Below, one piece after another: positions 1 to 64,000 of a DNA stretch of 64,000 nucleotides. The stretch lies in the NCBI GenBank assembly GCA_016235345.1, contig JACRLG010000007.1:186001-250000 (forward strand), given 5' to 3'. The translations under genes and the position numbers were made by a program. The stretch comes from Deltaproteobacteria bacterium (GTDB lineage Bacteria > Desulfobacterota > Desulfobacteria > Desulfobacterales > Desulfatibacillaceae). Under the pieces are notes generated by a model. The model ran no database searches and was not told the DNA's origin. It worked only from the letters and a program-made list of their open reading frames with translations. Numbering within the stretch: position 1 is the stretch's first letter; each line of letters opens with the position of its first letter.

Positions 1-884
1 GTCCAGTAGAATCCGTCCTCGTAGCGGCTGCCCCTTATCCATGAGAATATCAGCTCTGCCTCCTCGTGGCGGCCTGCGGCGGTGAGGGCCAGGACCAGCT
101 CCGAGCTTTCGGCCATGGTGACCCAGGGACGGTCGGAAACGCAGCGCGATCCCCAGTTGGGCACCACGAAGGCGTCCCAGTGGCCGTCGAAGCGGTCGTG
201 GGCCTCGGCTCCCGTGACCGCGCCGCAGAGGATGGGGTAATACCAGTCCATGGAGTAGCGGCTCTTGGTTTCATCGAAGAGGTGCGCCCTGTGCCTTATT
301 GCCTTCCCCAGCTTCCTTAGCGCGAACTCCCACTGGGGACGGGTCTTTTTAAGGCGGGCCGCGATGGCCAGGGCGCAGCGGATGGATAGATATATGGAGG
401 ACGAACCCGTCAGAAGCGCCACCTTGTCCACCACGCCCTTTTCGTCCATGCTCCAGTAAATCTGGCCGTCCGGGGCCTGGAGGCTCACGGCGAAATCCAC
501 CGCCCGGCTCACGCAGGGCCACATACGCTCCAGAAAGGATTGGTCGCCCGTTACCAGGAAGTGATGGAAAACCCCCACCGCCACGTAGGCCGTCATGTTG
601 GCGTCCTTGCGGCGGTCGTCCGGCTGGCCGTCCTTGAAGGAGGCCCAGAAAGCGCCGTCTTCGAGCTGGATGTCGCAGAGCCATCCGTAGGCATGCCGGG
701 CCTCGCGGTCAAAGCCCGCCACGGAAAGCCCCATGGCGCTTTCCACGTGGTCCCAGGGGTCTGTCTTACCGCCCTCGGACCAGGGGATTTCCCCGCTTGG
801 GCGCTGGATGCTCAGTATTGCGCGGGCCATTTGCTCCACCTCGATGGTCTCGAAGCGGGGGGTTGGGTCGGGTTTATGTTTCAT
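1..884 (-). CDS. Prenyltransferase-like alpha/alpha-toroid protein (partial, C-terminus outside window)
   Basis: An open frame starts at an ATG (882-884) and runs 294 codons to the window edge without a stop, so the C-terminus is missing. The protein carries Trp/Asp-rich stretches typical of (alpha/alpha)6-barrel proteins: IQRPSGEIPW near residue 26, TDPWDHVESAMGL at about 41-53, then NMTAYVAVGVFHHFL and WYYPILCGAV. Similar proteins, often annotated as prenyltransferase or squalene-cyclase-like, sit beside methyltransferases and glycosyltransferases in cell-envelope glycolipid loci. The start overlaps the end of the upstream methyltransferase by 11 nt, which implies translational coupling. 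No signal peptide is visible, so it is probably cytoplasmic. The fold assignment is moderate; the substrate is unknown. Confidence 0.6.
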   Translation of the reverse strand, partial: MKHKPDPTPRFETIEVEQMARAILSIQRPSGEIPWSEGGKTDPWDHVESAMGLSVAGFDREARHAYGWLCDIQLEDGAFWASFKDGQPDDRRKDANMTAYVAVGVFHHFLVTGDQSFLERMWPCVSRAVDFAVSLQAPDGQIYWSMDEKGVVDKVALLTGSSSIYLSIRCALAIAARLKKTRPQWEFALRKLGKAIRHRAHLFDETKSRYSMDWYYPILCGAVTGAEAHDRFDGHWDAFVVPNWGSRCVSDRPWVTMAESSELVLALTAAGRHEEAELIFSWIRGSRYEDGFYW

Positions 885-1671
885 GTCCGTTTTTTTTCCT
901 TAGGTACAGGACCATGCTTTTTGCCGCAACAGGGGCAAGGAGTTTTTCCGTGAATACGAGAAAAGGCGGCTGCCTTATGGTGTACCAGTCCAAAAACTTT
1001 CGGTATTGTTGTGTTAAGCGCGAAAAAGCTGCGTCTCGCCCGGAAAGGCAGCAGAGCCACCAGTAGGGCGTGTGCAGGCCGTGGGCGAGCGTGAGCCTTT
1101 CAAGCCGGAAACCCGCGTCCCCGCAGAGCCTTAAAAGATCGCGCTTGCGGTATATCCTTATGTGTCCCTCGGAAAGGGCCTCGTAGCCGCCGGGAAAAAG
1201 TTTGAAGCAGACCCTTTCGGGAAAACTTCTCGGAACCGACAGGGCCAGTATCCCTCCGGGCGCGAGAACCCGGAAAAATTCCGAAAGGGCCTTTTTATCG
1301 TCCGGCACGTGCTCCAGAACCTCGGAGCAGATGACTGCGTCGAAGCTGTTATCACGAAAGGGCAGGGCGCAGGCGTCGGCCCTCACCAGATGGGCGCTCC
1401 CCTTGCCGTGTATGCCCTGGTTGATCATTGAAAAGAGCATGTACCGGGCGCAGCGCAGGCGGTACTCGTCCATGTCCGTGGCCACCAGAAACACCCGGTC
1501 GTAATGGAAGGCCTCCCAGCTGTGCCGTCCGAAACCGCAGCCCACGTCCAGAACCCGCGAGCCCGGTTTCAGGTTCAATCGTTTGATGTCTATGGTCAGC
1601 AAGTTCAAATCCGCGTGAAAATTCAACCCGTCAAGAACCCCTAACAGTCCGGGCCCGCCAATGGCGGCCAT
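874..1671 (-). CDS. Class I SAM-dependent methyltransferase
   Basis: A 265-residue methyltransferase with a clear Rossmann motif I (VLDVGCGFGRH, about residues 40-50), an acidic end of strand 2 (LVATDMDEY), the motif II/III segment CSEVLEHVPDDKKAL and the post-motif LAPGGILALSVP. This is the Methyltransf_11/UbiE-type layout that usually acts on small molecules or lipids. The C-terminal 80 residues are basic and aromatic and may bind the substrate. It overlaps the toroid-protein start by 11 nt, so the two form an operon and probably a shared envelope-glycolipid or polysaccharide pathway (inferred). The start at 1671 is the first in-frame ATG; a shorter start before the core is possible. The substrate cannot be told from sequence. 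Confidence 0.8.
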   Translation of the reverse strand: MAAIGGPGLLGVLDGLNFHADLNLLTIDIKRLNLKPGSRVLDVGCGFGRHSWEAFHYDRVFLVATDMDEYRLRCARYMLFSMINQGIHGKGSAHLVRADACALPFRDNSFDAVICSEVLEHVPDDKKALSEFFRVLAPGGILALSVPRSFPERVCFKLFPGGYEALSEGHIRIYRKRDLLRLCGDAGFRLERLTLAHGLHTPYWWLCCLSGRDAAFSRLTQQYRKFLDWYTIRQPPFLVFTEKLLAPVAAKSMVLYLRKKNGHET

Positions 1672-1783
1672 ATCAGGGCTGAAAGAGCGCCTGAACCGCG
1701 ACTCATATCATGACGCAATGCATTAGTAAAGCCGGTGACGGGCAAATTCAACCGGCATTGATTCACAGGCGTTCATAATTGTG

Positions 1784-1812
1784 TTGACAGATGCCGATGG
1801 TTCTGTCTTAAT
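1784..1812 (+). promoter_or_regulatory. Sigma70-type promoter of the DEAD-box helicase
   Basis: A perfect -35 box TTGACA (1784-1789) is followed after 17 bp by CTTAAT (1807-1812, four of six -10 consensus positions). Initiation would fall near 1819, giving a leader of about 94 nt before the helicase ATG at 1913. The spacing and -35 match are direct observations; activity is inferred. Confidence 0.55.
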
Positions 1813-1854
1813 AGCCCCGGTGGAATCGTTCTTGGAAGAAAACGAGTTAATCGT

Positions 1855-1885
1855 AGGCTCCGGAATTTTTTCGGAGCCTTTTTTT
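1855..1885 (+). terminator. Intrinsic terminator/attenuator inside the helicase leader
   Basis: An 8-bp perfect stem (AGGCTCCG 1855-1862 with CGGAGCCT 1872-1879), a 9-nt loop and a run of seven T (1879-1885) make a textbook Rho-independent terminator. It lies between the promoter at 1784-1812 and the helicase start codon at 1913, on the same strand, and no gene ends just upstream. It therefore most likely attenuates helicase transcription instead of ending another transcript. A helicase that unwinds its own leader, or cold-dependent read-through, would be natural models, but both are inference. Confidence 0.6.
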
Positions 1886-1912
1886 ATTGCACAACGAGGA
1901 ATAAAGCACTTC

Positions 1913-3316
1913 ATGGATTTTAAGGATTTCAATCTCAACCCCGCCATTGCCGCCGGTATCGCGGCAGCCGGTTACAAAACCCCAACACCGATACAGTCGG
2001 AGGCCATCCCCACAGTAATGTCGGGCCTTGACCTCATGGGCCTCGCCCAAACGGGTACGGGCAAGACCGCCGCCTTCGTGCTTCCCATATTGCACGCCCT
2101 GATGCAGGGCAGCCGCAACCGGCCCAGGGCCCTCATCATTTCCCCCACCAGGGAACTTGCCGAGCAGACCCATCAGGCCATCGAAGTACTTGGAAGAAAT
2201 ACCCGCCTTCACTCCGTGACGGTTTACGGAGGAGTCAGCATCAACACCCAGATCACCAAGCTAAGGCGCGGACCCGAAATCATCGTGGCCTGCCCCGGAC
2301 GACTCCTGGACCATGTGGGCCGCCGCACGGTGGACCTTTCGAACGTGGATTTCCTGGTCATCGACGAGGCCGACCAGATGTTTGACATGGGCTTTCTGCC
2401 CGACATAAGGCGGATTCTGCAGCAGGTGCCCAAGAAGCGCCAGACCATGCTTTTTTCGGCCACCATGTCCCCGGAGATCAAGCGCCTTGCCCAGGATGTT
2501 CTCGTTAAGCCGGTAACGGTCAAGGTGGGCGACACGGCCCCTGCGGATACCGTAAGCCACGCCCGTTACCCGGTCAGCCCGAACCGGAAAACCCCCCTTC
2601 TCCTGGAGCTTCTGCGCCATTCGGACATGGGCTCGGTTCTGGTGTTCACCCGCACCAAGCATCGCGCCAAGCGCCTTGGTGAAGCCCTGGCAAGGGCAGG
2701 GCACAGGTCCACCTCCATTCAGGGGAATCTTTCCCAGTCCCAGCGCCAGGTTGCAATGGACGGCTTCCGTTCGGGCAGGTACCGCATTCTGGTGGCCACC
2801 GACATCGCGGCCAGGGGCATAGACGTGAACGGCATAAGCCACGTCATCAATTACGACATCCCGGCCACCCCGGAAGCCTACATACACCGCATAGGCCGCA
2901 CCGGCAGGGCAACCTGCACCGGCGACGCCTTCACCCTGGTCACCTCCGAGGACGCCTCGATGGTGAGGGCCATTTCAAAGATTCTGGACTACCAGATAGA
3001 GCGCCGCACCCTGCCCGGTTTCGACTACAAGGCCTCCGTGCGTGATGACGACGTGCCGCCCATCCCGCAGGCGCGCAAGCCCTACAGCCCCTCGTCCCGG
3101 AAACCCGCTTTTGCGGCGTCCGAACGCGCGTTCCAGCCAAGGGCCGAGCACGTGTTCCAGCAGAAGTCGGAGCGCCCGTCCCAGCCGAGGGCGGAGAACG
3201 CTTTCCAACCCAGGGCCGAGCGTCCTTCCCAGCAGAATCGCTTCTCAGCCGGAGAGCCGGGACGCCGGAAACCCGTTCGCCAGCATGCGGGGCGGGACTT
3301 CATGCAGAAATATTGA
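1913..3316 (+). CDS. DEAD-box ATP-dependent RNA helicase (RhlE/CsdA type)
   Basis: A 467-residue helicase for RNA remodelling in ribosome assembly or mRNA decay. Motifs appear in order: Q motif (FNLNPAIAAGI...TPIQ), Walker A AQTGTGKT, PTRELAEQ, VACPGRLLDH, DEAD box as VIDEADQM, SAT (LFSATMS), VLVFTRTKHRAK, VATDIAARGIDV and HRIGRTGR. The start is the ATG at 1913, 12 nt after a GAGGA ribosome site and just before the Q motif; an upstream in-frame GTG at 1781 overlaps the promoter -35 and is rejected. The C-terminal tail (about residue 385 onward) is basic and Gln/Pro/Arg-rich with imperfect repeats of the type FQPRAER, an RNA-binding tail typical of RhlE-like proteins. A leader attenuator precedes it and a strong terminator follows. 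Confidence 0.95.
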   Translation: MDFKDFNLNPAIAAGIAAAGYKTPTPIQSEAIPTVMSGLDLMGLAQTGTGKTAAFVLPILHALMQGSRNRPRALIISPTRELAEQTHQAIEVLGRNTRLHSVTVYGGVSINTQITKLRRGPEIIVACPGRLLDHVGRRTVDLSNVDFLVIDEADQMFDMGFLPDIRRILQQVPKKRQTMLFSATMSPEIKRLAQDVLVKPVTVKVGDTAPADTVSHARYPVSPNRKTPLLLELLRHSDMGSVLVFTRTKHRAKRLGEALARAGHRSTSIQGNLSQSQRQVAMDGFRSGRYRILVATDIAARGIDVNGISHVINYDIPATPEAYIHRIGRTGRATCTGDAFTLVTSEDASMVRAISKILDYQIERRTLPGFDYKASVRDDDVPPIPQARKPYSPSSRKPAFAASERAFQPRAEHVFQQKSERPSQPRAENAFQPRAERPSQQNRFSAGEPGRRKPVRQHAGRDFMQKY

Positions 3317-3344
3317 TGGCTTGACGGCACTTGATGTCACTATG

Positions 3345-3382
3345 GCGGGAGCAGGCGAAATGGCGTGCTCCCGCTTTTTTTT
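3345..3382 (+). terminator. Rho-independent terminator after the helicase
   Basis: Stem GCGGGAGCA (3345-3353) pairs with TGCTCCCGC (3366-3374) and is followed by eight T (3375-3382), 28 nt after the helicase stop. The rest of the gap to the next gene (3383-3615) shows no gene; a weak promoter candidate TTGACG (3560-3565), 18 bp, TATCAA (3584-3589) precedes the ligase. Confidence 0.85.
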
Positions 3383-3615
3383 CGTGCGGTGTCGCCGGAA
3401 ACCCGGCAAGGCGCTCCCATAGATTTTTTCAATCGGCCCGGCTTGTTCCATATGGCCAGCCTGTCCTGTTGCCTGGCCTTTTTCTCGCCTGCGAATTTCA
3501 GGAATTGCGGTTTTTGCCACAGCCGCCGTACAAGAATTGATCGTCCGGTTTATTTGTCTTTGACGCACCTTCCGTTTCCGTGCTATCAAAAATTTTTGAT
3601 CAGGAGGAAGGTGTT

Positions 3616-5199
3616 ATGGGGATCATTTCCAATGCAGTTCTTGTGGGGGACGTTCTGGGGGACGCGGCTCAAAGCTCGCCCGACGCCACCGCTTATATTC
3701 ATAATGGCCGGGAAATCCGTTTCAGAGAGATGGACCTGGCGTCCGATCGTGTGGCCACAGCCCTTTTGAAGCTCGGAGTGGAAAGGGGCGACAGGGTGGC
3801 GGTGCTGGCCTTAAACCAGCCGGAATGGCTGATGGTCTATTTCGGCGCAGCCAAAATCGGCGCGGTGACGGTGGGGCTTTCGGTGCGCTACAGGCCCACC
3901 GAGCTGACCAAGCTTCTTGAGCAGTGCCGGGCCAAGGTCGTGGTGAGCCTGGACCGGTACGATCACACCAATTACATCGAATTTTTCGATTCCATTTCCG
4001 ATTCGCTTCCCAGAAAGCCCCTGCTTTTTTTCATCAACCCGCCGAAAAGCGAGGCGCGCAGATCCTTCGACGTTCTTCTGGGGCACGAAGTCGAACCGGC
4101 CCTCTTGGCTGCCGCCAAAGACAACCTGGAGCCGGACGACGATCTTTTGCTTTGCTTCACTTCCGGCACAACAGGCGTTCCCAAGGGGGCGGTGCTCACC
4201 CACAGGAGCCACCTCGCTTCGGCCCGTTCCCAGGCCCGTCACATGCGCATTGGGGAAAGGGACCGGATCATGACCCTTGCCCCCTTGAATCACGTGGGCG
4301 GAATCACCATCAGCGTAATGGTGGCGCTTCTTGGAAGGGCCTCGTGCATGCTGCTTCCGAGATTCACCCCGGAGGACGCCATCCGCGAGGCTTCAATCTG
4401 GAAGCCCACGGTGTTTTTCGGCTTTCCCACCATGCACATCATGCTTTTCCTGCACGAGCAGTTCGCTGGCCTGGACACCAGGAGCTTCCGGGTGGTGGTG
4501 ACGGGCGGCTCTGCGGCCACGCTCGATCTTGTGCGGCGGCTCAAGGACGCCTACCAGTCGGCCACCATAATGAACCTCTACGGCCTTACCGAAACCTGCG
4601 GCGCAGCGGTCATGAGCCCCTGGAACTGCGACATGGTGACCATCTCGCGCACCGTGGGAAAGCCCCTGGAGGGTTTTTCCGTAAAGGTGATCGATTTTGC
4701 CGACAACCCGGTATCTACGGGCGAAATAGGCGAGATATGCATAAAGGGCCCCGCCGTGGTGGCTGGTTATTTCAGAAGGCCGGAAGAGTCACGCGCTACC
4801 TTTGACCAGGACGGCTGGCTAAGAACAGGTGACATGGGATACCTGGACGAGGAGGGCTTCATCGTTCTTCTGGGAAGAAAAAACGAGATGTACATCCAGG
4901 AGGGCTTCAACGTCTATCCCGTCGAGGTGGAGGACTGCCTTGCCAGCCACCCCAAGGTGGAGATGGCGGCGGGCATCGGCATCCCCGACCCGGTTCTGGG
5001 CGAGGTGGGCCGCTACTACGTCGTTCCCAAGCCCGGCGAGGATATCGACGAGGACGAGCTTTGGGACCAGTGCGTGATGCACCTTGCCGACTTCAAGAGG
5101 CCCAAGCAGATAGTCATCCGCCAGGAGCTTCCCTTCACGGCCACCGGCAAGATCAACAAGTCCATTCTTCGCAAGGAATTCGAGGAAAACGGCAAGTAA
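3616..5199 (+). CDS. AMP-forming acyl-CoA synthetase
   Basis: A 527-residue member of the ANL superfamily that activates a carboxylic acid to its CoA thioester by way of an acyl-adenylate. The P-loop-like motif FTSGTTGVPKGA lies near residues 181-192, the adenylate-contacting motif is NLYGLTETCG, followed by the hinge TGDMGYLDEEGF and the C-terminal catalytic lysine segment TATGKINKSILRK. The start is the ATG at 3616, seven nt after an AGGAGGAAGG ribosome site; an in-frame ATG at 3580 lacks one. It stands alone between terminators. Chain-length specificity cannot be read with certainty; medium/long-chain or aryl acids are plausible given the lifestyle. Confidence 0.9.
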   Translation: MGIISNAVLVGDVLGDAAQSSPDATAYIHNGREIRFREMDLASDRVATALLKLGVERGDRVAVLALNQPEWLMVYFGAAKIGAVTVGLSVRYRPTELTKLLEQCRAKVVVSLDRYDHTNYIEFFDSISDSLPRKPLLFFINPPKSEARRSFDVLLGHEVEPALLAAAKDNLEPDDDLLLCFTSGTTGVPKGAVLTHRSHLASARSQARHMRIGERDRIMTLAPLNHVGGITISVMVALLGRASCMLLPRFTPEDAIREASIWKPTVFFGFPTMHIMLFLHEQFAGLDTRSFRVVVTGGSAATLDLVRRLKDAYQSATIMNLYGLTETCGAAVMSPWNCDMVTISRTVGKPLEGFSVKVIDFADNPVSTGEIGEICIKGPAVVAGYFRRPEESRATFDQDGWLRTGDMGYLDEEGFIVLLGRKNEMYIQEGFNVYPVEVEDCLASHPKVEMAAGIGIPDPVLGEVGRYYVVPKPGEDIDEDELWDQCVMHLADFKRPKQIVIRQELPFTATGKINKSILRKEFEENGK

Positions 5200-5229
5200 G
5201 CCGGAAGCCGGAAATTTTCGATTTTACTG

Positions 5230-5270
5230 CCGGGCCGGGGGAAGCGCCATTCCTCCGGCCCGGTTTGTTT
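5230..5270 (+). terminator. Rho-independent terminator after the acyl-CoA synthetase
   Basis: CCGGGCCGG (5230-5238) pairs with CCGGCCCGG (5255-5263), extended by GGGAA/TTCCT next to the loop, and is followed by TTTGTTT. It lies in the converging gap before the minus-strand methyltransferase end. Confidence 0.75.
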
Positions 5271-5273
5271 CGA

Positions 5274-6509
5274 TCAGAACCGGACCTCCCTCAGGTTTCG
5301 TTCCGGTATGCGCCCGAAAATCACCGCAACCTTAAGCCCCCCGTGGAACACATGCTTTACGGAAAGGCCGTGGGTCCAGGGCATCTTGGCCAGAATATCC
5401 TCGTGGGGCGTGATGATGCCAAGCCCGAAACCGGCCCACAACTTCCCAAGCCGCTCCCCTGCCTCGGCGAGAAATGTTCGCGCCGATTCAACCGTGCCCA
5501 TGCGTTTTCCGTAGGGCGGGTTCAGCACCACCACGCCCTTTTCATCCGTAAACCTTCGGGGGTCGAGGGACAGAAAATCCGCCCGGCCCACGAAAACCGC
5601 GTCATCAAGGCCAAGGCCGGAAAGACGCCTGGAAAGGGATTCCAGGACCTTTTGGTCCCTGTCCGTGGAGATGATCTGAGGCGCTTCAAAGGTTGTGGAT
5701 TGTTCCAGGCGGGTTTTTTTGATGTGATCGAAGGTGGAGGCGGAAAAGGCGGGCCATCTTGAAAACGCGAAATTCCGGTTCATGCCGCAGGGCATGTTTT
5801 TGGCGATAAAGGCCGCCTCTGTGGCGAAATTGCCAGATCCGCAAAGAGGGTCGAACAGGGGCATGGATCCGTCGTAGCCCGCAAGGCGCAGAATGGCCGC
5901 AGCAAGGGTTTCACGCAGGGGGGCGCGACCGGAAAGCGAGTGATATCCGCGCCTGTGCAGAAGCTCGCCGGATGAATCAAGGGAAACAGTGAACCGGTCC
6001 TCGTAGACCCGCGCAAAAACCGCCTGAACCGGAGCATCGGAAGTTTGCCCGCTTTCGTCCGAATCGATTTCGGCATCTTCGGCCATCACCACCATAAGGC
6101 CCGCCATGCGCTCGGAAATGGCCCCGTAGATGCGTTGGGCAACGGCGTCCTTGTGGTAGAGCCTCGATGAATGGGAACTCACCTTGAAGGAAACCTGACC
6201 ATCGGCAGGCAGGTAAAGTTCCCAGGGGATTTCGGCGATTTTTTTTTCAAGGCGGGGAAAGTCGCGGGCCTCGAAGGAATCGATCCGCATCAGAATTCGG
6301 CTTGCCGTGGAAAGGCAGAGGTTGGCGGTATAGAGATCAGGGAGCTTTCCCGAAAAAACAACCCCGCCGGGCACTGCCTTGGGCCTGACGTCGTCAAGCC
6401 CAAGGCAGCGGATTTCGGCCTCGCACACGTCTTCAAGGCCCGGAGTCGTCACCGCGAAAAATTCATGCGTCCGGGCCTTTACGTGGCGCTTCACCCTCTT
6501 GTCGAGCAT
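5274..6509 (-). CDS. THUMP-domain 23S rRNA guanine-N2 methyltransferase (RlmL-like)
   Basis: A 411-residue protein with an N-terminal THUMP/ferredoxin-like region (about 1-160, beginning EFFAVTTPGLEDVCEAEI) and a C-terminal SAM methyltransferase domain. Key motifs are PLCGSGNFATEAAFIA (SAM site) and VVLNPPYGKRMG, the NPPY catalytic signature of N-methyltransferases on guanine or adenine. This matches the RlmL/YpsC family that makes m2G in 23S rRNA, without the second RlmK domain. It starts 7 nt after etfA, so it is co-transcribed with etfBA although functionally unrelated. Confidence 0.85.
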   Translation of the reverse strand: MLDKRVKRHVKARTHEFFAVTTPGLEDVCEAEIRCLGLDDVRPKAVPGGVVFSGKLPDLYTANLCLSTASRILMRIDSFEARDFPRLEKKIAEIPWELYLPADGQVSFKVSSHSSRLYHKDAVAQRIYGAISERMAGLMVVMAEDAEIDSDESGQTSDAPVQAVFARVYEDRFTVSLDSSGELLHRRGYHSLSGRAPLRETLAAAILRLAGYDGSMPLFDPLCGSGNFATEAAFIAKNMPCGMNRNFAFSRWPAFSASTFDHIKKTRLEQSTTFEAPQIISTDRDQKVLESLSRRLSGLGLDDAVFVGRADFLSLDPRRFTDEKGVVVLNPPYGKRMGTVESARTFLAEAGERLGKLWAGFGLGIITPHEDILAKMPWTHGLSVKHVFHGGLKVAVIFGRIPERNLREVRF

Positions 6510-6516
6510 TCGGGAG

Positions 6517-7533
6517 TCATCCCTTCAGGGCGTTCAAGCGCTCGATTATTTTGGGCACAACCTTGGCCACGTCGCCGACGATTCCATAATCCGCAAACTT
6601 GAAGATGTCTGCGTTGGCGTCTTTGTTTATGGCGATTATGGTCTTGGCCCCGCTCATTCCGGCGGTGTGCTGAACCGTGCCGCTTATTCCGCAGGCGATG
6701 TAGAGGCTTGGGCGGATGGTTTTTCCGGTCTGGCCCACCTGGCTATCGTGGGAAATCCAGCCGGCTTCAACCGCAGGCCTTGTCCCTGCGACTTCCGCTT
6801 CCATAAGCTTCGCCATTTCGCAGACCATGTCGAAGCCTTCCCTGCTTCCGGCTCCCATGCCGATGCCCACCACCTTTTCGGCCTCCAAGAGGTTTCCGCC
6901 CTCGCTTTCGCGGAGTTTGCTTTCAAGCACCCTCACCTTGGGGGAAACGGAGGAAAGATCGACTCCGAGGTTTTTTATCTCGCCAATGCGGGCGGGGTCG
7001 GGGTCGGGAAGGGGCATGACTCCGGGGCGCACCGTGCTCATCTGGGGACGGTGATCCGGGCAGATGATGGTGGCCATGACGTTTCCGCCGAAGGCGGGCC
7101 TTGTGGACACCAGGAGCCGCTTTTCAAGGTCGACGTCCAGGTGCGTGCAGTCGGCGGTGCAGCCGCCCGTGAGCCGGAACGAGAGGGTGGGGGCCAGGTC
7201 GCGCCCCACCGGGGAGGCTCCCACCAGGAGTATCTCCGGCTTTTCGTCGAGGGCCGCTTCGGCGATGATTTTCGCGTAAAGCTCGGTGGAGTATTCCGCA
7301 AGTTTGGGGTCATCCGCCATAAGGACCCGGTCAGCGCCGCTGGCAATGGCGTCCTTAGCAAGGGCTTCGACCCCGCTTCCCAGGACCAGGGCGGTTAAGG
7401 GAACTTCCAGCTTGCCCGCCAGCTCGCGGCCTATTCCAAGAAGCTCGAAGGAAACCCGCGCAGGCTTTCCCTTGTATTGTTCGATAAAAACCCAGACGCC
7501 GCGCCAGGCGTTTACATCAACTTTCGATCCCAT
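6517..7533 (-). CDS. etfA: Electron transfer flavoprotein alpha subunit
   Basis: A 338-residue FAD-binding EtfA. The C-terminal FAD site is intact: VEAGWISHDSQVGQTGKT, then LYIACGISGTVQHTAGM and AINKDANADIFKFADYGIVGD. EtfAB takes electrons from acyl-CoA dehydrogenases and passes them to a membrane quinone reductase or, in bifurcating forms, to ferredoxin. It follows etfB by 10 nt. No extra N-terminal ferredoxin domain is present. Acyl-CoA dehydrogenases at 8541-9683 and 50687-53331 are plausible donors. Confidence 0.95.
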   Translation of the reverse strand: MGSKVDVNAWRGVWVFIEQYKGKPARVSFELLGIGRELAGKLEVPLTALVLGSGVEALAKDAIASGADRVLMADDPKLAEYSTELYAKIIAEAALDEKPEILLVGASPVGRDLAPTLSFRLTGGCTADCTHLDVDLEKRLLVSTRPAFGGNVMATIICPDHRPQMSTVRPGVMPLPDPDPARIGEIKNLGVDLSSVSPKVRVLESKLRESEGGNLLEAEKVVGIGMGAGSREGFDMVCEMAKLMEAEVAGTRPAVEAGWISHDSQVGQTGKTIRPSLYIACGISGTVQHTAGMSGAKTIIAINKDANADIFKFADYGIVGDVAKVVPKIIERLNALKG

Positions 7534-7543
7534 CGGTCATCCC

Positions 7544-8329
7544 CTAGAGATAGTAGAGTTCCTTCAATTTCGCCACCAGCTTGTCCGCCGCCTCGTCAAC
7601 GGTTCCCGCAAGAATCTCCACCTGCCCGCGCGTCACCTTGGGCGAGAAAATCTTTCGAAGCCTCGTGGGGGAACCCTTCAGGCCGCAGAACTCCTCCTCT
7701 GCGCCGATTTTTTCCGCCTTCCATACGGGGATGTCCTTTTCGCAGGCTTCCAGAACGCAGTCCATGGGGGCGACCCTTGGCTCGTTGGCCTCCTTTTCCA
7801 CGGTGATGACGGCGGGAAGGTCGGCTTCCAGAACCCTTTCCACGTCGCCCAACTTCTGCTTGATGCGGACAACAGAGCCTTCCACGTCAACTGAAAGGGC
7901 ATAGGAGAGGATGGGAAGCGAGAGGGCCTCGGCCACTTCCGGCCCCACCTGGGCGGTGTTGCCGTCCATGGCCTCGACTCCCAGAAGAACCAGGTCCGCG
8001 CCGCCGAGCTTTTTGATGGCAAGGGCCAGGGTATAGGAGGTGGCCCAGCAGTCGGCCCCGGCGAAGTTCTTGTCGGAAAGCTGCACGGCCTCGTCAGCGC
8101 CCATGCCCAGGGCTTCCCGAAGGGATTCCTCCACCTGGGGAGGCCCCATGCTGATCACCGTCACCTTGCCGCCGTGCTTTTCCTTCAGCACCAGGGCGGC
8201 TTCTATGGCGTTCTTGTCGTTCACGTTTATGATGCTGGGAAGCCCGGACCGCATGAGGTTTCCGGTCTCCGGGTCCCATTTGACTTCCTTCACGTTGGGG
8301 ACTTGTTTGATGCAGACGATGATGTTCAA
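7544..8329 (-). CDS. etfB: Electron transfer flavoprotein beta subunit
   Basis: A 261-residue EtfB beginning MNIIVCIKQVPN, with the nucleotide-binding region VEAMDGNTAQVGPEVAEAL and VEGSVVRIKQKLGDVERV. I take a TTG start (8327-8329): it sits at the family's usual N-terminus and is preceded by GGAAGG six nt away. A longer in-frame reading from 8449 would run through the REPIN repeat and is rejected. It is the first gene of etfB-etfA-rlmL. Confidence 0.93.
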   Translation of the reverse strand: MNIIVCIKQVPNVKEVKWDPETGNLMRSGLPSIINVNDKNAIEAALVLKEKHGGKVTVISMGPPQVEESLREALGMGADEAVQLSDKNFAGADCWATSYTLALAIKKLGGADLVLLGVEAMDGNTAQVGPEVAEALSLPILSYALSVDVEGSVVRIKQKLGDVERVLEADLPAVITVEKEANEPRVAPMDCVLEACEKDIPVWKAEKIGAEEEFCGLKGSPTRLRKIFSPKVTRGQVEILAGTVDEAADKLVAKLKELYYL

Positions 8330-8403
8330 CTTCCACCTTCCTTGATAACTATTGACGGGAGCGCCATAAGCCCTGAGGGCTTTTCGGGTTCGCACCAGGC
8401 AAA

Positions 8404-8508
8404 CGTAGGTTGGGTGTATCCGGGCCGAAGGCCCGGATACACCCAACAATTGCGGAATAACAAGATGTTGGGTGAACCCGCTCTTCGAGCGGAACCACCC
8501 AACCTACG
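8404..8508. repeat. REPIN-type double hairpin, copy 1
   Basis: A 105-bp element bounded by CGTAGGTTGGGTG and its complement CACCCAACCTACG. Inside are two hairpins: a perfect 18-bp stem whose inner part is ATCCGGGCC-GAA-GGCCCGGAT, and a second with CCGCTC-TTC-GAGCGG. Copy 2 lies at 58773-58881. Architecture (two inverted REP palindromes) matches RAYT-transposase-mobilised REPINs; no RAYT gene is in the window. Confidence 0.8.
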
Positions 8509-8540
8509 TTAGGATAGTTGCCGGGGTAACACAAACAAAA

Positions 8541-9683
8541 TCAGGACATTAACAGAGCCATTCCAACTATCGTTTTGTTTATCTCGGTTGAAGAGGCAAC
8601 CACTCCCGCGTGGGCCGCCATGCGGTAGAGCTTCTCCACCTTGTACTCCTTGGAATAGCCGTAGGAGCCGTGAACCTGCATGGCCATGCGGGCCACTTCC
8701 TGCATCATGGGGGAAACGAAAATCTTCAAGCCTGCGGAATCCACCTCGAAGCGCTCGCCCTCGTCCTGGATGGTGACGGTCTTGTAGACAAGCTGGCGGC
8801 AGGCTTCGATCTTCATCTTCATTTCGGCGAACATCCAGTAAAAGCCCTGCATGTAGGCCATGGGCTGGCCGCCCACTATGCGTTCTTTGGAGTATTTCAG
8901 GGATTCATCCAGGGCCGCCTGTCCGCCGCCCACCATTGACGCGGCCTGCTGAATGCGCTCGCCAGCGATCCACCGAAGAAGGATGTTGAAGCCCTTGCCC
9001 TGGACCCCCAGGATGTTCTCCTTGGGCACGCGAACGTCTTTGAGGAAAACGTCGCAGGTGTCGGCGTTATCGAGGCCCATGAACTCGTAGTGCTTGGAAA
9101 AGGTCATGCCGGGCGATGTCTTGTCCACGATGAAGGCGGTGCAGTTCTTGCGCGGGTCGGTGCAGGAGAGGTCCTTGCAGTAGAAGATGCCGTAGCCGGG
9201 CTTATTTGCCATGCTGATGAAGCGCTTGGTGCCGTTTAGGATGAAAAAGTCGCCGTCCGGCTCCGCTGTGGTCTGGAGCATGGTGGGGTCCGAGCCCGTG
9301 GCGGGCTCGGTGAAGGCCGTGGTGGCCCAGGCCGTGCCGTCGCACAGTGGCGGAAGGAACTTTTTTTTCTGCTCCTCGGTGGCGTAGTGATGGATGGACT
9401 CCGCCACCGAGATGTTCATGATGAGGGGCAGGAAGCTGGTGGAGCCTGTCTTGCCGAACTCCTCGCACATCAGGACGCAGTTAAGGTTCGATGAGCCAAG
9501 CCCGCCGTATTCCTTGGGAATGGTCATGCCCAGCATCCGGGCCTTGGCGAAGGTCTGCATCAAATCCGCCGGGTAGTCCTTGATTTCCGCCATCTTTGCG
9601 TCGATCTTGGGAATTTCCCGGTCGCAGAATTCCTTGGCGGTCTTCTGGATCATCTTGTTGGCTGCCGAGAGCTTGAAATCCAT
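8541..9683 (-). CDS. Acyl-CoA dehydrogenase family protein
   Basis: A 380-residue flavoprotein with the standard ACAD layout: N-terminal helices, AFTEPATGSDP (FAD/substrate loop, about 124-133), FILNGTKRFIS, VRVPKENILG and the C-terminal VHGSYGYSKEYKVEKLYRMA. The catalytic base position of most ACADs (the Glu of YEGT) reads VVASSTEIN, with Ala363 in place of Glu. Glu242 in GERIQ aligns with the alternative base position used by isovaleryl- and long-chain-acyl-CoA dehydrogenases, so activity may be kept. It would feed electrons to EtfAB encoded next to it. Its start is an ATG after a GAAAGGAC ribosome site. Confidence 0.9.
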   Translation of the reverse strand: MDFKLSAANKMIQKTAKEFCDREIPKIDAKMAEIKDYPADLMQTFAKARMLGMTIPKEYGGLGSSNLNCVLMCEEFGKTGSTSFLPLIMNISVAESIHHYATEEQKKKFLPPLCDGTAWATTAFTEPATGSDPTMLQTTAEPDGDFFILNGTKRFISMANKPGYGIFYCKDLSCTDPRKNCTAFIVDKTSPGMTFSKHYEFMGLDNADTCDVFLKDVRVPKENILGVQGKGFNILLRWIAGERIQQAASMVGGGQAALDESLKYSKERIVGGQPMAYMQGFYWMFAEMKMKIEACRQLVYKTVTIQDEGERFEVDSAGLKIFVSPMMQEVARMAMQVHGSYGYSKEYKVEKLYRMAAHAGVVASSTEINKTIVGMALLMS

Positions 9684-9722
9684 GATCTGTCCTTTCGTGA
9701 TGGTTGTCTTTTACACTTATGT

Positions 9723-9739
9723 TTAAAGTCACGCTTTAA
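9723..9739. promoter_or_regulatory. Inverted repeat upstream of the acyl-CoA dehydrogenase
   Basis: TTAAAG (9723-9728) and CTTTAA (9734-9739) flank TCACG, about 40 bp before the ACAD start. It is a candidate operator for a fatty-acid-responsive repressor; no regulator gene is adjacent. Confidence 0.35.
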
Positions 9740-9771
9740 CTTAAATCGTAAATCCCGCACAGTAGGCCGAT

Positions 9772-9877
9772 CACAAGCGATGAAGTGCAAGGAAAACGAG
9801 CCGGGCGCGGGCGTAAGCGTATCGCGATACGTGCGCACCGCGCCCGGCGAAGTTTGACACAGCAATTCGCGCTTGTG
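9772..9877. repeat. Large imperfect palindrome downstream of the crotonase gene
   Basis: Outer arms CACAAGCG (9772-9779) and CGCTTGTG (9870-9877) enclose an inner hairpin CCGGGCGCGG (9801-9810) / CCGCGCCCGG (9838-9847) that itself contains the perfect palindrome CGTATCGCGATACG. It fills most of the 203-bp gap between crotonase and ACAD genes. It may be a mobile hairpin element or terminator; no second copy was found in the window. Confidence 0.5.
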
Positions 9878-9886
9878 GGCGGTCTC

Positions 9887-10696
9887 TCATTTGCCTTTGA
9901 AGACTGGGGTACGTTTCTGCATGAAGGCCGTCACCGCCTCCATCAGGTCCTCGGAGGGAAGGTTGGCCGCGTTTTTCTGGGCCACGTAAGCGAGGCTGGC
10001 CGGGACCCCGTAGTCTTTCGTGAAATTGGCAACGTCCTTCACTCCCTGCACCGTAAGCGGAGGAAGCGCGGCGATTTCGGCGGCGAGCTTTCCGGCTTCG
10101 GGGAAAAGGGCTTCCTTGTCTGGAAGAACCCTTGTGACGAAACCCATCTGCAGGGCCTCGTCGGCGAAGAAATCCCGGCCCGTGAGGGCGAGCTCCCGGT
10201 ACCAGCCCTGGCCCACTATGGCGGGAAGCCTTTGAAGGGTGCCCAGGTCGGCGATTATGGCAAGTTTCGTCTCGCGGATGGAAAAGACGGCGTCTTTTGT
10301 GCAGAGCCTTATGTCGCAGGCCGCCAGAAGGTCGATGCCGCCGCCTATGCAATGGCTGTGAACCGCCGCGATGAAGGGTTTTAGTGAGCGCTCGATGACG
10401 TTGTTGGAGTTTTGAAGGGCAAGGATGCCCTTCCTGAGCTTCTCCCGCGCGTCCGGGCCGCCGCCTTCCATTAAAAGCGCCCCGGCCCAGGTGAGATCAA
10501 GCCCTGCGGTGAAGCTCTTGCCGTCGCCCTTGATCACCGCCACCCGGATTTCCGGGTCCTTGTCAACAAGGCCAACGACCTCCACAAGACCTTCAAAGAA
10601 GTCGCCGTCCATCACGTTTCTCTTGTCGGGCCGGGCAAGGCTTATGAAGCCCACTCCGTCTTTTACCTCTAAAGTGAAGCGGTCACGTATGTTCAT
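9887..10696 (-). CDS. Enoyl-CoA hydratase/isomerase (crotonase family)
   Basis: A 269-residue crotonase. The oxyanion-hole elements are visible as KSFTAGLDL (about 59-67) and AVHSHCIGGGIDLLAACDIRL, followed by the typical GRDFFADEALQMGFV. The position of the first hydratase Glu and the second catalytic acid reads ADLGTLQRLPAIVG, where the enoyl-CoA hydratase pattern would be GGTQRLPR with a Glu nearby; it resembles delta3,5-delta2,4-dienoyl-CoA isomerase-like members (Asp in AIIADLGTLQRL). It hydrates or isomerises an enoyl-CoA and sits between an ACAD and a flavoprotein gene. Confidence 0.88.
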   Translation of the reverse strand: MNIRDRFTLEVKDGVGFISLARPDKRNVMDGDFFEGLVEVVGLVDKDPEIRVAVIKGDGKSFTAGLDLTWAGALLMEGGGPDAREKLRKGILALQNSNNVIERSLKPFIAAVHSHCIGGGIDLLAACDIRLCTKDAVFSIRETKLAIIADLGTLQRLPAIVGQGWYRELALTGRDFFADEALQMGFVTRVLPDKEALFPEAGKLAAEIAALPPLTVQGVKDVANFTKDYGVPASLAYVAQKNAANLPSEDLMEAVTAFMQKRTPVFKGK

Positions 10697-10713
10697 TGCT
10701 GCTCCTTGTATTT

Positions 10714-11676
10714 TCAGCTGGCGAGCCTTTTTACCACCGCCTCGGCCTCAGCCATCATTCTGTCGAAAAGCTCCCTGATGGGGGGGATGTCATGGGTTAA
10801 GCCCAGGCACTGGCCGGCCGAGACTATGCCCATGTCAACCTCGCCGTTGTCATACATTTTCTTGGCGTTTTCGCCCTTTATGACCTCGTATATCTCCAGG
10901 AATTCGGCCTTGGCCTCTTCGAGTTCTGCGCATTTTTTGGCCGCCGCATTGGCGTAAACCCGATGTGTTGCGCCGATCGAGCGCATGATCAGCATGGTAT
11001 CGAGTTCCGTTGCCGAAAGAAGAGCCTTTTTCAGGTCGAGATGGAGGGGAGCCTCTTTCGTGACCAGAAGCCTTGTCCCCATGATCACGGCCTCGGCCCC
11101 AAGGGCCATCAGCGCAGCGATTCCGCGCCCGTCCGCAACCCCGCCGCCGCCGATCACGGGCAGCTTCACCGCGTCCACCACCGCAGGCACCAGAACCATG
11201 GTGCCTATGTCGAGCTTTCCGGTGGCTCCGCCGTTTTCGTAGCCAACAACCGTTATGATGTCGGCTCCAAGCTCCTGAACCTTCAGTGCGTAGCGCACGC
11301 CAACGCACTTGTGAATCCAGGTCATGTCGTGTGCCTTGAAACGGCCTATGAGCTCTACCGGTGCGTGGTGGCCGGAGGTCTCTACGATTTTGAGGCCCCT
11401 CTTTTCCATGACGTCGAGGTACTCGTTGTTGTCTATGGCTCGCATGGCGGGAAAGAGGTTGATGTTGACGCCAAAGGGCTTGTCCGTGAGATCGAGAATT
11501 TTATCAACGGCCTCGGCGAATTTCTCCTTGGTGTCGTAGGTGGCCGAGGACAGAATCCCAAGCCCTCCTGCGGCGGACATGGCCGCGACGAATTCTGCGG
11601 TGGAAATCCACATCATCGCCCCGCCCACGATGGGGTAGCGGATGCCCAGCTTTTCGGTGACCCTGGTCTTGAACAT
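10714..11676 (-). CDS. Nitronate monooxygenase / FabK-like FMN flavoprotein
   Basis: A 320-residue TIM-barrel flavoprotein. N-terminus LGIRYPIVGGAMMWIS, AAGGLGILSSATY, the phosphate-binding LPVIGGGGVADGRGIAALMALGAEAVIMGTR (FMN contacts) and a substrate lid region near ENGGATGKLDIGT are diagnostic for the NMO/2-nitropropane dioxygenase superfamily, which also contains FabK enoyl-ACP reductase. In an anaerobe an enoyl-thioester or alkene reductase role is more likely than nitronate oxidation (inference). It is 17 nt upstream of the crotonase gene and co-oriented, so the two probably form an operon. Confidence 0.82.
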   Translation of the reverse strand: MFKTRVTEKLGIRYPIVGGAMMWISTAEFVAAMSAAGGLGILSSATYDTKEKFAEAVDKILDLTDKPFGVNINLFPAMRAIDNNEYLDVMEKRGLKIVETSGHHAPVELIGRFKAHDMTWIHKCVGVRYALKVQELGADIITVVGYENGGATGKLDIGTMVLVPAVVDAVKLPVIGGGGVADGRGIAALMALGAEAVIMGTRLLVTKEAPLHLDLKKALLSATELDTMLIMRSIGATHRVYANAAAKKCAELEEAKAEFLEIYEVIKGENAKKMYDNGEVDMGIVSAGQCLGLTHDIPPIRELFDRMMAEAEAVVKRLAS

Positions 11677-11829
11677 GGCGCACTCCCTGGCATTTGGTGA
11701 ATTATGCGAACGCCCGCTTTTTTATGATGAAGCCCTCATTACTTTCCCAAAAGTTCCGGGTAAAGTCAAGAAAGCACGAGTTGGTGGAAAAATAAGTCAT
11801 CGACAGGCTTTTGGGGAATTTCCGGAAAA

Positions 11830-12513
11830 TCAGAAAAGGAGGGGGAACACCACTGCGTAGGCCAGGGCCGGAAGGAGGTTCCCGGTGCGTATCCGCTTGA
11901 TGTCCAACAGAATGAGGCCGATTCCCATTATGAGCACCCCGCCCGTGGCGGCTATGGAGGCCAGTATCACCGGGTTCTGGGCGAATTTGAGCCAGGAGGC
12001 GGCAAGGGTGATGCCGCCCTGGACCAGGAGCACCGAAAGCGCCGAGAAGATGACGCCCACGCCAAGGGTGGAGGCCAGTGCTATGGAGGCCACGCCGTCT
12101 AAGAGGGACTTGATGTAAAGGGTGGATGCGTCACCGGAAAGGCCGTCCGTGAGGCAGCCCAGGATGGCCATGGGGCCGGTGAGATAGAGCACCGAGGCGG
12201 TGACGAAGCCCTCCACGAAGCGGGGCGAGCTTGATTTGAGCGACCTTTTGAGCCGCCCGGCAAGCCGCTCCATGTGCTGCTCGATGCATAAAAGCTCGCC
12301 CGTGAGCCCGCCCAGAATCACGCATCCGGCGGCCATGAGGGCGTTGGCGCTTTTGCCGTCCACAAGGCACATGCGGATGCCGAAGAAAAAGGTGACAAGG
12401 CCCAGGGACTGCATCAGGATGTCTTTGACCCGCGCGGGCATCCTTTTTCCCACGGTGAGGCCGATGAGGCTTCCCAAAAGCACCGTTCCGGTGTTGACCA
12501 GTGTTCCTGTCAA
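11830..12513 (-). CDS. DUF554 family membrane protein
   Basis: A 227-residue integral membrane protein with about seven hydrophobic segments (starting TGTVLLGSLIGLTVG). The N-terminal GTLVNTGTVLLGSLIG and the CVILGGLTGELLCIEQ segment match the YdfK/YqgA (DUF554) family. Function is unknown; transport is suggested in the literature for relatives but not shown here. It is followed 19 nt upstream by purN with no obvious link. Confidence 0.8.
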   Translation of the reverse strand: MTGTLVNTGTVLLGSLIGLTVGKRMPARVKDILMQSLGLVTFFFGIRMCLVDGKSANALMAAGCVILGGLTGELLCIEQHMERLAGRLKRSLKSSSPRFVEGFVTASVLYLTGPMAILGCLTDGLSGDASTLYIKSLLDGVASIALASTLGVGVIFSALSVLLVQGGITLAASWLKFAQNPVILASIAATGGVLIMGIGLILLDIKRIRTGNLLPALAYAVVFPLLF

Positions 12514-12532
12514 GATTTCATTCTTTCGGCGT

Positions 12533-13369
12533 TCATGCCTGTTCGGGAAGTATCCGCACCACTTTTCGGCCTTTTTCGCCCGTTGCGATCGAAAGGCGGC
12601 CCTGGGCGAAGAGGTTTATGCACTCGGGGTAAAGCTCCCACTCAAGGGCCAGGCCCTTTTTTTTCACGGCCTCCAGGGTGTCGGAGGGCTCTATGGGAAA
12701 GGCTCGCTGGCCGATTATGGGGCCGGTGTCCTCGCCGTAATCCACGAAATGCACCGTGCATCCGCCCACCTTGCAGCCGTGGCAAAAGGTGTCGCCGTAG
12801 CCGTCCGTGCCCGGAAAGGCCGGAAGAAGGGCCGGGTGGATATTCATGATCCGGGGAAGAAGCGGGTCGGTGTTCACCCGGTCTATGAACCAGGGCGACA
12901 GGATGCGCATGAATCCGGCCAGTATGAGAAGGTCGAAGGGGTAGGCGGCCATCGTATGAAAAAGCTCCGCCTCACAGGCCTGCCGCACCCTGTCCGAAAA
13001 AGACGGAGAACCCGACCTTCTGGCGGCGGGGTTTGCCGCTGATTTTTCGATCCGGGCGGCTCCGGGTGCGGTTGCGGCGTATATCCCCCTGGCGGACGGT
13101 GCGAGGGAGGATATGGACTGGGCGCTGGGAGGGGGAGGATGATGGCTTGCCTCGGCCTTCATCCTGGCCCGGATATCGGCGTAATCCACGACAAAGGTGG
13201 GTATCCCCGATTTTTCGGCGCGGGAAAGGCCGAAAGCCGCCGGGTTGTCCGAGCCGACAAAGACCACCCTGCCCGGAATCCGCCCGTCGGCGCAGGCGTC
13301 CAGCACGGCCTGGAGGTTGGTGCCGCCGCCTGAAACGAGAGCGCCGATGCGGAGGGGCGATTGAATCAT
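12533..13369 (-). CDS. purN: Phosphoribosylglycinamide formyltransferase (PurN) with a low-complexity insert
   Basis: A 278-residue GAR transformylase that moves a formyl group from 10-formyl-THF to GAR in purine synthesis. Substrate loop LVSGGGTNLQ (11-20) and the catalytic region FMRILSPW, MNIHPALLPAFPG, CTVHFVDYGEDTGPI (Asn, His, Asp triad) are intact. Compared with typical ~200-residue PurN it has about 55 extra residues (roughly 75-128), rich in Ser, Ala and Pro, between the first half and the folate domain. The ATG at 13369 is used; an upstream ATG at 13426 would overlap the SOD gene by 26 nt. Confidence 0.9.
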   Translation of the reverse strand: MIQSPLRIGALVSGGGTNLQAVLDACADGRIPGRVVFVGSDNPAAFGLSRAEKSGIPTFVVDYADIRARMKAEASHHPPPPSAQSISSLAPSARGIYAATAPGAARIEKSAANPAARRSGSPSFSDRVRQACEAELFHTMAAYPFDLLILAGFMRILSPWFIDRVNTDPLLPRIMNIHPALLPAFPGTDGYGDTFCHGCKVGGCTVHFVDYGEDTGPIIGQRAFPIEPSDTLEAVKKKGLALEWELYPECINLFAQGRLSIATGEKGRKVVRILPEQA

Positions 13370-13400
13370 AAAAATCAGCTTTCCGGCAGAGTCAATGCCG

Positions 13401-14132
13401 TCACCCGGCAAGGTTCTTTTCGGCAAAATCCCAGTTTACAAGGTGGTCCAGCCAGGCCGCAGCGTAATCGGCCCTTTTGTCCTGGTAGTCCAGGTAGTAG
13501 GCGTGCTCCCAGACGTCCAGGCAAAGGAGCGGGACGGCCGATGACGTGACCGGGGTGTCGGCGTTTTGGGTCTTCGCCACCACGAGTTTTCCACCGTCGT
13601 TTACAAGCCACACCCAGCCGCTTCCGAACACCGATGAGGCCGCGTCCAGGAAGGCCTTTCTGAAGGCATCTTGGCTACCGAAGGACTTGTCGATGGCCTT
13701 TTTTACGGCCCCGCCCGGAACGCCCCCGCCTTTCGGCTTCATGGAAAGCCAGAAAAAGGCGTGGTTATTCGCCTGGGCCGCGTTGTTGAAGATGGCCGCC
13801 GCCCTGGGGTCCTTGTGGGATTTCCTGATGATGGCCAAAATATCCATTTCGGAATATTCCGTGCCCTTGATCAGTTCCCCAAGTTTTTTGACGTAGTTTG
13901 CGTGATGGCGGCCATGATGAAAATTGAGGGTCTTCTCGCTCATGAACGGGGCAAGGGCGTTCGCGGGGTAGGGCAGGGGGGGCAGGGCCAGGGACGAAAG
14001 CGCCTCTTCCGCCCCCTTTTTCCCGCATCCCGAAAAAAGCGCGGTTCCGCCCCCGGCGGCCAGGACCAGGGCTCCGGCCATCGCCGCCTTTACGAAGGCC
14101 CGGCGCGATTCAGCAAAAGGCTCATCCTTCAT
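13401..14132 (-). CDS. Fe/Mn superoxide dismutase, Tat-exported probable lipoprotein
   Basis: A 243-residue SOD. The N-terminus has a textbook twin-arginine motif SRRAFVK (9-15), a hydrophobic stretch AGALVLAAGGG and a Cys36 in LFSGCGKK that fits a lipobox, so the enzyme should be folded in the cytoplasm and anchored outside. The metal ligands are seen in NFHHGRHHANYVKKL, NNHAFFWLSM and CLDVWEHAYYLDYQ (His, His, Asp, His). Metal preference (Fe or Mn) is undetermined. It protects the periplasm from superoxide and lies next to a periplasmic DUF1573 candidate selenoprotein. Confidence 0.92.
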   Translation of the reverse strand: MKDEPFAESRRAFVKAAMAGALVLAAGGGTALFSGCGKKGAEEALSSLALPPLPYPANALAPFMSEKTLNFHHGRHHANYVKKLGELIKGTEYSEMDILAIIRKSHKDPRAAAIFNNAAQANNHAFFWLSMKPKGGGVPGGAVKKAIDKSFGSQDAFRKAFLDAASSVFGSGWVWLVNDGGKLVVAKTQNADTPVTSSAVPLLCLDVWEHAYYLDYQDKRADYAAAWLDHLVNWDFAEKNLAG

Positions 14133-14188
14133 TGCTTTTCCCTTTCCGGTTTTCCGTCAGACCGCCAGATAAGGCTCTCATTGTCGCT

Positions 14189-14953
14189 TCATTTGCCTTG
14201 GGGGGGCGAGACCGGAAGTTGTTTCACCGCCGGGAAAAAAATGTCGCCCTGGACCTCCACCCGCAGGGACTGGCAGGTTTTGCTGTCCGTGTCGAGGTAG
14301 ATTGAGCCGAAATACCCGCCCTTGGAGGGCCACAGGTTTTCGATGGTGAGCACCCAGCCGTTGGGGGTCTTTTCCAGGGCGTGCCTGAACTGGCTCGTGT
14401 TCAGAGGTACCTGCCGTGTGCCCTTTATCCTGAACGGATACTTGGGATTGGGCGCGATGGTGACCTTCTGGATCATTTTCTGGCCCGCCGGGCCGCTGAA
14501 CCTTACGAATTTCGGGCTTATGGTGGCGCAGACGTCCACCGGGCCCTCCATGTAAAGGGTCGTTTCCCTGTTTTTGGGGTCGTTGGTCTTGACCACCACC
14601 GCCTTGTTCATGCGCATGCCACCGTAACCGAGCGTTTCCACCGACAATGTTATGGTTCCCTCGCCGCCGGGAGGGATGCTCCTCGAATAAGAGGAGGCAG
14701 TGCAGCCTCAGGCGGTTTTTACCTGCTCGATGATAAGCTCTGCAGCTCCCCTGTTGCGGACGGGAAAGGTGTGCTTCACCTTTTCCCCCTCAATGGCCGT
14801 GGTCCACGAGTATTTTACATGGCCGAATTCCGCCTTGGGGGTTCCGGGCCCGGCCAGGGCCGCTCCCTGGTCCTCCGGGGCCGCTGCGCCTATCAGGAAG
14901 GCCAGCGCGGCCAGTGCAAGGCAGCCGTAACAGAATGTTTTGATCTTCCTCAT
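14189..14953 (-). CDS. Periplasmic DUF1573 protein with in-frame UGA (candidate selenoprotein)
   Basis: Reading minus from ATG 14953 gives a signal peptide (CLALAALAFLIGAAA) and a DUF1573 Ig-like domain start ending ...IIEQVKTA, then TGA (14708-14710) and, in the same frame without any shift, GCTASSYSRSIPPGGEG... continuing 172 codons to 14189. DUF1573 proteins normally read C-G-C-T at this point; the TGA replaces the first Cys, residue 82. The downstream frame keeps typical features such as VETLGYGG and VVVKTNDPKNRETTLY, so it is not decayed. The simplest reading is selenocysteine insertion giving a 254-residue protein with a U-G-C redox motif. A pair of separate ORFs, a nonsense mutation or a sequencing error remain alternatives. 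Function of DUF1573 is unknown; a periplasmic redox role fits the adjacent SOD. Confidence 0.7.
14677..14699 (-). promoter_or_regulatory. Stem-loop just after the UGA (possible bacterial SECIS)
   Basis: Starting 8 nt after the UGA, the minus strand folds as TG[C]CTCCTC-TTATTC-GAGGAGCA: an 8-bp stem with one bulged C and a 6-nt loop whose first base is 17 nt from the UGA, within the distance range of bacterial SECIS elements. The loop lacks the G usually found in its first two bases, so the match is partial. Confidence 0.45.
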
Positions 14954-15085
14954 GTTTTGGCCTCTGCGAATGTTTGTGTTGTGCGTGAATAAGGTCGTTA
15001 TGGAGCCGAGTTCACATATGCAAAATAGTAATCATCATAGGGGCTTGTCAAGGACGCCGATGATCTTAGCAAAAACGGACGATTT

Positions 15086-15607
15086 TCAAGGCCGCGTCGG
15101 TTCACCGCCCGGCCACAACACCTCGCGCCGGAATCCCCCGGTTATGGTGTCAACAAGGCAGAAGCCCGCTTGTTCGTCCTTCCCCATTATCTCGCCGGGG
15201 TTGAGAAGGAGCGTTCCGCCCTCCTTGCGGGAGAAATGCTGATGGGTGTGGCCGTAGCACACCAGCCGGTATTTCCCTTCGGAAAAAAGCCCCAAGGCGG
15301 TTTCCCGGTAATGGGTGAAGGCCGCCGCAAATCCGTTTCCATCGTCGATTCTGCCCCACTCGCCGTGAAAGGTGATGTTGTGAAACTTTGTGAGGGAAAA
15401 TTTGGTGAGCAGAAACCGGTCGCCGTCGTTGTTGCCGAAAACAGCGTGAACCGGCAGGCCCGATCCTGCCAGAATCGGCAGCATGAAGGGGGCCACCAGG
15501 TCGCCGCAGTGGATTATCATGCCAGCGCCCTTTTCCACGGCTGCGGATACGGCTCTTTTCAGGTTTTCCATGTGATCGTGGCTGTCGCTCATGACCGCTA
15601 TGATCAT
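15086..15607 (-). CDS. YfcE/MJ0936-type metallophosphoesterase
   Basis: A 173-residue calcineurin-like phosphodiesterase with all family motifs: MSDSHD (D, H at 7-10), HCGDLVAP, VFGNNDGDR and YGHTHQHF. It binds two metal ions and hydrolyses phosphodiesters; physiological substrates of the family are unclear. It precedes the M16 peptidase stop by a short gap and is transcribed in the same direction, so it could be the last gene of that operon. Confidence 0.88.
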   Translation of the reverse strand: MIIAVMSDSHDHMENLKRAVSAAVEKGAGMIIHCGDLVAPFMLPILAGSGLPVHAVFGNNDGDRFLLTKFSLTKFHNITFHGEWGRIDDGNGFAAAFTHYRETALGLFSEGKYRLVCYGHTHQHFSRKEGGTLLLNPGEIMGKDEQAGFCLVDTITGGFRREVLWPGGEPTRP

Positions 15608-15626
15608 AGCCTGACTCCTCCGGCTG

Positions 15627-18600
15627 CTACCTGCGCCTTGACCGTTTCCTGGCCTTTTTCGATTTCTTTGCAGATTTTTTTACGGATTTCCTTACCGGCT
15701 TTTTGACTGACTTTTTGGCCGGTTTCTTGGGCGTCCCAAGGGCTTTTCCCGCCTTGTCCGACTGGTTCGGATCGGGTATCACAAGTATCATGGCGGACTG
15801 GTCGTTTACAAGCCAGCTTGCGGCCATGCCGGAAATTTCCTGGGCGCTTATGGACTCGTAGTCGGTGAGGATGGTGCGGCTCCAGTCGATCTGCTCCGGG
15901 TGGCGGCCCGACCCGGACAGCACCGTGCCGAGCCAGTAAGAGTTGGTGCGCAGGGTCTCCTTAACCTCGGTCACGGAGGGAGCCACGGCCCTTTGAAGCT
16001 CATCCTCCGTAACCCCGTCCTTTCTCAGTTCCTCGGCTATGGCCTTCACTTCTTCCGCCATCTGCCGGGCCTTTTCCCCATCCACCCGGACAATGGCCGA
16101 CAGGTAGCCGTAATCCTTGTATGCCCGGCTTGCCATGTTCCACGCGCCGGGGGAGTACGTGGCCCCCATCTTCTCCCTTATCCGCTCCCTTATGCGGTCG
16201 GTGAAGATGTCGCCCAGAATGTTCAGCCTCCTGGTGCGACCTATCTCCCACACGTCCGAGGTGGGGTAGGCCACCATGCAGAGGCCGGTTTCTATGGATG
16301 TATCCACCATGACCACATGCTCGCCCCCCTTGGGGAAGGTGAGAGCCCTGGAACGGGCCGGTCCAGGAAGGCCGGGGCGGGCGGGGAGGTTCCCCAGAAA
16401 GCGCCTGGCAAGGGTAAGCACGGTTTCCGGGTCGAAATCACCCACCACCGAAAGCTCCAGGGGTTCGGCGGCAAGGGCGGGAGCGATCCACTGCTTTACG
16501 TCGTCAAGCGTAAGACCCATGAATACTTCCCTGTCGGGAAGCCCGAAACGTTCGTCGCCGCCCGCCAGAAAACGAAGGCCGGAAAGCTGGAGGGCCCCGT
16601 CCGTCTTGTGGGCAAGGGAGATATAGGTCTGATCGAAGCGCTCCTGCGCCCTGTCATACGACTTTTCGCTGAAGGCCGGAGCCGCGATCTGGGCGTAGAG
16701 AAGCTGGAAGGCCGTTTCAAGGTCCTTGGGAATGGCGGAGCCCTGGAAGGAGAAATCATCCTCGTTGACGGAAAAGCTTAAAGACACGTTTTTCCCGGCA
16801 AGGGCCTTTTTGAGGTCCTCCCCGGAGAGATCGCCCACGCCGGAATCGTTTATCACCGAGGCGGCCAGGGTGCCGAGGCCCGGTTTGTCTTCCGGGCAAT
16901 CGGCCCTGCCCGACCCGAATCTTAGGGTGAAAATGATTTCGTTGGCCTTGAAGTCCGTGGGCTTCAGGTTGACCCGGACCCCGTTTTCAAGAAGCACGCG
17001 AGTGACCCCTATATCGGCAAGGTCCTCCCTTTCGACCACTGCGCACGGCGCGGCGGGGTCGGGCAGAAAGGGAAACACGGGCTTCACCTCTTTTTTGGGC
17101 CTGGCGACCCTGCGCCTCTTGGCGGCCAGGTAGGCGGTCTTAACGTCCTTGGAGCCGCGCGGAAGAGGGGTGTTCCCGGTAACCTGGACCAGCCTGTTTT
17201 TCGGGGACCAGGATTTTTTATAGGCTTCCCAGAGCATCTTAGGTGTTGCGCCCTGTATCACCGGCGCGAAAAGGCGCATCTTGTCGGAGGCCGCCAGAAA
17301 CACCTTGTCGTCGTTCAGCTCGTCTATGATCTCCCCCGCAAGGGCGGTGGAGTTTCGGGTTCCGGCCTTGAGCACCTCGGCTTCAAGGCGGGTCAGGTAG
17401 TCCTTGCGCACCCTTTCGGCTTCATCCTCGGAAAAGCCGAACTTGAGCGCCCGGCGAAGGGTCTCGTCGATCAGAAAAAGCGCCTTCTTCCAGTTTTCCG
17501 GGCTCGCCTTGGCTGTCACGTTTGAAAAGGACACCGTGTTCAGGAAAACCCCGCTGGTGGCGTAAGCCGCAGTGAACGGGCAGCCCGGCTCCTCCTTCAG
17601 GGCCGCCAGGCGGTTAAACACCACGGTGTCGGCCATGTCCCGGAGCAGGTACTCGGTCTGGAGGGCTAAGCTGTCGGGCCGGGCGGGCTTCTGGTCCATC
17701 GCCTCGATTACGATTTCTGTGTTTCCGGCCTCTTTTTCGTAATGGTGAAAAAACTTGTCGCCTAAGTGATGAACCCGTCCCACATAAGGCTCCGGCAGGG
17801 CCGCGCTGCGGGCGGAAATGCCCTCGAACTGTTTTTTGATGAGTATTTTGGCCGCTTCCGGGTCAAAATCGCCCACCATGATGACCGCCATCTTTTCCGG
17901 GCGGTACCACTGGTCGTAGAAACCCTTCAGAAGGGCCTGGTCGGCCTTTTGGATGACTTCCTCGACGCCTATGGGCATCCTCCCGGCGGCCAGTGTTTTA
18001 GGCATGAGAAAGCCGATCTGCTCCAGAAAGGTGCGGTAGGTTACCGAGTCGCGCTCCTTTTTTTCCGAAAGGATCACGCCTCGTTCCCGGTCGATCTCCG
18101 AAGGGGGCAGGAGCGCGCCAGCCGCGTAGTCGGCGATGACTGTAAGGCCGTCCTCGATGCGTTTTTCGGATCCGTCGGGCAGGATCACGTGATAGACGGT
18201 TTCGTTGAAACCCGTGTGGGCGTTGACGTCCGGGCCGTAGGCCATGCCTATGGACTGGAAGTAGCGGATCATCTCCCCCGGAGGATAGTGGGTGGTGCCG
18301 TTGAAGAGCATGTGCTCAAGGTAATGGGCCGCGCCCCGCTGGCCTTCCTCTTCGTACAGGGAGCCGGCCTGGACGTTCAGGAATACGGCCACCCTGTCCT
18401 TGGGCTCGGTGTTTTTGAGAAGTACGTACCGGAACCCATTGGCCAGGCGTCCGTAAATCACCGCCGGGTCCGGGGGAAGATCGCTTGTTTCGTGGGGCCA
18501 TGCGGGCGTTGCGAATACCTTGGGCGGAACCTGGTATGCGTTTGCCGGGGCCTTGCGTGCCTTCCGGGTCCTGGCGTGGGCGTCGGGGCTCAAAAGGAGA

Positions 18601-18686
18601 AGGGAGGCAAGCAAAGCGGCAAGTAACACCGCGATTCCGAATATGGCCCGGGGGGCGGAGGGTCTCATTATGGTGATGCCTTTCAT
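15627..18686 (-). CDS. Secreted two-domain M16 (pitrilysin/insulinase) peptidase
   Basis: A 1019-residue zinc peptidase with an N-terminal signal sequence (IFGIAVLLAALLASLLLL). The inverted zinc motif HYLEH (AAHYLEHMLFNGTTHYPPGEM) and the downstream acidic residue in RERGVILSEKKE define an active N-terminal M16 domain; the second half (from about residue 540) is the usual inactive M16C-like partner. A terminal tail of about 40 residues is almost pure Lys/Arg/Ser (KKPAKKSVKKPVRKS...), unusual for the family. Its ATG overlaps the stop of the preceding ASKHA gene as ATGA, so translation is coupled. It probably degrades peptides in the periplasm. Confidence 0.92.
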   Translation of the reverse strand: MKGITIMRPSAPRAIFGIAVLLAALLASLLLLSPDAHARTRKARKAPANAYQVPPKVFATPAWPHETSDLPPDPAVIYGRLANGFRYVLLKNTEPKDRVAVFLNVQAGSLYEEEGQRGAAHYLEHMLFNGTTHYPPGEMIRYFQSIGMAYGPDVNAHTGFNETVYHVILPDGSEKRIEDGLTVIADYAAGALLPPSEIDRERGVILSEKKERDSVTYRTFLEQIGFLMPKTLAAGRMPIGVEEVIQKADQALLKGFYDQWYRPEKMAVIMVGDFDPEAAKILIKKQFEGISARSAALPEPYVGRVHHLGDKFFHHYEKEAGNTEIVIEAMDQKPARPDSLALQTEYLLRDMADTVVFNRLAALKEEPGCPFTAAYATSGVFLNTVSFSNVTAKASPENWKKALFLIDETLRRALKFGFSEDEAERVRKDYLTRLEAEVLKAGTRNSTALAGEIIDELNDDKVFLAASDKMRLFAPVIQGATPKMLWEAYKKSWSPKNRLVQVTGNTPLPRGSKDVKTAYLAAKRRRVARPKKEVKPVFPFLPDPAAPCAVVEREDLADIGVTRVLLENGVRVNLKPTDFKANEIIFTLRFGSGRADCPEDKPGLGTLAASVINDSGVGDLSGEDLKKALAGKNVSLSFSVNEDDFSFQGSAIPKDLETAFQLLYAQIAAPAFSEKSYDRAQERFDQTYISLAHKTDGALQLSGLRFLAGGDERFGLPDREVFMGLTLDDVKQWIAPALAAEPLELSVVGDFDPETVLTLARRFLGNLPARPGLPGPARSRALTFPKGGEHVVMVDTSIETGLCMVAYPTSDVWEIGRTRRLNILGDIFTDRIRERIREKMGATYSPGAWNMASRAYKDYGYLSAIVRVDGEKARQMAEEVKAIAEELRKDGVTEDELQRAVAPSVTEVKETLRTNSYWLGTVLSGSGRHPEQIDWSRTILTDYESISAQEISGMAASWLVNDQSAMILVIPDPNQSDKAGKALGTPKKPAKKSVKKPVRKSVKKSAKKSKKARKRSRRR

Positions 18687-20248
18687 CGGGAAAGCCTTGC
18701 GGAAACCGATGGAAACCGTGTGAGGTCGGTGTGCGGGTAGAACTTGGCCGCCGAGAAACGGTTCATGAATTCCTGGTTCACGTTAAGCTCGATGTAGGTG
18801 ATTTTTCGGGCCACCTCGTTCACCCGGCTCATGGCCTTAGGGGATGAAAGCACCAGGGCCGCGCCCTTAAGGCTGGTGTTTCCCACAGCCTTGTACACCG
18901 AAAGGGGAAGGTCCGGGATCATGCCTATGGCGATGGCCGAAACGGGCCTGATGTTGCTTCCGAAGGTTCCGGCCACCAGGAAGGACTCCAGGTCGGAAAA
19001 CGGAAGGCCCACGGTGCGCATGATGGTGACAAGAATCGTGTACATGGCCGCCTTGCTGCGGGTGAGGCTGTCCACGTCCGGCTGGGTGAAGCACAGGGCG
19101 CGGCCCGTGGCTGATTCGTGCGCCGGAACTAAACGATAGGCGGGCAGCCCGTCCTCTTCCACCAGGTTTTCCCCGCAGGCGTCGGGCGCGAACTTGCCCC
19201 GAAGGTCTATGCGCCCGGTGAGAAAAAGGGCGGCTGCAAGATCGATCACCCCGGACCCGCAAATGCCGGTGGGCGGAAGGCCGCCTATGGTCTTGTACGC
19301 GAGTTCCCCGGTCAGGGGGGCGAAATCCACGTATTCGATGGCTCCGGGAGCTGCCGTCGAGCCCATTTTGGACACCCCGCCCTCAAGGGCGGGGCCTGCG
19401 GCCCCGGCGCAGCCCACCATCCAGTCGGCGCATCCCACTATGACCTCTGCGTTGGTGCCTACGTCGGCCATCATCACGGGCCTTTTCGACTCGTGGATGC
19501 CGGTGGCGAGAATCCCCGAAACAAGGTCGCCCCCGAAATAGCTTCCCACGTTGGGGAACACGAAAACGCGGGCGTTGGCCGCAAGATCGAGCCCAAGGTC
19601 GGCGGCCTTGAACGTTCCGGGCCTGTTCACCACCGGTATGTAGGGCTCCCTGATGAGGTTTTTGGGATTAAGCCCCAAAAAAAGGTGGGTCATCACGGTG
19701 TTGCCCGCCAGGGCCGCGCAAAAGATGCGGCTTGAATCGCTTCCCGCCTTTCGGGCCAGTTCCGTCGCCTGCGCGCTTATGGCCTCCGTAACCAGGCCTT
19801 GCAGGCGCTCCGATCCCTCCGGGCTTTCCGCGTAATGGACCCTTGCCAGAACGTCCGGTCCGGCCTCTGTCTGGGGATTGTCGAAGGAGGTTTCGGCCAG
19901 TTCCAGGCCCGTTTCAAGGTCGATGAGGCTCATGACGATGCGGGTGGTGCCGAGGTCCACCGCAAGCCCAAGGGCCGGTTCGGGATCGTCGGGCGGCAGA
20001 ACGGCCACAAGCTCTATTCCTGCTCCGTTCGGGAAAAGGACGGCCTTTGCCGAGAATCCGCAATCCCTGAGCGTCTGCGAAAGCCCATGAAGGGCGTGAA
20101 GTCCGCAGGTTACGGGCCTTTTGTCGAACCCTTCGGCAAGGACCGCCGCCATTCTTTCAAAGTCGGCGGTGTTGTCGCCGGGGCCGGGCGGGACAAGGTT
20201 CACCCGGCGGACCCAGCCGCTGTTTTCAGATATTTTTTCGTAAGGCAT
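18683..20248 (-). CDS. RACo-like ASKHA protein (DUF4445), without a ferredoxin domain
   Basis: A 521-residue protein of the family of reductive activators of corrinoid enzymes. ASKHA nucleotide-binding segments are visible: LGLAVDLGTTRIVMSLIDL (phosphate 1), LAGNTVMTHLFLGL, MADVGTNAEVIVG and CAGAAGPALEGG, GICGSGVIDLAAALF, LVAGTFGSNI. Typical RACo proteins (600 or more residues) begin with a [2Fe-2S] ferredoxin domain with four Cys; here the first ~90 residues hold none of that motif. It therefore needs an external electron source or has another role. No corrinoid protein or methyltransferase gene is adjacent; it is instead coupled to the M16 peptidase. Confidence 0.8.
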   Translation of the reverse strand: MPYEKISENSGWVRRVNLVPPGPGDNTADFERMAAVLAEGFDKRPVTCGLHALHGLSQTLRDCGFSAKAVLFPNGAGIELVAVLPPDDPEPALGLAVDLGTTRIVMSLIDLETGLELAETSFDNPQTEAGPDVLARVHYAESPEGSERLQGLVTEAISAQATELARKAGSDSSRIFCAALAGNTVMTHLFLGLNPKNLIREPYIPVVNRPGTFKAADLGLDLAANARVFVFPNVGSYFGGDLVSGILATGIHESKRPVMMADVGTNAEVIVGCADWMVGCAGAAGPALEGGVSKMGSTAAPGAIEYVDFAPLTGELAYKTIGGLPPTGICGSGVIDLAAALFLTGRIDLRGKFAPDACGENLVEEDGLPAYRLVPAHESATGRALCFTQPDVDSLTRSKAAMYTILVTIMRTVGLPFSDLESFLVAGTFGSNIRPVSAIAIGMIPDLPLSVYKAVGNTSLKGAALVLSSPKAMSRVNEVARKITYIELNVNQEFMNRFSAAKFYPHTDLTRFPSVSARLSR

Positions 20249-20281
20249 ATAAGGCGGTTTCCAGGGTCATGGAGGCGGTGC

Positions 20282-20437
20282 CAGCCTGTCTAAAAACGCG
20301 AACTGCTTTGTTGCGCTTCAAAGCCAATTCCGTCACGTACCTAAGTACTCGTGACTCTTGGCTTTTAGCGCGCCGTGTTCATCGCCAATATTCAGACTGG
20401 TATCCAGGCTTTGCATCTTGCCTTTTTCAACAGGCTG
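20282..20437. repeat. MITE-like element family 1, copy A (short form, inverted)
   Basis: About 156 bp with terminal inverted repeats CAGCCTGTCTAAAAA (20282-20296) and TTTTTCAACAGGCTG (20423-20437). The inner arms AAGCCAA/TTGGCTT form a second palindrome. The right end directly abuts the stop codon (20438-20440) of the tRNA methyltransferase gene. Four more copies occur at 33705, 36453, 38729 and 60094. No transposase is present. Confidence 0.75.
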
Positions 20438-20926
20438 CTAAGAAACCCCGCTCCAGTGGTTTTTGGGGCAAAACGGGCGCAGGCTTTCGTAAAGGGCGAT
20501 CCCTGCGGCGGTGGAAAGGTTCAGGCTTCTTATCTCCCCGCTTATGGGGATGGAAAAAACCTGTTCACCATACCGGTTTGTGATCCCTGAATCAAGCCCT
20601 GCGGTTTCCGAGCCGAAAACCAGGAAGATGCGCCCGTCCTTTTCCATGTCCCAGAAGGAGCGGCTGCCCAGCTTGGAAAAAATCCGCACCTCGGTTGTCT
20701 TTACGGCCATGCCCCGTTCCAGTTCCTCGAAGGATTCCCATACTTTAAGGTTCACCTTCGGCCAGTAGTCCAGGCCAGCTCGTTTCACCTGTTTTTCATC
20801 GAGGGAAAAGCCAAGGGGCCGCACCAGGTGAAGGCAGGCCCCGACCGCTAAACAGGTGCGGCCAATGTTGCCCGTGTTCCAGTGGATTTCGGGTTTCACC
20901 AGTACAAGGTGCCGTTCAGGGATCAT
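20438..20926 (-). CDS. trmL: SPOUT tRNA 2'-O-methyltransferase, TrmL-like
   Basis: A 162-residue SpoU/TrmH-type knotted methyltransferase that would modify the wobble nucleotide (cytidine/uridine 34) of leucine tRNAs. Motif 1 is PEIHWNTGNIGRTCLAVG, motif 2 IFLVFGSETAGL, motif 3 IPISGEIRSLNLSTAAGIALYE. The start at 20926 (MIPERHLVLVKP) fits family length; an upstream ATG would add sequence lying in the neighbouring repeat. The final codons and stop TAG abut the MITE-like copy A. Confidence 0.88.
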   Translation of the reverse strand: MIPERHLVLVKPEIHWNTGNIGRTCLAVGACLHLVRPLGFSLDEKQVKRAGLDYWPKVNLKVWESFEELERGMAVKTTEVRIFSKLGSRSFWDMEKDGRIFLVFGSETAGLDSGITNRYGEQVFSIPISGEIRSLNLSTAAGIALYESLRPFCPKNHWSGVS

Positions 20927-20950
20927 AATATTACTGAGAGCAGGGTTTAA

Positions 20951-21056
20951 TTCCATTTTTCGAAATCCCAAAAACGGCGGAGGAGCAGGCTTCCGGCATT
21001 TCGCCCCTCGGCCAGGTTTCCTTAAAAACGGAAAAGAACCATGCTCCGCTTAATAT
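20951..21056. repeat. Dispersed element family 2, copy 1
   Basis: About 106 bp running from TTCCATTTTTCG to the conserved end GAACCATGCTCCGCTTAATA. The same tail and similar interior recur at 25682-25809, 49442-49552 and 63808-63932. It lies in the 270-bp gap between trmL and the large regulator; nothing else was seen there. Confidence 0.65.
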
Positions 21057-21199
21057 AAGTTCGGCAGGCAATCGAAGGCAGGGCCGTGAAGGGCCGGTTC
21101 CGCTTGGAAGAATAAACCTTTTGCCCTTTTCGCGCAAGAAGCGCTTATGGTGGAAAGGCGTGACCGGTGCCGGATGAACCGCAAATCTGAAGCCCTCTT

Positions 21200-24100
21200 T
21201 TACTGCCCGTGAAATCGGCCCAGGGGATGCTGAAGGCTTGAGAAGAGTTCGGCTGCGGCCTTCACCATGTTTAGCCGCACCGGGTCGAAGGCGTCGGTAA
21301 GGAACCGGTTTTCCAGGTAAAGCGCGCCTTTTTTCCAGTCCGTTTCAAGAGGGCCGCACAGGATCGAGCGGGCTTTCGCGGAACCCGATCTCCTGTATTT
21401 ATGAGGCAGGTCGGCTTTTGAAAGATCGGGCACCAGCACCCAGTCGGAAAGGCTTATTGCCTTTCGGGCGAAAAAGCGGTCCGGCTCCTCGGCGGTTATC
21501 GAATCATATTTTTCTTCATCCGCGCCTTCCCCCCTCCACAGGGCCTTCACGGCCAGCGCCCTGTGATCCCTTATAAAAATCACCCCCGCGCTTGCGCCTG
21601 CCAGCGGGCAGATGAGCCTCAAAAACACATCCGCCCGATTCTGCGGGGGAGCGGCTTTCAGTTTTTCCTTAAGGCCGGCCAGAACCCTTGTGGTGTCGGC
21701 CAGCCCGGACAGGGAAGGGCGCTCGCTGCGCAACGGCGATTCCGCCATTCGCCCGCCGGGTCGCAGAAAAAGCGCGCCGTACTTTTCATCCAGGCTTTTC
21801 ACCTTGGCCTTTGCCCCCCAGGCCGCGTAGGCGCTCCGGGCCTGGGCCATCAGCCTTGTTCCTTCGCCTATTTCATCATTTATGAGGCAAAACTTGGCGA
21901 AAAGCTCAAGGCCAAGGGCCTCGAAGTTCATGAAACCGTTCTCCTTGGCGCTTTCGACGGCTCTTGCGTACAATCGGCGGGCTTCGCCGTTACGCCCTTT
22001 TACCCGAGCCATCTCGGCGTTTACAAGGTCGATTTTATGGCTGTTGTTCGGGGGGCAGTTTTTCGCCCAGCCCGAAAGACGCGCGATTTTTTGGTTCAGG
22101 CGCTTTCTGTCCGCAAAAGGCTCAGGCGAAGCGAGCATGGAAAGGCAGTCGAGCAGCTCGGTTACCGGAAGTGCCTGTGTTCCCACCATGCCGTTTGGGT
22201 ATTTATCCAGACTCCTGCCGCAAGCGGCGGCGCTTTCATAATTTCCAAACAGATAATCAATCAGAAGCTTGTTCGCGTAAAATATGCAGAGGGCTATTTC
22301 TTCTCCGGCTTCAAGGAGTTTGCTTTCCTCGTCCGGATTCCCGCAGGCTTTCCTTTCCTCGCAAATTTCCTTTTCCGAAGCACCGTTAAGGGCCATAACG
22401 CATAAAATGTCCATATCCAGATGGAGGCACCACTTTTCCTGGCCCATTGCCTTGACCTCATCCCGCAGCTTGCGCATTTGTCGGTCCACCTCGGAAAGCG
22501 CAATACCGGCGTAGAAAAGCTGGTAACATTTTACCCATGCACCCATGGTTCCCCAGTAAAAGTTGCCTGCCCTCATACCGGTATCGTAGGCTTGCGCAAG
22601 CCCGGTGTAACTTTCCCGTAAGTGCTGCTTCCATGGTTTTATAATGGAATTTACAATGCACAAAGTGGTTGCTTCGGATTGATGCCCCGGCCACCGCTTT
22701 TGTAATTTTTCGGCCAGAAGCCCTAATTCGTATGATTCCCCGGCCTTGCCCACCTGGCCCAGCATAAGGGCGTAACCGGCAAGAGCCGCAGCTGCCTGCG
22801 GGCACAGTCTGCCTCTGGAAAGCAGGGCGACTTGCTGCAAACCCGCTGCTACTGTCAGGTTGGGTCTCAAGCCGAAAGCCGAAAGCCCCAAATCAAGAGA
22901 GATGGACATGGCAAGCGCCTTGCGAGCCGGACCCTTATCGGGCCGGGTAAGGAGTTTGTTCCATTTTCGCCTTGGAAGGGCCAGCCTGGCCTTCAAATAA
23001 TAATATAACAGATGCGCTTTCCCTGGGTTTGCAGGCATCTTGATCCCAAGCGTCCGGAGTGCTTTAAGCCCAGTCTCGATGGCCTCGGCCTGTCGGTTTT
23101 GGGCCACCAGGGCAAGAAAGGCCACCCAAAGGGCCTTGGCCAGGTCCATGTCGCTTCTGGCCTCTTTGATGATTATGGCTGAAAGCCTGGACGCCACATC
23201 CTTGTCGGCTACTAGATAGGCGGCCTCGGCTGCTGCCGTATATATTTCAAGAGTGGTTTTGTAATGCTTTTTCCAGGCGTTTTCGGGCAAAAAGGAAATG
23301 GCCGCCGAAAGGTAGCGCCATGCGGGGCCGAAGGCGGCGGCTTCCCGTGCGAGGCGTCCTGCTTCGAGGTTTTTCAGAGCCGCGTCCATGCGCTCTTTTT
23401 CACCGGTCAGAAGGCCCGCCGAAAGATTTACGTGGTCAGCGGCGAAATAGGCTGCTGAAGCCGGGTCCAGGCCTGGAATATCAAGCCTTGAAAGGGCAAG
23501 GTGCATGGCGGCGGCCCTGCCTGGAGGCAGAAGGGAGTATGCTTCCTCGCGCACGTGGTCGTGGGAAAAGTCGTACCAGTATCCGCCCGCCATGCCGCTG
23601 ACCGGCCTTACAAGCTCCCTTGCCGCCGCTTCGGCCAGATGCTCCGTCACCATTCCTGGGGGCTTGTCCAAAAGGAGCGCCACGGTTCCCGGACTGAAGA
23701 CGTTTCCCACGGCAGCCGCGACGCAGAGCATTTCCCGGCATCTTTCAGAAAGGGAAAGTATCTGGCGTCGAAGGATTGCCCTCTGATCGGGCAACGCAAC
23801 CCGATTTCCGGCCTTTTGGGCGTTGAAGGAAAATCGTTTGAGCCCGTGATCGAAGAAAAGACATCCGTCCTCCACAAAGGAGTGAAGAAGCTCCCTTGCG
23901 TAAAAGGGATTTCCTGAAGTGCATGAAAAAACATGCTCCAGAAGTTCCCGGCCTTTGGGCGGAGCGCCTCCGCAGATTTCCTCAATATATGACGCAAGAC
24001 TTTCCCTTCCAAGAGGGGCGAGGTTGAAGGCCCTGCAGTTTTTCCCCTGCCGAAGGCAGGCCGCAATTATTTCATGCAAGGGGCTCTCCGGGGCGATCTC

Positions 24101-25579
24101 GTTGTCGCGGAAGGCTCCAAGCAGGAGAAAACGCCCAGAAATGGAGCCCGTGGCCGCCTGGGCAAGAAAAGAGAGGGTGGATTGGTCGGCCCATTGAAGG
24201 TCATCCAGGAAAAGCACAAGGCCATCTTTCTCGGCTATTGCGGAAAAGAACCTTGAAAGGGCCAGAAAAAACCTGCCCTGGGCCTCCCTTGGCGGGAAAT
24301 CCGGCAGGGCTTCCGCCTCGCCGAAGAGAAATGCCGCCTCAGGGGCAAGGTCCGCGATGATCCGGCCAAGACCGCCCATGGCCCGGCCCAGCCTTGCCAT
24401 CCAGTCTTTTTTTCGGCTTTCGTCCTCCCAGTTGATGGATATGGCCCAGGCCGAGACAGCCTGGCAGATGCCGGCATAAGGCCGGTTGTCGGTCACCGGC
24501 TCGAACTTGCCGGACAGGAGCGCCATTTTATGCGCTGCGATCAGCGAAAATGTTTCGGAGACAAGGACGGTCTTTCCCACTCCCGGAAGGCCCGACACGA
24601 AACACGCCCCGTGTCCGCCTCTGGCAGCCTTTTCAACGGCCCTTGATAGGCCCCGTATTTCGTCGTCTCTTCCAACCAGCCTTCCGGGTGGCCTCAGAAC
24701 CGGGCACACATCGTGCCTTCCGGGCGCAAAAGAAGCAATTTTTCCGCTTTCCCGCAATTTATCAAGGCAGGTCTGAATATCCGCCGAAAGCCCACCGATG
24801 GTCTGGTATCTCTCGTCCGGCTCCTTGGCCAGGCATTTTTCCACCACTGCGGCAATGGCGGGAATTACCTTCAAGCCCTCGCTTTTCAATTTCGGCTGGC
24901 CCGTAAGATGAAAGGCCATGATGTCATGGGAGCTTTCACTTTCGCACACCGGGCGGCCCGCAAGCATTTCAAAAAAGATGCAGCCCAAGGCGTAGATGTC
25001 CGTGCGCCCGTCCATGAGCCGGTTGATCATGCCGGTCTGTTCCGGGGCCAAGCAGCACAGTCCGCCCTCCCTTATGCGCAGGTCGAAGGCTCCCCGCGCC
25101 TTGCTGAAAAACGGCGACGCATGGACCAGGCCTATGAGGCATGATTTGAAACTGGCTGAGTTTATTAAAAGATTGTCCGGGGTGAGGAACTGGTGGATCA
25201 GGCCTTTGAGATGCAGCCTCTCCACTTGTGCGCAGATTTCAGCGGCAACCCGCAGGAAACGTTTCGGCTCGGCGAACGACAGGGGCTCGTGGCGGGAAAG
25301 CGGCATGGCTCCGGTGTCGGCCAGCACGAGAACGGGCACGCCGTTCCACGTTTCAAGGCATGGCGGGTCCCCGGCCCCATCTGCGCCCAAATCCTTCAAT
25401 ATACCGTATTCCCCCTCCCAGGCGCTTTTGGCCGCCGGGTCGCCGGGGTCACGGGCGATCTTCAAAAGAACCGCGCTCATGCGGCTGGCCGAGCGGGCCC
25501 GCGCCAGCACGGCCTTGGGCTGGGTCCATAAGGCTTCAACATCCGAGTAGTCGGGATCGAAAACAAAATTCCGGGTCAT
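21200..25579 (-). CDS. Pseudokinase-AAA/STAND ATPase-TPR-GAF regulator
   Basis: A 1459-residue signalling protein. Residues ~30-280 are a protein-kinase fold (Lys40 in VLLK, APEQ at 178-181, DIYALGCIFFEMLAG), but the catalytic loop is HQFLTPDN (129-136) with Phe131 where Asp is needed, and the DFG Asp is absent, so it should be a pseudokinase. Residues ~300-600 are an ATPase with Walker A GLPGVGKT (330-337) and Walker B LVLFLDDLQWAD. A long helical TPR-like region follows (to ~1250), then a GAF domain (~1275-1440) that ends the protein. Relatives in this architecture usually continue with a histidine kinase or cyclase; here no output domain is present. It is monocistronic. Confidence 0.85.
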   Translation of the reverse strand: MTRNFVFDPDYSDVEALWTQPKAVLARARSASRMSAVLLKIARDPGDPAAKSAWEGEYGILKDLGADGAGDPPCLETWNGVPVLVLADTGAMPLSRHEPLSFAEPKRFLRVAAEICAQVERLHLKGLIHQFLTPDNLLINSASFKSCLIGLVHASPFFSKARGAFDLRIREGGLCCLAPEQTGMINRLMDGRTDIYALGCIFFEMLAGRPVCESESSHDIMAFHLTGQPKLKSEGLKVIPAIAAVVEKCLAKEPDERYQTIGGLSADIQTCLDKLRESGKIASFAPGRHDVCPVLRPPGRLVGRDDEIRGLSRAVEKAARGGHGACFVSGLPGVGKTVLVSETFSLIAAHKMALLSGKFEPVTDNRPYAGICQAVSAWAISINWEDESRKKDWMARLGRAMGGLGRIIADLAPEAAFLFGEAEALPDFPPREAQGRFFLALSRFFSAIAEKDGLVLFLDDLQWADQSTLSFLAQAATGSISGRFLLLGAFRDNEIAPESPLHEIIAACLRQGKNCRAFNLAPLGRESLASYIEEICGGAPPKGRELLEHVFSCTSGNPFYARELLHSFVEDGCLFFDHGLKRFSFNAQKAGNRVALPDQRAILRRQILSLSERCREMLCVAAAVGNVFSPGTVALLLDKPPGMVTEHLAEAAARELVRPVSGMAGGYWYDFSHDHVREEAYSLLPPGRAAAMHLALSRLDIPGLDPASAAYFAADHVNLSAGLLTGEKERMDAALKNLEAGRLAREAAAFGPAWRYLSAAISFLPENAWKKHYKTTLEIYTAAAEAAYLVADKDVASRLSAIIIKEARSDMDLAKALWVAFLALVAQNRQAEAIETGLKALRTLGIKMPANPGKAHLLYYYLKARLALPRRKWNKLLTRPDKGPARKALAMSISLDLGLSAFGLRPNLTVAAGLQQVALLSRGRLCPQAAAALAGYALMLGQVGKAGESYELGLLAEKLQKRWPGHQSEATTLCIVNSIIKPWKQHLRESYTGLAQAYDTGMRAGNFYWGTMGAWVKCYQLFYAGIALSEVDRQMRKLRDEVKAMGQEKWCLHLDMDILCVMALNGASEKEICEERKACGNPDEESKLLEAGEEIALCIFYANKLLIDYLFGNYESAAACGRSLDKYPNGMVGTQALPVTELLDCLSMLASPEPFADRKRLNQKIARLSGWAKNCPPNNSHKIDLVNAEMARVKGRNGEARRLYARAVESAKENGFMNFEALGLELFAKFCLINDEIGEGTRLMAQARSAYAAWGAKAKVKSLDEKYGALFLRPGGRMAESPLRSERPSLSGLADTTRVLAGLKEKLKAAPPQNRADVFLRLICPLAGASAGVIFIRDHRALAVKALWRGEGADEEKYDSITAEEPDRFFARKAISLSDWVLVPDLSKADLPHKYRRSGSAKARSILCGPLETDWKKGALYLENRFLTDAFDPVRLNMVKAAAELFSSLQHPLGRFHGQ

Positions 25580-25681
25580 ACCGCCGAAGCCTCCATGGCT
25601 ATGCGCCGTCTGTAAGGGAAATCACGAAAAACGGGCGGTCAGCCGGTATCCGGCCAATAAGACCTGCAAGGCGACAATCCA

Positions 25682-25809
25682 TATTACCGGGAGCGCAATT
25701 TATTTTCATTTTTCGTTTTTCGAAAATGACGGGGGGAAGAAGACCTGCGCCTTTCTTCCCTTTGCCGGATTCCTTGAAAATTGGAAAAGAACCATGCTCC
25801 GCTTAATAT
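25682..25809. repeat. Dispersed element family 2, copy 2
   Basis: About 128 bp, very similar to the complement of the 63808-63932 copy across its whole length, with the palindromic core CATTTTTCGTTTTTCGAAAATG and the conserved tail GAACCATGCTCCGCTTAATA. It lies just upstream of the 1459-residue regulator gene. Confidence 0.7.
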
Positions 25810-25978
25810 CGAAAACACCGGTCATCCCATGAATAATCGAAACTTATCTTAAACATTCAGCAATTCAAATATTCAAGCAAATCTTGAGATGGATATGAAG
25901 ATTTGTTTGATTTTTGGGCAGGAAAACGGAGCGTCCGCTTGCAAGGTTCGGGAAGCGGCAGAACCCTTAAACGGACCG

Positions 25979-26007
25979 GCCCGTGCCGGTAATTTTCCGA
26001 CACGGGC
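25979..26007 (-). terminator. Hairpin downstream of the arsenic/thiol operon
   Basis: GCCCGTGCCGG (25979-25989) pairs with CCGACACGGGC (25997-26007) with one mismatch; on the minus strand it follows the CcdA-like gene by 56 nt. The T-run after it is short, so termination strength is uncertain. The remaining gap 25810-26062 shows no gene. Confidence 0.45.
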
Positions 26008-26062
26008 AGAACCGGATTTTGCGGGTTGCTGTAAGGCGTTGCCGGGCGGCGGCCGCCTCTCG

Positions 26063-26779
26063 TCAGGTGGGCGAGCCTTCCAGAAAAGGCCTTATGATGA
26101 AGTAGACAGCCAGGAACCCGACAAGGATTCCGGCGGCTTTTCGGAACCACATTCCTCCCTGGTGAAAAGTATTGCTTTCTAGTATCCGGCGAACCAGGGC
26201 CGCGCTGGACCCGGCCACGGCTATGGGTATGCAGTGTCCTATGCCGAAAAGAACGATGTAGAGGAGGCCCGTTGCGATCTTCTGCTGGATGGTGATTACC
26301 GCAAGAATGGGCGCGATGAATCCGAAGGTGCAGGAGCCGGAAAGAACCCCGTAGGCAAGGCCTAAGATGAAGGCCCCTTTCACTCCCTTCACCCGCAGTT
26401 TTGATATGGGGCCGCCCGACATGGAGCATGCCTTTACGCCCAGCATGTCCAAGGCCACCCACATCAGAAGCATTCCCACCGGAATGGTCCAGTATGGGCT
26501 CACGTCCCCCATCATGCGGCCAAGAAGGGAGCAGACCACCCCAAGCGCCGCAATGGTGATGAACAGGCCCAGGGTGAACGCCACGGCGTATTTGGCCGCG
26601 CTTCTGGCCTCGAGGAGTTTTTCCTGGCCCGCCACGTAGCCGACGATTAGCGGTATGGAGGCCATGTGGCAGGGCGAGAGCATCACGCTTATCATGCCCC
26701 ATATAAGGCAGCCCACGGCGGCAATCGCCACGCCCCCGCTCATCCACTGGTTGACCGCGAGAAAGAGATCGTCAAGCAT
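26063..26779 (-). CDS. CcdA/DsbD-like transmembrane thiol-electron transporter
   Basis: A 238-residue membrane protein with six or seven predicted spans, of the CcdA (DsbD transmembrane) family that carries reducing equivalents across the inner membrane through paired cysteines. Seen are MLSPCHMASIPLIVGY (about residue 31-46, first Cys) and LSGSCTFGFIAPILAV (second Cys, in the position of the DsbD redox pair). It is the last gene of the arsR-led operon and lies 12 nt after a secreted thioredoxin, its likely partner. Confidence 0.88.
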   Translation of the reverse strand: MLDDLFLAVNQWMSGGVAIAAVGCLIWGMISVMLSPCHMASIPLIVGYVAGQEKLLEARSAAKYAVAFTLGLFITIAALGVVCSLLGRMMGDVSPYWTIPVGMLLMWVALDMLGVKACSMSGGPISKLRVKGVKGAFILGLAYGVLSGSCTFGFIAPILAVITIQQKIATGLLYIVLFGIGHCIPIAVAGSSAALVRRILESNTFHQGGMWFRKAAGILVGFLAVYFIIRPFLEGSPT

Positions 26780-26791
26780 TTAAACCTCTTT

Positions 26792-27202
26792 CTATTTGGC
26801 TGGTTTTTTGGAGGGCGGCGCGGGAATTCCCAGTTTTTTCAGGGTTTCCATAATGCTCGCCTTGTCCATGAAGCCCATGTGGCGGCTCACCTCTTTTCCT
26901 TTTTTATCGTAGAAAATCTGGGTGGGTATTCCACTTATTCCGAACCTGGCCGCCTGATCCCTGTTTTCCCACACGTCGATGAAAATGATGGACGCCCGGC
27001 CTGCGTATTCCTTTTCAAGCTCTTTGATTATGGGGGCCATCATCCTGCACGGGATGCACTTTTTGGCCCCAAGGTCCAGCATTGTCACCATGCCGGGCGT
27101 GGGAACGGGAGGAATCGTTTCAGAGCCTTCCTCTGCTTGCAAGGCGGTTAAGGCCAGTATCGAAAAAATGACCGCCGCAAGGACCGGAATGATTCTTTTC
27201 AT
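26792..27202 (-). CDS. Secreted thioredoxin-family protein
   Basis: A 136-residue thioredoxin fold with a signal peptide (IIPVLAAVIFSILALTALQA) and an active-site CxxC as KKCIPCRMMAP. The cis-proline loop is FGISGIPTQIFYD. The start at 27202 follows an AAGGAAA ribosome site; a longer reading from 27241 has none. In the periplasm it would exchange thiols with the CcdA-like protein encoded next to it. A reductant for arsenic, selenium or cytochrome maturation substrates is possible; operon context favours arsenic. Confidence 0.88.
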   Translation of the reverse strand: MKRIIPVLAAVIFSILALTALQAEEGSETIPPVPTPGMVTMLDLGAKKCIPCRMMAPIIKELEKEYAGRASIIFIDVWENRDQAARFGISGIPTQIFYDKKGKEVSRHMGFMDKASIMETLKKLGIPAPPSKKPAK

Positions 27203-27254
27203 GTGTTTTTCCTTGTGTTTCAGCTTGTTGCCTTGTTCCACGGGCTCTCCGGCA

Positions 27255-27623
27255 TCAGTAGACCAGTGAAGCGGAGGCCGTAAGTATCTCTTGATTGAGC
27301 GCTGCGGCGGCGGTCAGCTCAACGCCGTCAATCAGCTGGTCCTCTTCGATTTTGCGGGCCTTGATGCAGGGTACGCAGACCAGTATCCTTCCTCCTGCCT
27401 CACGAAATCCTTCCATCAGATCGCCCAAAGGGGCGAGATTCGCCGCGAACACGTGTCCGGCGTAGCCTTTTTGGGCCAGATAGACCCCGTTTCCCTGCAA
27501 TACGATCACCGGCTTGACGTCCATTGCAAGCCCGGCTGTCGCCATGACAAAAGGGAGGGTTGCGCGCTCGGTGTCTTCTCCGGCGTGGGTGACGAAATAA
27601 ACGATCTTGTTTTCCTTTTCCAT
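27255..27623 (-). CDS. DsrE-family sulfur-relay protein
   Basis: A 122-residue DsrE/F-like protein: IVYFVTHAGEDTERATLPFVMATAGL at the N-terminus, GNGVYLAQKGY and ILVCVPCIKARKI at about 82-94, where the CxxC supplies candidate persulfide-carrying cysteines. Family members bind or pass sulfane sulfur. Position between acr3 and a thioredoxin suggests sulfur handling during arsenic detoxification (inference), for example with thiolated arsenic in sulfidic habitats. Confidence 0.8.
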   Translation of the reverse strand: MEKENKIVYFVTHAGEDTERATLPFVMATAGLAMDVKPVIVLQGNGVYLAQKGYAGHVFAANLAPLGDLMEGFREAGGRILVCVPCIKARKIEEDQLIDGVELTAAAALNQEILTASASLVY

Positions 27624-27636
27624 GAGGCCCTCCTTT

Positions 27637-28728
27637 TTAAGGTTTGCACGTAACGTGGCAGACGCCGGTGGGGGTTTCCACGGTGAATGGAAAGTACTTC
27701 CGCTTGAACCAGAGGGCGGCGTTGACCAGGGTTATCAGGACCGGCACCTCCACAAGGGGGCCTATTACCGCCGCGAAGGCCTGGCCGGAATCGAGCCCGA
27801 AAACCGCCACCGCCACCGCTATGGCAAGCTCGAAGTTGTTGGACGCGGCAGTAAAGGAAAGGGTGGCGCTCTGCTCGTAGGTTGCCCCCGCCTTCATGGA
27901 TAAAACAAAGGAGGCGAAAAACATGATAACGAAATAAATGCACAGGGGAACAGCTATGCGCAGCACGTCCAGGGGAAGGCGCACGATGTATTCGCCCTTT
28001 AGGGAAAACATCACAAGAATCGTGAACAGAAGGGCGATCAAGGTTATCGGGCTTATTTTCGGAAGGAATTTTTCCTCGTAGCGTTTCTCCCCCACGGTTT
28101 TGAGGCCGATGACGCGGGAAAGGACGCCTGCGATGAAGGGAATGCCCAGGTAGATGAAAACGCTCTCGGCGATCTGGCCCATCGAAATATCCACCCTCAT
28201 GCCGGACAAACCAAGCCAGCCGGGGGCGACGGTGATGAAAAACCAGGCGTAGACCGAGAAGAAAAGGACCTGGAAAATGGAGTTGAAGGCGACAAGCCCC
28301 GCGCAGTATTCGCGGTCCCCGCTTGCAAGGTCGTTCCACACTATGACCATTGCTATGCACCGGGCAAGGCCTATCATTATGAGCCCCACCATGTACTCCT
28401 GATGCCCGGACAAAAAGGCCACGGCCAGAAAAAACATGAGGATGGGGCCGATTATCCAGTTCTGGACCAGGGACAGGGCCAGTACCTTCACGTCCCGGAA
28501 CACGTTGCCGAGCTTTTCGTACTTCACCTTTGCCAAGGGCGGATACATCATAAGTATAAGGCCGACAGCGATGGGGACATTGGTGGTTCCCACCGAAAAG
28601 CGGTTGATGACATCCTTTATCCCCGGAAAGAGCCAGCCCCCGCCAACGCCGATGAACATGGCGAGAAATATCCACAAGGTCAGGAACCGGTCCAGGAAGG
28701 AGAGTTTTTTTATCGCGGCGTCGCCCAT
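27637..28728 (-). CDS. acr3: Arsenite efflux transporter, ACR3 family
   Basis: A 363-residue, ten-helix transporter of the BASS superfamily that exports arsenite (or antimonite). Characteristic segments are [33 protein letters not shown] (with the conserved Cys essential in ACR3) and [19 protein letters not shown]. The gene sits mid-operon between an Fe-S protein and a DsrE protein, controlled by the arsR-like gene at the operon front. No arsenate reductase arsC is encoded in the operon. Confidence 0.93.
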
Positions 28729-28752
28729 TAGAGCCCCCGTAATAATTGGTTG

Positions 28753-29283
28753 TCAGGCTTCGAGATCGAATCCCGCCAGATAATCCTGGAGTTTGCGCCT
28801 GTTTTCTTCTGTCATTTCCGGGCAGGATTCGATGCCCCTGCCGCCGTCTCGCACCTGGGCCGCAAACACCATGCAGGTTGGAAGTCCGCACTTTTTGCAG
28901 TTGGTCTTGGGCAGAAGCCTTAAAATTTCCATGAGAAGCGGCTTGACCTTGCCCGTGAAGCATGGGGTGATGGAATCCCGCTTTTCCCAGGCATCGTTGA
29001 TCTCGTTTTTGAGCCACGAAAGGACCCTGTCGGCCTCGTTCTCGTCCGCCAGGGCGTTGATGGCGATTTCGTTCGCGCCAACCTTGATGATCCTGCCCTG
29101 ATGGTGAAACATCACGAAAGGCGGGTCTGCGCAAAACTGGCTTCCGCCCAGCACTGCGTTCAAGTAGGGCAGGGCCTCGCCCACGTCCTCGTTAAGGTGC
29201 GCCACGCAGTGAACCGACTCGAAGGACGGGTTGCATTCGGCCCGGAAGATTTCCTTGGTGTAACCGGTTAAAAGCATGTTCAC
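28753..29283 (-). CDS. Fe-S cluster protein of arsenic operons
   Basis: A 176-residue protein with a C-terminal [4Fe-4S] motif Cys129-x2-Cys132-x4-Cys137-x16-Cys154 (KTNCKKCGLPTCMVFAAQ and IESCPEM), similar to the cluster domain of corrinoid Fe-S proteins. The N-terminal 110 residues show no family I recognise; they include C17, C26, C51 and C108. It lies 24 nt before acr3. A redox role for a metalloid substrate is possible but unproven. Confidence 0.75.
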   Translation of the reverse strand: MNMLLTGYTKEIFRAECNPSFESVHCVAHLNEDVGEALPYLNAVLGGSQFCADPPFVMFHHQGRIIKVGANEIAINALADENEADRVLSWLKNEINDAWEKRDSITPCFTGKVKPLLMEILRLLPKTNCKKCGLPTCMVFAAQVRDGGRGIESCPEMTEENRRKLQDYLAGFDLEA

Positions 29284-29310
29284 CGCCTTTTCGAAAACCC
29301 GAATCAGGTA

Positions 29311-29541
29311 TTATTTAAGCCAGCCCTTCACCTCGTCCTTTTTCGGAACCTTGCCCACGCATTTGACTTGGCCGTTCACCACCACCGAAGGGGTGCCGAA
29401 CACCCCGAACTTGCTTATTTCAAGCAGGTCGGTCACCTTTTCGATTTTTGCGTCAACCTTGGATTCGGCAACGGCCTCACGCACGATTTCCTCGGTCTTT
29501 TTGCACTTGGCGCAGCCAGGACCCAACACCTTGATTTCCAT
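29311..29541 (-). CDS. Small thioredoxin-like (redox-active disulfide) protein
   Basis: A 76-residue thioredoxin-fold protein with active site GCAKCKKTEE (C10-x2-C13) and the cis-Pro loop VFGTPSVVVNGQ. It matches the MTH895/TM0996-type small disulfide proteins that often accompany permeases of the ArsP/YraQ type. No signal peptide, so cytoplasmic. It sits 15 nt after the permease gene. Confidence 0.88.
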   Translation of the reverse strand: MEIKVLGPGCAKCKKTEEIVREAVAESKVDAKIEKVTDLLEISKFGVFGTPSVVVNGQVKCVGKVPKKDEVKGWLK

Positions 29542-29556
29542 GTAATAATTTCCTTT

Positions 29557-30669
29557 TCAGAACAAAAAGTTGAAAAGATAGCCCACAAGCAGAATCCCTG
29601 TGCCCACCACCCCCACGAAGACGCCTATCAGGCGCGGTTTCAACACTTTGCGGAGTATGATGATCTCCGGCAGCGAAAGGGCGATCACAGCCATCATGAA
29701 GGCCAGCACGGTTCCCAGGGCCGCCCCTTTTCCAAGCAGGGCCTGTACTATGGGGATGATGCCCGCCGCGTTGGAGTACATGGGAATGCCGATTAAAACC
29801 GACAGGGGCACAGACCACCAGGCTGATTTGCCCATGAAGGAGGCCATGAAGCCTTCGGGAACGTACCCGTGGATACCTGCCCCGACGGCGATTCCAAGCA
29901 TGACCCAGGGCCAGACCCTGCCCACGATGTCGCGCACAGCGTCAAGGCCATACCGGATGCGGTCGGCCCAACCCATTGGGCCTTCATCAATGCCGAGGCT
30001 TCCTGACTGAATCTGGAAAACCCAGTCTTCCAGGTGTTTTTCCATTTTGAGCCGCCCGATCACCCAGCCCGCGACAATTGCAATGGCGAGGCCGGTGCCC
30101 ATGTAAATGGCGGCCACCTTCCAGCCGAAGAGCCCGTAGAGAAGAACCACGGCGATTTCGTTGACCATGGGCGCGGATATCAGAAAGGAGAAGGTGACGC
30201 CCAAAGGTACTCCGGTTGTGACAAAGCCCAGAAAAAGCGGAACCGCCGAGCAGGAGCAGAAGGGGGTGACTATTCCAAGAAAGGCCGCCAGCACGTTTCC
30301 CACGGACTCGCGCTTCCCGGCCAGAATGGCGCGGGTGCGCTCCGGGGTGAAAAAGCTCCGCACGATTCCCACGCCGAAAACCACCAGGGTGAGCAGCATC
30401 AGCACCTTGGGGGTTTCAAACACGAAAAAACTGATGGCACTTCCCAGATGGCTGTTTGGCGCAAAACCGGCGACACCGGCCAAAATCCCGGTGAAAAAAT
30501 CCGCAGCAGGGGCAAGGTTTCTGTAAACCAGGAACCAAGCCACAAGGGCTGCCATGCTTCCTGCAATGTAAACTACAAGGCCGGGCCGACCTGTTTTGAC
30601 AGGTTCGTCGGGGTCGCTGGCGGCCTTTTTTTCTGTTGCGCAGGCGCATTCCATGCCGGTGGGTTCCAT
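29557..30669 (-). CDS. ArsP/YraQ-type permease
   Basis: A 370-residue membrane protein of the DUF318 permease family (about eight to ten spans) with the conserved FLGIVTPFCSCSAVPLFLGF segment, whose Cys pair is implicated in binding trivalent arsenicals in ArsP, and GIPMYSNAAGIIPIVQALL. The N-terminus MEPTGMECACATEK carries a CxC. The start at 30669 follows GGAGGAGAA; an alternative GTG at 30762 overlaps arsR but has no ribosome site. It probably exports an arsenical or another metal/metalloid. Confidence 0.85.
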   Translation of the reverse strand: MEPTGMECACATEKKAASDPDEPVKTGRPGLVVYIAGSMAALVAWFLVYRNLAPAADFFTGILAGVAGFAPNSHLGSAISFFVFETPKVLMLLTLVVFGVGIVRSFFTPERTRAILAGKRESVGNVLAAFLGIVTPFCSCSAVPLFLGFVTTGVPLGVTFSFLISAPMVNEIAVVLLYGLFGWKVAAIYMGTGLAIAIVAGWVIGRLKMEKHLEDWVFQIQSGSLGIDEGPMGWADRIRYGLDAVRDIVGRVWPWVMLGIAVGAGIHGYVPEGFMASFMGKSAWWSVPLSVLIGIPMYSNAAGIIPIVQALLGKGAALGTVLAFMMAVIALSLPEIIILRKVLKPRLIGVFVGVVGTGILLVGYLFNFLF

Positions 30670-30758
30670 TCGCGTTCTCCTCCAAAAGAGCCGGTTTGCC
30701 CGGCAACCTTTTTTATAGTTCGGAATATGGCGATATAGCTCGCCAAAAATTTTTTTGT

Positions 30759-31109
30759 TCACCTGTTTCTGGAGCAGATATCCTCCCGGCGTATTCCGGG
30801 AAGGCGCGCCACAACACCCCTTACGCCGGGGTCGTCATCGAGCCAGTGGCGCAGGTTGCCCAAGAGGCTCGAAGCATAAGGGTTTTGAGCGCCGTCCGCC
30901 AGGGAGTAATTCACCCACAGGCCCTCCTTGCTGAAATTGACCAGTCCGGCGTCCTCAAGTATCTGAAGGTGCTTGCTGGCCGTGGACTGTGCGATTCCGA
31001 GCGCCTCCTGAATTTCGCACACGCACATCACGCGCTTTTGGAGCATCTTCAACATTTTGACCCGGCTTGGGTCTGAAAGGGCCTTCATTACCTTTACAAA
31101 TGCTTTCAT
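30759..31109 (-). CDS. arsR: ArsR/SmtB family metalloregulator
   Basis: A 116-residue winged-helix repressor. Helix-turn-helix residues are IQEALGIAQSTASKHLQILEDAGLV; the preceding MCVCEIQ holds the CxC metal(loid) site typical of As(III)-sensing ArsR. Start at 31109 is chosen because a GGAGG lies 5 nt before it; an ATG four codons earlier overlaps that site. It heads the eight-gene operon ending with the CcdA-like gene and should repress it through the palindrome at 31133-31144. Confidence 0.92.
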   Translation of the reverse strand: MKAFVKVMKALSDPSRVKMLKMLQKRVMCVCEIQEALGIAQSTASKHLQILEDAGLVNFSKEGLWVNYSLADGAQNPYASSLLGNLRHWLDDDPGVRGVVARLPGIRREDICSRNR

Positions 31110-31132
31110 GGCGTCCTCCATATCGCTGATTT

Positions 31133-31163
31133 GGAATATATTCCCGGCGAGTCACGCTGTCAA
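31133..31163 (-). promoter_or_regulatory. Promoter and palindromic operator of the ars operon
   Basis: On the minus strand TTGACA (31158-31163), 17 bp and TATATT (31135-31140) form a near-consensus sigma70 promoter. The -10 is embedded in a perfect 12-bp palindrome GGAATATATTCC (31133-31144), a natural ArsR-type operator position. Confidence 0.75.
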
Positions 31164-31305
31164 CAGTTTTTTGCCCAAAAACGCCGACCCTGAAAATCTT
31201 TGACGTGAGGGGAGAGAGCATCTTTTTGCCGGAGTCCGGTTATCGGGCAGGAATTGGCTTTTTAAGGCTATACGACATTTTGTCCTTCTTGATACAGGAA
31301 AATGT

Positions 31306-31338
31306 TTGACACGATTAGTGTATCCGGTTTACTATAAT
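31306..31338 (+). promoter_or_regulatory. Promoter of the secreted protein at 31453
   Basis: TTGACA (31306-31311) is followed by TACTAT (31330-31335, 18-bp spacer) overlapping TATAAT (31333-31338, 21-bp spacer). It would give a leader of about 110 nt. Confidence 0.5.
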
Positions 31339-31452
31339 AAAAGGACGCCATGTCGGGCTCGATGATCCTGCCTGTATCGCTGTCGGACGCTCCACATATA
31401 AGGATATCCGGCCCGTTTCAAAATCGGGGCCGGCGGGCGAAGGAGGCTTTTC

Positions 31453-32031
31453 ATGGGAAAAAAACTCACTGTCAAAACTCTTATGACGGCTTTTTGTCTT
31501 TTGGCCGCCTGCATCCTCGCAACCCTTGCCTTTGCCGCCTCTTCCATCGTAACGCCCAAGCCTTGCGAACTCGTTGCGAACCGCAACAATTTTCCGGTAA
31601 GGGTGGGGGTCGAAGGCGCGGAAAAGGGCGCCCAATATTGGGCGGCCATAGCCACCGTCCAGACCGACAGCCGGGCGTGGGCGGAAACACTGGAGCTTTT
31701 CGAAAGGCTGAAGAAAAACCCCAAGGATAAAGGCGTCAGAAGCTCCCTGGAAAAGGCGGTCAAAGCCTGGAAGCCTGTCCAGTTCTGGCCCAAGTTTCTG
31801 GTGTCGAAATCGCCCCACACCTACAGGCTCTACGATGGCGGGCAGAACCCCCTAAGCGGCGTCGAGCCTCAGCCAATGCTGATTCTCGTAGTAAAGGTGG
31901 ATCAAAATCTTCATGAAAGAATAAAGGCATGGTTCCGCGACGGGGAGAAAAACAAATGGCCCGGCTTCAGCGCGGACGACTTCGCCGCCCAATATGAAAT
32001 CGTCGCCAGGACCGAGATATTTTTACCCTGA
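31453..32031 (+). CDS. Secreted hypothetical protein
   Basis: A 192-residue protein with a signal peptide (TLMTAFCLLAACILATLAFA, cleavage likely after AFA). The mature part is a mixed alpha/beta protein without a recognised domain; it holds QYWAAIATVQTDSRAWAE, QFWPKFLVSKSPHTYRLYD and a C-terminal KWPGFSADDFAAQYEIVARTE. The start follows GGAGGCTTTTC. It is the only plus-strand gene in 5-57 kb that is clearly real, with its own promoter. Function unknown. Confidence 0.72.
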   Translation: MGKKLTVKTLMTAFCLLAACILATLAFAASSIVTPKPCELVANRNNFPVRVGVEGAEKGAQYWAAIATVQTDSRAWAETLELFERLKKNPKDKGVRSSLEKAVKAWKPVQFWPKFLVSKSPHTYRLYDGGQNPLSGVEPQPMLILVVKVDQNLHERIKAWFRDGEKNKWPGFSADDFAAQYEIVARTEIFLP

Positions 32032-32058
32032 ATTTCTGGGCCGTTACGCAGGTTTCCG

Positions 32059-32883
32059 TCACTTGGTCCAGTCCACGAGGCCCCAATAGGCGGTTCCCAG
32101 AACCAGCGCGCCGAAGGCTATGCGGTACCAGGCAAAGGCCGAAAAATCGTGCTTCGATATGTAGCGCAAAAGCCCGCGAACGGCCACTATGGCGCAGACG
32201 AAGCTCATGATAAAGCCCACGGCCAGAAGGCCCGCCATGTCCGAATCCAGGACCGCCCGGTGTTTGTAAAGGTCGTATACGGCGGCTGCCGAAAGGGTGG
32301 GGATGGCCAGGAAAAATGAGAACTCCGTGGCGGCCCTGCGCGAAAGCCCGAAAAGAAGGCCGCCTATTATTGTGGAGGCCGAGCGGCTCATTCCGGGGAT
32401 GAGGGCGAAACACTGGGCTATGCCTACAAGAAGGGCGTCCCTCACCGACATCGAATCAACTTCCGAAACCCTCACCGTGTGCCTGCGGCGCTCCACCCAC
32501 AGAATCACGAGCCCCCCGAATATGAAGGCCCCGGCCACGGGACCCGGAAAAAAGAGATGAGCCTTTATGGCGCTTCCGGCCAGAAGCCCGATCACCGCAG
32601 CCGGAAGAAAGGCCACGAAAAGATTTAAGGTGAAAAGCTGCGCTCCTTTTTCCCTTAAAAGCCCCCCGGCCACGCCGCAGAGTTTCACCCGGTATTCCCA
32701 GCAAACCGCAAGAATCGCCCCAAGTTGTATGAATATCTCGAAAACGTCCCTCTGGTCCTTTTCCAGGAAATCCAGAAGCGAGCCTGTGATGATGAGGTGT
32801 CCGGTGCTGGAGATGGGCAGAAATTCGGTGAGCCCCTCCACAACGCCCATGATGAGGGCCTTTAAAAGAAGAATGATATCCAT
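32059..32883 (-). CDS. uppP: Undecaprenyl-diphosphate phosphatase (UppP/BacA)
   Basis: A 274-residue, eight-span membrane enzyme that dephosphorylates undecaprenyl pyrophosphate to recycle the peptidoglycan and O-antigen lipid carrier. Both catalytic signatures are present: [16 protein letters not shown] (about 15-30) and [14 protein letters not shown]. It overlaps no gene but lies 14 nt after the HAD hydrolase gene, in the same direction, so probably co-transcribed. Confidence 0.95.
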
Positions 32884-32897
32884 TAAAAATCGGTTCC

Positions 32898-33530
32898 TTA
32901 TCCGAGATGGTTCAGAATATCCTTGACGCCGATGAGGCTTTCCACGTGGAAATCCGCAACAAGGACGGGGTTCCTGTAGGCCACGAAGGGGACCCTGGCC
33001 GCGTGGCTGGCAAGCTCGTCCATCTCCGTGTCACCAATATATATTGCGCGCTCCGGGCCCAGGCCGAAGTGATCCAGAACTTTTTCAATGGGGTCGGGAA
33101 AGGGCTTGGGCCGGGGAACGTGAAGGGAGGTCACCACAAAGTCGAAGGAGCCGTCAAGGCCGTGTTCTGAAAGCACCCGGTTCATGGTGTCGCTGCGGTT
33201 GGTTGCGATGGCGGTATAGTAATCGGGGCGGATGATGGACAGAAGCTCCATCAGGGTGGGCTCGATCCGCATGAGCCCTATGAAGCGCGAATAGCCGATT
33301 TTCCGCCTCAGGGCCTGGGCGCGGAAAAGCTCGTCCGGATCCGGAAAAAGATTCTCCATGGTCTGGTCGGCGGTGGCCATGTGGGCGAAATTGAACTGCT
33401 CCGGCGTCATGGGGCTTTTGCCCATGTGGGCCAGGATCGCGTTGTAAAAGGCGGTGTTGGCCTCGGTGGAATCGAACATCACGCCGTCGCAGTCGAACAC
33501 CACGGCCTTTATTTTTGATGCAGGAGCCAT
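32898..33530 (-). CDS. HAD-family phosphatase (phosphoglycolate-phosphatase-like)
   Basis: A 210-residue HAD hydrolase with motif [14 protein letters not shown], motif II region [10 protein letters not shown] (Thr), Lys in PRPKPFPDP and motif [16 protein letters not shown]. The helical cap (residues ~20-80) is of the PGP/beta-PGM type. The start at 33530 fits the family; an ATG 36 nt upstream lacks support. Substrate is unknown. It is upstream of uppP in a probable two-gene operon. Confidence 0.85.
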
Positions 33531-33637
33531 TGTCTTTCCTGTTTCCGAAAAGGCTTGTGAACGCAAGTTGAAACCCGTTCCGTCTTACTTCTTCAGCCGT
33601 CCAAAAACAAAGCATTTCTTGAGACCCCGAAAAAGCG

Positions 33638-33681
33638 AAAGGCGGAAGGACACGGTTTTTCGCCGCATCCCTCCGCCTTTT
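33638..33681. terminator. Bidirectional-type terminator hairpin
   Basis: AAAGGCGGA (33638-33646) pairs with TCCGCCTTT (33672-33680) and is flanked by A-rich and T-rich ends, in the gap between the HAD gene and MITE copy B. Confidence 0.5.
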
Positions 33682-33704
33682 GGCCGCAATTTTTTACGAG
33701 CCAG

Positions 33705-33897
33705 CAGCCTGTTGAAAAATTCAATTTTGACAGGCTGATGAAAAACGATGAGCCGTGAAGGCGGTGCGAAAATCCAATGAGTCAAGCGTACCCGCCCAAG
33801 AAATCACGGAGTTCTTGGGCTAATTCAAAATTGTTCGTACGTGACGGAATTGGCTTTGAAGCGCGAACACTGCCGGATCGCGTTTTTCGACAGCCGT
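33705..33897. repeat. MITE-like element family 1, copy B (long form)
   Basis: About 193 bp from CAGCCTGTTGAAAAA to the degenerate end TTTTTCGACAGCCG. The left end forms a CAGCCTGT/ACAGGCTG hairpin. It holds the extra hairpin module GCCCAAGAA...TTCTTGGGC between two GTAC copies (33788-33791 and 33837-33840) that is missing in copies A and E. Its right end abuts the TAG stop of the DUF4139 gene at 33898. Confidence 0.75.
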
Positions 33898-35247
33898 CTA
33901 TGATGCTCTTCTGCCGTGCCTGGTGGTCAGTACATAGCCGAATTTTTTGGATTTGCCCGGTTCCAGGCCCACAACGTATTTCACGGTGTCCTTGTCCACT
34001 TTTTGGTGCGTGACTTCCTTGTCCGTATCTTTCACGGTCCAGTCGTTGGTGGAAAAGTTGCGGGTGATCTCGACCTTTACCGGGATGTCGCGGGTGTTTA
34101 CGACCTCGATCTCGAAGGTTCTCACCTCGTCCCAGCCCACCGGGTTGTTCTGTGTGTCGAAGAGGAATTTCTCGGTTTTGAATTCCATCAGAACAGGCTT
34201 TACAAGCACGTTTTCAGCAGGCCCAAGGGACAGCTCGGCGTCCTGCTCCACCGGGATGTACTTGAAGGACGAGCTTCCCTCGTAGGCGAGATTGGCCTTT
34301 TCATCCAGGGCGCGGAAAACCTTGATGGTTCCGTCCGGGATGGGTGTCATGCCCAGCTTGTGCTCCCTGTCGTTTTTAAACTTGAGAAACCTTATGACCG
34401 ATCCGCCGTAGCGCTCCTCCTCGTACTTGTAGAGGCTGACCACCGGCACACCCTGGGCCTCGAAACTGGGCATGAGCTTGCTCCAGCCCGTGGGTATGGT
34501 GTCCCGGCCCTCGATTGTATAGAGGTAATACTCGGAGACGCCCTCCTTTTCGATCTCCCTTGGCCTGGACCAGCCGGATTCGGCCACGGCCATGTCCATG
34601 GCCTCGGTCATTGCGGCCTTGGCCTGCCGGGCCGCTCCGGCAAAGCGGGGGGCTGGCAGGGGAGGGGCGGCAGGCCCTTCTGGCCTGCCGTAGGGGGCCT
34701 CCCTGCGGGCAAGGTCCACTATCCGGTCCACCAGGGAGATGGTCCCCACAACGAGCCTTACCTGGGCGTTTTCGTAGTCTTCGCCGCTTGCGTTCTCCAC
34801 CCTCACGTTGCCGGAAAGCAGCATGGTCTTTTCGTCGGCTGAAAGGGTTGCGGTGTAGAAGGCCCGCCAGGAAAGGCCGCTTGTGAGATAAGTCAGCTCC
34901 ATTGGAACGTCGCCGGAAATCCGGCTCTCCAGCCGCCAGATGCCCGCGTTCTGGATTCTTGGGGGATATTCCAGGCCCAACACGCTTATCTTGTCGGCGA
35001 ATTTTTTGGGGTACATCTCAAGGCTCGTGGGGTCAATCAGGGTGTTGGCCCAGGCGAACTGAAGGGCGTTTTCCCCGGTTTTGAAGGTGAGCCCGCGTGC
35101 CTCTCGCACGAAGGTGAGATCGGCTGAATTGTAGATGGTGAGCTGGACCGAGTCGCGGTCTGGCAGGGTGACCAAGTCCACCTTGGCGAAGGCGGGCGGC
35201 GTGCCGACAGCAAGAATTATAAGGATCGACGCGAATTTTTTCAGCAT
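33898..35247 (-). CDS. Secreted DUF4139 domain protein 1
   Basis: A 449-residue protein with a signal peptide (FASILIILAVGTPPAFA) and the DUF4139 core: VTLPDRDSVQLTIYNSADLTFVRE at the start, YLTSGLSWRAFYTATLSADEK, NVRVENASGEDYENAQVRLVVG and EIEVVNTRDIPVKVEITRNF near the end. A Pro/Ala-rich linker lies at about 188-215. Domain function is unknown; it is a beta-rich envelope or periplasmic protein. It is paired with a shorter paralogue 13 nt upstream. Its stop TAG touches MITE copy B. Confidence 0.82.
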   Translation of the reverse strand: MLKKFASILIILAVGTPPAFAKVDLVTLPDRDSVQLTIYNSADLTFVREARGLTFKTGENALQFAWANTLIDPTSLEMYPKKFADKISVLGLEYPPRIQNAGIWRLESRISGDVPMELTYLTSGLSWRAFYTATLSADEKTMLLSGNVRVENASGEDYENAQVRLVVGTISLVDRIVDLARREAPYGRPEGPAAPPLPAPRFAGAARQAKAAMTEAMDMAVAESGWSRPREIEKEGVSEYYLYTIEGRDTIPTGWSKLMPSFEAQGVPVVSLYKYEEERYGGSVIRFLKFKNDREHKLGMTPIPDGTIKVFRALDEKANLAYEGSSSFKYIPVEQDAELSLGPAENVLVKPVLMEFKTEKFLFDTQNNPVGWDEVRTFEIEVVNTRDIPVKVEITRNFSTNDWTVKDTDKEVTHQKVDKDTVKYVVGLEPGKSKKFGYVLTTRHGRRAS

Positions 35248-35260
35248 GGAGGCCCCCCGA

Positions 35261-36394
35261 TCATTCCCGGATGTTTCTTCTGTGATAGTGCATGGAAAGC
35301 TCCTGTTTTGAGCGGGGAGCGAGCTTCACCGAAAATTCCAGGGTTTCGGAATCCTTTTTCACGTATTCCATGTTGCAGGCTTCCATGTCCCACTGGCCGG
35401 GGATGTGCTGTATGAGGGTTAGGACGGCGGGCCGGTCCTTGAAATTTTCCACCTTCGCGGTGACGATTTCATCGGTGTCGTAGAGCACTACCCTGCCGGA
35501 GCTGTTCCTTCTAATATTTACCCGCTCCTCCTTCATCTTGCGCTGTGTGACCACCACGTCCCGGCTCTGGCCCACGTTGACTTCCATGCGCTTGCCCACC
35601 GGAACGAAGCCGGATTCGTCCTCGCCAAGAAACATGGCGCTTCCCTTGGGATCGATCTGAAAAACCCGGACCTTGCCCGCGTCTAAGGGGCCAAGCCCAA
35701 GGCCCGCCGCCTGAGTGTTTTCAAGGCGGTAGCTCACCGGGATACCCACATTTGCTTCCTCCTTTTCCGGGTCCCAGGGAAGATTGGCGGAATCGAAGGT
35801 CCATACCTTGACCACCGGCAGGGCGGCCTTTTCCATGACCAGCCTCTGAAGGGTCTCCTCGTGGCCTATGGAGCGGGTGAAGGCGGGCCTGCCCGGAAGC
35901 GCCACGGTGGCGGACGCGAAATCCTCGCCCGAAAAATTGCGGACAACCGCGTACTCGGAAAGGGTCATGCGGGCCTCATCTGCGTCCAGCACGCCCTTGT
36001 AGACGGCGAGCCTGTCGATTAAGGCGAGAAGGTAGCTTATGCGGACCGTGGCCTCGGAGGGGGCGTCCGCCCACACATCCCATATAAGTGCGTTTTCGCC
36101 TGGCGGGTAGCTCACCGAAATGAGCCTTACGCCGGATTTGGGGGAAATGACCGCAAGCCTGATGGAATCTGCGTCAACGAATACGCCCTTCCAGGCGAAG
36201 TCCACGCGGTTTGCGCCCTTCCGCAGAGTCAAAACCCGGTCTTCCTGGATGAGGGTGGCGATAGGGTTATCCATGCGGATCATGGTCCGCCCGCGTTCGG
36301 GAAGGGTGGTGAGCTTGGTGCGGGCGTAAGCCGGATGGGCCGTGCAAAGGACGAGGGCCGCGAGCGCCGCTGTCATCATAAATGTCTTGCGCAT
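35261..36394 (-). CDS. Secreted DUF4139-like protein 2
   Basis: A 377-residue paralogue of the next gene with its own signal peptide (MTAALAALVLCTAHPAYA). Matching segments are LTTLPERGRTMIRMDNPIA, ALIWDVWADAPSEATVRISYL, EYAVVRNFSGEDFASATVAL and IVTAKVENFKDRPAVLTLIQ. The two genes are 13 nt apart, which suggests one operon and perhaps a heteromeric complex (inference). Function unknown. Confidence 0.78.
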   Translation of the reverse strand: MRKTFMMTAALAALVLCTAHPAYARTKLTTLPERGRTMIRMDNPIATLIQEDRVLTLRKGANRVDFAWKGVFVDADSIRLAVISPKSGVRLISVSYPPGENALIWDVWADAPSEATVRISYLLALIDRLAVYKGVLDADEARMTLSEYAVVRNFSGEDFASATVALPGRPAFTRSIGHEETLQRLVMEKAALPVVKVWTFDSANLPWDPEKEEANVGIPVSYRLENTQAAGLGLGPLDAGKVRVFQIDPKGSAMFLGEDESGFVPVGKRMEVNVGQSRDVVVTQRKMKEERVNIRRNSSGRVVLYDTDEIVTAKVENFKDRPAVLTLIQHIPGQWDMEACNMEYVKKDSETLEFSVKLAPRSKQELSMHYHRRNIRE

Positions 36395-36452
36395 TTTTCG
36401 GACCTTTGAAGTAGTTTCCCGTGAAGTATTGGGTTGTTAGGCAAGGGCATAA

Positions 36453-36642
36453 CAGCCTGTTGAAAAACTCAAATTTGACAGGCTGATGAAAAACGATGAG
36501 CCGCAAGGCGTGCGAAAAGCCAATGAGTCAAGCGTACCCGCCCAAGAAATCGCAGAGTTCTTGGGCTAAATCAGTATGTTCGTACGTGACGGAATTGGCT
36601 TTGAAGCACGAACACTGCCGGGTCGCGTTTTTCGGCAGCCTG
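36453..36642. repeat. MITE-like element family 1, copy C (long form)
   Basis: About 190 bp from CAGCCTGTTGAAAAA to TTTTTCGGCAGCCTG, with the 5' hairpin CAGCCTGT/ACAGGCTG and the GCCCAAGAA/TTCTTGGGC module. It is nearly identical to copy B over most of its length. It lies in the 330-bp gap between the DUF4139 pair and the CBM48 gene. Confidence 0.75.
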
Positions 36643-36723
36643 ATAAAAAGAAACAGCCGGAAACACCTCCCCCTTGCCGGGGTTGTGCTCGGCTTCTGGT
36701 GAATCACGTTTCCTAAAAACGCA

Positions 36724-37032
36724 CTATATGGCCACCACCGAATTTTCCGAGCCGGTGAACGGGCTTGGAACGTAGCGGTCGGCCTCCCAGTCGTTTTCCC
36801 ACACGTCGCCGTTTATGAGATAGCGGTACTGGTACTCCCGGCCCGACTGAAGCTCCAGGGTCACCTTGAAAGACCCGTCCCTGCCTTTTTTCATGGGAGT
36901 TGCGGTGATGTCCCAGTCGTTCATCTCGCCCACCAGATTGACGCTTTTCGCCATTTCTGCGGCGGCTGTGGGAAGGATGAAGGTGATCTTGCAGGTGCCC
37001 TTTTTTTTGAGGTACTGCTTGATTACGCTCAT
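36724..37032 (-). CDS. CBM48/glycogen-recognition domain protein
   Basis: A 102-residue stand-alone Ig-like carbohydrate-binding domain of the isoamylase-N/AMPK-beta type: FILPTAAAEMAKSVNLVGEMNDWD, TPMKKGRDGSFKVTLELQSG and YQYRYLINGDVWENDWEADRY. These Trp/Tyr positions make up the glycan-binding face in relatives. No catalytic domain is attached; it may bind glycogen or act as an adaptor. Start follows an AAGGAGG ribosome site. Confidence 0.85.
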   Translation of the reverse strand: MSVIKQYLKKKGTCKITFILPTAAAEMAKSVNLVGEMNDWDITATPMKKGRDGSFKVTLELQSGREYQYRYLINGDVWENDWEADRYVPSPFTGSENSVVAI

Positions 37033-37160
37033 ATATGGCCTCCTTTTGGCGGTACTTGCCTGTGTAGAGCCTTAAGGGAAATGGCGTTTTTGGCGCGGAG
37101 CCGTTTGAAAGAGCGTTTTGAAGGGCGTTTCATGTGCCGGGCCTCCCGAAGGAAGCGCCG

Positions 37161-38162
37161 CTAATGCTGGGTTCCGGGGCTTTCCATGCGGATGGAAAGG
37201 TTGATGTCGCCTTTTTTGGGGCCTGATTCCAGCTTGCGCTTGGCCAGAACGATTCCGGTGCCCCAGAACATGACGAAATGCGAGAAGAATTGGAGCTTGT
37301 TGAGCCGCTGGCCCACTTCCACGCCCACCACGTAGTCTGCGTCCTTGGCCGGGACCGAGACGTGTATCTTGTTGCTGGTCTGGGCCGTAACTTCCAGTTC
37401 TATGGGCTTTCCGGACTTGGGGCCGGATTCGGGTGTGATTTCTAAGGAGCAGATTTCGATCTGGTCCTCGCCCGCAGCCTCTTCGGCGGCCGCTTCAGCC
37501 GCAAGCTGAATGGCGCTGGGCGCGGCCTTCAGGCCGGTAACCTCTCCGGCATCCGGCTCGTAAACGGGTTCGGGCGCTTCCCTTCTGGGAAGAACCACGT
37601 TCACGCCCTTTTTGCGCATGAGGTCTTCAAAGAAGGCCGCCATGCCTTCCAGCTGTTCGTTGGAGAACATTTCGGAGCGCAGCCACTGCCTGTACTGGTC
37701 TATGGCGGCGTCCACCGAGGAAATGGCTATGTGGCACTTCAGAATGTTTTTCGCGGCCTGGATTCTAAGGGTTTCGTCGGAAAGAAGGCGCTGGAACTCG
37801 GCCAGGGCGCGGTCGAACTGCCTCATCTGGGCAAGGGCGATGGCCCCCTTGAAGGCGTTGGCGGCCTTTTCCTTCTCGTCCCCGCCCGCCGTGAAAAAGC
37901 CTTTGACCAGGTCCTGAACATTGGCCGAGGCCACCTGTTCGGGGCCCAGGGCCTCTTCGAGGTCTGAAGCCTCCCTGTCGACGGCTTTGATTTTTTTCTG
38001 GATGGCGTCTAAAAGCTGGTCGCGGTTTTTTATGTTGGGGTTTTGCTCAAGAAGACCGGTTACTTCAATATACTTGTCCCGCGCCTCCTCCAGGAGGCCC
38101 TGCTGCCTGTATATTTCCGCCTCCTTGAAAAGCGTTTGTATGCGGGTTCTCAAATCCATCAA
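37161..38162 (-). CDS. TPR-like protein with a C-terminal beta domain
   Basis: A 333-residue protein without a clear family name. The N-terminal ~180 residues are helical with TPR character (EAEIYRQQGLLEEARDKYIEV, AIALAQMRQFDRALAEFQRLL). An Ala/Glu-rich linker (AAEAAAEEAAGE) follows, then an ~100-residue basic beta-rich domain (LEVTAQTSNKIHVSVPAK...) that vaguely resembles PilZ domains but lacks their RxxxR/DxSxxG signature. No signal peptide. Neighbours are signalling genes, but a shared role is only suggested. Confidence 0.7.
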   Translation of the reverse strand: MMDLRTRIQTLFKEAEIYRQQGLLEEARDKYIEVTGLLEQNPNIKNRDQLLDAIQKKIKAVDREASDLEEALGPEQVASANVQDLVKGFFTAGGDEKEKAANAFKGAIALAQMRQFDRALAEFQRLLSDETLRIQAAKNILKCHIAISSVDAAIDQYRQWLRSEMFSNEQLEGMAAFFEDLMRKKGVNVVLPRREAPEPVYEPDAGEVTGLKAAPSAIQLAAEAAAEEAAGEDQIEICSLEITPESGPKSGKPIELEVTAQTSNKIHVSVPAKDADYVVGVEVGQRLNKLQFFSHFVMFWGTGIVLAKRKLESGPKKGDINLSIRMESPGTQH

Positions 38163-38728
38163 AAATGGCCCGTGGTCTTTTCAAGTTTAGCCGCGCCACC
38201 CGGCGGAGAGGTGAGAATGGAAAAAAGGCGGCAAGCGCTTTCGGTCCTTGAATATGGAGGAAGGCTGTGTGATCGAAAGGAAGCCATCTTTTTCCACGCC
38301 GATTTCATATAACACGGATCATGGCTAAAATCCAACTTTTATCACCCAGCCCCGAAACCAGGATCGCCGCGATGCGATTTGGCGTCGGTCTGCCACGAAC
38401 GCCAACCCTGCCTCCTCATTGGCTTTTCGCGCCGCATGGCATTTTTGCCAAAGCGTAAAAGTAGCCTTTCAGCGGGATGAAAGCCCCGGAAAACGTCTGC
38501 AAAACCACTTATTGCCTGACTTTATAGAAAAGCAGGGGGTAATGTCAATAATTCCAGCACAGTCTTAAGAGCCTACCCATAAATAATATTTGCATCCGAT
38601 TGAGGATTCTCCCGGCAAGCTTTGTTGCGCCCTTATGGAATACAATAAGTATTACTCAGTCGCGCGCCTTGCTTTCCGGGCGAATCTTCAATCCCGGTGC
38701 GACAATCTTATTTACGGACATGCTCTAA
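38163..38728. other. Non-coding gap with degenerate repeat traces
   Basis: About 570 bp without a credible gene. It holds short hairpins such as CTTTCA-GCGGGA-TGAAAG (about 38474-38491) and GGCATTTTTGCC, and a stretch reading (minus) GCGCGAAAAGCCAATGAG that resembles the interior of MITE family 1. It may be remnants of older insertions. Confidence 0.4.
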
Positions 38729-38929
38729 CAGCCTGTTGAAAAAGGCTTGATATGAAGCCTGGATACCAGTCTGAATATTGGCGATGAAGTGCAAGTGGTG
38801 CGAAAAGCCAAGAGTCACGCGTACCCGCCCAAGAAAGCGCAGAGTTCTTGGGCTAAATCAAGATGTTCGTACGTGAAGGAATTGGCTTTGAAGCACGGGC
38901 ACTGTCAATTCGCGTTTTTATACAGGCTG
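38729..38929. repeat. MITE-like element family 1, copy D (long form)
   Basis: About 201 bp from CAGCCTGTTGAAAAA to TTTTTATACAGGCTG, with the GCCCAAGAA/TTCTTGGGC module. Its right end directly touches the TAG stop (38930-38932) of the cyclase gene. Confidence 0.75.
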
Positions 38930-40402
38930 CTAAGGAAAGTTTGCGCCGGATATCCGGTAAACCGTGACGGTTTCGTTTACCCCCTTGAATTGAACGTCTT
39001 CCATCTGCTCCGAACTGACGCAGCTTTCGACTTTTTCTATGGTGTGGCGGGTGGTGAGTATCTGGCCCGGCTCGGCGTGGGCGCAGAGACGGCGCGCCAG
39101 GTTCACCGCAGTGCCGATAACCGTGTATTCGTAACGCGAGGCGCTGCCAACGTTTCCCGCCACAACGAGCCCGGTGTTTATTCCTATGCCCAGGCCCAGG
39201 CCTCCGAAAAACGGCGAGCGCCTTGTGAATTTTTCCTTTAAGCTCTCGAAATAGGTCATCATTTCAAGGGCCGTTTTTACGCCGTTGACCGCTGCGTTTT
39301 CAAGAGGAAAGGGAGCGCCGAAAAAGGCCATGACCTCATCGCCAATGAACTTGTCTATGCTCCCCTCGTTTTCGAAAACAGCCTTGTTCATCACCGAGTA
39401 GAACTCGTCCAGAAAACCCATGATGAGTTCGGGATCGGTCATGGAAAGCATGGCCGAAAAGCCCCTTATGTCGGAAAAAAGAACCGTGAGATCGACCTTT
39501 TCCCGCATTATGTTGGGGCTTCCGCCGTCTCCCACCTTCTCCATGAGCTTCTGTACCACTAGGGGGGAGTGAAGCTGGCCCAGCATGGTCTGAAGCTGAA
39601 TCCTCCTGCTCTTTTCCTTTAAAAGCAGCGAATTGTGAATGGCCACGGCGGCGTTGTTGGCGAATATGGTGATGAGCTTGAGATCGCTTTCCTCAAACCT
39701 CCGTCCGGGGTTCATGAGGTTTACGTTCAAGACGCCTATGCTCTTGTCTGCAAGTTTTAAGGGCACGCATAGGGACGAGCTTATGGGGGCATTTTTCTGG
39801 GTCAGGCCGGGAAACCTGGCGGAATCAACCTGGCCGTTCAACAGGAGCGGCTGGCCGTTTTGGGCCACCCATCCGCTGATACCCTTGCCCATGGCGATTC
39901 TGGCGTTCTTGGCGTATTCGGAGCCCAAGCCGTAGCAACTTTCGGTGGTGAGCGTCTGTCCGGCCTCGTCGAGAAGCATGATGGAGCTTCTGTCCGCGTG
40001 GAAGCAGGCCAGCATTTCCCTTGTTATGATGTCCAGGATGTTCGGCAACTGTTGCTGGCTGTTGATGCTGGAACTGACTTCCAGGAGGGAGCTAAGTATT
40101 TCAACGTCGCGTATGAGCTTTTCGCTTTCGCGCCGCTCCTGTTCCACGGCAACGAGGTACATCCTTATTTTGCGCTGGGTGATTATCACGTATGCGCAGA
40201 AAAGAAGAACAAGAATGGTTACCGAAACGGTATAGACGTAGAAATCTTTTGAAAGCGTGGCGACTTCGGAATTGCTTATGATGGCGTCGTAGGAGATGCT
40301 GAGAAGTACAAGGGTCAAATACAAAATGATGGCTATGGCGATGAGGAGAAGCTGCCAGTTCTTGCTTTCCGGCACAATATGACTGTTTTTGTCGGGTTTC
40401 AT
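38930..40402 (-). CDS. Membrane GAF-domain class III adenylate cyclase
   Basis: A 490-residue cyclase. Two membrane spans (about 18-36 and 57-75), a GAF sensor (about 100-255) and a class III catalytic domain (about 305-480). Metal-binding aspartates are in LFSDIRGFSAML and DKFIGDEVMAFFG; the purine-site pair is Lys (DKFIG) and Thr (TVIGTAVN), the K/T pattern of class IIIb adenylate cyclases, and the transition-state Asn/Arg lie in VNLARRL. It should make cAMP in response to a ligand sensed by GAF. MITE copy D touches its stop codon. Confidence 0.92.
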   Translation of the reverse strand: MKPDKNSHIVPESKNWQLLLIAIAIILYLTLVLLSISYDAIISNSEVATLSKDFYVYTVSVTILVLLFCAYVIITQRKIRMYLVAVEQERRESEKLIRDVEILSSLLEVSSSINSQQQLPNILDIITREMLACFHADRSSIMLLDEAGQTLTTESCYGLGSEYAKNARIAMGKGISGWVAQNGQPLLLNGQVDSARFPGLTQKNAPISSSLCVPLKLADKSIGVLNVNLMNPGRRFEESDLKLITIFANNAAVAIHNSLLLKEKSRRIQLQTMLGQLHSPLVVQKLMEKVGDGGSPNIMREKVDLTVLFSDIRGFSAMLSMTDPELIMGFLDEFYSVMNKAVFENEGSIDKFIGDEVMAFFGAPFPLENAAVNGVKTALEMMTYFESLKEKFTRRSPFFGGLGLGIGINTGLVVAGNVGSASRYEYTVIGTAVNLARRLCAHAEPGQILTTRHTIEKVESCVSSEQMEDVQFKGVNETVTVYRISGANFP

Positions 40403-40703
40403 GCCGTATGGAAAATCCCTGCATTATTCGTGGCGCGCCGGAGAGAGCGTTTCCGGGAAGGCCTTTTCGGGCCGCTTTTCATAAACCTGCCCGGCCAGCA
40501 GACGCCTTGCGGATTGATTTCGACGGGCCTTGCGCTAAGCCCTCACGGGGAAACGATGAACATTTTCATCGAGGTTTCCATAAAAAATAACATTTATCAT
40601 ACGAAGATGAAAAAAGGTAGATTTTTTTGTAATGCCACCGGGGGAATAAGGCTGCGAAGTTTGGGGGCCTTGCCATGAGAACCGGAAAGCGCCTCCCGTG
40701 GTT
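40403..40703. other. Intergenic gap, no gene seen
   Basis: Contains the cyclase 5' region and the 3' end of the HD-GYP transcript; AT-rich short stretches near 40570-40630 but no clear terminator stem or ORF with a ribosome site. Confidence 0.4.
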
Positions 40704-41984
40704 TCAATCGAAGGATTGCAGAACGCGCGCGAAATTGGCCACAAGAAAGGGGTCGAACTGGGAGCCTGTCCTGTTCTGGATGAGTTTTAGGGCCGAGGCT
40801 ATGGGGTGGGCCGGGCGGTATGGTTTTCTGGTTCGCAGGGAGTCGTAGGCGTCGGCCAGGCCCACCATCTGGCTTACCGCGTGAGGGTGGGAGATGCGGC
40901 GCTGGCGTGGGTAGCCGCGTTCCCCCCTGTAGTGGACGTGGTGCTCGTAAGCGGCCACCACGGCGATGGGCGGAATTTTCGGGTTCTGGATCAGAATCTG
41001 CGCCCCGAAAAGCGAGTGCTGGGCCATCAGGACTTTCTCCTCGGCGGAAAGGGGAAGGGCCTTGTTCAGGAGGGCCGGTTCTATGGCGCATTTTCCCACG
41101 TCGTGCAAAAGCCCGGCCACAACTATGTCTTTTGCAAGTCCTTCGGGCGCGCCCAGCATCCGGGCCTGGGCCGCGCACAGAAGGGCCACGTTCACGCTGT
41201 GCTTGTAGGAAAGCTCGTCATGGTTCTTGAGCGGCCACAGGGCCTCCATTACATAGGAATACTTGAGAAAATAGTTGATGAAATTCATGAGGGTCTCCTG
41301 CATGGAGACCCTCTCGGAAATGGACGTTGACGCAAGGGTGCGCACCGCGTCCCTGGCGCGGCCCAGAAGGGCGGCGTCGAGCTGCTCCAGGCGCTTTCCC
41401 GCACCGGGCGCCCCGGAACTTTTAAGATCGTCAACCTGTTCCTGGGTGACCGCTCCAGAGGCCAGGAGGTTCACTATGGTGTGGTGGGAAAGCTTGATCT
41501 TGCCCACGGCCCCGGTGGTGAGCCTTCCGAAATGGATGTGAGGGGAAGCCTTTATCACCCGCCTCTCCGCCGGTCGGCCCTTTTCGTCCTGGCCCATCAT
41601 GTTCAGTATGAAAATCTTGAGTTCGTCCGCCGTCATGCCCTTAATCAGCGTCAGTTTGCCGATTCCCAGGGAATGCATGAATCCGCCCAGCTTGGTGAAC
41701 TGAACCCCGTAGCGGTTCATGGGTTTTCCGTCGAACAGAATCTCCTTTTCAAGACACATGAAGGAAACTTCCCTGGCGAATCCGAAAGCCTGGGCGGCCT
41801 TTTTTTCCGTAAGGGTTATGGCGCGGTTGAACTGGGAATGGGTGGGCGAGTAGATGAGGGTGTTCCGGAGGGAAGCCATGAGAAGCGAGGCCAGGGCGAT
41901 AACCGCCTCGTCCAGGGTTTCGGGGCGCTTTTTCCCGGCTTCCTCGATGTCCAGGTCAAAACTCTGTATCTGGGATACATCCAT
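40704..41984 (-). CDS. HD-GYP phosphohydrolase (c-di-GMP phosphodiesterase type)
   Basis: A 426-residue protein. The C-terminal HD-GYP domain keeps HSVNVALL (His262), GLLHDVGK (His294-Asp295), MAQHSLFG (His323), YEHHVHYRGERGYP (His348/349, GYP 357-359) and a conserved LADAYDSL, so metal binding and c-di-GMP hydrolysis are expected. Residues ~25-150 are a separate sensor-like domain (LRNTLIYSPTHSQ) that is also found at the start of the next gene upstream, the HEAT-repeat protein. The two genes are 47 nt apart and likely co-transcribed. Confidence 0.9.
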   Translation of the reverse strand: MDVSQIQSFDLDIEEAGKKRPETLDEAVIALASLLMASLRNTLIYSPTHSQFNRAITLTEKKAAQAFGFAREVSFMCLEKEILFDGKPMNRYGVQFTKLGGFMHSLGIGKLTLIKGMTADELKIFILNMMGQDEKGRPAERRVIKASPHIHFGRLTTGAVGKIKLSHHTIVNLLASGAVTQEQVDDLKSSGAPGAGKRLEQLDAALLGRARDAVRTLASTSISERVSMQETLMNFINYFLKYSYVMEALWPLKNHDELSYKHSVNVALLCAAQARMLGAPEGLAKDIVVAGLLHDVGKCAIEPALLNKALPLSAEEKVLMAQHSLFGAQILIQNPKIPPIAVVAAYEHHVHYRGERGYPRQRRISHPHAVSQMVGLADAYDSLRTRKPYRPAHPIASALKLIQNRTGSQFDPFLVANFARVLQSFD

Positions 41985-42031
41985 GATGGCGCGCCTTTTT
42001 ACGCTTCTGTTTCCGGGCCGCCCGGAGCCTT

Positions 42032-44290
42032 TCAGGCTTTTTGGACGGAAATCTTCTGCATGAGGTTTTCGCAGATATTGGCTATGGCAAGGTCGCCGCT
42101 CTTCAGCCCGATTTCCACGAAAGGCCTTGTTTTCTCAGGGTCGTAGCCCTCCAGGGACTTGAATATGTCCAGCTTGATCTTCTCGAATTCCTTGGAGTTG
42201 AAGAATTTTTTTGAAGAAACGAGTTTGAGCAGCTCCGGCAGTGCTTCCTGGGAGCCTATGAAGGAAAGCGCCTTGATGGCGGCCTTCTTTTTCGCCACGC
42301 CGTAGCCCAGGGCCAGAAGCCGACTGTCTTTCACCACTGCAAGCAGGGCGGAGATGACCTTGGGGTCCTGGATCATGCCTGCCACGTTCACCGCGCCCAG
42401 GGCAAAATCAGGGTCCGGGTCGGCCATGGCCGCCACTATGTGTTCGGCGGCCTTGGGGTGCCCAAGGACGGTGAGGCTTGATAGCGCGTCCACCCTGACC
42501 CTCGCGTCCGGGTGTTCCAGAAGGTCCTCCACCAGGGTACGGGCCCCCTTGTCCCGCGCCTTCCGCACCACGCCCATGAGGGCAAGCAGGGCTTCAGGTC
42601 GTTTTTCCTCCACCATCACGGCCAGTATGGCGTCCCTGGTCTGCCAGTAATTTTCGGCAACGAATTCCACAAGAACCCGGCGGGCCGCTTCGTCGGCTTC
42701 ATCACACAGGGAATTGATCATGCATTCCGCGCTCTGGCTGGACAGCTCCCGGAGGATATCGGCCAGCTCCTCCGATTTTCCGGTCCTCTTGTCCCTTATC
42801 GCTAGTGCGATTGCGCTCAGGTTTTCGGGGGTTTTAAGCTCCGCCCTGGCCTTGCGGCACATTTCCGCCTTTTCGGCGGTTTTCGCTCCCTGTTCCATCA
42901 GGGCCAGCTCGTTCCAGATGTAAATCAACTGGTCGAACCGGCCATCCAGAAGGGTCCGGGCCAGGATGACCGACAGGCTCTCGCAGCAGACCTCTGCAAA
43001 ATCCGCGTCTTCGCTTTCTTCCAGAAGGTCCAGCAGGGTTTTGGTTAAATGCCCGGAAATGGCATCGGTTGAAAATTCTGCTTCAAGGCCCTTTTCCGTG
43101 CGGCTTTCAACCCTTTTGTCCTTTATAAGCCCGGTGACTTCGTTGAAAAGCCTGACAGCCAGCTTTTTGCGGTCGTCCGGGTACGCCCTTGGGCGGAAGC
43201 CCGTTGTGGTCAGAAAGGCCAGGCTTATCTGGGAAAAAAGGTGTTCCTCGTCCTCGTTCATCTCCCCGGCAAGGTCCTCCTGCAGGTCGGCATGAACGTC
43301 GGCAGAGGCGAGCCGATCCAGAAGGGAGAGCATCCTGGTGTCGATTCTCATGCCCCATCGGTTGATGTCCTCCAAGGCTTCCAGGAGGATTTTGGCTGGA
43401 GGCGTATCGAAAATAGCGGGGGTGACGTTGCGGCCCCTTGAGGAGAACTCGAAATCCTTGCTTAAAAGCTCGCCCCGCAACTCCGCGTTCAGGTTCGCCA
43501 CAAGGCCTAAGAAACTTTCCTTTACGTGGGTGTCCTTCACCTGGTCCAGGACTGCGTCGGAAACTCCCAGGTTTCTTATGTAGTCAGCCGCAGCCCTGTC
43601 GTAGGAGACCTTCTTGCTGGCGCGTTTTTCCATCTGGTTCAGAAACTGGGCGAGAAGGACCGGATCGACGTTGGTCAGTTCTATGCCGTCATCCTCTTCC
43701 GTGAGCCCTTCCTCCGCCCCCTTTTCCAAGAGGGCCCTGATGTAGTTCTGCCAGGACGCCCCGGAGCTTCCCTCGCACAGGAGCTGTTCGTCGAGGTCAA
43801 CCTCGGTCTCTTCGGAAAACTCGAACTGGCTTACATCCAGGATGGAAAGGGAGATGTACCTCACTCCCATGCGGTTAAGGGCGTCGACGATCTTTTCCCC
43901 GCGTTCGATGCAAAGGGGGTCGCCGGAAAGAACCCGGCACAGGAGATGAATCTCCTCGCTGTTGACGCCCGGACTGAAACTGATCTGGTAGATCGAGTGC
44001 TCGTGAAGATGGGCGGCCAGCTCCTGAAAAATGGGGTTGGTGCGCGGCAGCTCCCATTCGCCCAGGATGAGGCTGTCACGGGTCACGGCAAGGGTAAGGG
44101 CCGGGTGATAGGCGAAGTGCTTTTCCATGAAGCGGGTTATGCGCGAAAGGGAGGCTTCGAGCTGGGGATGGCCGCGCGGATACAGGACCGTGTTTTTCCG
44201 CACCACGTTCAACTGCATCAGGATGTCGGAGACGAGTTTTAAATCGAAGCTGTCCTGGGCGTCAATGTGGGAACCGATGTCAGGGACCAT
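42032..44290 (-). CDS. HEAT-repeat protein with HD-GYP-associated N-terminal domain
   Basis: A 752-residue cytosolic protein. Residues ~20-170 match the N-terminal domain of the adjacent HD-GYP protein (RKNTVLYPRGHPQL, then a strand-rich part ending RYISLSILDVSQF). The middle is alpha-helical, and residues ~540-750 contain HEAT/PBS-lyase repeats (HPDARVRVDALSSLTVLGHPKAAEHIV type). No enzymatic motif is seen. It is probably a scaffold or adaptor working with the HD-GYP protein. Confidence 0.8.
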   Translation of the reverse strand: MVPDIGSHIDAQDSFDLKLVSDILMQLNVVRKNTVLYPRGHPQLEASLSRITRFMEKHFAYHPALTLAVTRDSLILGEWELPRTNPIFQELAAHLHEHSIYQISFSPGVNSEEIHLLCRVLSGDPLCIERGEKIVDALNRMGVRYISLSILDVSQFEFSEETEVDLDEQLLCEGSSGASWQNYIRALLEKGAEEGLTEEDDGIELTNVDPVLLAQFLNQMEKRASKKVSYDRAAADYIRNLGVSDAVLDQVKDTHVKESFLGLVANLNAELRGELLSKDFEFSSRGRNVTPAIFDTPPAKILLEALEDINRWGMRIDTRMLSLLDRLASADVHADLQEDLAGEMNEDEEHLFSQISLAFLTTTGFRPRAYPDDRKKLAVRLFNEVTGLIKDKRVESRTEKGLEAEFSTDAISGHLTKTLLDLLEESEDADFAEVCCESLSVILARTLLDGRFDQLIYIWNELALMEQGAKTAEKAEMCRKARAELKTPENLSAIALAIRDKRTGKSEELADILRELSSQSAECMINSLCDEADEAARRVLVEFVAENYWQTRDAILAVMVEEKRPEALLALMGVVRKARDKGARTLVEDLLEHPDARVRVDALSSLTVLGHPKAAEHIVAAMADPDPDFALGAVNVAGMIQDPKVISALLAVVKDSRLLALGYGVAKKKAAIKALSFIGSQEALPELLKLVSSKKFFNSKEFEKIKLDIFKSLEGYDPEKTRPFVEIGLKSGDLAIANICENLMQKISVQKA

Positions 44291-44602
44291 GACGCCTCGC
44301 GTGGCAGATGGCCCGCAGCCGGGAGCCTTTCAGCGTCTCCGGCGGAGCCAGGGAAGGTTTTGCGCAACCGTGTCGCAAGGTTGTTGAAGCGCATCGGCCA
44401 CGGAAAAAGAGGCGGATCGACCCGATACTTAAAACCGGTTTCCGAGCGCCTTTATTTTAAAGCGTTCCGGTGCGGCTTTTAAAGGTTACACCTGTTTAAT
44501 ATAGTCCGCATCGATTATTAATGTCAACGACGGGGAAACGCCAAGGGGAAGTTTTGGGGGATAAATTTCCGTGTACAAGGCGTCCGGAAACGAGGGTAAA
44601 GA
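44291..44602. other. Intergenic gap upstream of the HEAT/HD-GYP operon
   Basis: About 310 bp containing the 5' region of the HEAT-repeat gene; AT-rich around 44485-44525. No gene or repeat copy was recognised. Confidence 0.35.
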
Positions 44603-44902
44603 TCAAGGCTCGCCACTGTAAGGCCCCGCCACCCGGACACCTTCCAGGAAGAGCGAAACCCCGCCGTCTTCTTCGGTTTCGAGGAGCGCCTTTGAGGCGC
44701 TTCCGCCAGCAAGTGCAGGGTGGGCGCTTCTTAAAGCCAGAAAATCTGCGGATTCGAGAAAGAGCTTCAACGCCTCGATTTTTTCTTCGATGTCGAAAAT
44801 ATCTTCGTCACGGGCCTTGAAGGCCGTCATTATGGAAGTCTCGTAGGCTGTTTTTGCAGCGCTTTGAACGCAGAGGGAGGATACATCGAGAGGAATTTTC
44901 AT
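44603..44902 (-). CDS. Small hypothetical protein
   Basis: A 99-residue acidic protein with a helical middle (DIEEKIEALKLFLESADFLALR) and a Gly/Ala/Ser-rich C-terminal half. It has no signal peptide, no cysteine motif beyond C11 and no recognised family. Codon pattern is like the neighbours, and it stands alone between the HEAT gene and the 45295 gene. Moderate confidence that it is real. Confidence 0.5.
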   Translation of the reverse strand: MKIPLDVSSLCVQSAAKTAYETSIMTAFKARDEDIFDIEEKIEALKLFLESADFLALRSAHPALAGGSASKALLETEEDGGVSLFLEGVRVAGPYSGEP

Positions 44903-45175
44903 GGGCCGGGCCTTTCGGGAAGCCTGATCATGATGCCCAACCCCCCGATTTTCCCGTGTAAATCATTATCGGCCATGGAGCTTCCTCCAATAGTGCTCAT
45001 ACGACAAAATTTACATGGCCCATGCCGTAAACCTTGTCAAGCCATTTCCATGATTTTTTTAAGGGAAATGGATGGGGTGGTTGTTTCAGGATTTTTAATT
45101 TTGGATAAATTGCCAGGAACTGAAGGGATGAGGGCGGTAAGAATTATTCGGAATGTTGCGATCAATCGTTAAAAA

Positions 45176-45213
45176 GCCACAGGCCTCCCCGATTTTTCGG
45201 GTCGGCCTGTGGC
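45176..45213 (-). terminator. Terminator of the small protein at 45295
   Basis: GCCACAGGCC (45176-45185) pairs with GGCCTGTGGC (45204-45213); on the minus strand the stem is followed by five T. The rest of the 44903-45294 gap has no convincing gene. Confidence 0.8.
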
Positions 45214-45294
45214 GCATCAGCTGGATTCAGTAAGCAGACGGCCATGCAATGGATTGGCCGGTTGGAATTTTCGGCTCATCCCTTTTGATATGTA

Positions 45295-45648
45295 TCAGTT
45301 TCCGGCGTAGCCCATCTCGTGCCTGAGCCAGGCCTTCACCGTTTCCGTGGGGGCTGATACTCCCCGCGTTTTGCCGCCTTCGATCTCGTAGGCTTTCGCC
45401 ACGTATTCGGGAAGGGGCATCTGCAAAAGCTCCTCGGTGTCCTCGGAATTCCGCTTTATGAGCACGGCCTTGGGTTTCTCGCCCCAGGTGTCCACCACGA
45501 AATACACCGAAAAATCGCTCTTGCTCCTGACGGGCGAGTGCGCACCATGCCAGTTGTTGTTGCCCCACTCAAGATAAAGGGTCACGGCCTCTTCGGGGGT
45601 TAAGTCCCAGTCTATCGGAAGTTCGCTGTATTTGAGCAATTCGGCCAT
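45295..45648 (-). CDS. Small conserved protein, DVU0772-like
   Basis: A 117-residue protein beginning MAELLKYSELPIDWDLTPEEAVTLYLEWG; the WDLTPEEAVTLYLEWGNN segment resembles a small family described from Desulfovibrio (DVU0772) and other sulfate reducers, recalled from memory. Start is fixed by AAGGAGGAGG two nt before the ATG. It has its own near-consensus promoter (minus strand TTGACA 45702-45707, 16 bp, TATTAT 45680-45685) and a strong terminator, which suggests high expression. Function unknown. Confidence 0.8.
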   Translation of the reverse strand: MAELLKYSELPIDWDLTPEEAVTLYLEWGNNNWHGAHSPVRSKSDFSVYFVVDTWGEKPKAVLIKRNSEDTEELLQMPLPEYVAKAYEIEGGKTRGVSAPTETVKAWLRHEMGYAGN

Positions 45649-45679
45649 TGCCTCCTCCTTTTGGTTAATGGTTATAATA

Positions 45680-45707
45680 ATAATAATCCTTCCTAAAATT
45701 TTGTCAA
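45680..45707 (-). promoter_or_regulatory. Promoter of the DVU0772-like gene
   Basis: TTGACA (complement of 45702-45707), 16-bp spacer, TATTAT (complement of 45680-45685; five of six consensus). Confidence 0.65.
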
Positions 45708-45818
45708 GCAAAACCTCCGAAAAAATTCGCCTGATTTTTTATATGGTTCGGGAAACAGGGCTGTACCGCATTTGTCGGTCCTGGAACGGCGGGCGGCCGG
45801 GAACGGGGGACGATGAAA

Positions 45819-48800
45819 CTAATCCGAATTGAGAGCCTCGCGCACTTTTTCGTAAAGGCCCTTTGGGTTGAAGGGTTTCTGAAGAAAATGCATTCCCTCT
45901 TCCAGAACGCCGTGGTGGGCGATGACGTTGGCCGTATAGCCCGACATGAACAGGCGTTTCATCTTCGGGTAGAGGGACAGCAGGTTTTTGGCCAGATCGC
46001 GCCCGTTCATTTCCGGCATCACCACGTCGGTCATCAAAAGGTGTATCTCGCCATGATTCTCCCTTGCAATGCGGATGGCCTCCACCGGGGTGGAGGCCGC
46101 CAGAACCCTGTAGCCCTGCCTTTTCAGCATCTTTGTGGTGGATTCGAGGATTATCGGCTCGTCTTCCACAACAAGTATGGTTTCGTGGCCGGGCGAAGAG
46201 GGCTTTGCTGCGTCTGTTCCCGCCGGATGCTCGGCCTTGGCCTCGTGCCGGGGCAGGTAGATTCTGAAGGTGGATCCATGGCCCGGTTCGCTGTAGACGT
46301 TTATGTAGCCGTCGTTCTGCTTCACGATGCCGTAAACCGTGGCCAGGCCGAGTCCGGTGCCTTTTCCCACTTCCTTGGTGGTGAAAAACGGCTCGAATAT
46401 CTTGGCCGCCGTTTCCCTGTCCATGCCGCAGCCGTTGTCGCTGACAGCCAGCATGACGTAATCGCCCGGAACGGACCCGGCGTGACCCGCGCAGTAGGTT
46501 TCATCAAAGACGGCGTTGTCCGTCTCGATGGTCACCTTGCCCGAAGCCCCCATGGCGTCCTTGGCGTTGATGCACAAGTTGGCGAGAAGCTGGTCGATCT
46601 GGGCCGGGTCGATCTTGACCGTCCCCAGGTTCTTGCCGGGCAGCCATGCCAGATCGATGTCCTCGCCGATGATCCGACGCAGCATCTTGAGCATTCCCTC
46701 CACGGTCTCGTTCAGGTCGAGCATCCTTGGGGCCACGGTCTGTTGGCGGGCGAAGCCAAGAAGCTGCCGGGTCAGCTCGGCTGATCTCTCTGTGGCCTTC
46801 TTGATCTGGAGAAGGTCGCCGTGTATCGGATGGGCTGGGTCCACCTGTTCCAGGGCCATTTCCGTGTAACCCAGAATTCCACCCAGCATGTTGTTGAAAT
46901 CGTGGGCCACGCCGCCCGCAAGGCGTCCCACCGACTCCATTTTCTGGGCCTGGTTCAACTGTTCCTGGAGCTTTTGCCGCTCCTCCCCGGCCCGTTTACG
47001 TTCGGTCATGTCGCGGCAAATGCTCATAACCACTGACTGCCCGTCCCAGGTTATCATTTGCGCGTTGGCTTCTATGGGAATGGTCGAGCCGTCCTTTCGC
47101 ACGTGAACGGATTCGAACGAGTGATGGCCGTGTTCGATCAACATGGCAATCCTTTGCGGAACATATTGGGCCTGTTCCGGAGAGTCTATCCTGCCCACAT
47201 CCATGGCCATCAGCTCATCATGAGTGTAGCCGAGCATTTTGCTGGCTGCAGGATTTACCGCAAGCATTCGAAGGAACAGGTCGTGTATGAAAATTGCGTC
47301 GGCTGCGCTGTCAAACAAAATCCTGTGCTTTTGTTCACTCTTCTGCAAAGCCGCCAGCGCCTTGTTGCGATCCTCGATGAAGCGGGCCTGTTGCACGTTC
47401 TGGTAGGCAATGGAAGAAAGCTGGCTGGCCAGGGTGAACAGGGCCTGCGACACTTTCTCGAACTGGTCGCGGTTCATGGCGGGCACTTCGAGAAAGGCCT
47501 CCACCATCGTCTCTTCGTCTACGCCTATCTTTCTGGCATAGGCCCGCATCTTTTCCGTGGACTGGGTTTCGTCCCGGACCTGTCCTATAAGCCAGTTGGC
47601 TATGTGCCGCCCGCCAACGGTGATTCCCGCCCCCGCGTCCCAAAGCCCGCCGCTGAGGCAGGGCTGTATTGTGGGGCCTTCCAGGCAGGCGCGGCCTATA
47701 ACCGCGTCGGAGTGATAACAGTTGGCGAGGCCTTTTTCGGTCTTGCGAATTATATCCGAGCAGAGCCGGCAGAAGTTGCTTGGAGCGGTTATCGGCCTTC
47801 CGTCCGTGTGGGTGATGATGGAGGCCACGCCGGTCGCATACGCGAATTCGTCCTGAAGCCTTTGAATGTCCTTAAGGTTGAACATGTCTTCGAAGGCGAT
47901 GCCTTCAGGGCTGTCCAGTGGACGGACCAGAGCCACCATCCTCTTTTCCAGAGCCTCTTCCACCAGCTTCCTCTCGGTTATGTCGCGGCTGACGCCCAAT
48001 ATGGAAGATGGCCTGCCGTGCGAGTCGCGCAGCACGTTAGTCACGGTATCGGCCCAGAAGGTGCTCCCGTCCTTGCGGTAGAATTCCAGCTCGGCGCAAA
48101 CGGTGATATCCGCCGAAGGGTCGTTCAGGCGTTCCGGCGTCATGTGCTCGGCAATAAGAGCCGTTATTTTGGCGAGGGAATCGGGCGTCAGATGGCGTTC
48201 AAGCGGCATTCCGGCCAGTTCGGCAAGGGTGTAGCCCCGCGTTCGTATGACCGAGGGCGAAATCCAGGTGGTGCGGAAATCCAGGTCCATGAGCCACACC
48301 GTATCCCGCATGTTGTCGGTGATGACCTTCATCTCCTGGGATCGAGCCCGCAATTCCTCCTCTGTGCGCATTCGTTCCGTGATGTCCCGGACGTTGGCCA
48401 CAAAGCCGCCCACCGAAGGCTCGGCCTCGAAATTCTGTCCGACGGCCTCGAGATGTACCCACCCCCTGGTTTTATGGATGTGCCGGTATTGTACGGTGAC
48501 GAGTTTTTCGGGGTGCTCCACCGCTTCGTTCCAGGCGTTAGATATTTTTTCCATATCGTCCGGATGGATGATCTCGGCAAGGGACTTGCCCATAAGTTCG
48601 GACGCGGCGAATCCGGTGATTCTCTCAGCCGAAGGGCTTACGTACCTTTGGGTTCCGTCGGAATCGATTATCACGAGGATGTCCGAGGAGTTTTTGACGA
48701 GAAGGCGCAGGCGGTCCTCGCTTTCCTTGAGCGCTCCCACGGCCTGTTTGTATTGGGTGATGTCGAGAATGACTCCGTTCCAGATGATGCTCTCGTCCGG

Positions 48801-49289
48801 GAGGAGCCTGGGGCTGGATGAGCAGAAAACCCAGATTGTCTGTCCGTTCGGCTTTATGACCCTCATTTCCTGGGTCCAGCGCTCCAGGTTTTTCGTGGCC
48901 TCGGTCACCGATGCGAAATAACCCGGAAGGTCGTCCGGGTGGATGTGCCCAATCACCCAGTCAGGGTCGCATATAAAGGAAAAGGGCACGTCGAAGAGTT
49001 TTTCCGCCGCAGGGCTCAAGTACGGAAAACTCTGGGTTCCGTCCGGTTTCTGAAGATACTGGTAAACGGCGCCCGGTATGTTGGCCGCTATGTCGCTTAA
49101 GTTGAGGTCGCCCTGTACGGACATCAACCATTCGGCGCTTTCGGGCGGGGCGGGGTGCATCTGATCTATCAGCCTAAGTGCCCAGTCGGCTCCAACGGCT
49201 GCGGCCTGGTCCCCGATGGCCGCGATAAGCCTCCGCAGCTCCGCATTTTCACGCCTGAGGGAATCGATATCGTCAGGACCGTGGATCAT
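45819..49289 (-). CDS. PAS/PocR hybrid sensor histidine kinase with receiver
   Basis: A 1156-residue hybrid kinase. Three PAS/PAC modules (about 60-440; PAC ends such as [12 protein letters not shown]), then a PocR ligand-binding domain (about 450-645; [40 protein letters not shown]), another PAS (about 655-770), HisKA with phospho-acceptor His in [18 protein letters not shown], HATPase_c ([28 protein letters not shown]) and a C-terminal receiver ([22 protein letters not shown], phospho-Asp; [10 protein letters not shown]). PocR domains bind small metabolites. No response-regulator gene lies next to it. Membrane spans are absent, so it senses cytosolic signals. Confidence 0.93.
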
Positions 49290-49441
49290 TACAAATATCC
49301 TTTGGCATTATATCCAATAGTCAAAACCGGAAAGAACCGCCCTGATTTTATATGTTCTCGAAAAGCATGGCAAGGTTTACCCCGCGCCCCGTTGGCGAAT
49401 GCATGGCGCGTCTTTACAATATCGCCGGGAGCGTAAGGGGT

Positions 49442-49552
49442 TTCCATTTTCCGCTTTATGGAAAACGGTGGAAAAGGTGGGTCGCAGCGCTTTTCCCGCC
49501 CCCGGCTTTCCCTGAAAAAGGAAAGACCATGCTTCGCTTGATAACATATTGT
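49442..49552. repeat. Dispersed element family 2, copy 3 (divergent)
   Basis: About 111 bp with TTCCATTTTCCG at one end and GACCATGCTTCGCTTGATAA at the other. It keeps the layout of the other copies but carries more substitutions. Confidence 0.5.
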
Positions 49553-49562
49553 ATAATGGCAG

Positions 49563-49922
49563 GTGAAAGGAAGCATTTTTGAAGGGTCGTCAGATTTTAT
49601 TCTTCAAAAATCAGGCGGAGCATGTTTTTTGATCTTTGCTGCTGGGGGACACAAGACAACAATAAGCTATGACGAGGCCACGGGCCGCACCATCGCCTGC
49701 GACGCCGACTTCTCCCTTGCGTCCGAGGCCGTCACCGGTATATACAATAAGGTACTTGCGCGAAACTACGACTCCACCCCCGGCGTGAAGGGCCGCATGA
49801 ATCAGGTCTCGTGGAACATCGGCGGCACCGCAGATCCGGGCAATCCCTGTTATTCCAATGGGTTGAACCAAACACCACCACCGTCAAGCCCGAAGCTCGC
49901 TTATAATTGCCTCATGGCGTGA
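49563..49922 (+). pseudogene. Possible gene remnant
   Basis: A 119-codon open frame with protein-like content in its middle (TTISYDEATGRTIACDADFSLA...VTGIYNKVLARNYDS...MNQVSWNIGG) but no recognised domain, no ribosome site, a start next to element family 2 and a tail overlapping the antiparallel activase gene. It looks like a C-terminal or internal fragment of a lost gene. It could also be chance. Confidence 0.3.
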
Positions 49923-50677
49923 ACAGCGGCTCCCAGGGCCCCGACAAGCTGCGGGTCCACGGACAGCGGCGTGAATTTTATGCCCAAAATGGCCTCAAGC
50001 TGCTTCACCACCGAAGGGTTCTTGGCCACCCCGCCGGTAATGGCGAATCCGGGCGCCAGCCTAACCTTTCCCGCAAGATCGGCCACCCTTTTGGCAACTG
50101 CCTGGTTTATGGCAAAGGCGATGTCCGGGGTTTTTTTTCTGCGGTAGATGTGAAAATTGACCTCCTCTTCCATGAATATGCTGCACCGGTTGTTGATGGA
50201 AAAAGGACCCTTCGATTTTTGGGCGATTCTCCCAAGATCGGTGAGGTCAAGGCCAACCGCGTCGGCGAGGATTTCCAGGCTGCGGCCCGTACCCGCCGCG
50301 CACTTGTCGTTCATGGCAAATTCCTGGGTCAGGCCGTTTTCGTCCACCCGCAAGACCTTGCAGTCCTGGCCGCCTATGTCTATCACCGTGCGGATGGCGG
50401 GGGCGGCGAAAAAGGCTCCAAGGCCGTGGCAGGAGATTTCGCTCAAGTTGATTTTTGCGAAGGGGATGGAGAAGCGCCCGTAACCGGTGGCGCAGCAGAG
50501 AGCGATGTCGCCATGGGCGAGGCCCGCGAGCTTCAAAGCCTCGCCCATGACGGTTTCGGCGGATTCCAGCGCTGTGGGCCGGACCGGGATGATCCTGGCC
50601 GAAAGGATTTTTCCGTCCCTCAAAATCACAGCTTCCGCCGTGAGGGAGCCTACGTCACATCCTGCTGTAATTATCAT
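49901..50677 (-). CDS. 2-hydroxyacyl-CoA dehydratase / benzoyl-CoA reductase activase (BadF/BcrAD-HgdC family)
   Basis: A 258-residue ASKHA ATPase that transfers an electron, driven by ATP, to a dehydratase or reductase partner. Motifs: CDVGSLTAEAVIL (phosphate 1), VIDIGGQDCKVL, MNDKCAAGTGRSLEI and NNRCSIFMEEEV (the two Cys that hold the [4Fe-4S] cluster across the dimer), and FAITGGVAKNPSVV. Length and a single domain match HgdC-type activators. Its usual partner subunits (HgdAB or BcrBC) are not encoded in the window; instead it ends a thiolase/ligase/acyl-CoA dehydrogenase operon. Confidence 0.9.
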   Translation of the reverse strand: MIITAGCDVGSLTAEAVILRDGKILSARIIPVRPTALESAETVMGEALKLAGLAHGDIALCCATGYGRFSIPFAKINLSEISCHGLGAFFAAPAIRTVIDIGGQDCKVLRVDENGLTQEFAMNDKCAAGTGRSLEILADAVGLDLTDLGRIAQKSKGPFSINNRCSIFMEEEVNFHIYRRKKTPDIAFAINQAVAKRVADLAGKVRLAPGFAITGGVAKNPSVVKQLEAILGIKFTPLSVDPQLVGALGAAVHAMRQL

Positions 50678-50686
50678 GGGGCCATC

Positions 50687-51811
50687 TTATTCCCCAAGCA
50701 TGGCCTTTTGCAAATACCTTAGCTTCTTTTTCGGGAGAATTCCGAAAACCGCCGTAAGATGCTGGGCGTCGCGGAAGCGCTTTTCCTGGCCGAAGTCCTT
50801 CATGTAGCCCACTCCGCCCAGGGCCTGGATTCCGTCCGTTGTGACCTCGATTGCGCTTTCGGCGCAGTGCAGGAAGGCTGCAAGGCAGGCGGAGCCTTTG
50901 CGCGAATCACCGGAATCAAACAGGCGGCAGGCTTCGGTCACCGCCATTTCGGAGATCCTGGATTTCTGGGCCATGCCACCAAGGATCATCTGCATCTCGC
51001 TCCACCTTATGATGGGCTTTCCGCCCTGGAAGCGTTTTTTGGCGTAATCCAGGGCCTCTTTCACGCTGCCCTTCATAATGCCCGAAAGAACGGACGCTGC
51101 CGCAAGATGCATCCTCCCTGCAACCGAGGCGAAGATTTCCCCCGCCTTGCCGGGCTGGCCCAAAAACCGGGCCTTGGCGTTTTTGAATTCCAGATCGTAT
51201 GCCGGGCAGGCGTGGACTCCAAGGCTGAAAACCGGCTCGGAGACGGAGATGCCTGCGGGTTCGACTTCGGCGAGGAAGAAGGCGAGCTCCTTTTTTTCGA
51301 CGAGGGCCGGGACAAGAACCCGTTTTGCCAGCCCGCCCAAGACCACGTAGGGGGATTTTCCGTTCAGCAGCCAGTCGTTGCCGTCCTTTTTCGCGTAAAG
51401 GGCAGGGGGCGTTTCGGAAGGGTCGCAGAAGACCTGCGAGCCGATCAGGATACCCGCGTAATTTTCCGCGCCCGCCGCGATGCCTTTTAAAAGCTCCGTC
51501 TCGCCCGCTTCGAGAAGAAGGTTTTGGGCGAAGGCGTTTGAAAGGATTATCGCGGCTAACGAGGCGTCATCTTTGGCGATATTTTCCAGAAGCGAGCACA
51601 GGGGGGATAACCTTTCTCCGAAACCCTCCATGTCTTCGGGAAGGGCCGCGTGGAAGAAGCCAAGATCAAATGCCTGGGCCAAAGCGTCGGTGAAAAGCGG
51701 GCCGAAGGGGAAATTATCCGATTCCTCCCGATTGGGGGCCAGAATTTTTGATGCGAAATCAGCGCCCGCCTTGGCCAGAAGGGCCAGTTCCTTTTCGTTT
51801 TTACCCTTCAT
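50687..51811 (-). CDS. Acyl-CoA dehydrogenase-like subunit without catalytic Glu
   Basis: A 374-residue ACAD-fold protein. It has the middle and C-terminal parts (DWLLNGKSPYVVLGGLAKR, AKKRFQGGKPIIRWSEMQM, QALGGVGYMKDFGQEKRFRDAQ) but at the end reads RDAQHLTAVFG where active ACADs read RDAKLLQIYEG, so Phe356 replaces the catalytic Glu. The ATG at 51811 overlaps the upstream ACAD stop as ATGA, and the first ~37 codons fit the family, so the pair is translationally coupled. It probably forms a heteromer with the 507-residue ACAD. EtfAB would accept electrons. Confidence 0.85.
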   Translation of the reverse strand: MKGKNEKELALLAKAGADFASKILAPNREESDNFPFGPLFTDALAQAFDLGFFHAALPEDMEGFGERLSPLCSLLENIAKDDASLAAIILSNAFAQNLLLEAGETELLKGIAAGAENYAGILIGSQVFCDPSETPPALYAKKDGNDWLLNGKSPYVVLGGLAKRVLVPALVEKKELAFFLAEVEPAGISVSEPVFSLGVHACPAYDLEFKNAKARFLGQPGKAGEIFASVAGRMHLAAASVLSGIMKGSVKEALDYAKKRFQGGKPIIRWSEMQMILGGMAQKSRISEMAVTEACRLFDSGDSRKGSACLAAFLHCAESAIEVTTDGIQALGGVGYMKDFGQEKRFRDAQHLTAVFGILPKKKLRYLQKAMLGE

Positions 51812-53331
51812 GCCGCTCCTCCTTCTTTTTCCTCGAACACGCAGGCGTCCTTGCACCCGCAGGCGATGAGGCACTTGAAGAGATTCAAACGATTCAACTG
51901 GTTGGTGCCCTCGTAAATCTGGAGGAGTTTTGCGTCCCGAAGGATTTTTTCCGCGCCCCGGTCCTGGCGCACTCCCGCCCCGCCCATGAGCATCAGGGCC
52001 ATCTGGCAGTTTTTTACCCCGTAATCGGTTCCGGTGAACTTTGCCGCCGACGCAAGGCCGCTTGTGCGGCACTGGTGGCAGACGCTCTGGTCGTTGAACA
52101 TTCGCTCGCGCATGAACTCGGTGGCCCCCGGCTTTCCGAGAAAGGAGCCGAAGAGTTTCTGCGACAAAAATGCGGGAGTTCTTCTCATTATTGAAAACAT
52201 CGGCTCGAAATGCAGGTCCTTGTAAAGGCCCCAGAGGCTGTTGGCGTAGTTGGTCTCGGTGTAGACAAGGCGCGACAGGGTGACGTTCTTGTGCATTTCG
52301 GCCAGCCAGCTTTGAACCCACTCGTGGTTGACGTAAAGCTCGCCGTCCACCACGGTTTCCGAGGCGAATTTGAAGGCGGCTTCGTACGCCCCGCGAGCGG
52401 CCCCGGTCCCGAAGGCCCCCACTGCGGCCCGGGAAGGGGAAACCACGTAGTCGATCATCTGCTGGGTCATTTCCTTTTGGCTTCGGGAGAACTTCTGCTT
52501 CACCCTGTTGTCCAGGGCAACGTATTCATCCGGCACGAAGCAGTCGTCGAAAAGAAGCTCGGATGCCGGGCAGGCCCGCTGGCCCATCTTCTTTTCGTGG
52601 CGACCGAAGGAAAAGCCCTTAAGGCCGTTGGGGATGGACATCATCACGGCGCTTTCGGACGGCTTTTTAAGGTCGGTGTAGGTGATTAGCATGTGCCATT
52701 TCGACAGATGCCCGTTGGATATGAAGACCTTGGAGCCGTTTACGATGTAGCCGCCCTCGACTCTTTTGGCGAAGCAGCCCAGCTTGGCCTTGTCAACGAG
52801 GTCCACCTCCTCCACGTCCGTGCCAGCTCCCGGCTCGGTGATGGCGAGGGTGATGAGGCAGGGGTCCCCGTTTTTCCGGCCAAGAACGGTTTCCCGGCAG
52901 AGCTTCTGCATGATCCTCATGTTGCCGGATGCCGTGAGGGTTCCGAAACCAAGGTAGTGCACACCTATGAGGTTGGCCATGGCAAGGCAGACCGAGCCGA
53001 TTTCCTCCATGGCGTAGGAGAGGGAGGAAAAGTTATAGCCCCCGCCGCCCATGGCCTTGGGGAGCCACATGGTGTAAAAACCCCAGTCGTTGGCCTTTTT
53101 CACGAAGTCCCAGTCAAGGTAATCCGGGTCCTCGTGGAGCTTTTTGTCTATTTCAAGGGCGCGGGGCCTCACCACCTCGTCGCAGAACTTGCGGCACAGG
53201 GCGATCACCTCGCGGGTCTGGCCTATCATGCCGCGCGCCAGCTTCGGCCCGGCGTGAAGGCTTGCGGCCATTTCCTCGAAGGCTGGCGAGCGTTCTGAGA
53301 AGGCCTTGATTTCAGATGATGAGATTTTCAA
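51808..53331 (-). CDS. Acyl-CoA dehydrogenase, catalytic subunit with Cys-rich tail
   Basis: A 507-residue ACAD. Standard parts are AITEPGAGTDVEEVDL, VNGSKVFISNGHLSKW, the region QKEMTQQMIDYVVSPSR, MGGAGVRQDRGAEKILRDAKLL and the catalytic Glu (about 474) in LLQIYEGTNQLNR. It is longer than usual 380-residue ACADs because of an extended helical C-terminal half and ends with CLIACGCKDAC, a four-Cys tail not usual in the family. The coupled partner gene at 50687-51811 lacks the Glu. It follows the CoA ligase by 13 nt and precedes the activase, so it belongs to one catabolic operon. Confidence 0.9.
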   Translation of the reverse strand: MKISSSEIKAFSERSPAFEEMAASLHAGPKLARGMIGQTREVIALCRKFCDEVVRPRALEIDKKLHEDPDYLDWDFVKKANDWGFYTMWLPKAMGGGGYNFSSLSYAMEEIGSVCLAMANLIGVHYLGFGTLTASGNMRIMQKLCRETVLGRKNGDPCLITLAITEPGAGTDVEEVDLVDKAKLGCFAKRVEGGYIVNGSKVFISNGHLSKWHMLITYTDLKKPSESAVMMSIPNGLKGFSFGRHEKKMGQRACPASELLFDDCFVPDEYVALDNRVKQKFSRSQKEMTQQMIDYVVSPSRAAVGAFGTGAARGAYEAAFKFASETVVDGELYVNHEWVQSWLAEMHKNVTLSRLVYTETNYANSLWGLYKDLHFEPMFSIMRRTPAFLSQKLFGSFLGKPGATEFMRERMFNDQSVCHQCRTSGLASAAKFTGTDYGVKNCQMALMLMGGAGVRQDRGAEKILRDAKLLQIYEGTNQLNRLNLFKCLIACGCKDACVFEEKEGGAA

Positions 53332-53344
53332 GAGACTTCTCCTT

Positions 53345-55069
53345 TCAGGTCCGTTTCGCGGTCTGGGAATCGTAGGTGTCCTTTGTAACTCCCGCCGTTT
53401 CCAGTTCCTTTTTTATGATCCTGTGGGTCTGGGTCATGGGAAACTCGTCAACGAAGCGGATGTAACGGGGTATGGCGTATCTGGCCAGCTTGTCGTTGAG
53501 CCACGAGCGAAGCTCCGCCGGATCGATGGTTTTTCCCGGCATCATTTTGATTGAGGCCATGATTTCGTCCTCGGCCAGTTCGGAGGGGACCGCGTAAACC
53601 GCCGCGTCCTCAATGTCCGGGTGGGATACGATGACGTGCTCCACTTCATAAGCGGACACGTTCTCCCCGCCCTTGCGCATGGACTCGGTGTCCCGGCCCA
53701 CGAAGTAGAGGTAGCCGTCGGAATCCTTGCGCACGATGTCTCCGGTGTACATGAATCCGCCATGGACCTTCTTTTTGGTGGCCTCGTCGTTTTTGTAGTA
53801 GCGGACCGAGCTTTTCTTGTCACCAACCTTGAAAATGAGCTGGCCCGGAGTGTCGGGCGGAACGTCGTTTCCGTTTTCGTCTATCACCCGTGCGCTTCCC
53901 GGAGGCCCAAGGGGCTTTCCAAGGCTGCCCACGGGCGCGGTGCCAAGGTTCAAAATTCCCTTTCCGCCCGAATCCACGGCTCCGTAGCCCTCGTAGATGG
54001 TGACGTTGAAGCGCTTCTCGAAGGCCTCCCACATGTCCGCCGGGCAGGCCGCCGAAAGCACGCAGCGCACCTTGTGGGTCTTTTCGTTGGGGCGAACGGG
54101 CTGCTTCATCAAAATGGGAACAAGGGAGCCTATGGTGTTGAAGAGGGTTACGTTGTAGCTGTTGATGTCGTCCCAGAAGCGGCTGGCCGAAAACTTCCGG
54201 GAAAGAACCACGGTTGCGCCCTGGGCCATTGAAAGGGTGACCGTCAGAAAGAGCGCGTTTCCGTGGCAGAGGGCGAGCGCCGTGTAGTAAACGTCGGAAG
54301 GTTTCACCAGAAGGCCGCCCATGAGGCCTAAAAGCTTCACCCGGCTCCTGTTGTAGGTGTAGACCACCCCCTTGGGGCGGCCCGTGGTTCCCGACGTGTA
54401 GATGAGCAGGATCATGTCCTCCGGATTGTATCCCACGCCCGGATTTTTTGGAGGAAAGGCCCGGAAGCCCGACAGGGGCAGGGCGGTTTCGGGGATCGCA
54501 AATCCGTGCGATTCCTCCTCGATGTCGTCCACGATTACGGTTTTGAGGCGTTCGGGCTTTTGGGGTATCTTCTCGAAAACGTCCAGAAGCTCGGCGTCTA
54601 TGGCCAGCATTTCAACATCGCTGTGATCGAGTATGTAGGCCAGTCCGTCGCCCTTAAGCTCGCTGTTGATGGGGACCACGTACATCCCTATTTTTTGCGC
54701 ACCGAAGAAGATGTCCAGAAACCTTGGGGAATTGCGCATGAACATGCCGATTCCCTTGCCCCTGCCTCCCCCCAGGGAAAGCAGGAAATTGGCTGCCCGG
54801 TTGGCGTTCTCGTCCATCTGGCGGTAGGTGAAGACCTCGTCCTTGAAGAGAATGAATTTCTTGTCGGGAATCCGCGCGGCCTTTTCCTCCAGAAGCGCGG
54901 CCCAACTCATGTCCTCTATGGCCCCTTTTGCCATGCCCTTGAGATTCTTCAACAGCGTGCCCCGATGGAGTTCGTCGGCAAAAAACCGGGAAACGGCGCA
55001 AAGGCCCCGCCCTGCAAACTTCGCCCGGTTGACGGAAAACGCCATTTTCTGCGCCCTTGTGACGGCCAT
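53345..55069 (-). CDS. Long-chain/bile-acid-type acyl-CoA ligase
   Basis: A 574-residue ANL ligase. YTSGTTGRPKGVVYTYNRSRVK is the phosphate-binding loop, IYEGYGAVD the adenine-site loop, FMYTGDIVRKDSDGYLYF the hinge and the C-terminal basic segment runs FPMTQTHRIIKKEL, where the catalytic Lys appears as the K in RIIKKEL. An N-terminal ~45 residue basic helix is extra. The sequence resembles the long-chain/very-long-chain branch. It starts the downstream part of the thiolase operon, after a 200-bp gap with strong hairpins. Confidence 0.88.
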   Translation of the reverse strand: MAVTRAQKMAFSVNRAKFAGRGLCAVSRFFADELHRGTLLKNLKGMAKGAIEDMSWAALLEEKAARIPDKKFILFKDEVFTYRQMDENANRAANFLLSLGGGRGKGIGMFMRNSPRFLDIFFGAQKIGMYVVPINSELKGDGLAYILDHSDVEMLAIDAELLDVFEKIPQKPERLKTVIVDDIEEESHGFAIPETALPLSGFRAFPPKNPGVGYNPEDMILLIYTSGTTGRPKGVVYTYNRSRVKLLGLMGGLLVKPSDVYYTALALCHGNALFLTVTLSMAQGATVVLSRKFSASRFWDDINSYNVTLFNTIGSLVPILMKQPVRPNEKTHKVRCVLSAACPADMWEAFEKRFNVTIYEGYGAVDSGGKGILNLGTAPVGSLGKPLGPPGSARVIDENGNDVPPDTPGQLIFKVGDKKSSVRYYKNDEATKKKVHGGFMYTGDIVRKDSDGYLYFVGRDTESMRKGGENVSAYEVEHVIVSHPDIEDAAVYAVPSELAEDEIMASIKMMPGKTIDPAELRSWLNDKLARYAIPRYIRFVDEFPMTQTHRIIKKELETAGVTKDTYDSQTAKRT

Positions 55070-55109
55070 TTTTGATTTCCTCCCTTAAAGGCAAAAGAGC
55101 CTCCGGCGG

Positions 55110-55184
55110 CCGGGGGAGCTGCGCGCCCCCGGACCCCCTTTTATTTTACGGCGTATGTGCTGCGCACACACGCAGCAGTTTTTT
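55110..55184. terminator. Hairpin cluster between thiolase and CoA ligase
   Basis: CCGGGGG/CCCCCGG (55110-55116/55126-55132) and TGCTGCG/CGCAGCA (55158-55164/55171-55177, followed by GTTTTTT on the plus strand). They may weaken read-through from the thiolase gene into the ligase, splitting the operon. Confidence 0.5.
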
Positions 55185-55272
55185 AACGCAGGCACTATAA
55201 AGTTAAGCGAATTCGCATAATTACGGGCAACTTTACCTAAAAGTGACGTGCGAATTCAGAGGATCGCGCTTT

Positions 55273-56688
55273 TCAGGCCCTCTGGGGAGCCTCTAAAATA
55301 TGAACGCACATAGCCGCTTCTTCCGCGCCCAAGGCACCGCCGCCGTTTTCGCCCATGGCGAGCCTTGCGTTTTCAACCTGGCGTTTTCCGGCCTCTCCCC
55401 TTAGCTGGGTGGTGAGCTCGTGAATCTGGGCCAGGCCGGAGGCCCCCACGGGATGGCCCCGGCTGATGAGACCGCCCGAAGTGTTGATGGGAAGCCTTCC
55501 GCCTATGCGGGAAGCGCCTGATTCCGCGAAACGCCCGCCTTCGCCGATGGGGCAGAAGCCAAGGTTCTCGGCCTGCCGAAGCTCGCCGTAGGCGGTGGCG
55601 TCGTGGACCTCGGCGCAGCTTAATTCGTTGGGGCCGATCCCGGCGCGCTCATAGGCAATGCGGCTTAGGCGCTCGCCGATTTCGGGCACGTCGAAACCAA
55701 AGGGCCGGTCAGCGCCGGAGCCCAAAACCGAGGCCCGAACCTTCACCGCCCTGCTCGAAAGGCCGAGCTTTTTCACCATGGCCCCTGTGCAGACGATGGC
55801 CGAGGCAGCACCGTCGCCGATGGGGGCGCACATGGAGCGGGTGAGGGGAAAGCTCACTATGCGGTCCGCGAGAACGGACTCCACCGGCACCGCGAAGCGG
55901 TACTGGGCGTTGGGGTTCAAGGTGCTGTGAAAGTGATTCTTGGAGGCCACCAGGGCCAGCTGTTCCACCGTGGAGCCGTAGCGCTTCATGTGCTGGCGGG
56001 CCGCGAAGCCGTAAACATCCATGAAGGGCGAGTGGTCGCCGCCGCCGAGCTTCGCCAGCTGCTTCACCTTGTCGTAGCCTATTGCCTCGCCCAGCTTGAT
56101 GGCCACAACCAATTGATCCCTTGTGTCTTTTATGCGGTCCCTTATACGGTCCTGGATGTGTTTGGGCTTCTTCTTGGTGCCGTTTTCCGAAGGCTTCGAG
56201 TACTTGGCAAGAAAGTCCTGCATGGCTTTTTTGTCTTCATCAGTCATCTTGAAGCCGGACAGGTTTTTTACGATCTCGGCGCAGTTTTCTATGTCTATGC
56301 CCCCCAGGAAACCCGCCATCACGGCGGTGCGGTTCCTGTTGTAGAGCTTTTCCGCGCCCACGGCCATGGTGATGTCGTAAAAACCCCCGGCCACCCCCAT
56401 GCACGCGGAGTGAAAGGCGGTTGAACCGCCGGCGCAGGCGTTTTCAACGTTGGTTATGGGAATTTTTTCGATTCCCATGTGGCGGGTGGCAACTTGGCCC
56501 CTTATGCAGGACTGGCCGGAATCGCCCCAGCCGGAGTTGGCGAACCACATGGCCTCGATGTCGCGCTTTTCCAGGCCGGCGTCTTTAAGGCATCCCGTGA
56601 TGGTGGCGGCGGCAAGGTCCTTTATGCTCTTATCGAGGTACTTGCCGAACTTGATGGTGTCCACGCCGATTATGTAAACGTCTCGCAT
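55273..56688 (-). CDS. Thiolase family protein (SCP2-like acetyl-CoA acyltransferase)
   Basis: A 471-residue thiolase. Nucleophile Cys85 in NVENACAGGSTAF, then the His of EVHDATAYGEL and the HPVGASG motif GLISRGHPVGASGLAQIH; the C-terminal GGGALGAEEAAMCVHIL is also typical, with a Cys-His near it. A Lys-rich insert of about 80 residues (~155-235; NGTKKKPKHIQDRIRDRIKD) is present. SCP-X-type thiolases cleave 3-oxoacyl-CoA. The start at 56688 follows a GGGAGGCC ribosome site and begins MRDVYIIGVD. The gene is divergent from the GntR regulator. Confidence 0.9.
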   Translation of the reverse strand: MRDVYIIGVDTIKFGKYLDKSIKDLAAATITGCLKDAGLEKRDIEAMWFANSGWGDSGQSCIRGQVATRHMGIEKIPITNVENACAGGSTAFHSACMGVAGGFYDITMAVGAEKLYNRNRTAVMAGFLGGIDIENCAEIVKNLSGFKMTDEDKKAMQDFLAKYSKPSENGTKKKPKHIQDRIRDRIKDTRDQLVVAIKLGEAIGYDKVKQLAKLGGGDHSPFMDVYGFAARQHMKRYGSTVEQLALVASKNHFHSTLNPNAQYRFAVPVESVLADRIVSFPLTRSMCAPIGDGAASAIVCTGAMVKKLGLSSRAVKVRASVLGSGADRPFGFDVPEIGERLSRIAYERAGIGPNELSCAEVHDATAYGELRQAENLGFCPIGEGGRFAESGASRIGGRLPINTSGGLISRGHPVGASGLAQIHELTTQLRGEAGKRQVENARLAMGENGGGALGAEEAAMCVHILEAPQRA

Positions 56689-56753
56689 TTGGCCTCCCTT
56701 GGAATGTTTGAGGATTGCATTTTTATCTTGACGGATTAAACCGAGATGCGTTA

Positions 56754-56766
56754 TTGGTTTAACCAA
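56754..56766. promoter_or_regulatory. Palindromic operator between thiolase and GntR genes
   Basis: TTGGTTTAACCAA is a perfect palindrome around a central T; a related half-site TTAAACC lies at 56736-56742. It sits in the 120-bp divergent promoter region, 42 bp before the GntR start, and is the natural binding site for that regulator. Confidence 0.6.
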
Positions 56767-56808
56767 AGTTGACAATAACCTGAACCGAAAGTCAAGAAAA
56801 AATTTTAC

Positions 56809-57597
56809 ATGAGTCAAATTCCAAGATATGAGACAGTGGTGAACACCTTGGCGAGGCTCATATTCACGGGCCACATCGCTCCTGGGACAAAGCTGCCCAC
56901 AGAACGGGCGCTCGCTTCCGAAATGGACATCGACCGGACTTCCCTGCGTCTGGCCTTGAAGCAGCTGGAGAACCTGGGCGCGCTGGACATCCGTCCCGGC
57001 GACGGAATCTATGCAAGGGACTTCATGGAAGGGGCGGGCCTCGACTTTCTGAAGCTCGTTTTTTCCCTGGAGGAGGGCGAGGGCGGTGGGCCTTTCGAGG
57101 TGGACGCCTACACCATCGACGAGGTGTGGGAGTTCTGGTGCGGATTTTTCCCCATGATGCTGAAAAACGTTATAGGAAAATTTTCCCCAAGGGACGTCAA
57201 AAGGCTTCTGGACCTTGTGGACGAGGAGATGAAGTGCGTCAACTGTCCCGAAAGGATAATCGAGCTCAATCTCGCCCAGGAGGACCTTGTGGCGGCGGCC
57301 ACGAAAAACATCGTCTTCATCCTTTTTTCCAACGTGAGCCGCCCCATAAGAAAAAGGATGCTGAAACTTTTCGCGGACCAGTCGGACCCGGAGGTCCTTT
57401 CGCGCCACATAGAGCTGAAGCGGGTCTTTCTGGAGGAATTCCTGAACAGCCCCGAAAAGATGATCCCCCTGGCCGCAGCCTATGAAGACGTTCTGATGAG
57501 CCATCTTGCCATGATGCGCAAAAGGCGGATGAACGGCACCGGCTCAGAGAAACTAGCGGAAAGCTTCAGCCACGACATACGGGAGACAATTCCATGA
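56809..57597 (+). CDS. GntR/FadR-family transcriptional regulator
   Basis: A 262-residue regulator. The N-terminal wHTH (about 1-70) reads TKLPTERALASEMDIDRTSLRLALKQLENLGALDIRPGDGIYA, the GntR pattern. The C-terminal helical domain (about 95-250) is FadR-like and should bind an acyl-CoA or related acid; the FCD metal-ligand His pattern is not evident. It should control the divergent thiolase operon and its own nitroreductase/ferredoxin operon by the palindrome at 56754-56766. Its stop overlaps the next gene's ATG (ATGA). Confidence 0.9.
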   Translation: MSQIPRYETVVNTLARLIFTGHIAPGTKLPTERALASEMDIDRTSLRLALKQLENLGALDIRPGDGIYARDFMEGAGLDFLKLVFSLEEGEGGGPFEVDAYTIDEVWEFWCGFFPMMLKNVIGKFSPRDVKRLLDLVDEEMKCVNCPERIIELNLAQEDLVAAATKNIVFILFSNVSRPIRKRMLKLFADQSDPEVLSRHIELKRVFLEEFLNSPEKMIPLAAAYEDVLMSHLAMMRKRRMNGTGSEKLAESFSHDIRETIP

Positions 57598-58391
57598 GCT
57601 ACGAAGGCAAGGACCTGCCCGCCAGCAGCGGGAAAGGAGGATGCGTGGAAAAGGATGAAGTTCTCTCCCCCCTGGGGACCTACACCGAGAAAATGCCGCC
57701 CAACGCCGTGGAAAAGGTCATTTTCGAGCGGCGAAGCATACGGGCCTTCAAAAAAGAGCCACTGCCCGATTCCATGATCCGCCGGATTCTGGAGGCCGGG
57801 CGTTTCGCGCCCTCCGCCGGAAACAGCCAGCCCTGGAAATTCGTGGTGGTGAACAACCCTGAGATCATCGCGGAGCTTGAGGAGGACGCCAAGCGCATGG
57901 CCCGCATCCTCATGTGGTTCATCGATCCCACCCGCACCGCCATGCGCCGGAAATTCCTCACTCCCTTCACCCGCGCCATCATAAGAATGCGGCCCAACGA
58001 GCTTCACCCGGTTCCGTTTTCGCTCATAAAGCTCATCGCCGACGGCAAGGCCCCGGTTTTCCACAACGCGCCCACTCTGATCCTTCTTTTGGAGGACCGG
58101 CGCGGGGTCTCCTGCCCGCCCTTGGATATCGGCATCTGCGGCCAGAACATGGTTCTTGCGGCCCATTCAATGGGAGCCGGAACCTGCTGGCTGGGCATGA
58201 TAAAGCTTTGCATGTATTATCCAAAGTGGCGGAAATTTTTCGGCGTGAAATATCCCTACCATCTTAACGACTGCCTGGCGGTTGGCTGGCAGAAGGGGAA
58301 GCTGGACGGCGTGGTGAAACGGGAAATGCAACTCGTGAACTGGTTCGACAGGGGTAGCAGAACCCCCCGCGTGGAAAGGCAGGGTGAATGA
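57594..58391 (+). CDS. Nitroreductase-family flavoprotein
   Basis: A 265-residue FMN enzyme. FMN contacts are RRSIRAFKKEPL (about 42-53), APSAGNSQPWKFVVV and the C-terminal MVLAAHSMGAGTCWLGMIK. It has an N-terminal extension of about 30 residues and a Cys-rich spot (SCPPLDIGICGQN). Such proteins reduce enoyl or nitro substrates with NAD(P)H or ferredoxin; the ferredoxin gene overlaps its end, so a ferredoxin-dependent reductase is likely. It is translationally coupled to the GntR gene. Confidence 0.88.
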   Translation: MSYEGKDLPASSGKGGCVEKDEVLSPLGTYTEKMPPNAVEKVIFERRSIRAFKKEPLPDSMIRRILEAGRFAPSAGNSQPWKFVVVNNPEIIAELEEDAKRMARILMWFIDPTRTAMRRKFLTPFTRAIIRMRPNELHPVPFSLIKLIADGKAPVFHNAPTLILLLEDRRGVSCPPLDIGICGQNMVLAAHSMGAGTCWLGMIKLCMYYPKWRKFFGVKYPYHLNDCLAVGWQKGKLDGVVKREMQLVNWFDRGSRTPRVERQGE

Positions 58392-58392
58392 T

Positions 58393-58743
58393 ATGGCGTA
58401 TATGAAATTTTCCGACATGTTCATCGTGCCCGATTACACCGACCCAAGCCAGATGGTCTCCGGGACCCTGGATTTCGACGATGAAAAATGCGTGCGTTGC
58501 CGCCTGTGCACGGTAATCTGCCCGGCGCGCTCGATAGGCATGGACAACGCGGTGAAGGGGATGAAGAAGCCCCTGCCGCATTTGCAGGACATAGTGGAGG
58601 GGGTCTCAGGCTGTGTAGCCTGCGGCTGCTGCTGCGCCGCCTGCCCGGAAGGGGCCATATCGGTAACGGGCGGATTTTACGCCACCCGCTACTACACCCG
58701 CCTTCATCAGGCGAAAGAGCTTAGTTTTCCGATGATGTATTGA
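58393..58743 (+). CDS. Two-cluster [4Fe-4S] ferredoxin-like protein
   Basis: A 116-residue protein with two [4Fe-4S] motifs: CVRCRLCTVICPARSIGM (CxxCxxCxxxCP) and CVACGCCCAACPEGAIS (an extra Cys in the second). The ATG at 58393 follows an AGGGTGA site; a GTG at 58384 overlapping the nitroreductase is the alternative. It carries electrons for the coupled nitroreductase. The REPIN right hairpin plus T-run that follows (58845-58888) probably ends the transcript. Confidence 0.9.
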   Translation: MAYMKFSDMFIVPDYTDPSQMVSGTLDFDDEKCVRCRLCTVICPARSIGMDNAVKGMKKPLPHLQDIVEGVSGCVACGCCCAACPEGAISVTGGFYATRYYTRLHQAKELSFPMMY

Positions 58744-58772
58744 TATAGGTTGAGGAAAGCGCATAATATTCG

Positions 58773-58881
58773 GTAGGTTGGGTGGTTCCTGGCCGAAAGG
58801 CCAGGGTTCACCCAACATTTCGCGGCTGTCGGGCTGATATGTTGGGTGAACCCGCACTTCGTGCGGAACCACCCAACCTAC
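58773..58881. repeat. REPIN-type double hairpin, copy 2
   Basis: A 109-bp relative of the 8404-8508 element with ends GTAGGTTGGGTGG and CCACCCAACCTAC. Inner stems are CCTGGCC-GAAA-GGCCAGG and CCGCAC-TTC-GTGCGG; where copy 1 has T-A or other pairs, compensatory changes keep the pairing. It is followed by seven T and likely serves as a terminator. Confidence 0.8.
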
Positions 58882-58921
58882 TTTTTTTACTGCGTTTCCG
58901 GGTCAAACCGCAATAGCGCTT

Positions 58922-59257
58922 TTACTCTTCGGGTTTTGAATCAGGATTCCACTCAAAGGCCAGGCTGTCTTTTTTTTTGGAGTTGCAGTCCTTGCAGCAG
59001 GCGACGATGTTGGTTTTTTCCGATTTACCCCCAAGGGCCAGGGGAACCACGTGGTCCATGGTGATTTCTTCGGGCGGAAAATGGTTGCCGCAGTAGTGGC
59101 ATATTCCCCGATTCACAAGGTTCTTCCACCAACGGCTTGCCCTTAGCTCGCGGGCCTTGCCTTTTTCAAAGCGCAGTTCGCTTCCGTCGTCGGCGAACCT
59201 GGAATAAGCCTCGCCGCGCTTCAATTCCCCCGCTTTTCTTCTCTCGTTTCTGGACAT
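58922..59257 (-). CDS. HNH endonuclease domain protein
   Basis: A 111-residue protein with HNH layout: CHYCGNHFPPEEITMDHVVPLALGG (His of the motif in DHVVP), then CCKDCNSKKK; the four Cys bind zinc. The start at 59257 is the MSRNERRKAGELK form; longer frames lack support. Stand-alone HNH proteins may be restriction-like or have unknown nuclease roles. It lies 5 nt after the ATP-grasp gene. Confidence 0.8.
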   Translation of the reverse strand: MSRNERRKAGELKRGEAYSRFADDGSELRFEKGKARELRASRWWKNLVNRGICHYCGNHFPPEEITMDHVVPLALGGKSEKTNIVACCKDCNSKKKDSLAFEWNPDSKPEE

Positions 59258-59262
59258 GTCGG

Positions 59263-60078
59263 TTATTTTAGGCCCCCTATCCAGGCCCGCACGTTTTTTC
59301 CCAGGATTTTGTAATAGCCCGTCGATCCGCCAAGGCCCCTGCGCCCGAAAAACCAGTTGACCTCCAGAAATAGCGGCCCGCCTCCGTTTTCGGGAAAAAT
59401 GAGATCGAAACCGGCAAGATCGATGCCGGTTTTTCCGCACAAATCCCGCACAAGCCTCTCCGCCTGGGCCACGAGTTGCGGATCGGCCTCAAAATCGATT
59501 TCCGCCCCCCGGGAAAGCCCCCCCATCAAAGGCTCGCCGGGCCGCCCCACCCGCCAGTAGGATACAAGCTGGCGATGGATCACCGTGACTCTTAAGCTCC
59601 GGGAGCCGCATGGAACGTATTCCTGGAGGATAAAGCCGAAATCGCCGCCTTTTTCCGCTTCACAGGCTCTTCTGAGGGCTTCGCCGAGGCCGGTTTGATC
59701 CCGGATCAGCCTGACGCCGCTGCCTTCGCCGCCCCAGTCGTTTTTGAACACGAAGGGAAAGCCGAAAGGAGGCGCTTTGCCTTCATCATCAAAAGCGCTT
59801 ACGGACCTGTAGGCCCTGGTGGACGGAAAGGGCGCGGAAAAATCCGCAAACATTTCAGCTTGGCCGGTTTTTCCGGGATAGCGGAACCTTGCGTCGTAAT
59901 TCGGAAAGACCTGCGGGGCGTTTTCCCGCGCCATCCTGTAAAGCGTTTCCCGGCATCCCTGGGGCAGGAGCACGGCCCGCGCTTCTTTTATGGCGGCAAG
60001 CTCGGCCTCGCCGGGGTCGCGCCCGGCGCAGATGATGTTTTTGTCGCCGACGATCAAGGGGTGAAAAGACAGAATCAT
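59263..60078 (-). CDS. ATP-grasp protein (glutathione-synthetase/RimK-like)
   Basis: A 271-residue ATP-grasp enzyme. The Lys-loop FPFVFKNDWGGEGSGVRLI and the metal-site segment IDLAGFDLIFPENGGGPLFLEVNWFFG are clear. This small version lacks a long N-terminal domain and joins an amino group to a carboxylate by an acyl-phosphate; substrate unknown. The start at 60078 (MILSFHPLIVGD) is taken because upstream in-frame sequence is MITE copy E. Confidence 0.8.
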   Translation of the reverse strand: MILSFHPLIVGDKNIICAGRDPGEAELAAIKEARAVLLPQGCRETLYRMARENAPQVFPNYDARFRYPGKTGQAEMFADFSAPFPSTRAYRSVSAFDDEGKAPPFGFPFVFKNDWGGEGSGVRLIRDQTGLGEALRRACEAEKGGDFGFILQEYVPCGSRSLRVTVIHRQLVSYWRVGRPGEPLMGGLSRGAEIDFEADPQLVAQAERLVRDLCGKTGIDLAGFDLIFPENGGGPLFLEVNWFFGRRGLGGSTGYYKILGKNVRAWIGGLK

Positions 60079-60093
60079 GTGGATGTCTCGTAA

Positions 60094-60240
60094 CAGCCCG
60101 TTGAAAAAGGCCGGATTAAAGCCTGGGTAAAAACGATGAAATGCAAGGCGCGCAAAAAGCCAATGAGTAAGCATACTTAGGTACGTGACGGAATTGGCTT
60201 TGAAGCGCAACGCAAAAGTATCGCGTTTTTAGACAGGCTG
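60094..60240. repeat. MITE-like element family 1, copy E (short form)
   Basis: About 147 bp from CAGCCCGTTGAAAAA to TTTTTAGACAGGCTG, with inner arms AAGCCAAT/ATTGGCTT. Its right end overlaps era: the last codons and TAA stop of Era (Y-Q-P-V-stop) are made by the element's terminal repeat. Confidence 0.75.
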
Positions 60241-61122
60241 GTATCCCAGGCGGCGCAGGGCCTTGGGGTCCGTGGTCCAGTTCTTCTCCACCCGGACGAA
60301 GAGCTCCAGGTAGATTTTCACCCCCATCATCCTTTCAAGATCCTTGCGGGCGAGTGTGCCGATTTTTTTCAGCATGGCCCCGGCTTTTCCTATGATGATA
60401 CCCTTCTGGGAATCCTTTTCAACGTGGATCACCGCGTGGATCCGCACCATGCCGTCGTCCTCGGACTCCAGGAAATTTTCCACGGTGACAGCGCAGGTGT
60501 AGGGAATCTCCTGGCCCGTGAGGCGGAAGACCTTCTCGCGCACCAGTTCCGCCGCCAGAAAGCGCTCGGTCATGTCCGTGAGCGCGTCTTCTGGAAAGTA
60601 GGGGGGGCCCTCGGGCAGAAGCTCGGCCATGCATTTCACCAGCTTTTCCACCTGGGAGCCGGTGCGGGCCGAAACTGGAACAAGGGCGGTAAAGTCCATC
60701 ACCTTGTTCCAGGTGTCCAGCATGGGAAGAAGGATTTCCTTTTCCACAAGGTCAATTTTGTTCAGGGCCAGCACCACGGGTTTCGTGCGGCTTTTTACGC
60801 GGGAAAGGACCATCTCCTCGGATTCCGGGTTGGGCTTTGACGCATCCACCACCCATAAAACCACGTCGGCGTCGGTGAGAGTGGCCGAGGCCACGTCCAC
60901 CATGTAGCGGTTCAAGGGGTTTTTGGCCGGATGGATGCCCGGTGTGTCCAGAAAGACCATCTGGGCGTTTTCAAGATGAAGCACGCCCTGGACCCGGTTT
61001 CGGGTGGTCTGGGGCTTGTCGCTCGTGATGGAAACCTTCTCGCCCAGAATCCTGTTCAGAAGCGTCGATTTTCCCACGTTGGGCGCGCCTGCTATGGCTA
61101 CGAACCCGGATTTGAATGACAT
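60229..61122 (-). CDS. era: GTPase Era
   Basis: A 297-residue essential ribosome-assembly GTPase. G1 AGAPNVGKST, G3 DTPGIH, G4 LNKIDL, a G-domain followed by the C-terminal KH RNA-binding domain (GIIIGKAGAMLKKIG). The start at 61122 (MSFKSGFVAIAG) fits the family; an upstream ATG adds nine residues. Its final residues derive from MITE copy E. Confidence 0.96.
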   Translation of the reverse strand: MSFKSGFVAIAGAPNVGKSTLLNRILGEKVSITSDKPQTTRNRVQGVLHLENAQMVFLDTPGIHPAKNPLNRYMVDVASATLTDADVVLWVVDASKPNPESEEMVLSRVKSRTKPVVLALNKIDLVEKEILLPMLDTWNKVMDFTALVPVSARTGSQVEKLVKCMAELLPEGPPYFPEDALTDMTERFLAAELVREKVFRLTGQEIPYTCAVTVENFLESEDDGMVRIHAVIHVEKDSQKGIIIGKAGAMLKKIGTLARKDLERMMGVKIYLELFVRVEKNWTTDPKALRRLGYQPV

Positions 61123-61242
61123 ATGGTGGAACCTTTCAAAAATCTGCAAAAGAAGGCAAAAGACGAAAAATACACCCGCAGGGTATAGGTTGAGCGGGCA
61201 GGGGAAATCAACCGGTTCGATCAGGGCATGTCGGGTCGGGCT

Positions 61243-61851
61243 TTACGGCCTGGGGCCGGAATCGGTCGCCTTTGGGGACAGTGCGGCAATTTTCGCCCAC
61301 AACGCATCCCGGCCAAGCCTTGTTTTGGTGGAGAAAAGGAGCGCCGATTCCCGTGAAACGCCCAAGGTCTCCACGGTGAGCTTGAGGGACGCCTGGGCCT
61401 CGCGCTGATTGACCTTGTCTGCCTTGGTGACAACCACCACGCATCCCAGCCTTCGCGCCCTGCACAGGGCCAGAAGCTGGGCTTCCTCCTCTTCGGGCCG
61501 CCTTCTTACGTCGACAAGCATCACCATCAGAGCCAGTGTCGGCCTTTGGCTGACGTAGCCTCCGATCATGGGCCCCCACTGGGCACGCATGGCCTTGGAA
61601 ACCCTGGCGTAGCCGTAGCCCGGAAGATCGACGAAATACCACTCGTTGTTTATTTCAAAAAAATTGATCTCCTGGGTCCGTCCGGGGGTGTTGCTGGTTT
61701 TCACCAGCTTTTTCCGGTTTACGAGGCAGTTTATAAGGGACGATTTTCCCACGTTGCTGCGCCCCGCAAAGGCCACCTCCGGCGGCCCCAGCGGGGGATA
61801 ATCTGCGGGTTTCACCGCCCCACGCATGAATTCAGCCGATTTTATGATCAA
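61243..61851 (-). CDS. engB: Ribosome biogenesis GTPase EngB/YihA
   Basis: A 202-residue GTPase for 50S assembly and division. G1 GRSNVGKSSLINCL, switch I TPGRTQEINFFE, G3 DLPGYGYARVS, G4 VTKADKV. It sits 7 nt after the acyl-CoA ligase and 120 nt before era, all in one direction. Confidence 0.95.
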   Translation of the reverse strand: MIIKSAEFMRGAVKPADYPPLGPPEVAFAGRSNVGKSSLINCLVNRKKLVKTSNTPGRTQEINFFEINNEWYFVDLPGYGYARVSKAMRAQWGPMIGGYVSQRPTLALMVMLVDVRRRPEEEEAQLLALCRARRLGCVVVVTKADKVNQREAQASLKLTVETLGVSRESALLFSTKTRLGRDALWAKIAALSPKATDSGPRP

Positions 61852-61858
61852 AACTTCC

Positions 61859-63568
61859 TCACTGTTGTGCGAGTTTTTCCCTCAGCTCGCGCTTTAAGGT
61901 CTTGCCTGCGGCGGATACCGGAACCGGGCCGAAGAAGACCTCCCTCAGCTTCTTGTATGCCGCCACCCTGGTGTTGACGAAGTCCATGATCTCGGCCTCC
62001 GTGGCCTCCTGGCCGCCCCTTAGCTGGATAAAGGCCACCGGAAGCTCGCCCGCCTTGTCGTCCAGCTTTCCCACCACCGCGCACAGCTCCACCGCCGGAT
62101 GGGTGTACAAGACCTCCTCGATCTCGCGGGGATAGACGTTGTAGCCCTTGTAGAGTATGAGGTCCTTCTTGCGGTCCGTGATGTAGAAATAGCCGTCCTC
62201 GTCCACCCGGCCTATGTCGCCGGTGTAGAGCCAGCCGTCCTTCAACACCTCCGCCGTGGCGTCCGGGCGGTTCCAGTAGCCCCTCATCACCTGGGGCCCC
62301 TTTATGATAAGCTCCCCTTCCTGGCCCGGGGCAAGCTCGGTGCCTGAAACCGGGTCCACCACCCGGACCTCGGTGTCGAAAACCGGCAGGCCCACCGAGC
62401 CCGGCCTTATGCCGTCCCGGCTGGGCGGGTTGGCGCAGGCACCCATGGTGCATTCGGTCAGGCCGTAAGCCTCTATCACAACCCCCGAAAACGCGGACAG
62501 CAGCCGGTCCAGAACGGCGTGGGGCAAAGGCGCCGCACCGGAGGCCGCGATCTTTATACCCGATAAATCGTATTTTGCAAAATCCGGAAGCTCACAAAGG
62601 GGAACATACAGCTGCGGCGCGCCTCCCAGGGTGGTTGCCCCGTATTTTCCTATGGCCGTGGCATACTCCACCGGGTCGAAACGCGGGAAAACTATCATGG
62701 TGTTGCCCGAAGCCACCATGTTGTTGAGATAACCTATGGTTCCCATGGCGTGGAACCAGGGAACCACCACCAGCGAGACTTCCTGGTCGCGGGCCGTAAG
62801 GCGGTCCTTCTTGGGGTCCACTCCTTCGGGGTAGACAAGGTCCCAGCCGCCGTCCTTTTCCTCGATCTGAGCGCCGTTGAACCAAAGGCCGAACTGCATG
62901 GCGTTCACAACCACGTTACTGTGGGTGAGCATGACCCCCTTGGAAACCCCCGTGGTGCCGCCTGTGTAGGCAAGATGGGCCAGGTCCTTGTCCGGGTCGA
63001 TTTCGACATCCGGGGCCTTAGGCTGGTTCTGCGCCAGAATCGAAACGAACTCGACGGTGTCCGGCACCGGGAATTTGCCCAGAGGTTTCAGGGGCTGGAT
63101 CACGGCGCTGTAGCAGTCGGCGATGGATGTGGTTATTATGTTCTTCACCGGGGTTTCGGGTATGACCGAGGCTATCCCCGGATAGATGAGATCGAGGCTG
63201 ATAAGGGTTTCGGCCCCGGAGTCGTTGAGTTGATGGATGATTTCCCTTGGAGACAGCAGGGGGCTTAGGGGCGTGAAGGTGGCCCCGGTCTTCAAGGCCC
63301 CGTAGTAGGCTATGGCGAACTGCGGGCAGTTGGGAAGATGGATGGCCACCCGGCTGCCCTTCCCGACCCCCATTCCGGAAAGGCCCGCCGCGAACCTGTC
63401 TGCAAGGTCCTTCAATTGGCTGAAGGTAAGCTCCATGCCGCCGAAAATAAGCGCGAGCCTGTCGGGAACTCTTTCCGCAGTCTGGTCCAGAATGCGGAAA
63501 ACCGGAGTTTTCGGGTAGTTGATGCTTTTGGGCCAGTCCTTGGGCCAGCTTCTGAAATTTTTCGCCAT
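61859..63568 (-). CDS. Long-chain fatty acyl-CoA ligase (FadD-like)
   Basis: A 569-residue ANL ligase. LAYTGGTTGVSKGVMLTHSN is the phosphate loop (Gly replaces the usual Ser), then AYGLTECTMG, GWLYTGDIGRVDEDGYFYITD and the C-terminal PVSAAGKTLKRELREK with the catalytic Lys. It starts at 63568 seven nt after AAGGGGGG. It activates fatty acids for beta-oxidation. It precedes engB by 7 nt. Confidence 0.92.
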   Translation of the reverse strand: MAKNFRSWPKDWPKSINYPKTPVFRILDQTAERVPDRLALIFGGMELTFSQLKDLADRFAAGLSGMGVGKGSRVAIHLPNCPQFAIAYYGALKTGATFTPLSPLLSPREIIHQLNDSGAETLISLDLIYPGIASVIPETPVKNIITTSIADCYSAVIQPLKPLGKFPVPDTVEFVSILAQNQPKAPDVEIDPDKDLAHLAYTGGTTGVSKGVMLTHSNVVVNAMQFGLWFNGAQIEEKDGGWDLVYPEGVDPKKDRLTARDQEVSLVVVPWFHAMGTIGYLNNMVASGNTMIVFPRFDPVEYATAIGKYGATTLGGAPQLYVPLCELPDFAKYDLSGIKIAASGAAPLPHAVLDRLLSAFSGVVIEAYGLTECTMGACANPPSRDGIRPGSVGLPVFDTEVRVVDPVSGTELAPGQEGELIIKGPQVMRGYWNRPDATAEVLKDGWLYTGDIGRVDEDGYFYITDRKKDLILYKGYNVYPREIEEVLYTHPAVELCAVVGKLDDKAGELPVAFIQLRGGQEATEAEIMDFVNTRVAAYKKLREVFFGPVPVSAAGKTLKRELREKLAQQ

Positions 63569-63807
63569 GACTCCCCCCTTGTTACATGTTAAGAACCTGC
63601 CGCGATGATGGAAACGATCCGTCAAACAGGACATCACTAGGCGAAACCGGCCATAAGGCGCGGTTGTTTTGCCGATCCTGTAACAGGCGCGCATTGTTTT
63701 CGGGGAATATGTTTCATTATAGCACACCGCGCAAAGCATCGCAAGGCGGGCGGAAGGGGGGACGAGGACCTTGACTGATCGGACGGGAATCGAACGAATC
63801 ATGCCTG

Positions 63808-63932
63808 ATATTAAGCGGAGCATGGTTCTTTTCCTTTTTTAAGGAATCCGGCAAAGGGAAGAAATGCCCCGGTCTTCCTCCCCAGCCATTTTCGGGAAAA
63901 CGAAAAATGGAAAATTGCGCTTCCGGTAATAT
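63808..63932. repeat. Dispersed element family 2, copy 4 (inverted)
   Basis: About 125 bp, reverse complement of copy 2 along most of its length, from ATATTAAGCGGAGCATGGTT to CCGGTAATAT. It ends immediately before the MFS start codon. Confidence 0.7.
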
Positions 63933-63933
63933 T

Positions 63934-64000
63934 GTGAATATCGCCCCCAACAAGTGGCTGGTCTTTTCCCTGGTTTCGGTGGGGATTTTCATGTCCACCC
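63934..64000 (+). CDS. MFS drug-efflux-type transporter (N-terminus only)
   Basis: A GTG at 63934 opens a frame NIAPNKWLVFSLVSVGIFMST that runs off the window. The NKWLVxxxVxxGxFMST pattern is the first transmembrane helix of DHA2-type (EmrB/QacA) transporters. An in-frame ATG at 63907 lies within element family 2. Confidence 0.5.
   Translation, partial: MNIAPNKWLVFSLVSVGIFMST

Follow-up and report, generated by a model that had tools for sequence, protein, structure and literature searches.

An OS_HP2-family DUF1573 gene with a predicted selenocysteine codon in a member of the Desulfatibacillaceae

The DUF1573 gene described here, which lies within a window of 64,000 nucleotides (the whole stretch of DNA that was analysed), very probably encodes a selenoprotein of the OS_HP2 family with selenocysteine (Sec) inserted at an in-frame UGA; judged from sequence comparisons, we put the probability of this reading at about 95%. 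Sec had been proposed at this codon in a preliminary description of the window, and the proposal is supported by the Sec machinery of the genome, by exchange between TGA and Cys codons among relatives and by a covarying SECIS-like stem. In the proposed mechanism, the internal UGA (codon 82) would be decoded as Sec by SelB and tRNA-Sec(UCA) under the direction of a stem-loop, the apical loop of which begins 18 nt downstream of the UGA. The predicted product has 254 residues in two Ig-like domains and, to judge from its signal peptide, would be exported to the periplasm. Sec82 and Cys84 would make up a U-G-C pair, placed in the first domain where a turn leads into a strand; this selenol-thiol pair may cycle via a selenenylsulfide or bind a soft metal.

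The interrupted frame and the Sec machinery of its genome

The minus-strand frame reads MRKIKTFCYGCLALAALAFLIGAAAP...VKTA*GCTASSYSRSIPPGGEG...SPPQGK*, with a single internal TGA, codon 82, flanked by VKTA and GCTASSYSRSIPPGG, and all 172 codons 3' of this TGA are intact up to the terminal stop (Table 1). The Pfam DUF1573 match (PF07610; residues 43-139) runs across the TGA with 65.3 bits against a gathering cut-off of 26.1, and has an E of 8e-16 in a genome-wide search. Ahead of it are the features of a signal peptide: a K/R-rich start, a hydrophobic stretch and AAA preceding PEDQ. Translation and Pfam match thus bear out the earlier account of a signal-peptide-led DUF1573 frame that is interrupted at residue 82 and undamaged beyond it, and alignment agrees with its placing of residue 82 at the first Cys of the CGC motif.

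Table 1. Positions of the features discussed, in the numbering of the window
Feature	Positions	Strand	Basis
OS_HP2-family DUF1573 selenoprotein gene (predicted); 254 aa with UGA read as Sec	14189..14953	-	profile matches, frame translation
In-frame TGA, codon 82, putatively read as Sec; position 1 of the U-G-C motif	14708..14710	-	
TGC, Cys84; invariant partner cysteine in the U-G-C motif	14702..14704	-	alignment
SECIS-like stem-loop; 6 pairs, 14696-14691 with 14684-14679; loop UUAUUC	14679..14696	-	covariation in TGA-bearing relatives
Predicted N-terminal signal peptide; approximate boundary	14882..14953	-	sequence; helix 7-21 of the model
First Ig-like domain (DUF1573 / HYDIN-VesB-like), residues ~42-140; contains the U-G-C turn	14534..14830	-	
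Second beta-sandwich domain, residues ~141-240	14234..14533	-	
Fe/Mn superoxide dismutase, probably exported; 56 bases downstream, same strand	13401..14132	-	
YfcE-type phosphodiesterase, upstream, same strand	15086..15607	-	

The preliminary description had proposed searching the genome for selA, selB, selC and selD, and all four are present in the source assembly (4.01 Mb, 36 contigs). Its selB scores above the curated cut-off, its tRNA-Sec scores above the Rfam cut-off and carries the anticodon UCA, and both selA and selD were found. The UxxK site of the selD gene (L028, G000:C7:113791-114720) contains a TGA (motif G-UGA-AAK), and this gene is itself likely to encode a selenoprotein, with the in-frame TGA in RASG-U-AAK. 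A scan of the window for long frames interrupted by a single TGA, judged by eye, gave no convincing second selenoprotein.

Codon exchange among relatives and the SECIS-like stem

Homologues are present in 258 of 291 sampled genomes of the same order (E<=1e-8), and among the matches listed in that search nearly all of the best homologues contain a single TGA. At the aligned codon, the 92 same-order copies that were extracted have TGA in 79 cases, TGC in 12 and TGT in 1, and no other residue is encoded there. Eighty-one copies from named records, drawn from Desulfobacterales and other Deltaproteobacteria (among them Desulfosarcina, Desulfonema, Desulfocicer and two Olavius symbionts, L128 and L148), have TGA in 78, TGC in 2 and TGT in 1; both symbiont homologues carry TGA at the Sec codon. 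TGA-interrupted and uninterrupted copies are both seen in the wider phylum. A quick tree requires about 5 changes of the Sec/Cys label and groups most of the Cys copies in a single supported clade. A second DUF1573 gene on another contig of the source genome has TGA at the identical codon (VHTG-UGA-GCAAAYYTREIPAGG); this diverged paralogue, with ~32% identity (L002:1180-1914, G000:C26, minus strand), is also an OS_HP2-family DUF1573 selenoprotein gene by its sequence. In four relatives (L087, L096, L102 and L110) the upstream part of the chosen frame resembles an OmpA-like C-terminal domain, which suggests either that this domain is fused to the DUF1573 selenoprotein or that the start was wrongly chosen.

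Standard gene calling closes the frame at codon 82, as it would if the TGA were a genuine stop left by a nonsense mutation, with a pseudogene and an 81-residue remnant as the result. A chance TGA is excluded by its recurrence: 79 of the 92 order-wide copies have TGA at this codon, and the remainder have exclusively Cys codons. Apart from the TGA the frame is intact, the Sec machinery is present in the genome, and dN/dS against a same-genus copy is 0.27 before the TGA (0.325/1.195) and 0.28 after it (0.214/0.767); by this measure purifying selection is equal on either side. We give a true stop almost no credence, and the pseudogene reading is rejected, refuted by conservation of the codon. The mixture of TGA, TGC and TGT at one codon is what the preliminary description had named as support for Sec, and the downstream decay that it had named as counter-evidence is not seen.

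A stem-loop at SECIS distance had also been claimed, and its position is correct. Numbered from the U of UGA (position 1), the stem joins 14-20 to 27-33 and encloses a loop of six bases; in the window gene six of these seven common pairs form and the loop is UUAUUC. The wider fold of the single sequence has a z of -1.3 relative to shuffles, and because this is not significant we set single-sequence folding aside as evidence for a SECIS and relied instead on covariation over relatives. Mean pairing in 77 TGA copies is 5.60 of 7, a value reached by 0 of 2000 shuffles that keep each protein and the codons of each column (5.21 +/- 0.05), and random synonymous recoding of the TGA copies gives 3.97 pairs. 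When all seven-pair helices were scanned blind, registers of this one stem took the four highest z-scores (8.3, 7.7, 7.3 and 6.4), and in an 18-sequence subset the covariation score was reached by 0 of 500 shuffles and was lost when the partner strand was slid. Kinship among sequences inflates covariation counts, and the control on Cys copies therefore carries weight: the twelve Cys copies average 3.33 of 7 pairs, no clear excess over the 2.91 of their own null, and a blind helix scan of these copies, which are fewer, found nothing comparable. On these comparisons, the SECIS-like stem covaries in TGA genes beyond what protein coding accounts for, and is not kept in Cys-coding genes.

The element may depart from the textbook form. 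In the published bacterial SECIS consensus the apical loop has a G close to its start; the loop of the window gene has none there, and a G at loop position 1 occurs in about one fifth of relatives. The paralogue has its stem in another register, with 2 of the 7 common pairs and an alternative 4-bp stem. No family reached its gathering score in an Rfam scan of the whole window.

Reassignment of stop codons is known in other lineages, and the UGA might accordingly be read as another amino acid, for instance as Trp under code 4 or by near-cognate readthrough. TGA, however, terminates this same frame and many neighbouring ones, the substitutes at codon 82 are TGC and TGT and never TGG, and there is a tRNA-Sec as well as a covarying stem associated with the UGA. 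Reassignment is rejected on these grounds; we rate it as highly improbable, if a shade less so than a true stop.

Family membership and the U-G-C site

The gene is a further member of the known OS_HP2 selenoprotein family. It scores 116.8 bits on the NCBIfam model NF041425, 'OS_HP2 family (seleno)protein', against a curated cut-off of 100, and the residues of the model's motif, U82, G83 and C84, are present in columns that are invariant across 31 sequences. We found no feature that distinguishes it from OS_HP2 of the Olavius symbiont, with which it shares the UGC motif, the Sec position and the TGA of the two Olavius symbiont homologues; the source genome has two Sec copies. An OS_HP2 DUF1573 selenoprotein was reportedly described by Zhang and Gladyshev in 2007 in a deltaproteobacterial symbiont of Olavius algarvensis. 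The 2008 ocean (GOS) survey has an OS_HP2 entry (pfam07610, UxC; PMC2398784), and DUF1573 (PF07610, UGC motif) is given as a predicted selenoprotein in reviews of 2022 (PMC9312934, citing the 2007 Olavius algarvensis study) and 2026 (PMC13188914). DUF1573 has therefore had a known Sec form for almost two decades, and the label of candidate new selenoprotein, given in the preliminary description with the proviso that such a form might already have been described, does not hold. Cys-coding DUF1573 proteins (PF07610) share the domain, a CGC at the same place and a similar N-terminal leader, but have TGC or TGT for TGA and lack the covarying downstream stem.

An AlphaFold model, built from the 31-sequence alignment with Cys substituted for Sec, has a mean pLDDT of 91 and two beta-sandwich domains. 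The first domain matches VesB/VesC, HYDIN and PapD-like Ig domains (Z ~9-12, 2-3.3 A, ~95-104 residues). It resembles the HYDIN/CFA65/VesB-like Ig domain (PF22544) in both fold and sequence profile, whereas the solved structures matched come mainly from eukaryotic cilia proteins and secreted proteases. The best match in a PDB sequence search is a weak one, to the uncharacterised Porphyromonas protein 2qsv (E 0.013). Residues 81-83 form a turn in the model that links strands 73-80 and 84-89. Positions 82, 83 and 84 are invariant, with U/C-G-C the sole invariant Cys pair in the alignment, and the Sec82-Cys84 selenol-thiol pair is therefore likely to be the active site.

We infer that the site serves an exported selenol/thiol function in redox chemistry or soft-metal handling, two roles that the data here do not separate. 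A redox role of the predicted Sec82-Cys84 site, taken alone, is slightly favoured. The alternative differs in the role of the site only: Sec would be inserted, but the U-G-C site would bind or sequester a soft metal (Hg, Cu or similar) and would not catalyse redox chemistry. The U-x-C in a turn of a modelled Ig-like domain, with no thioredoxin fold, is consistent with metal binding, as is its standing as the lone invariant Cys pair, and several of the selenoproteins first described alongside OS_HP2 are mercury or metal related. Against this, the recurrent neighbours include no conspicuous metal-resistance genes, and the superoxide dismutase adjoining in the source genus hints at oxidative stress. 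We regard metal binding as plausible and the less probable of the two.

Gene neighbourhood and breadth of the family

That superoxide dismutase is probably exported, because its N-terminal leader (RRAFVKAAMAGALVLAAGGGTALFSGC) is twin-arginine-like or lipobox-like; among the loci checked it adjoins the selenoprotein gene only in the same genus. YfcE likewise lies upstream at various other loci of the order. Across 80 loci a PriA-like gene lies upstream in 38 and a HAD-type phosphatase downstream in 57; these names come from reading the sequences and not from profile search, and such neighbours say little about a redox role. Elsewhere in the window (29311-30762, minus strand), a permease-like frame has a small thioredoxin-like protein (GPGCAKCKK) immediately after it.

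A wider proposal is more doubtful than either role of the site: that U-G-C on an Ig-like (HYDIN/VesB-type) and not a thioredoxin-like scaffold may serve widely in Desulfobacterales as an exported site with a redox or metal function, present in most sampled genomes, predominantly in the Sec form and with a non-textbook SECIS loop.

On the reading favoured here, a true selenoprotein would have been recognisable from the raw sequence through one TGA. Most of the genomes sampled from the order have OS_HP2, the great majority in what appears to be the Sec form and with a few changes between Sec and Cys; this breadth, together with the invariant U-G-C site, makes the protein a sensible choice for biochemical study.
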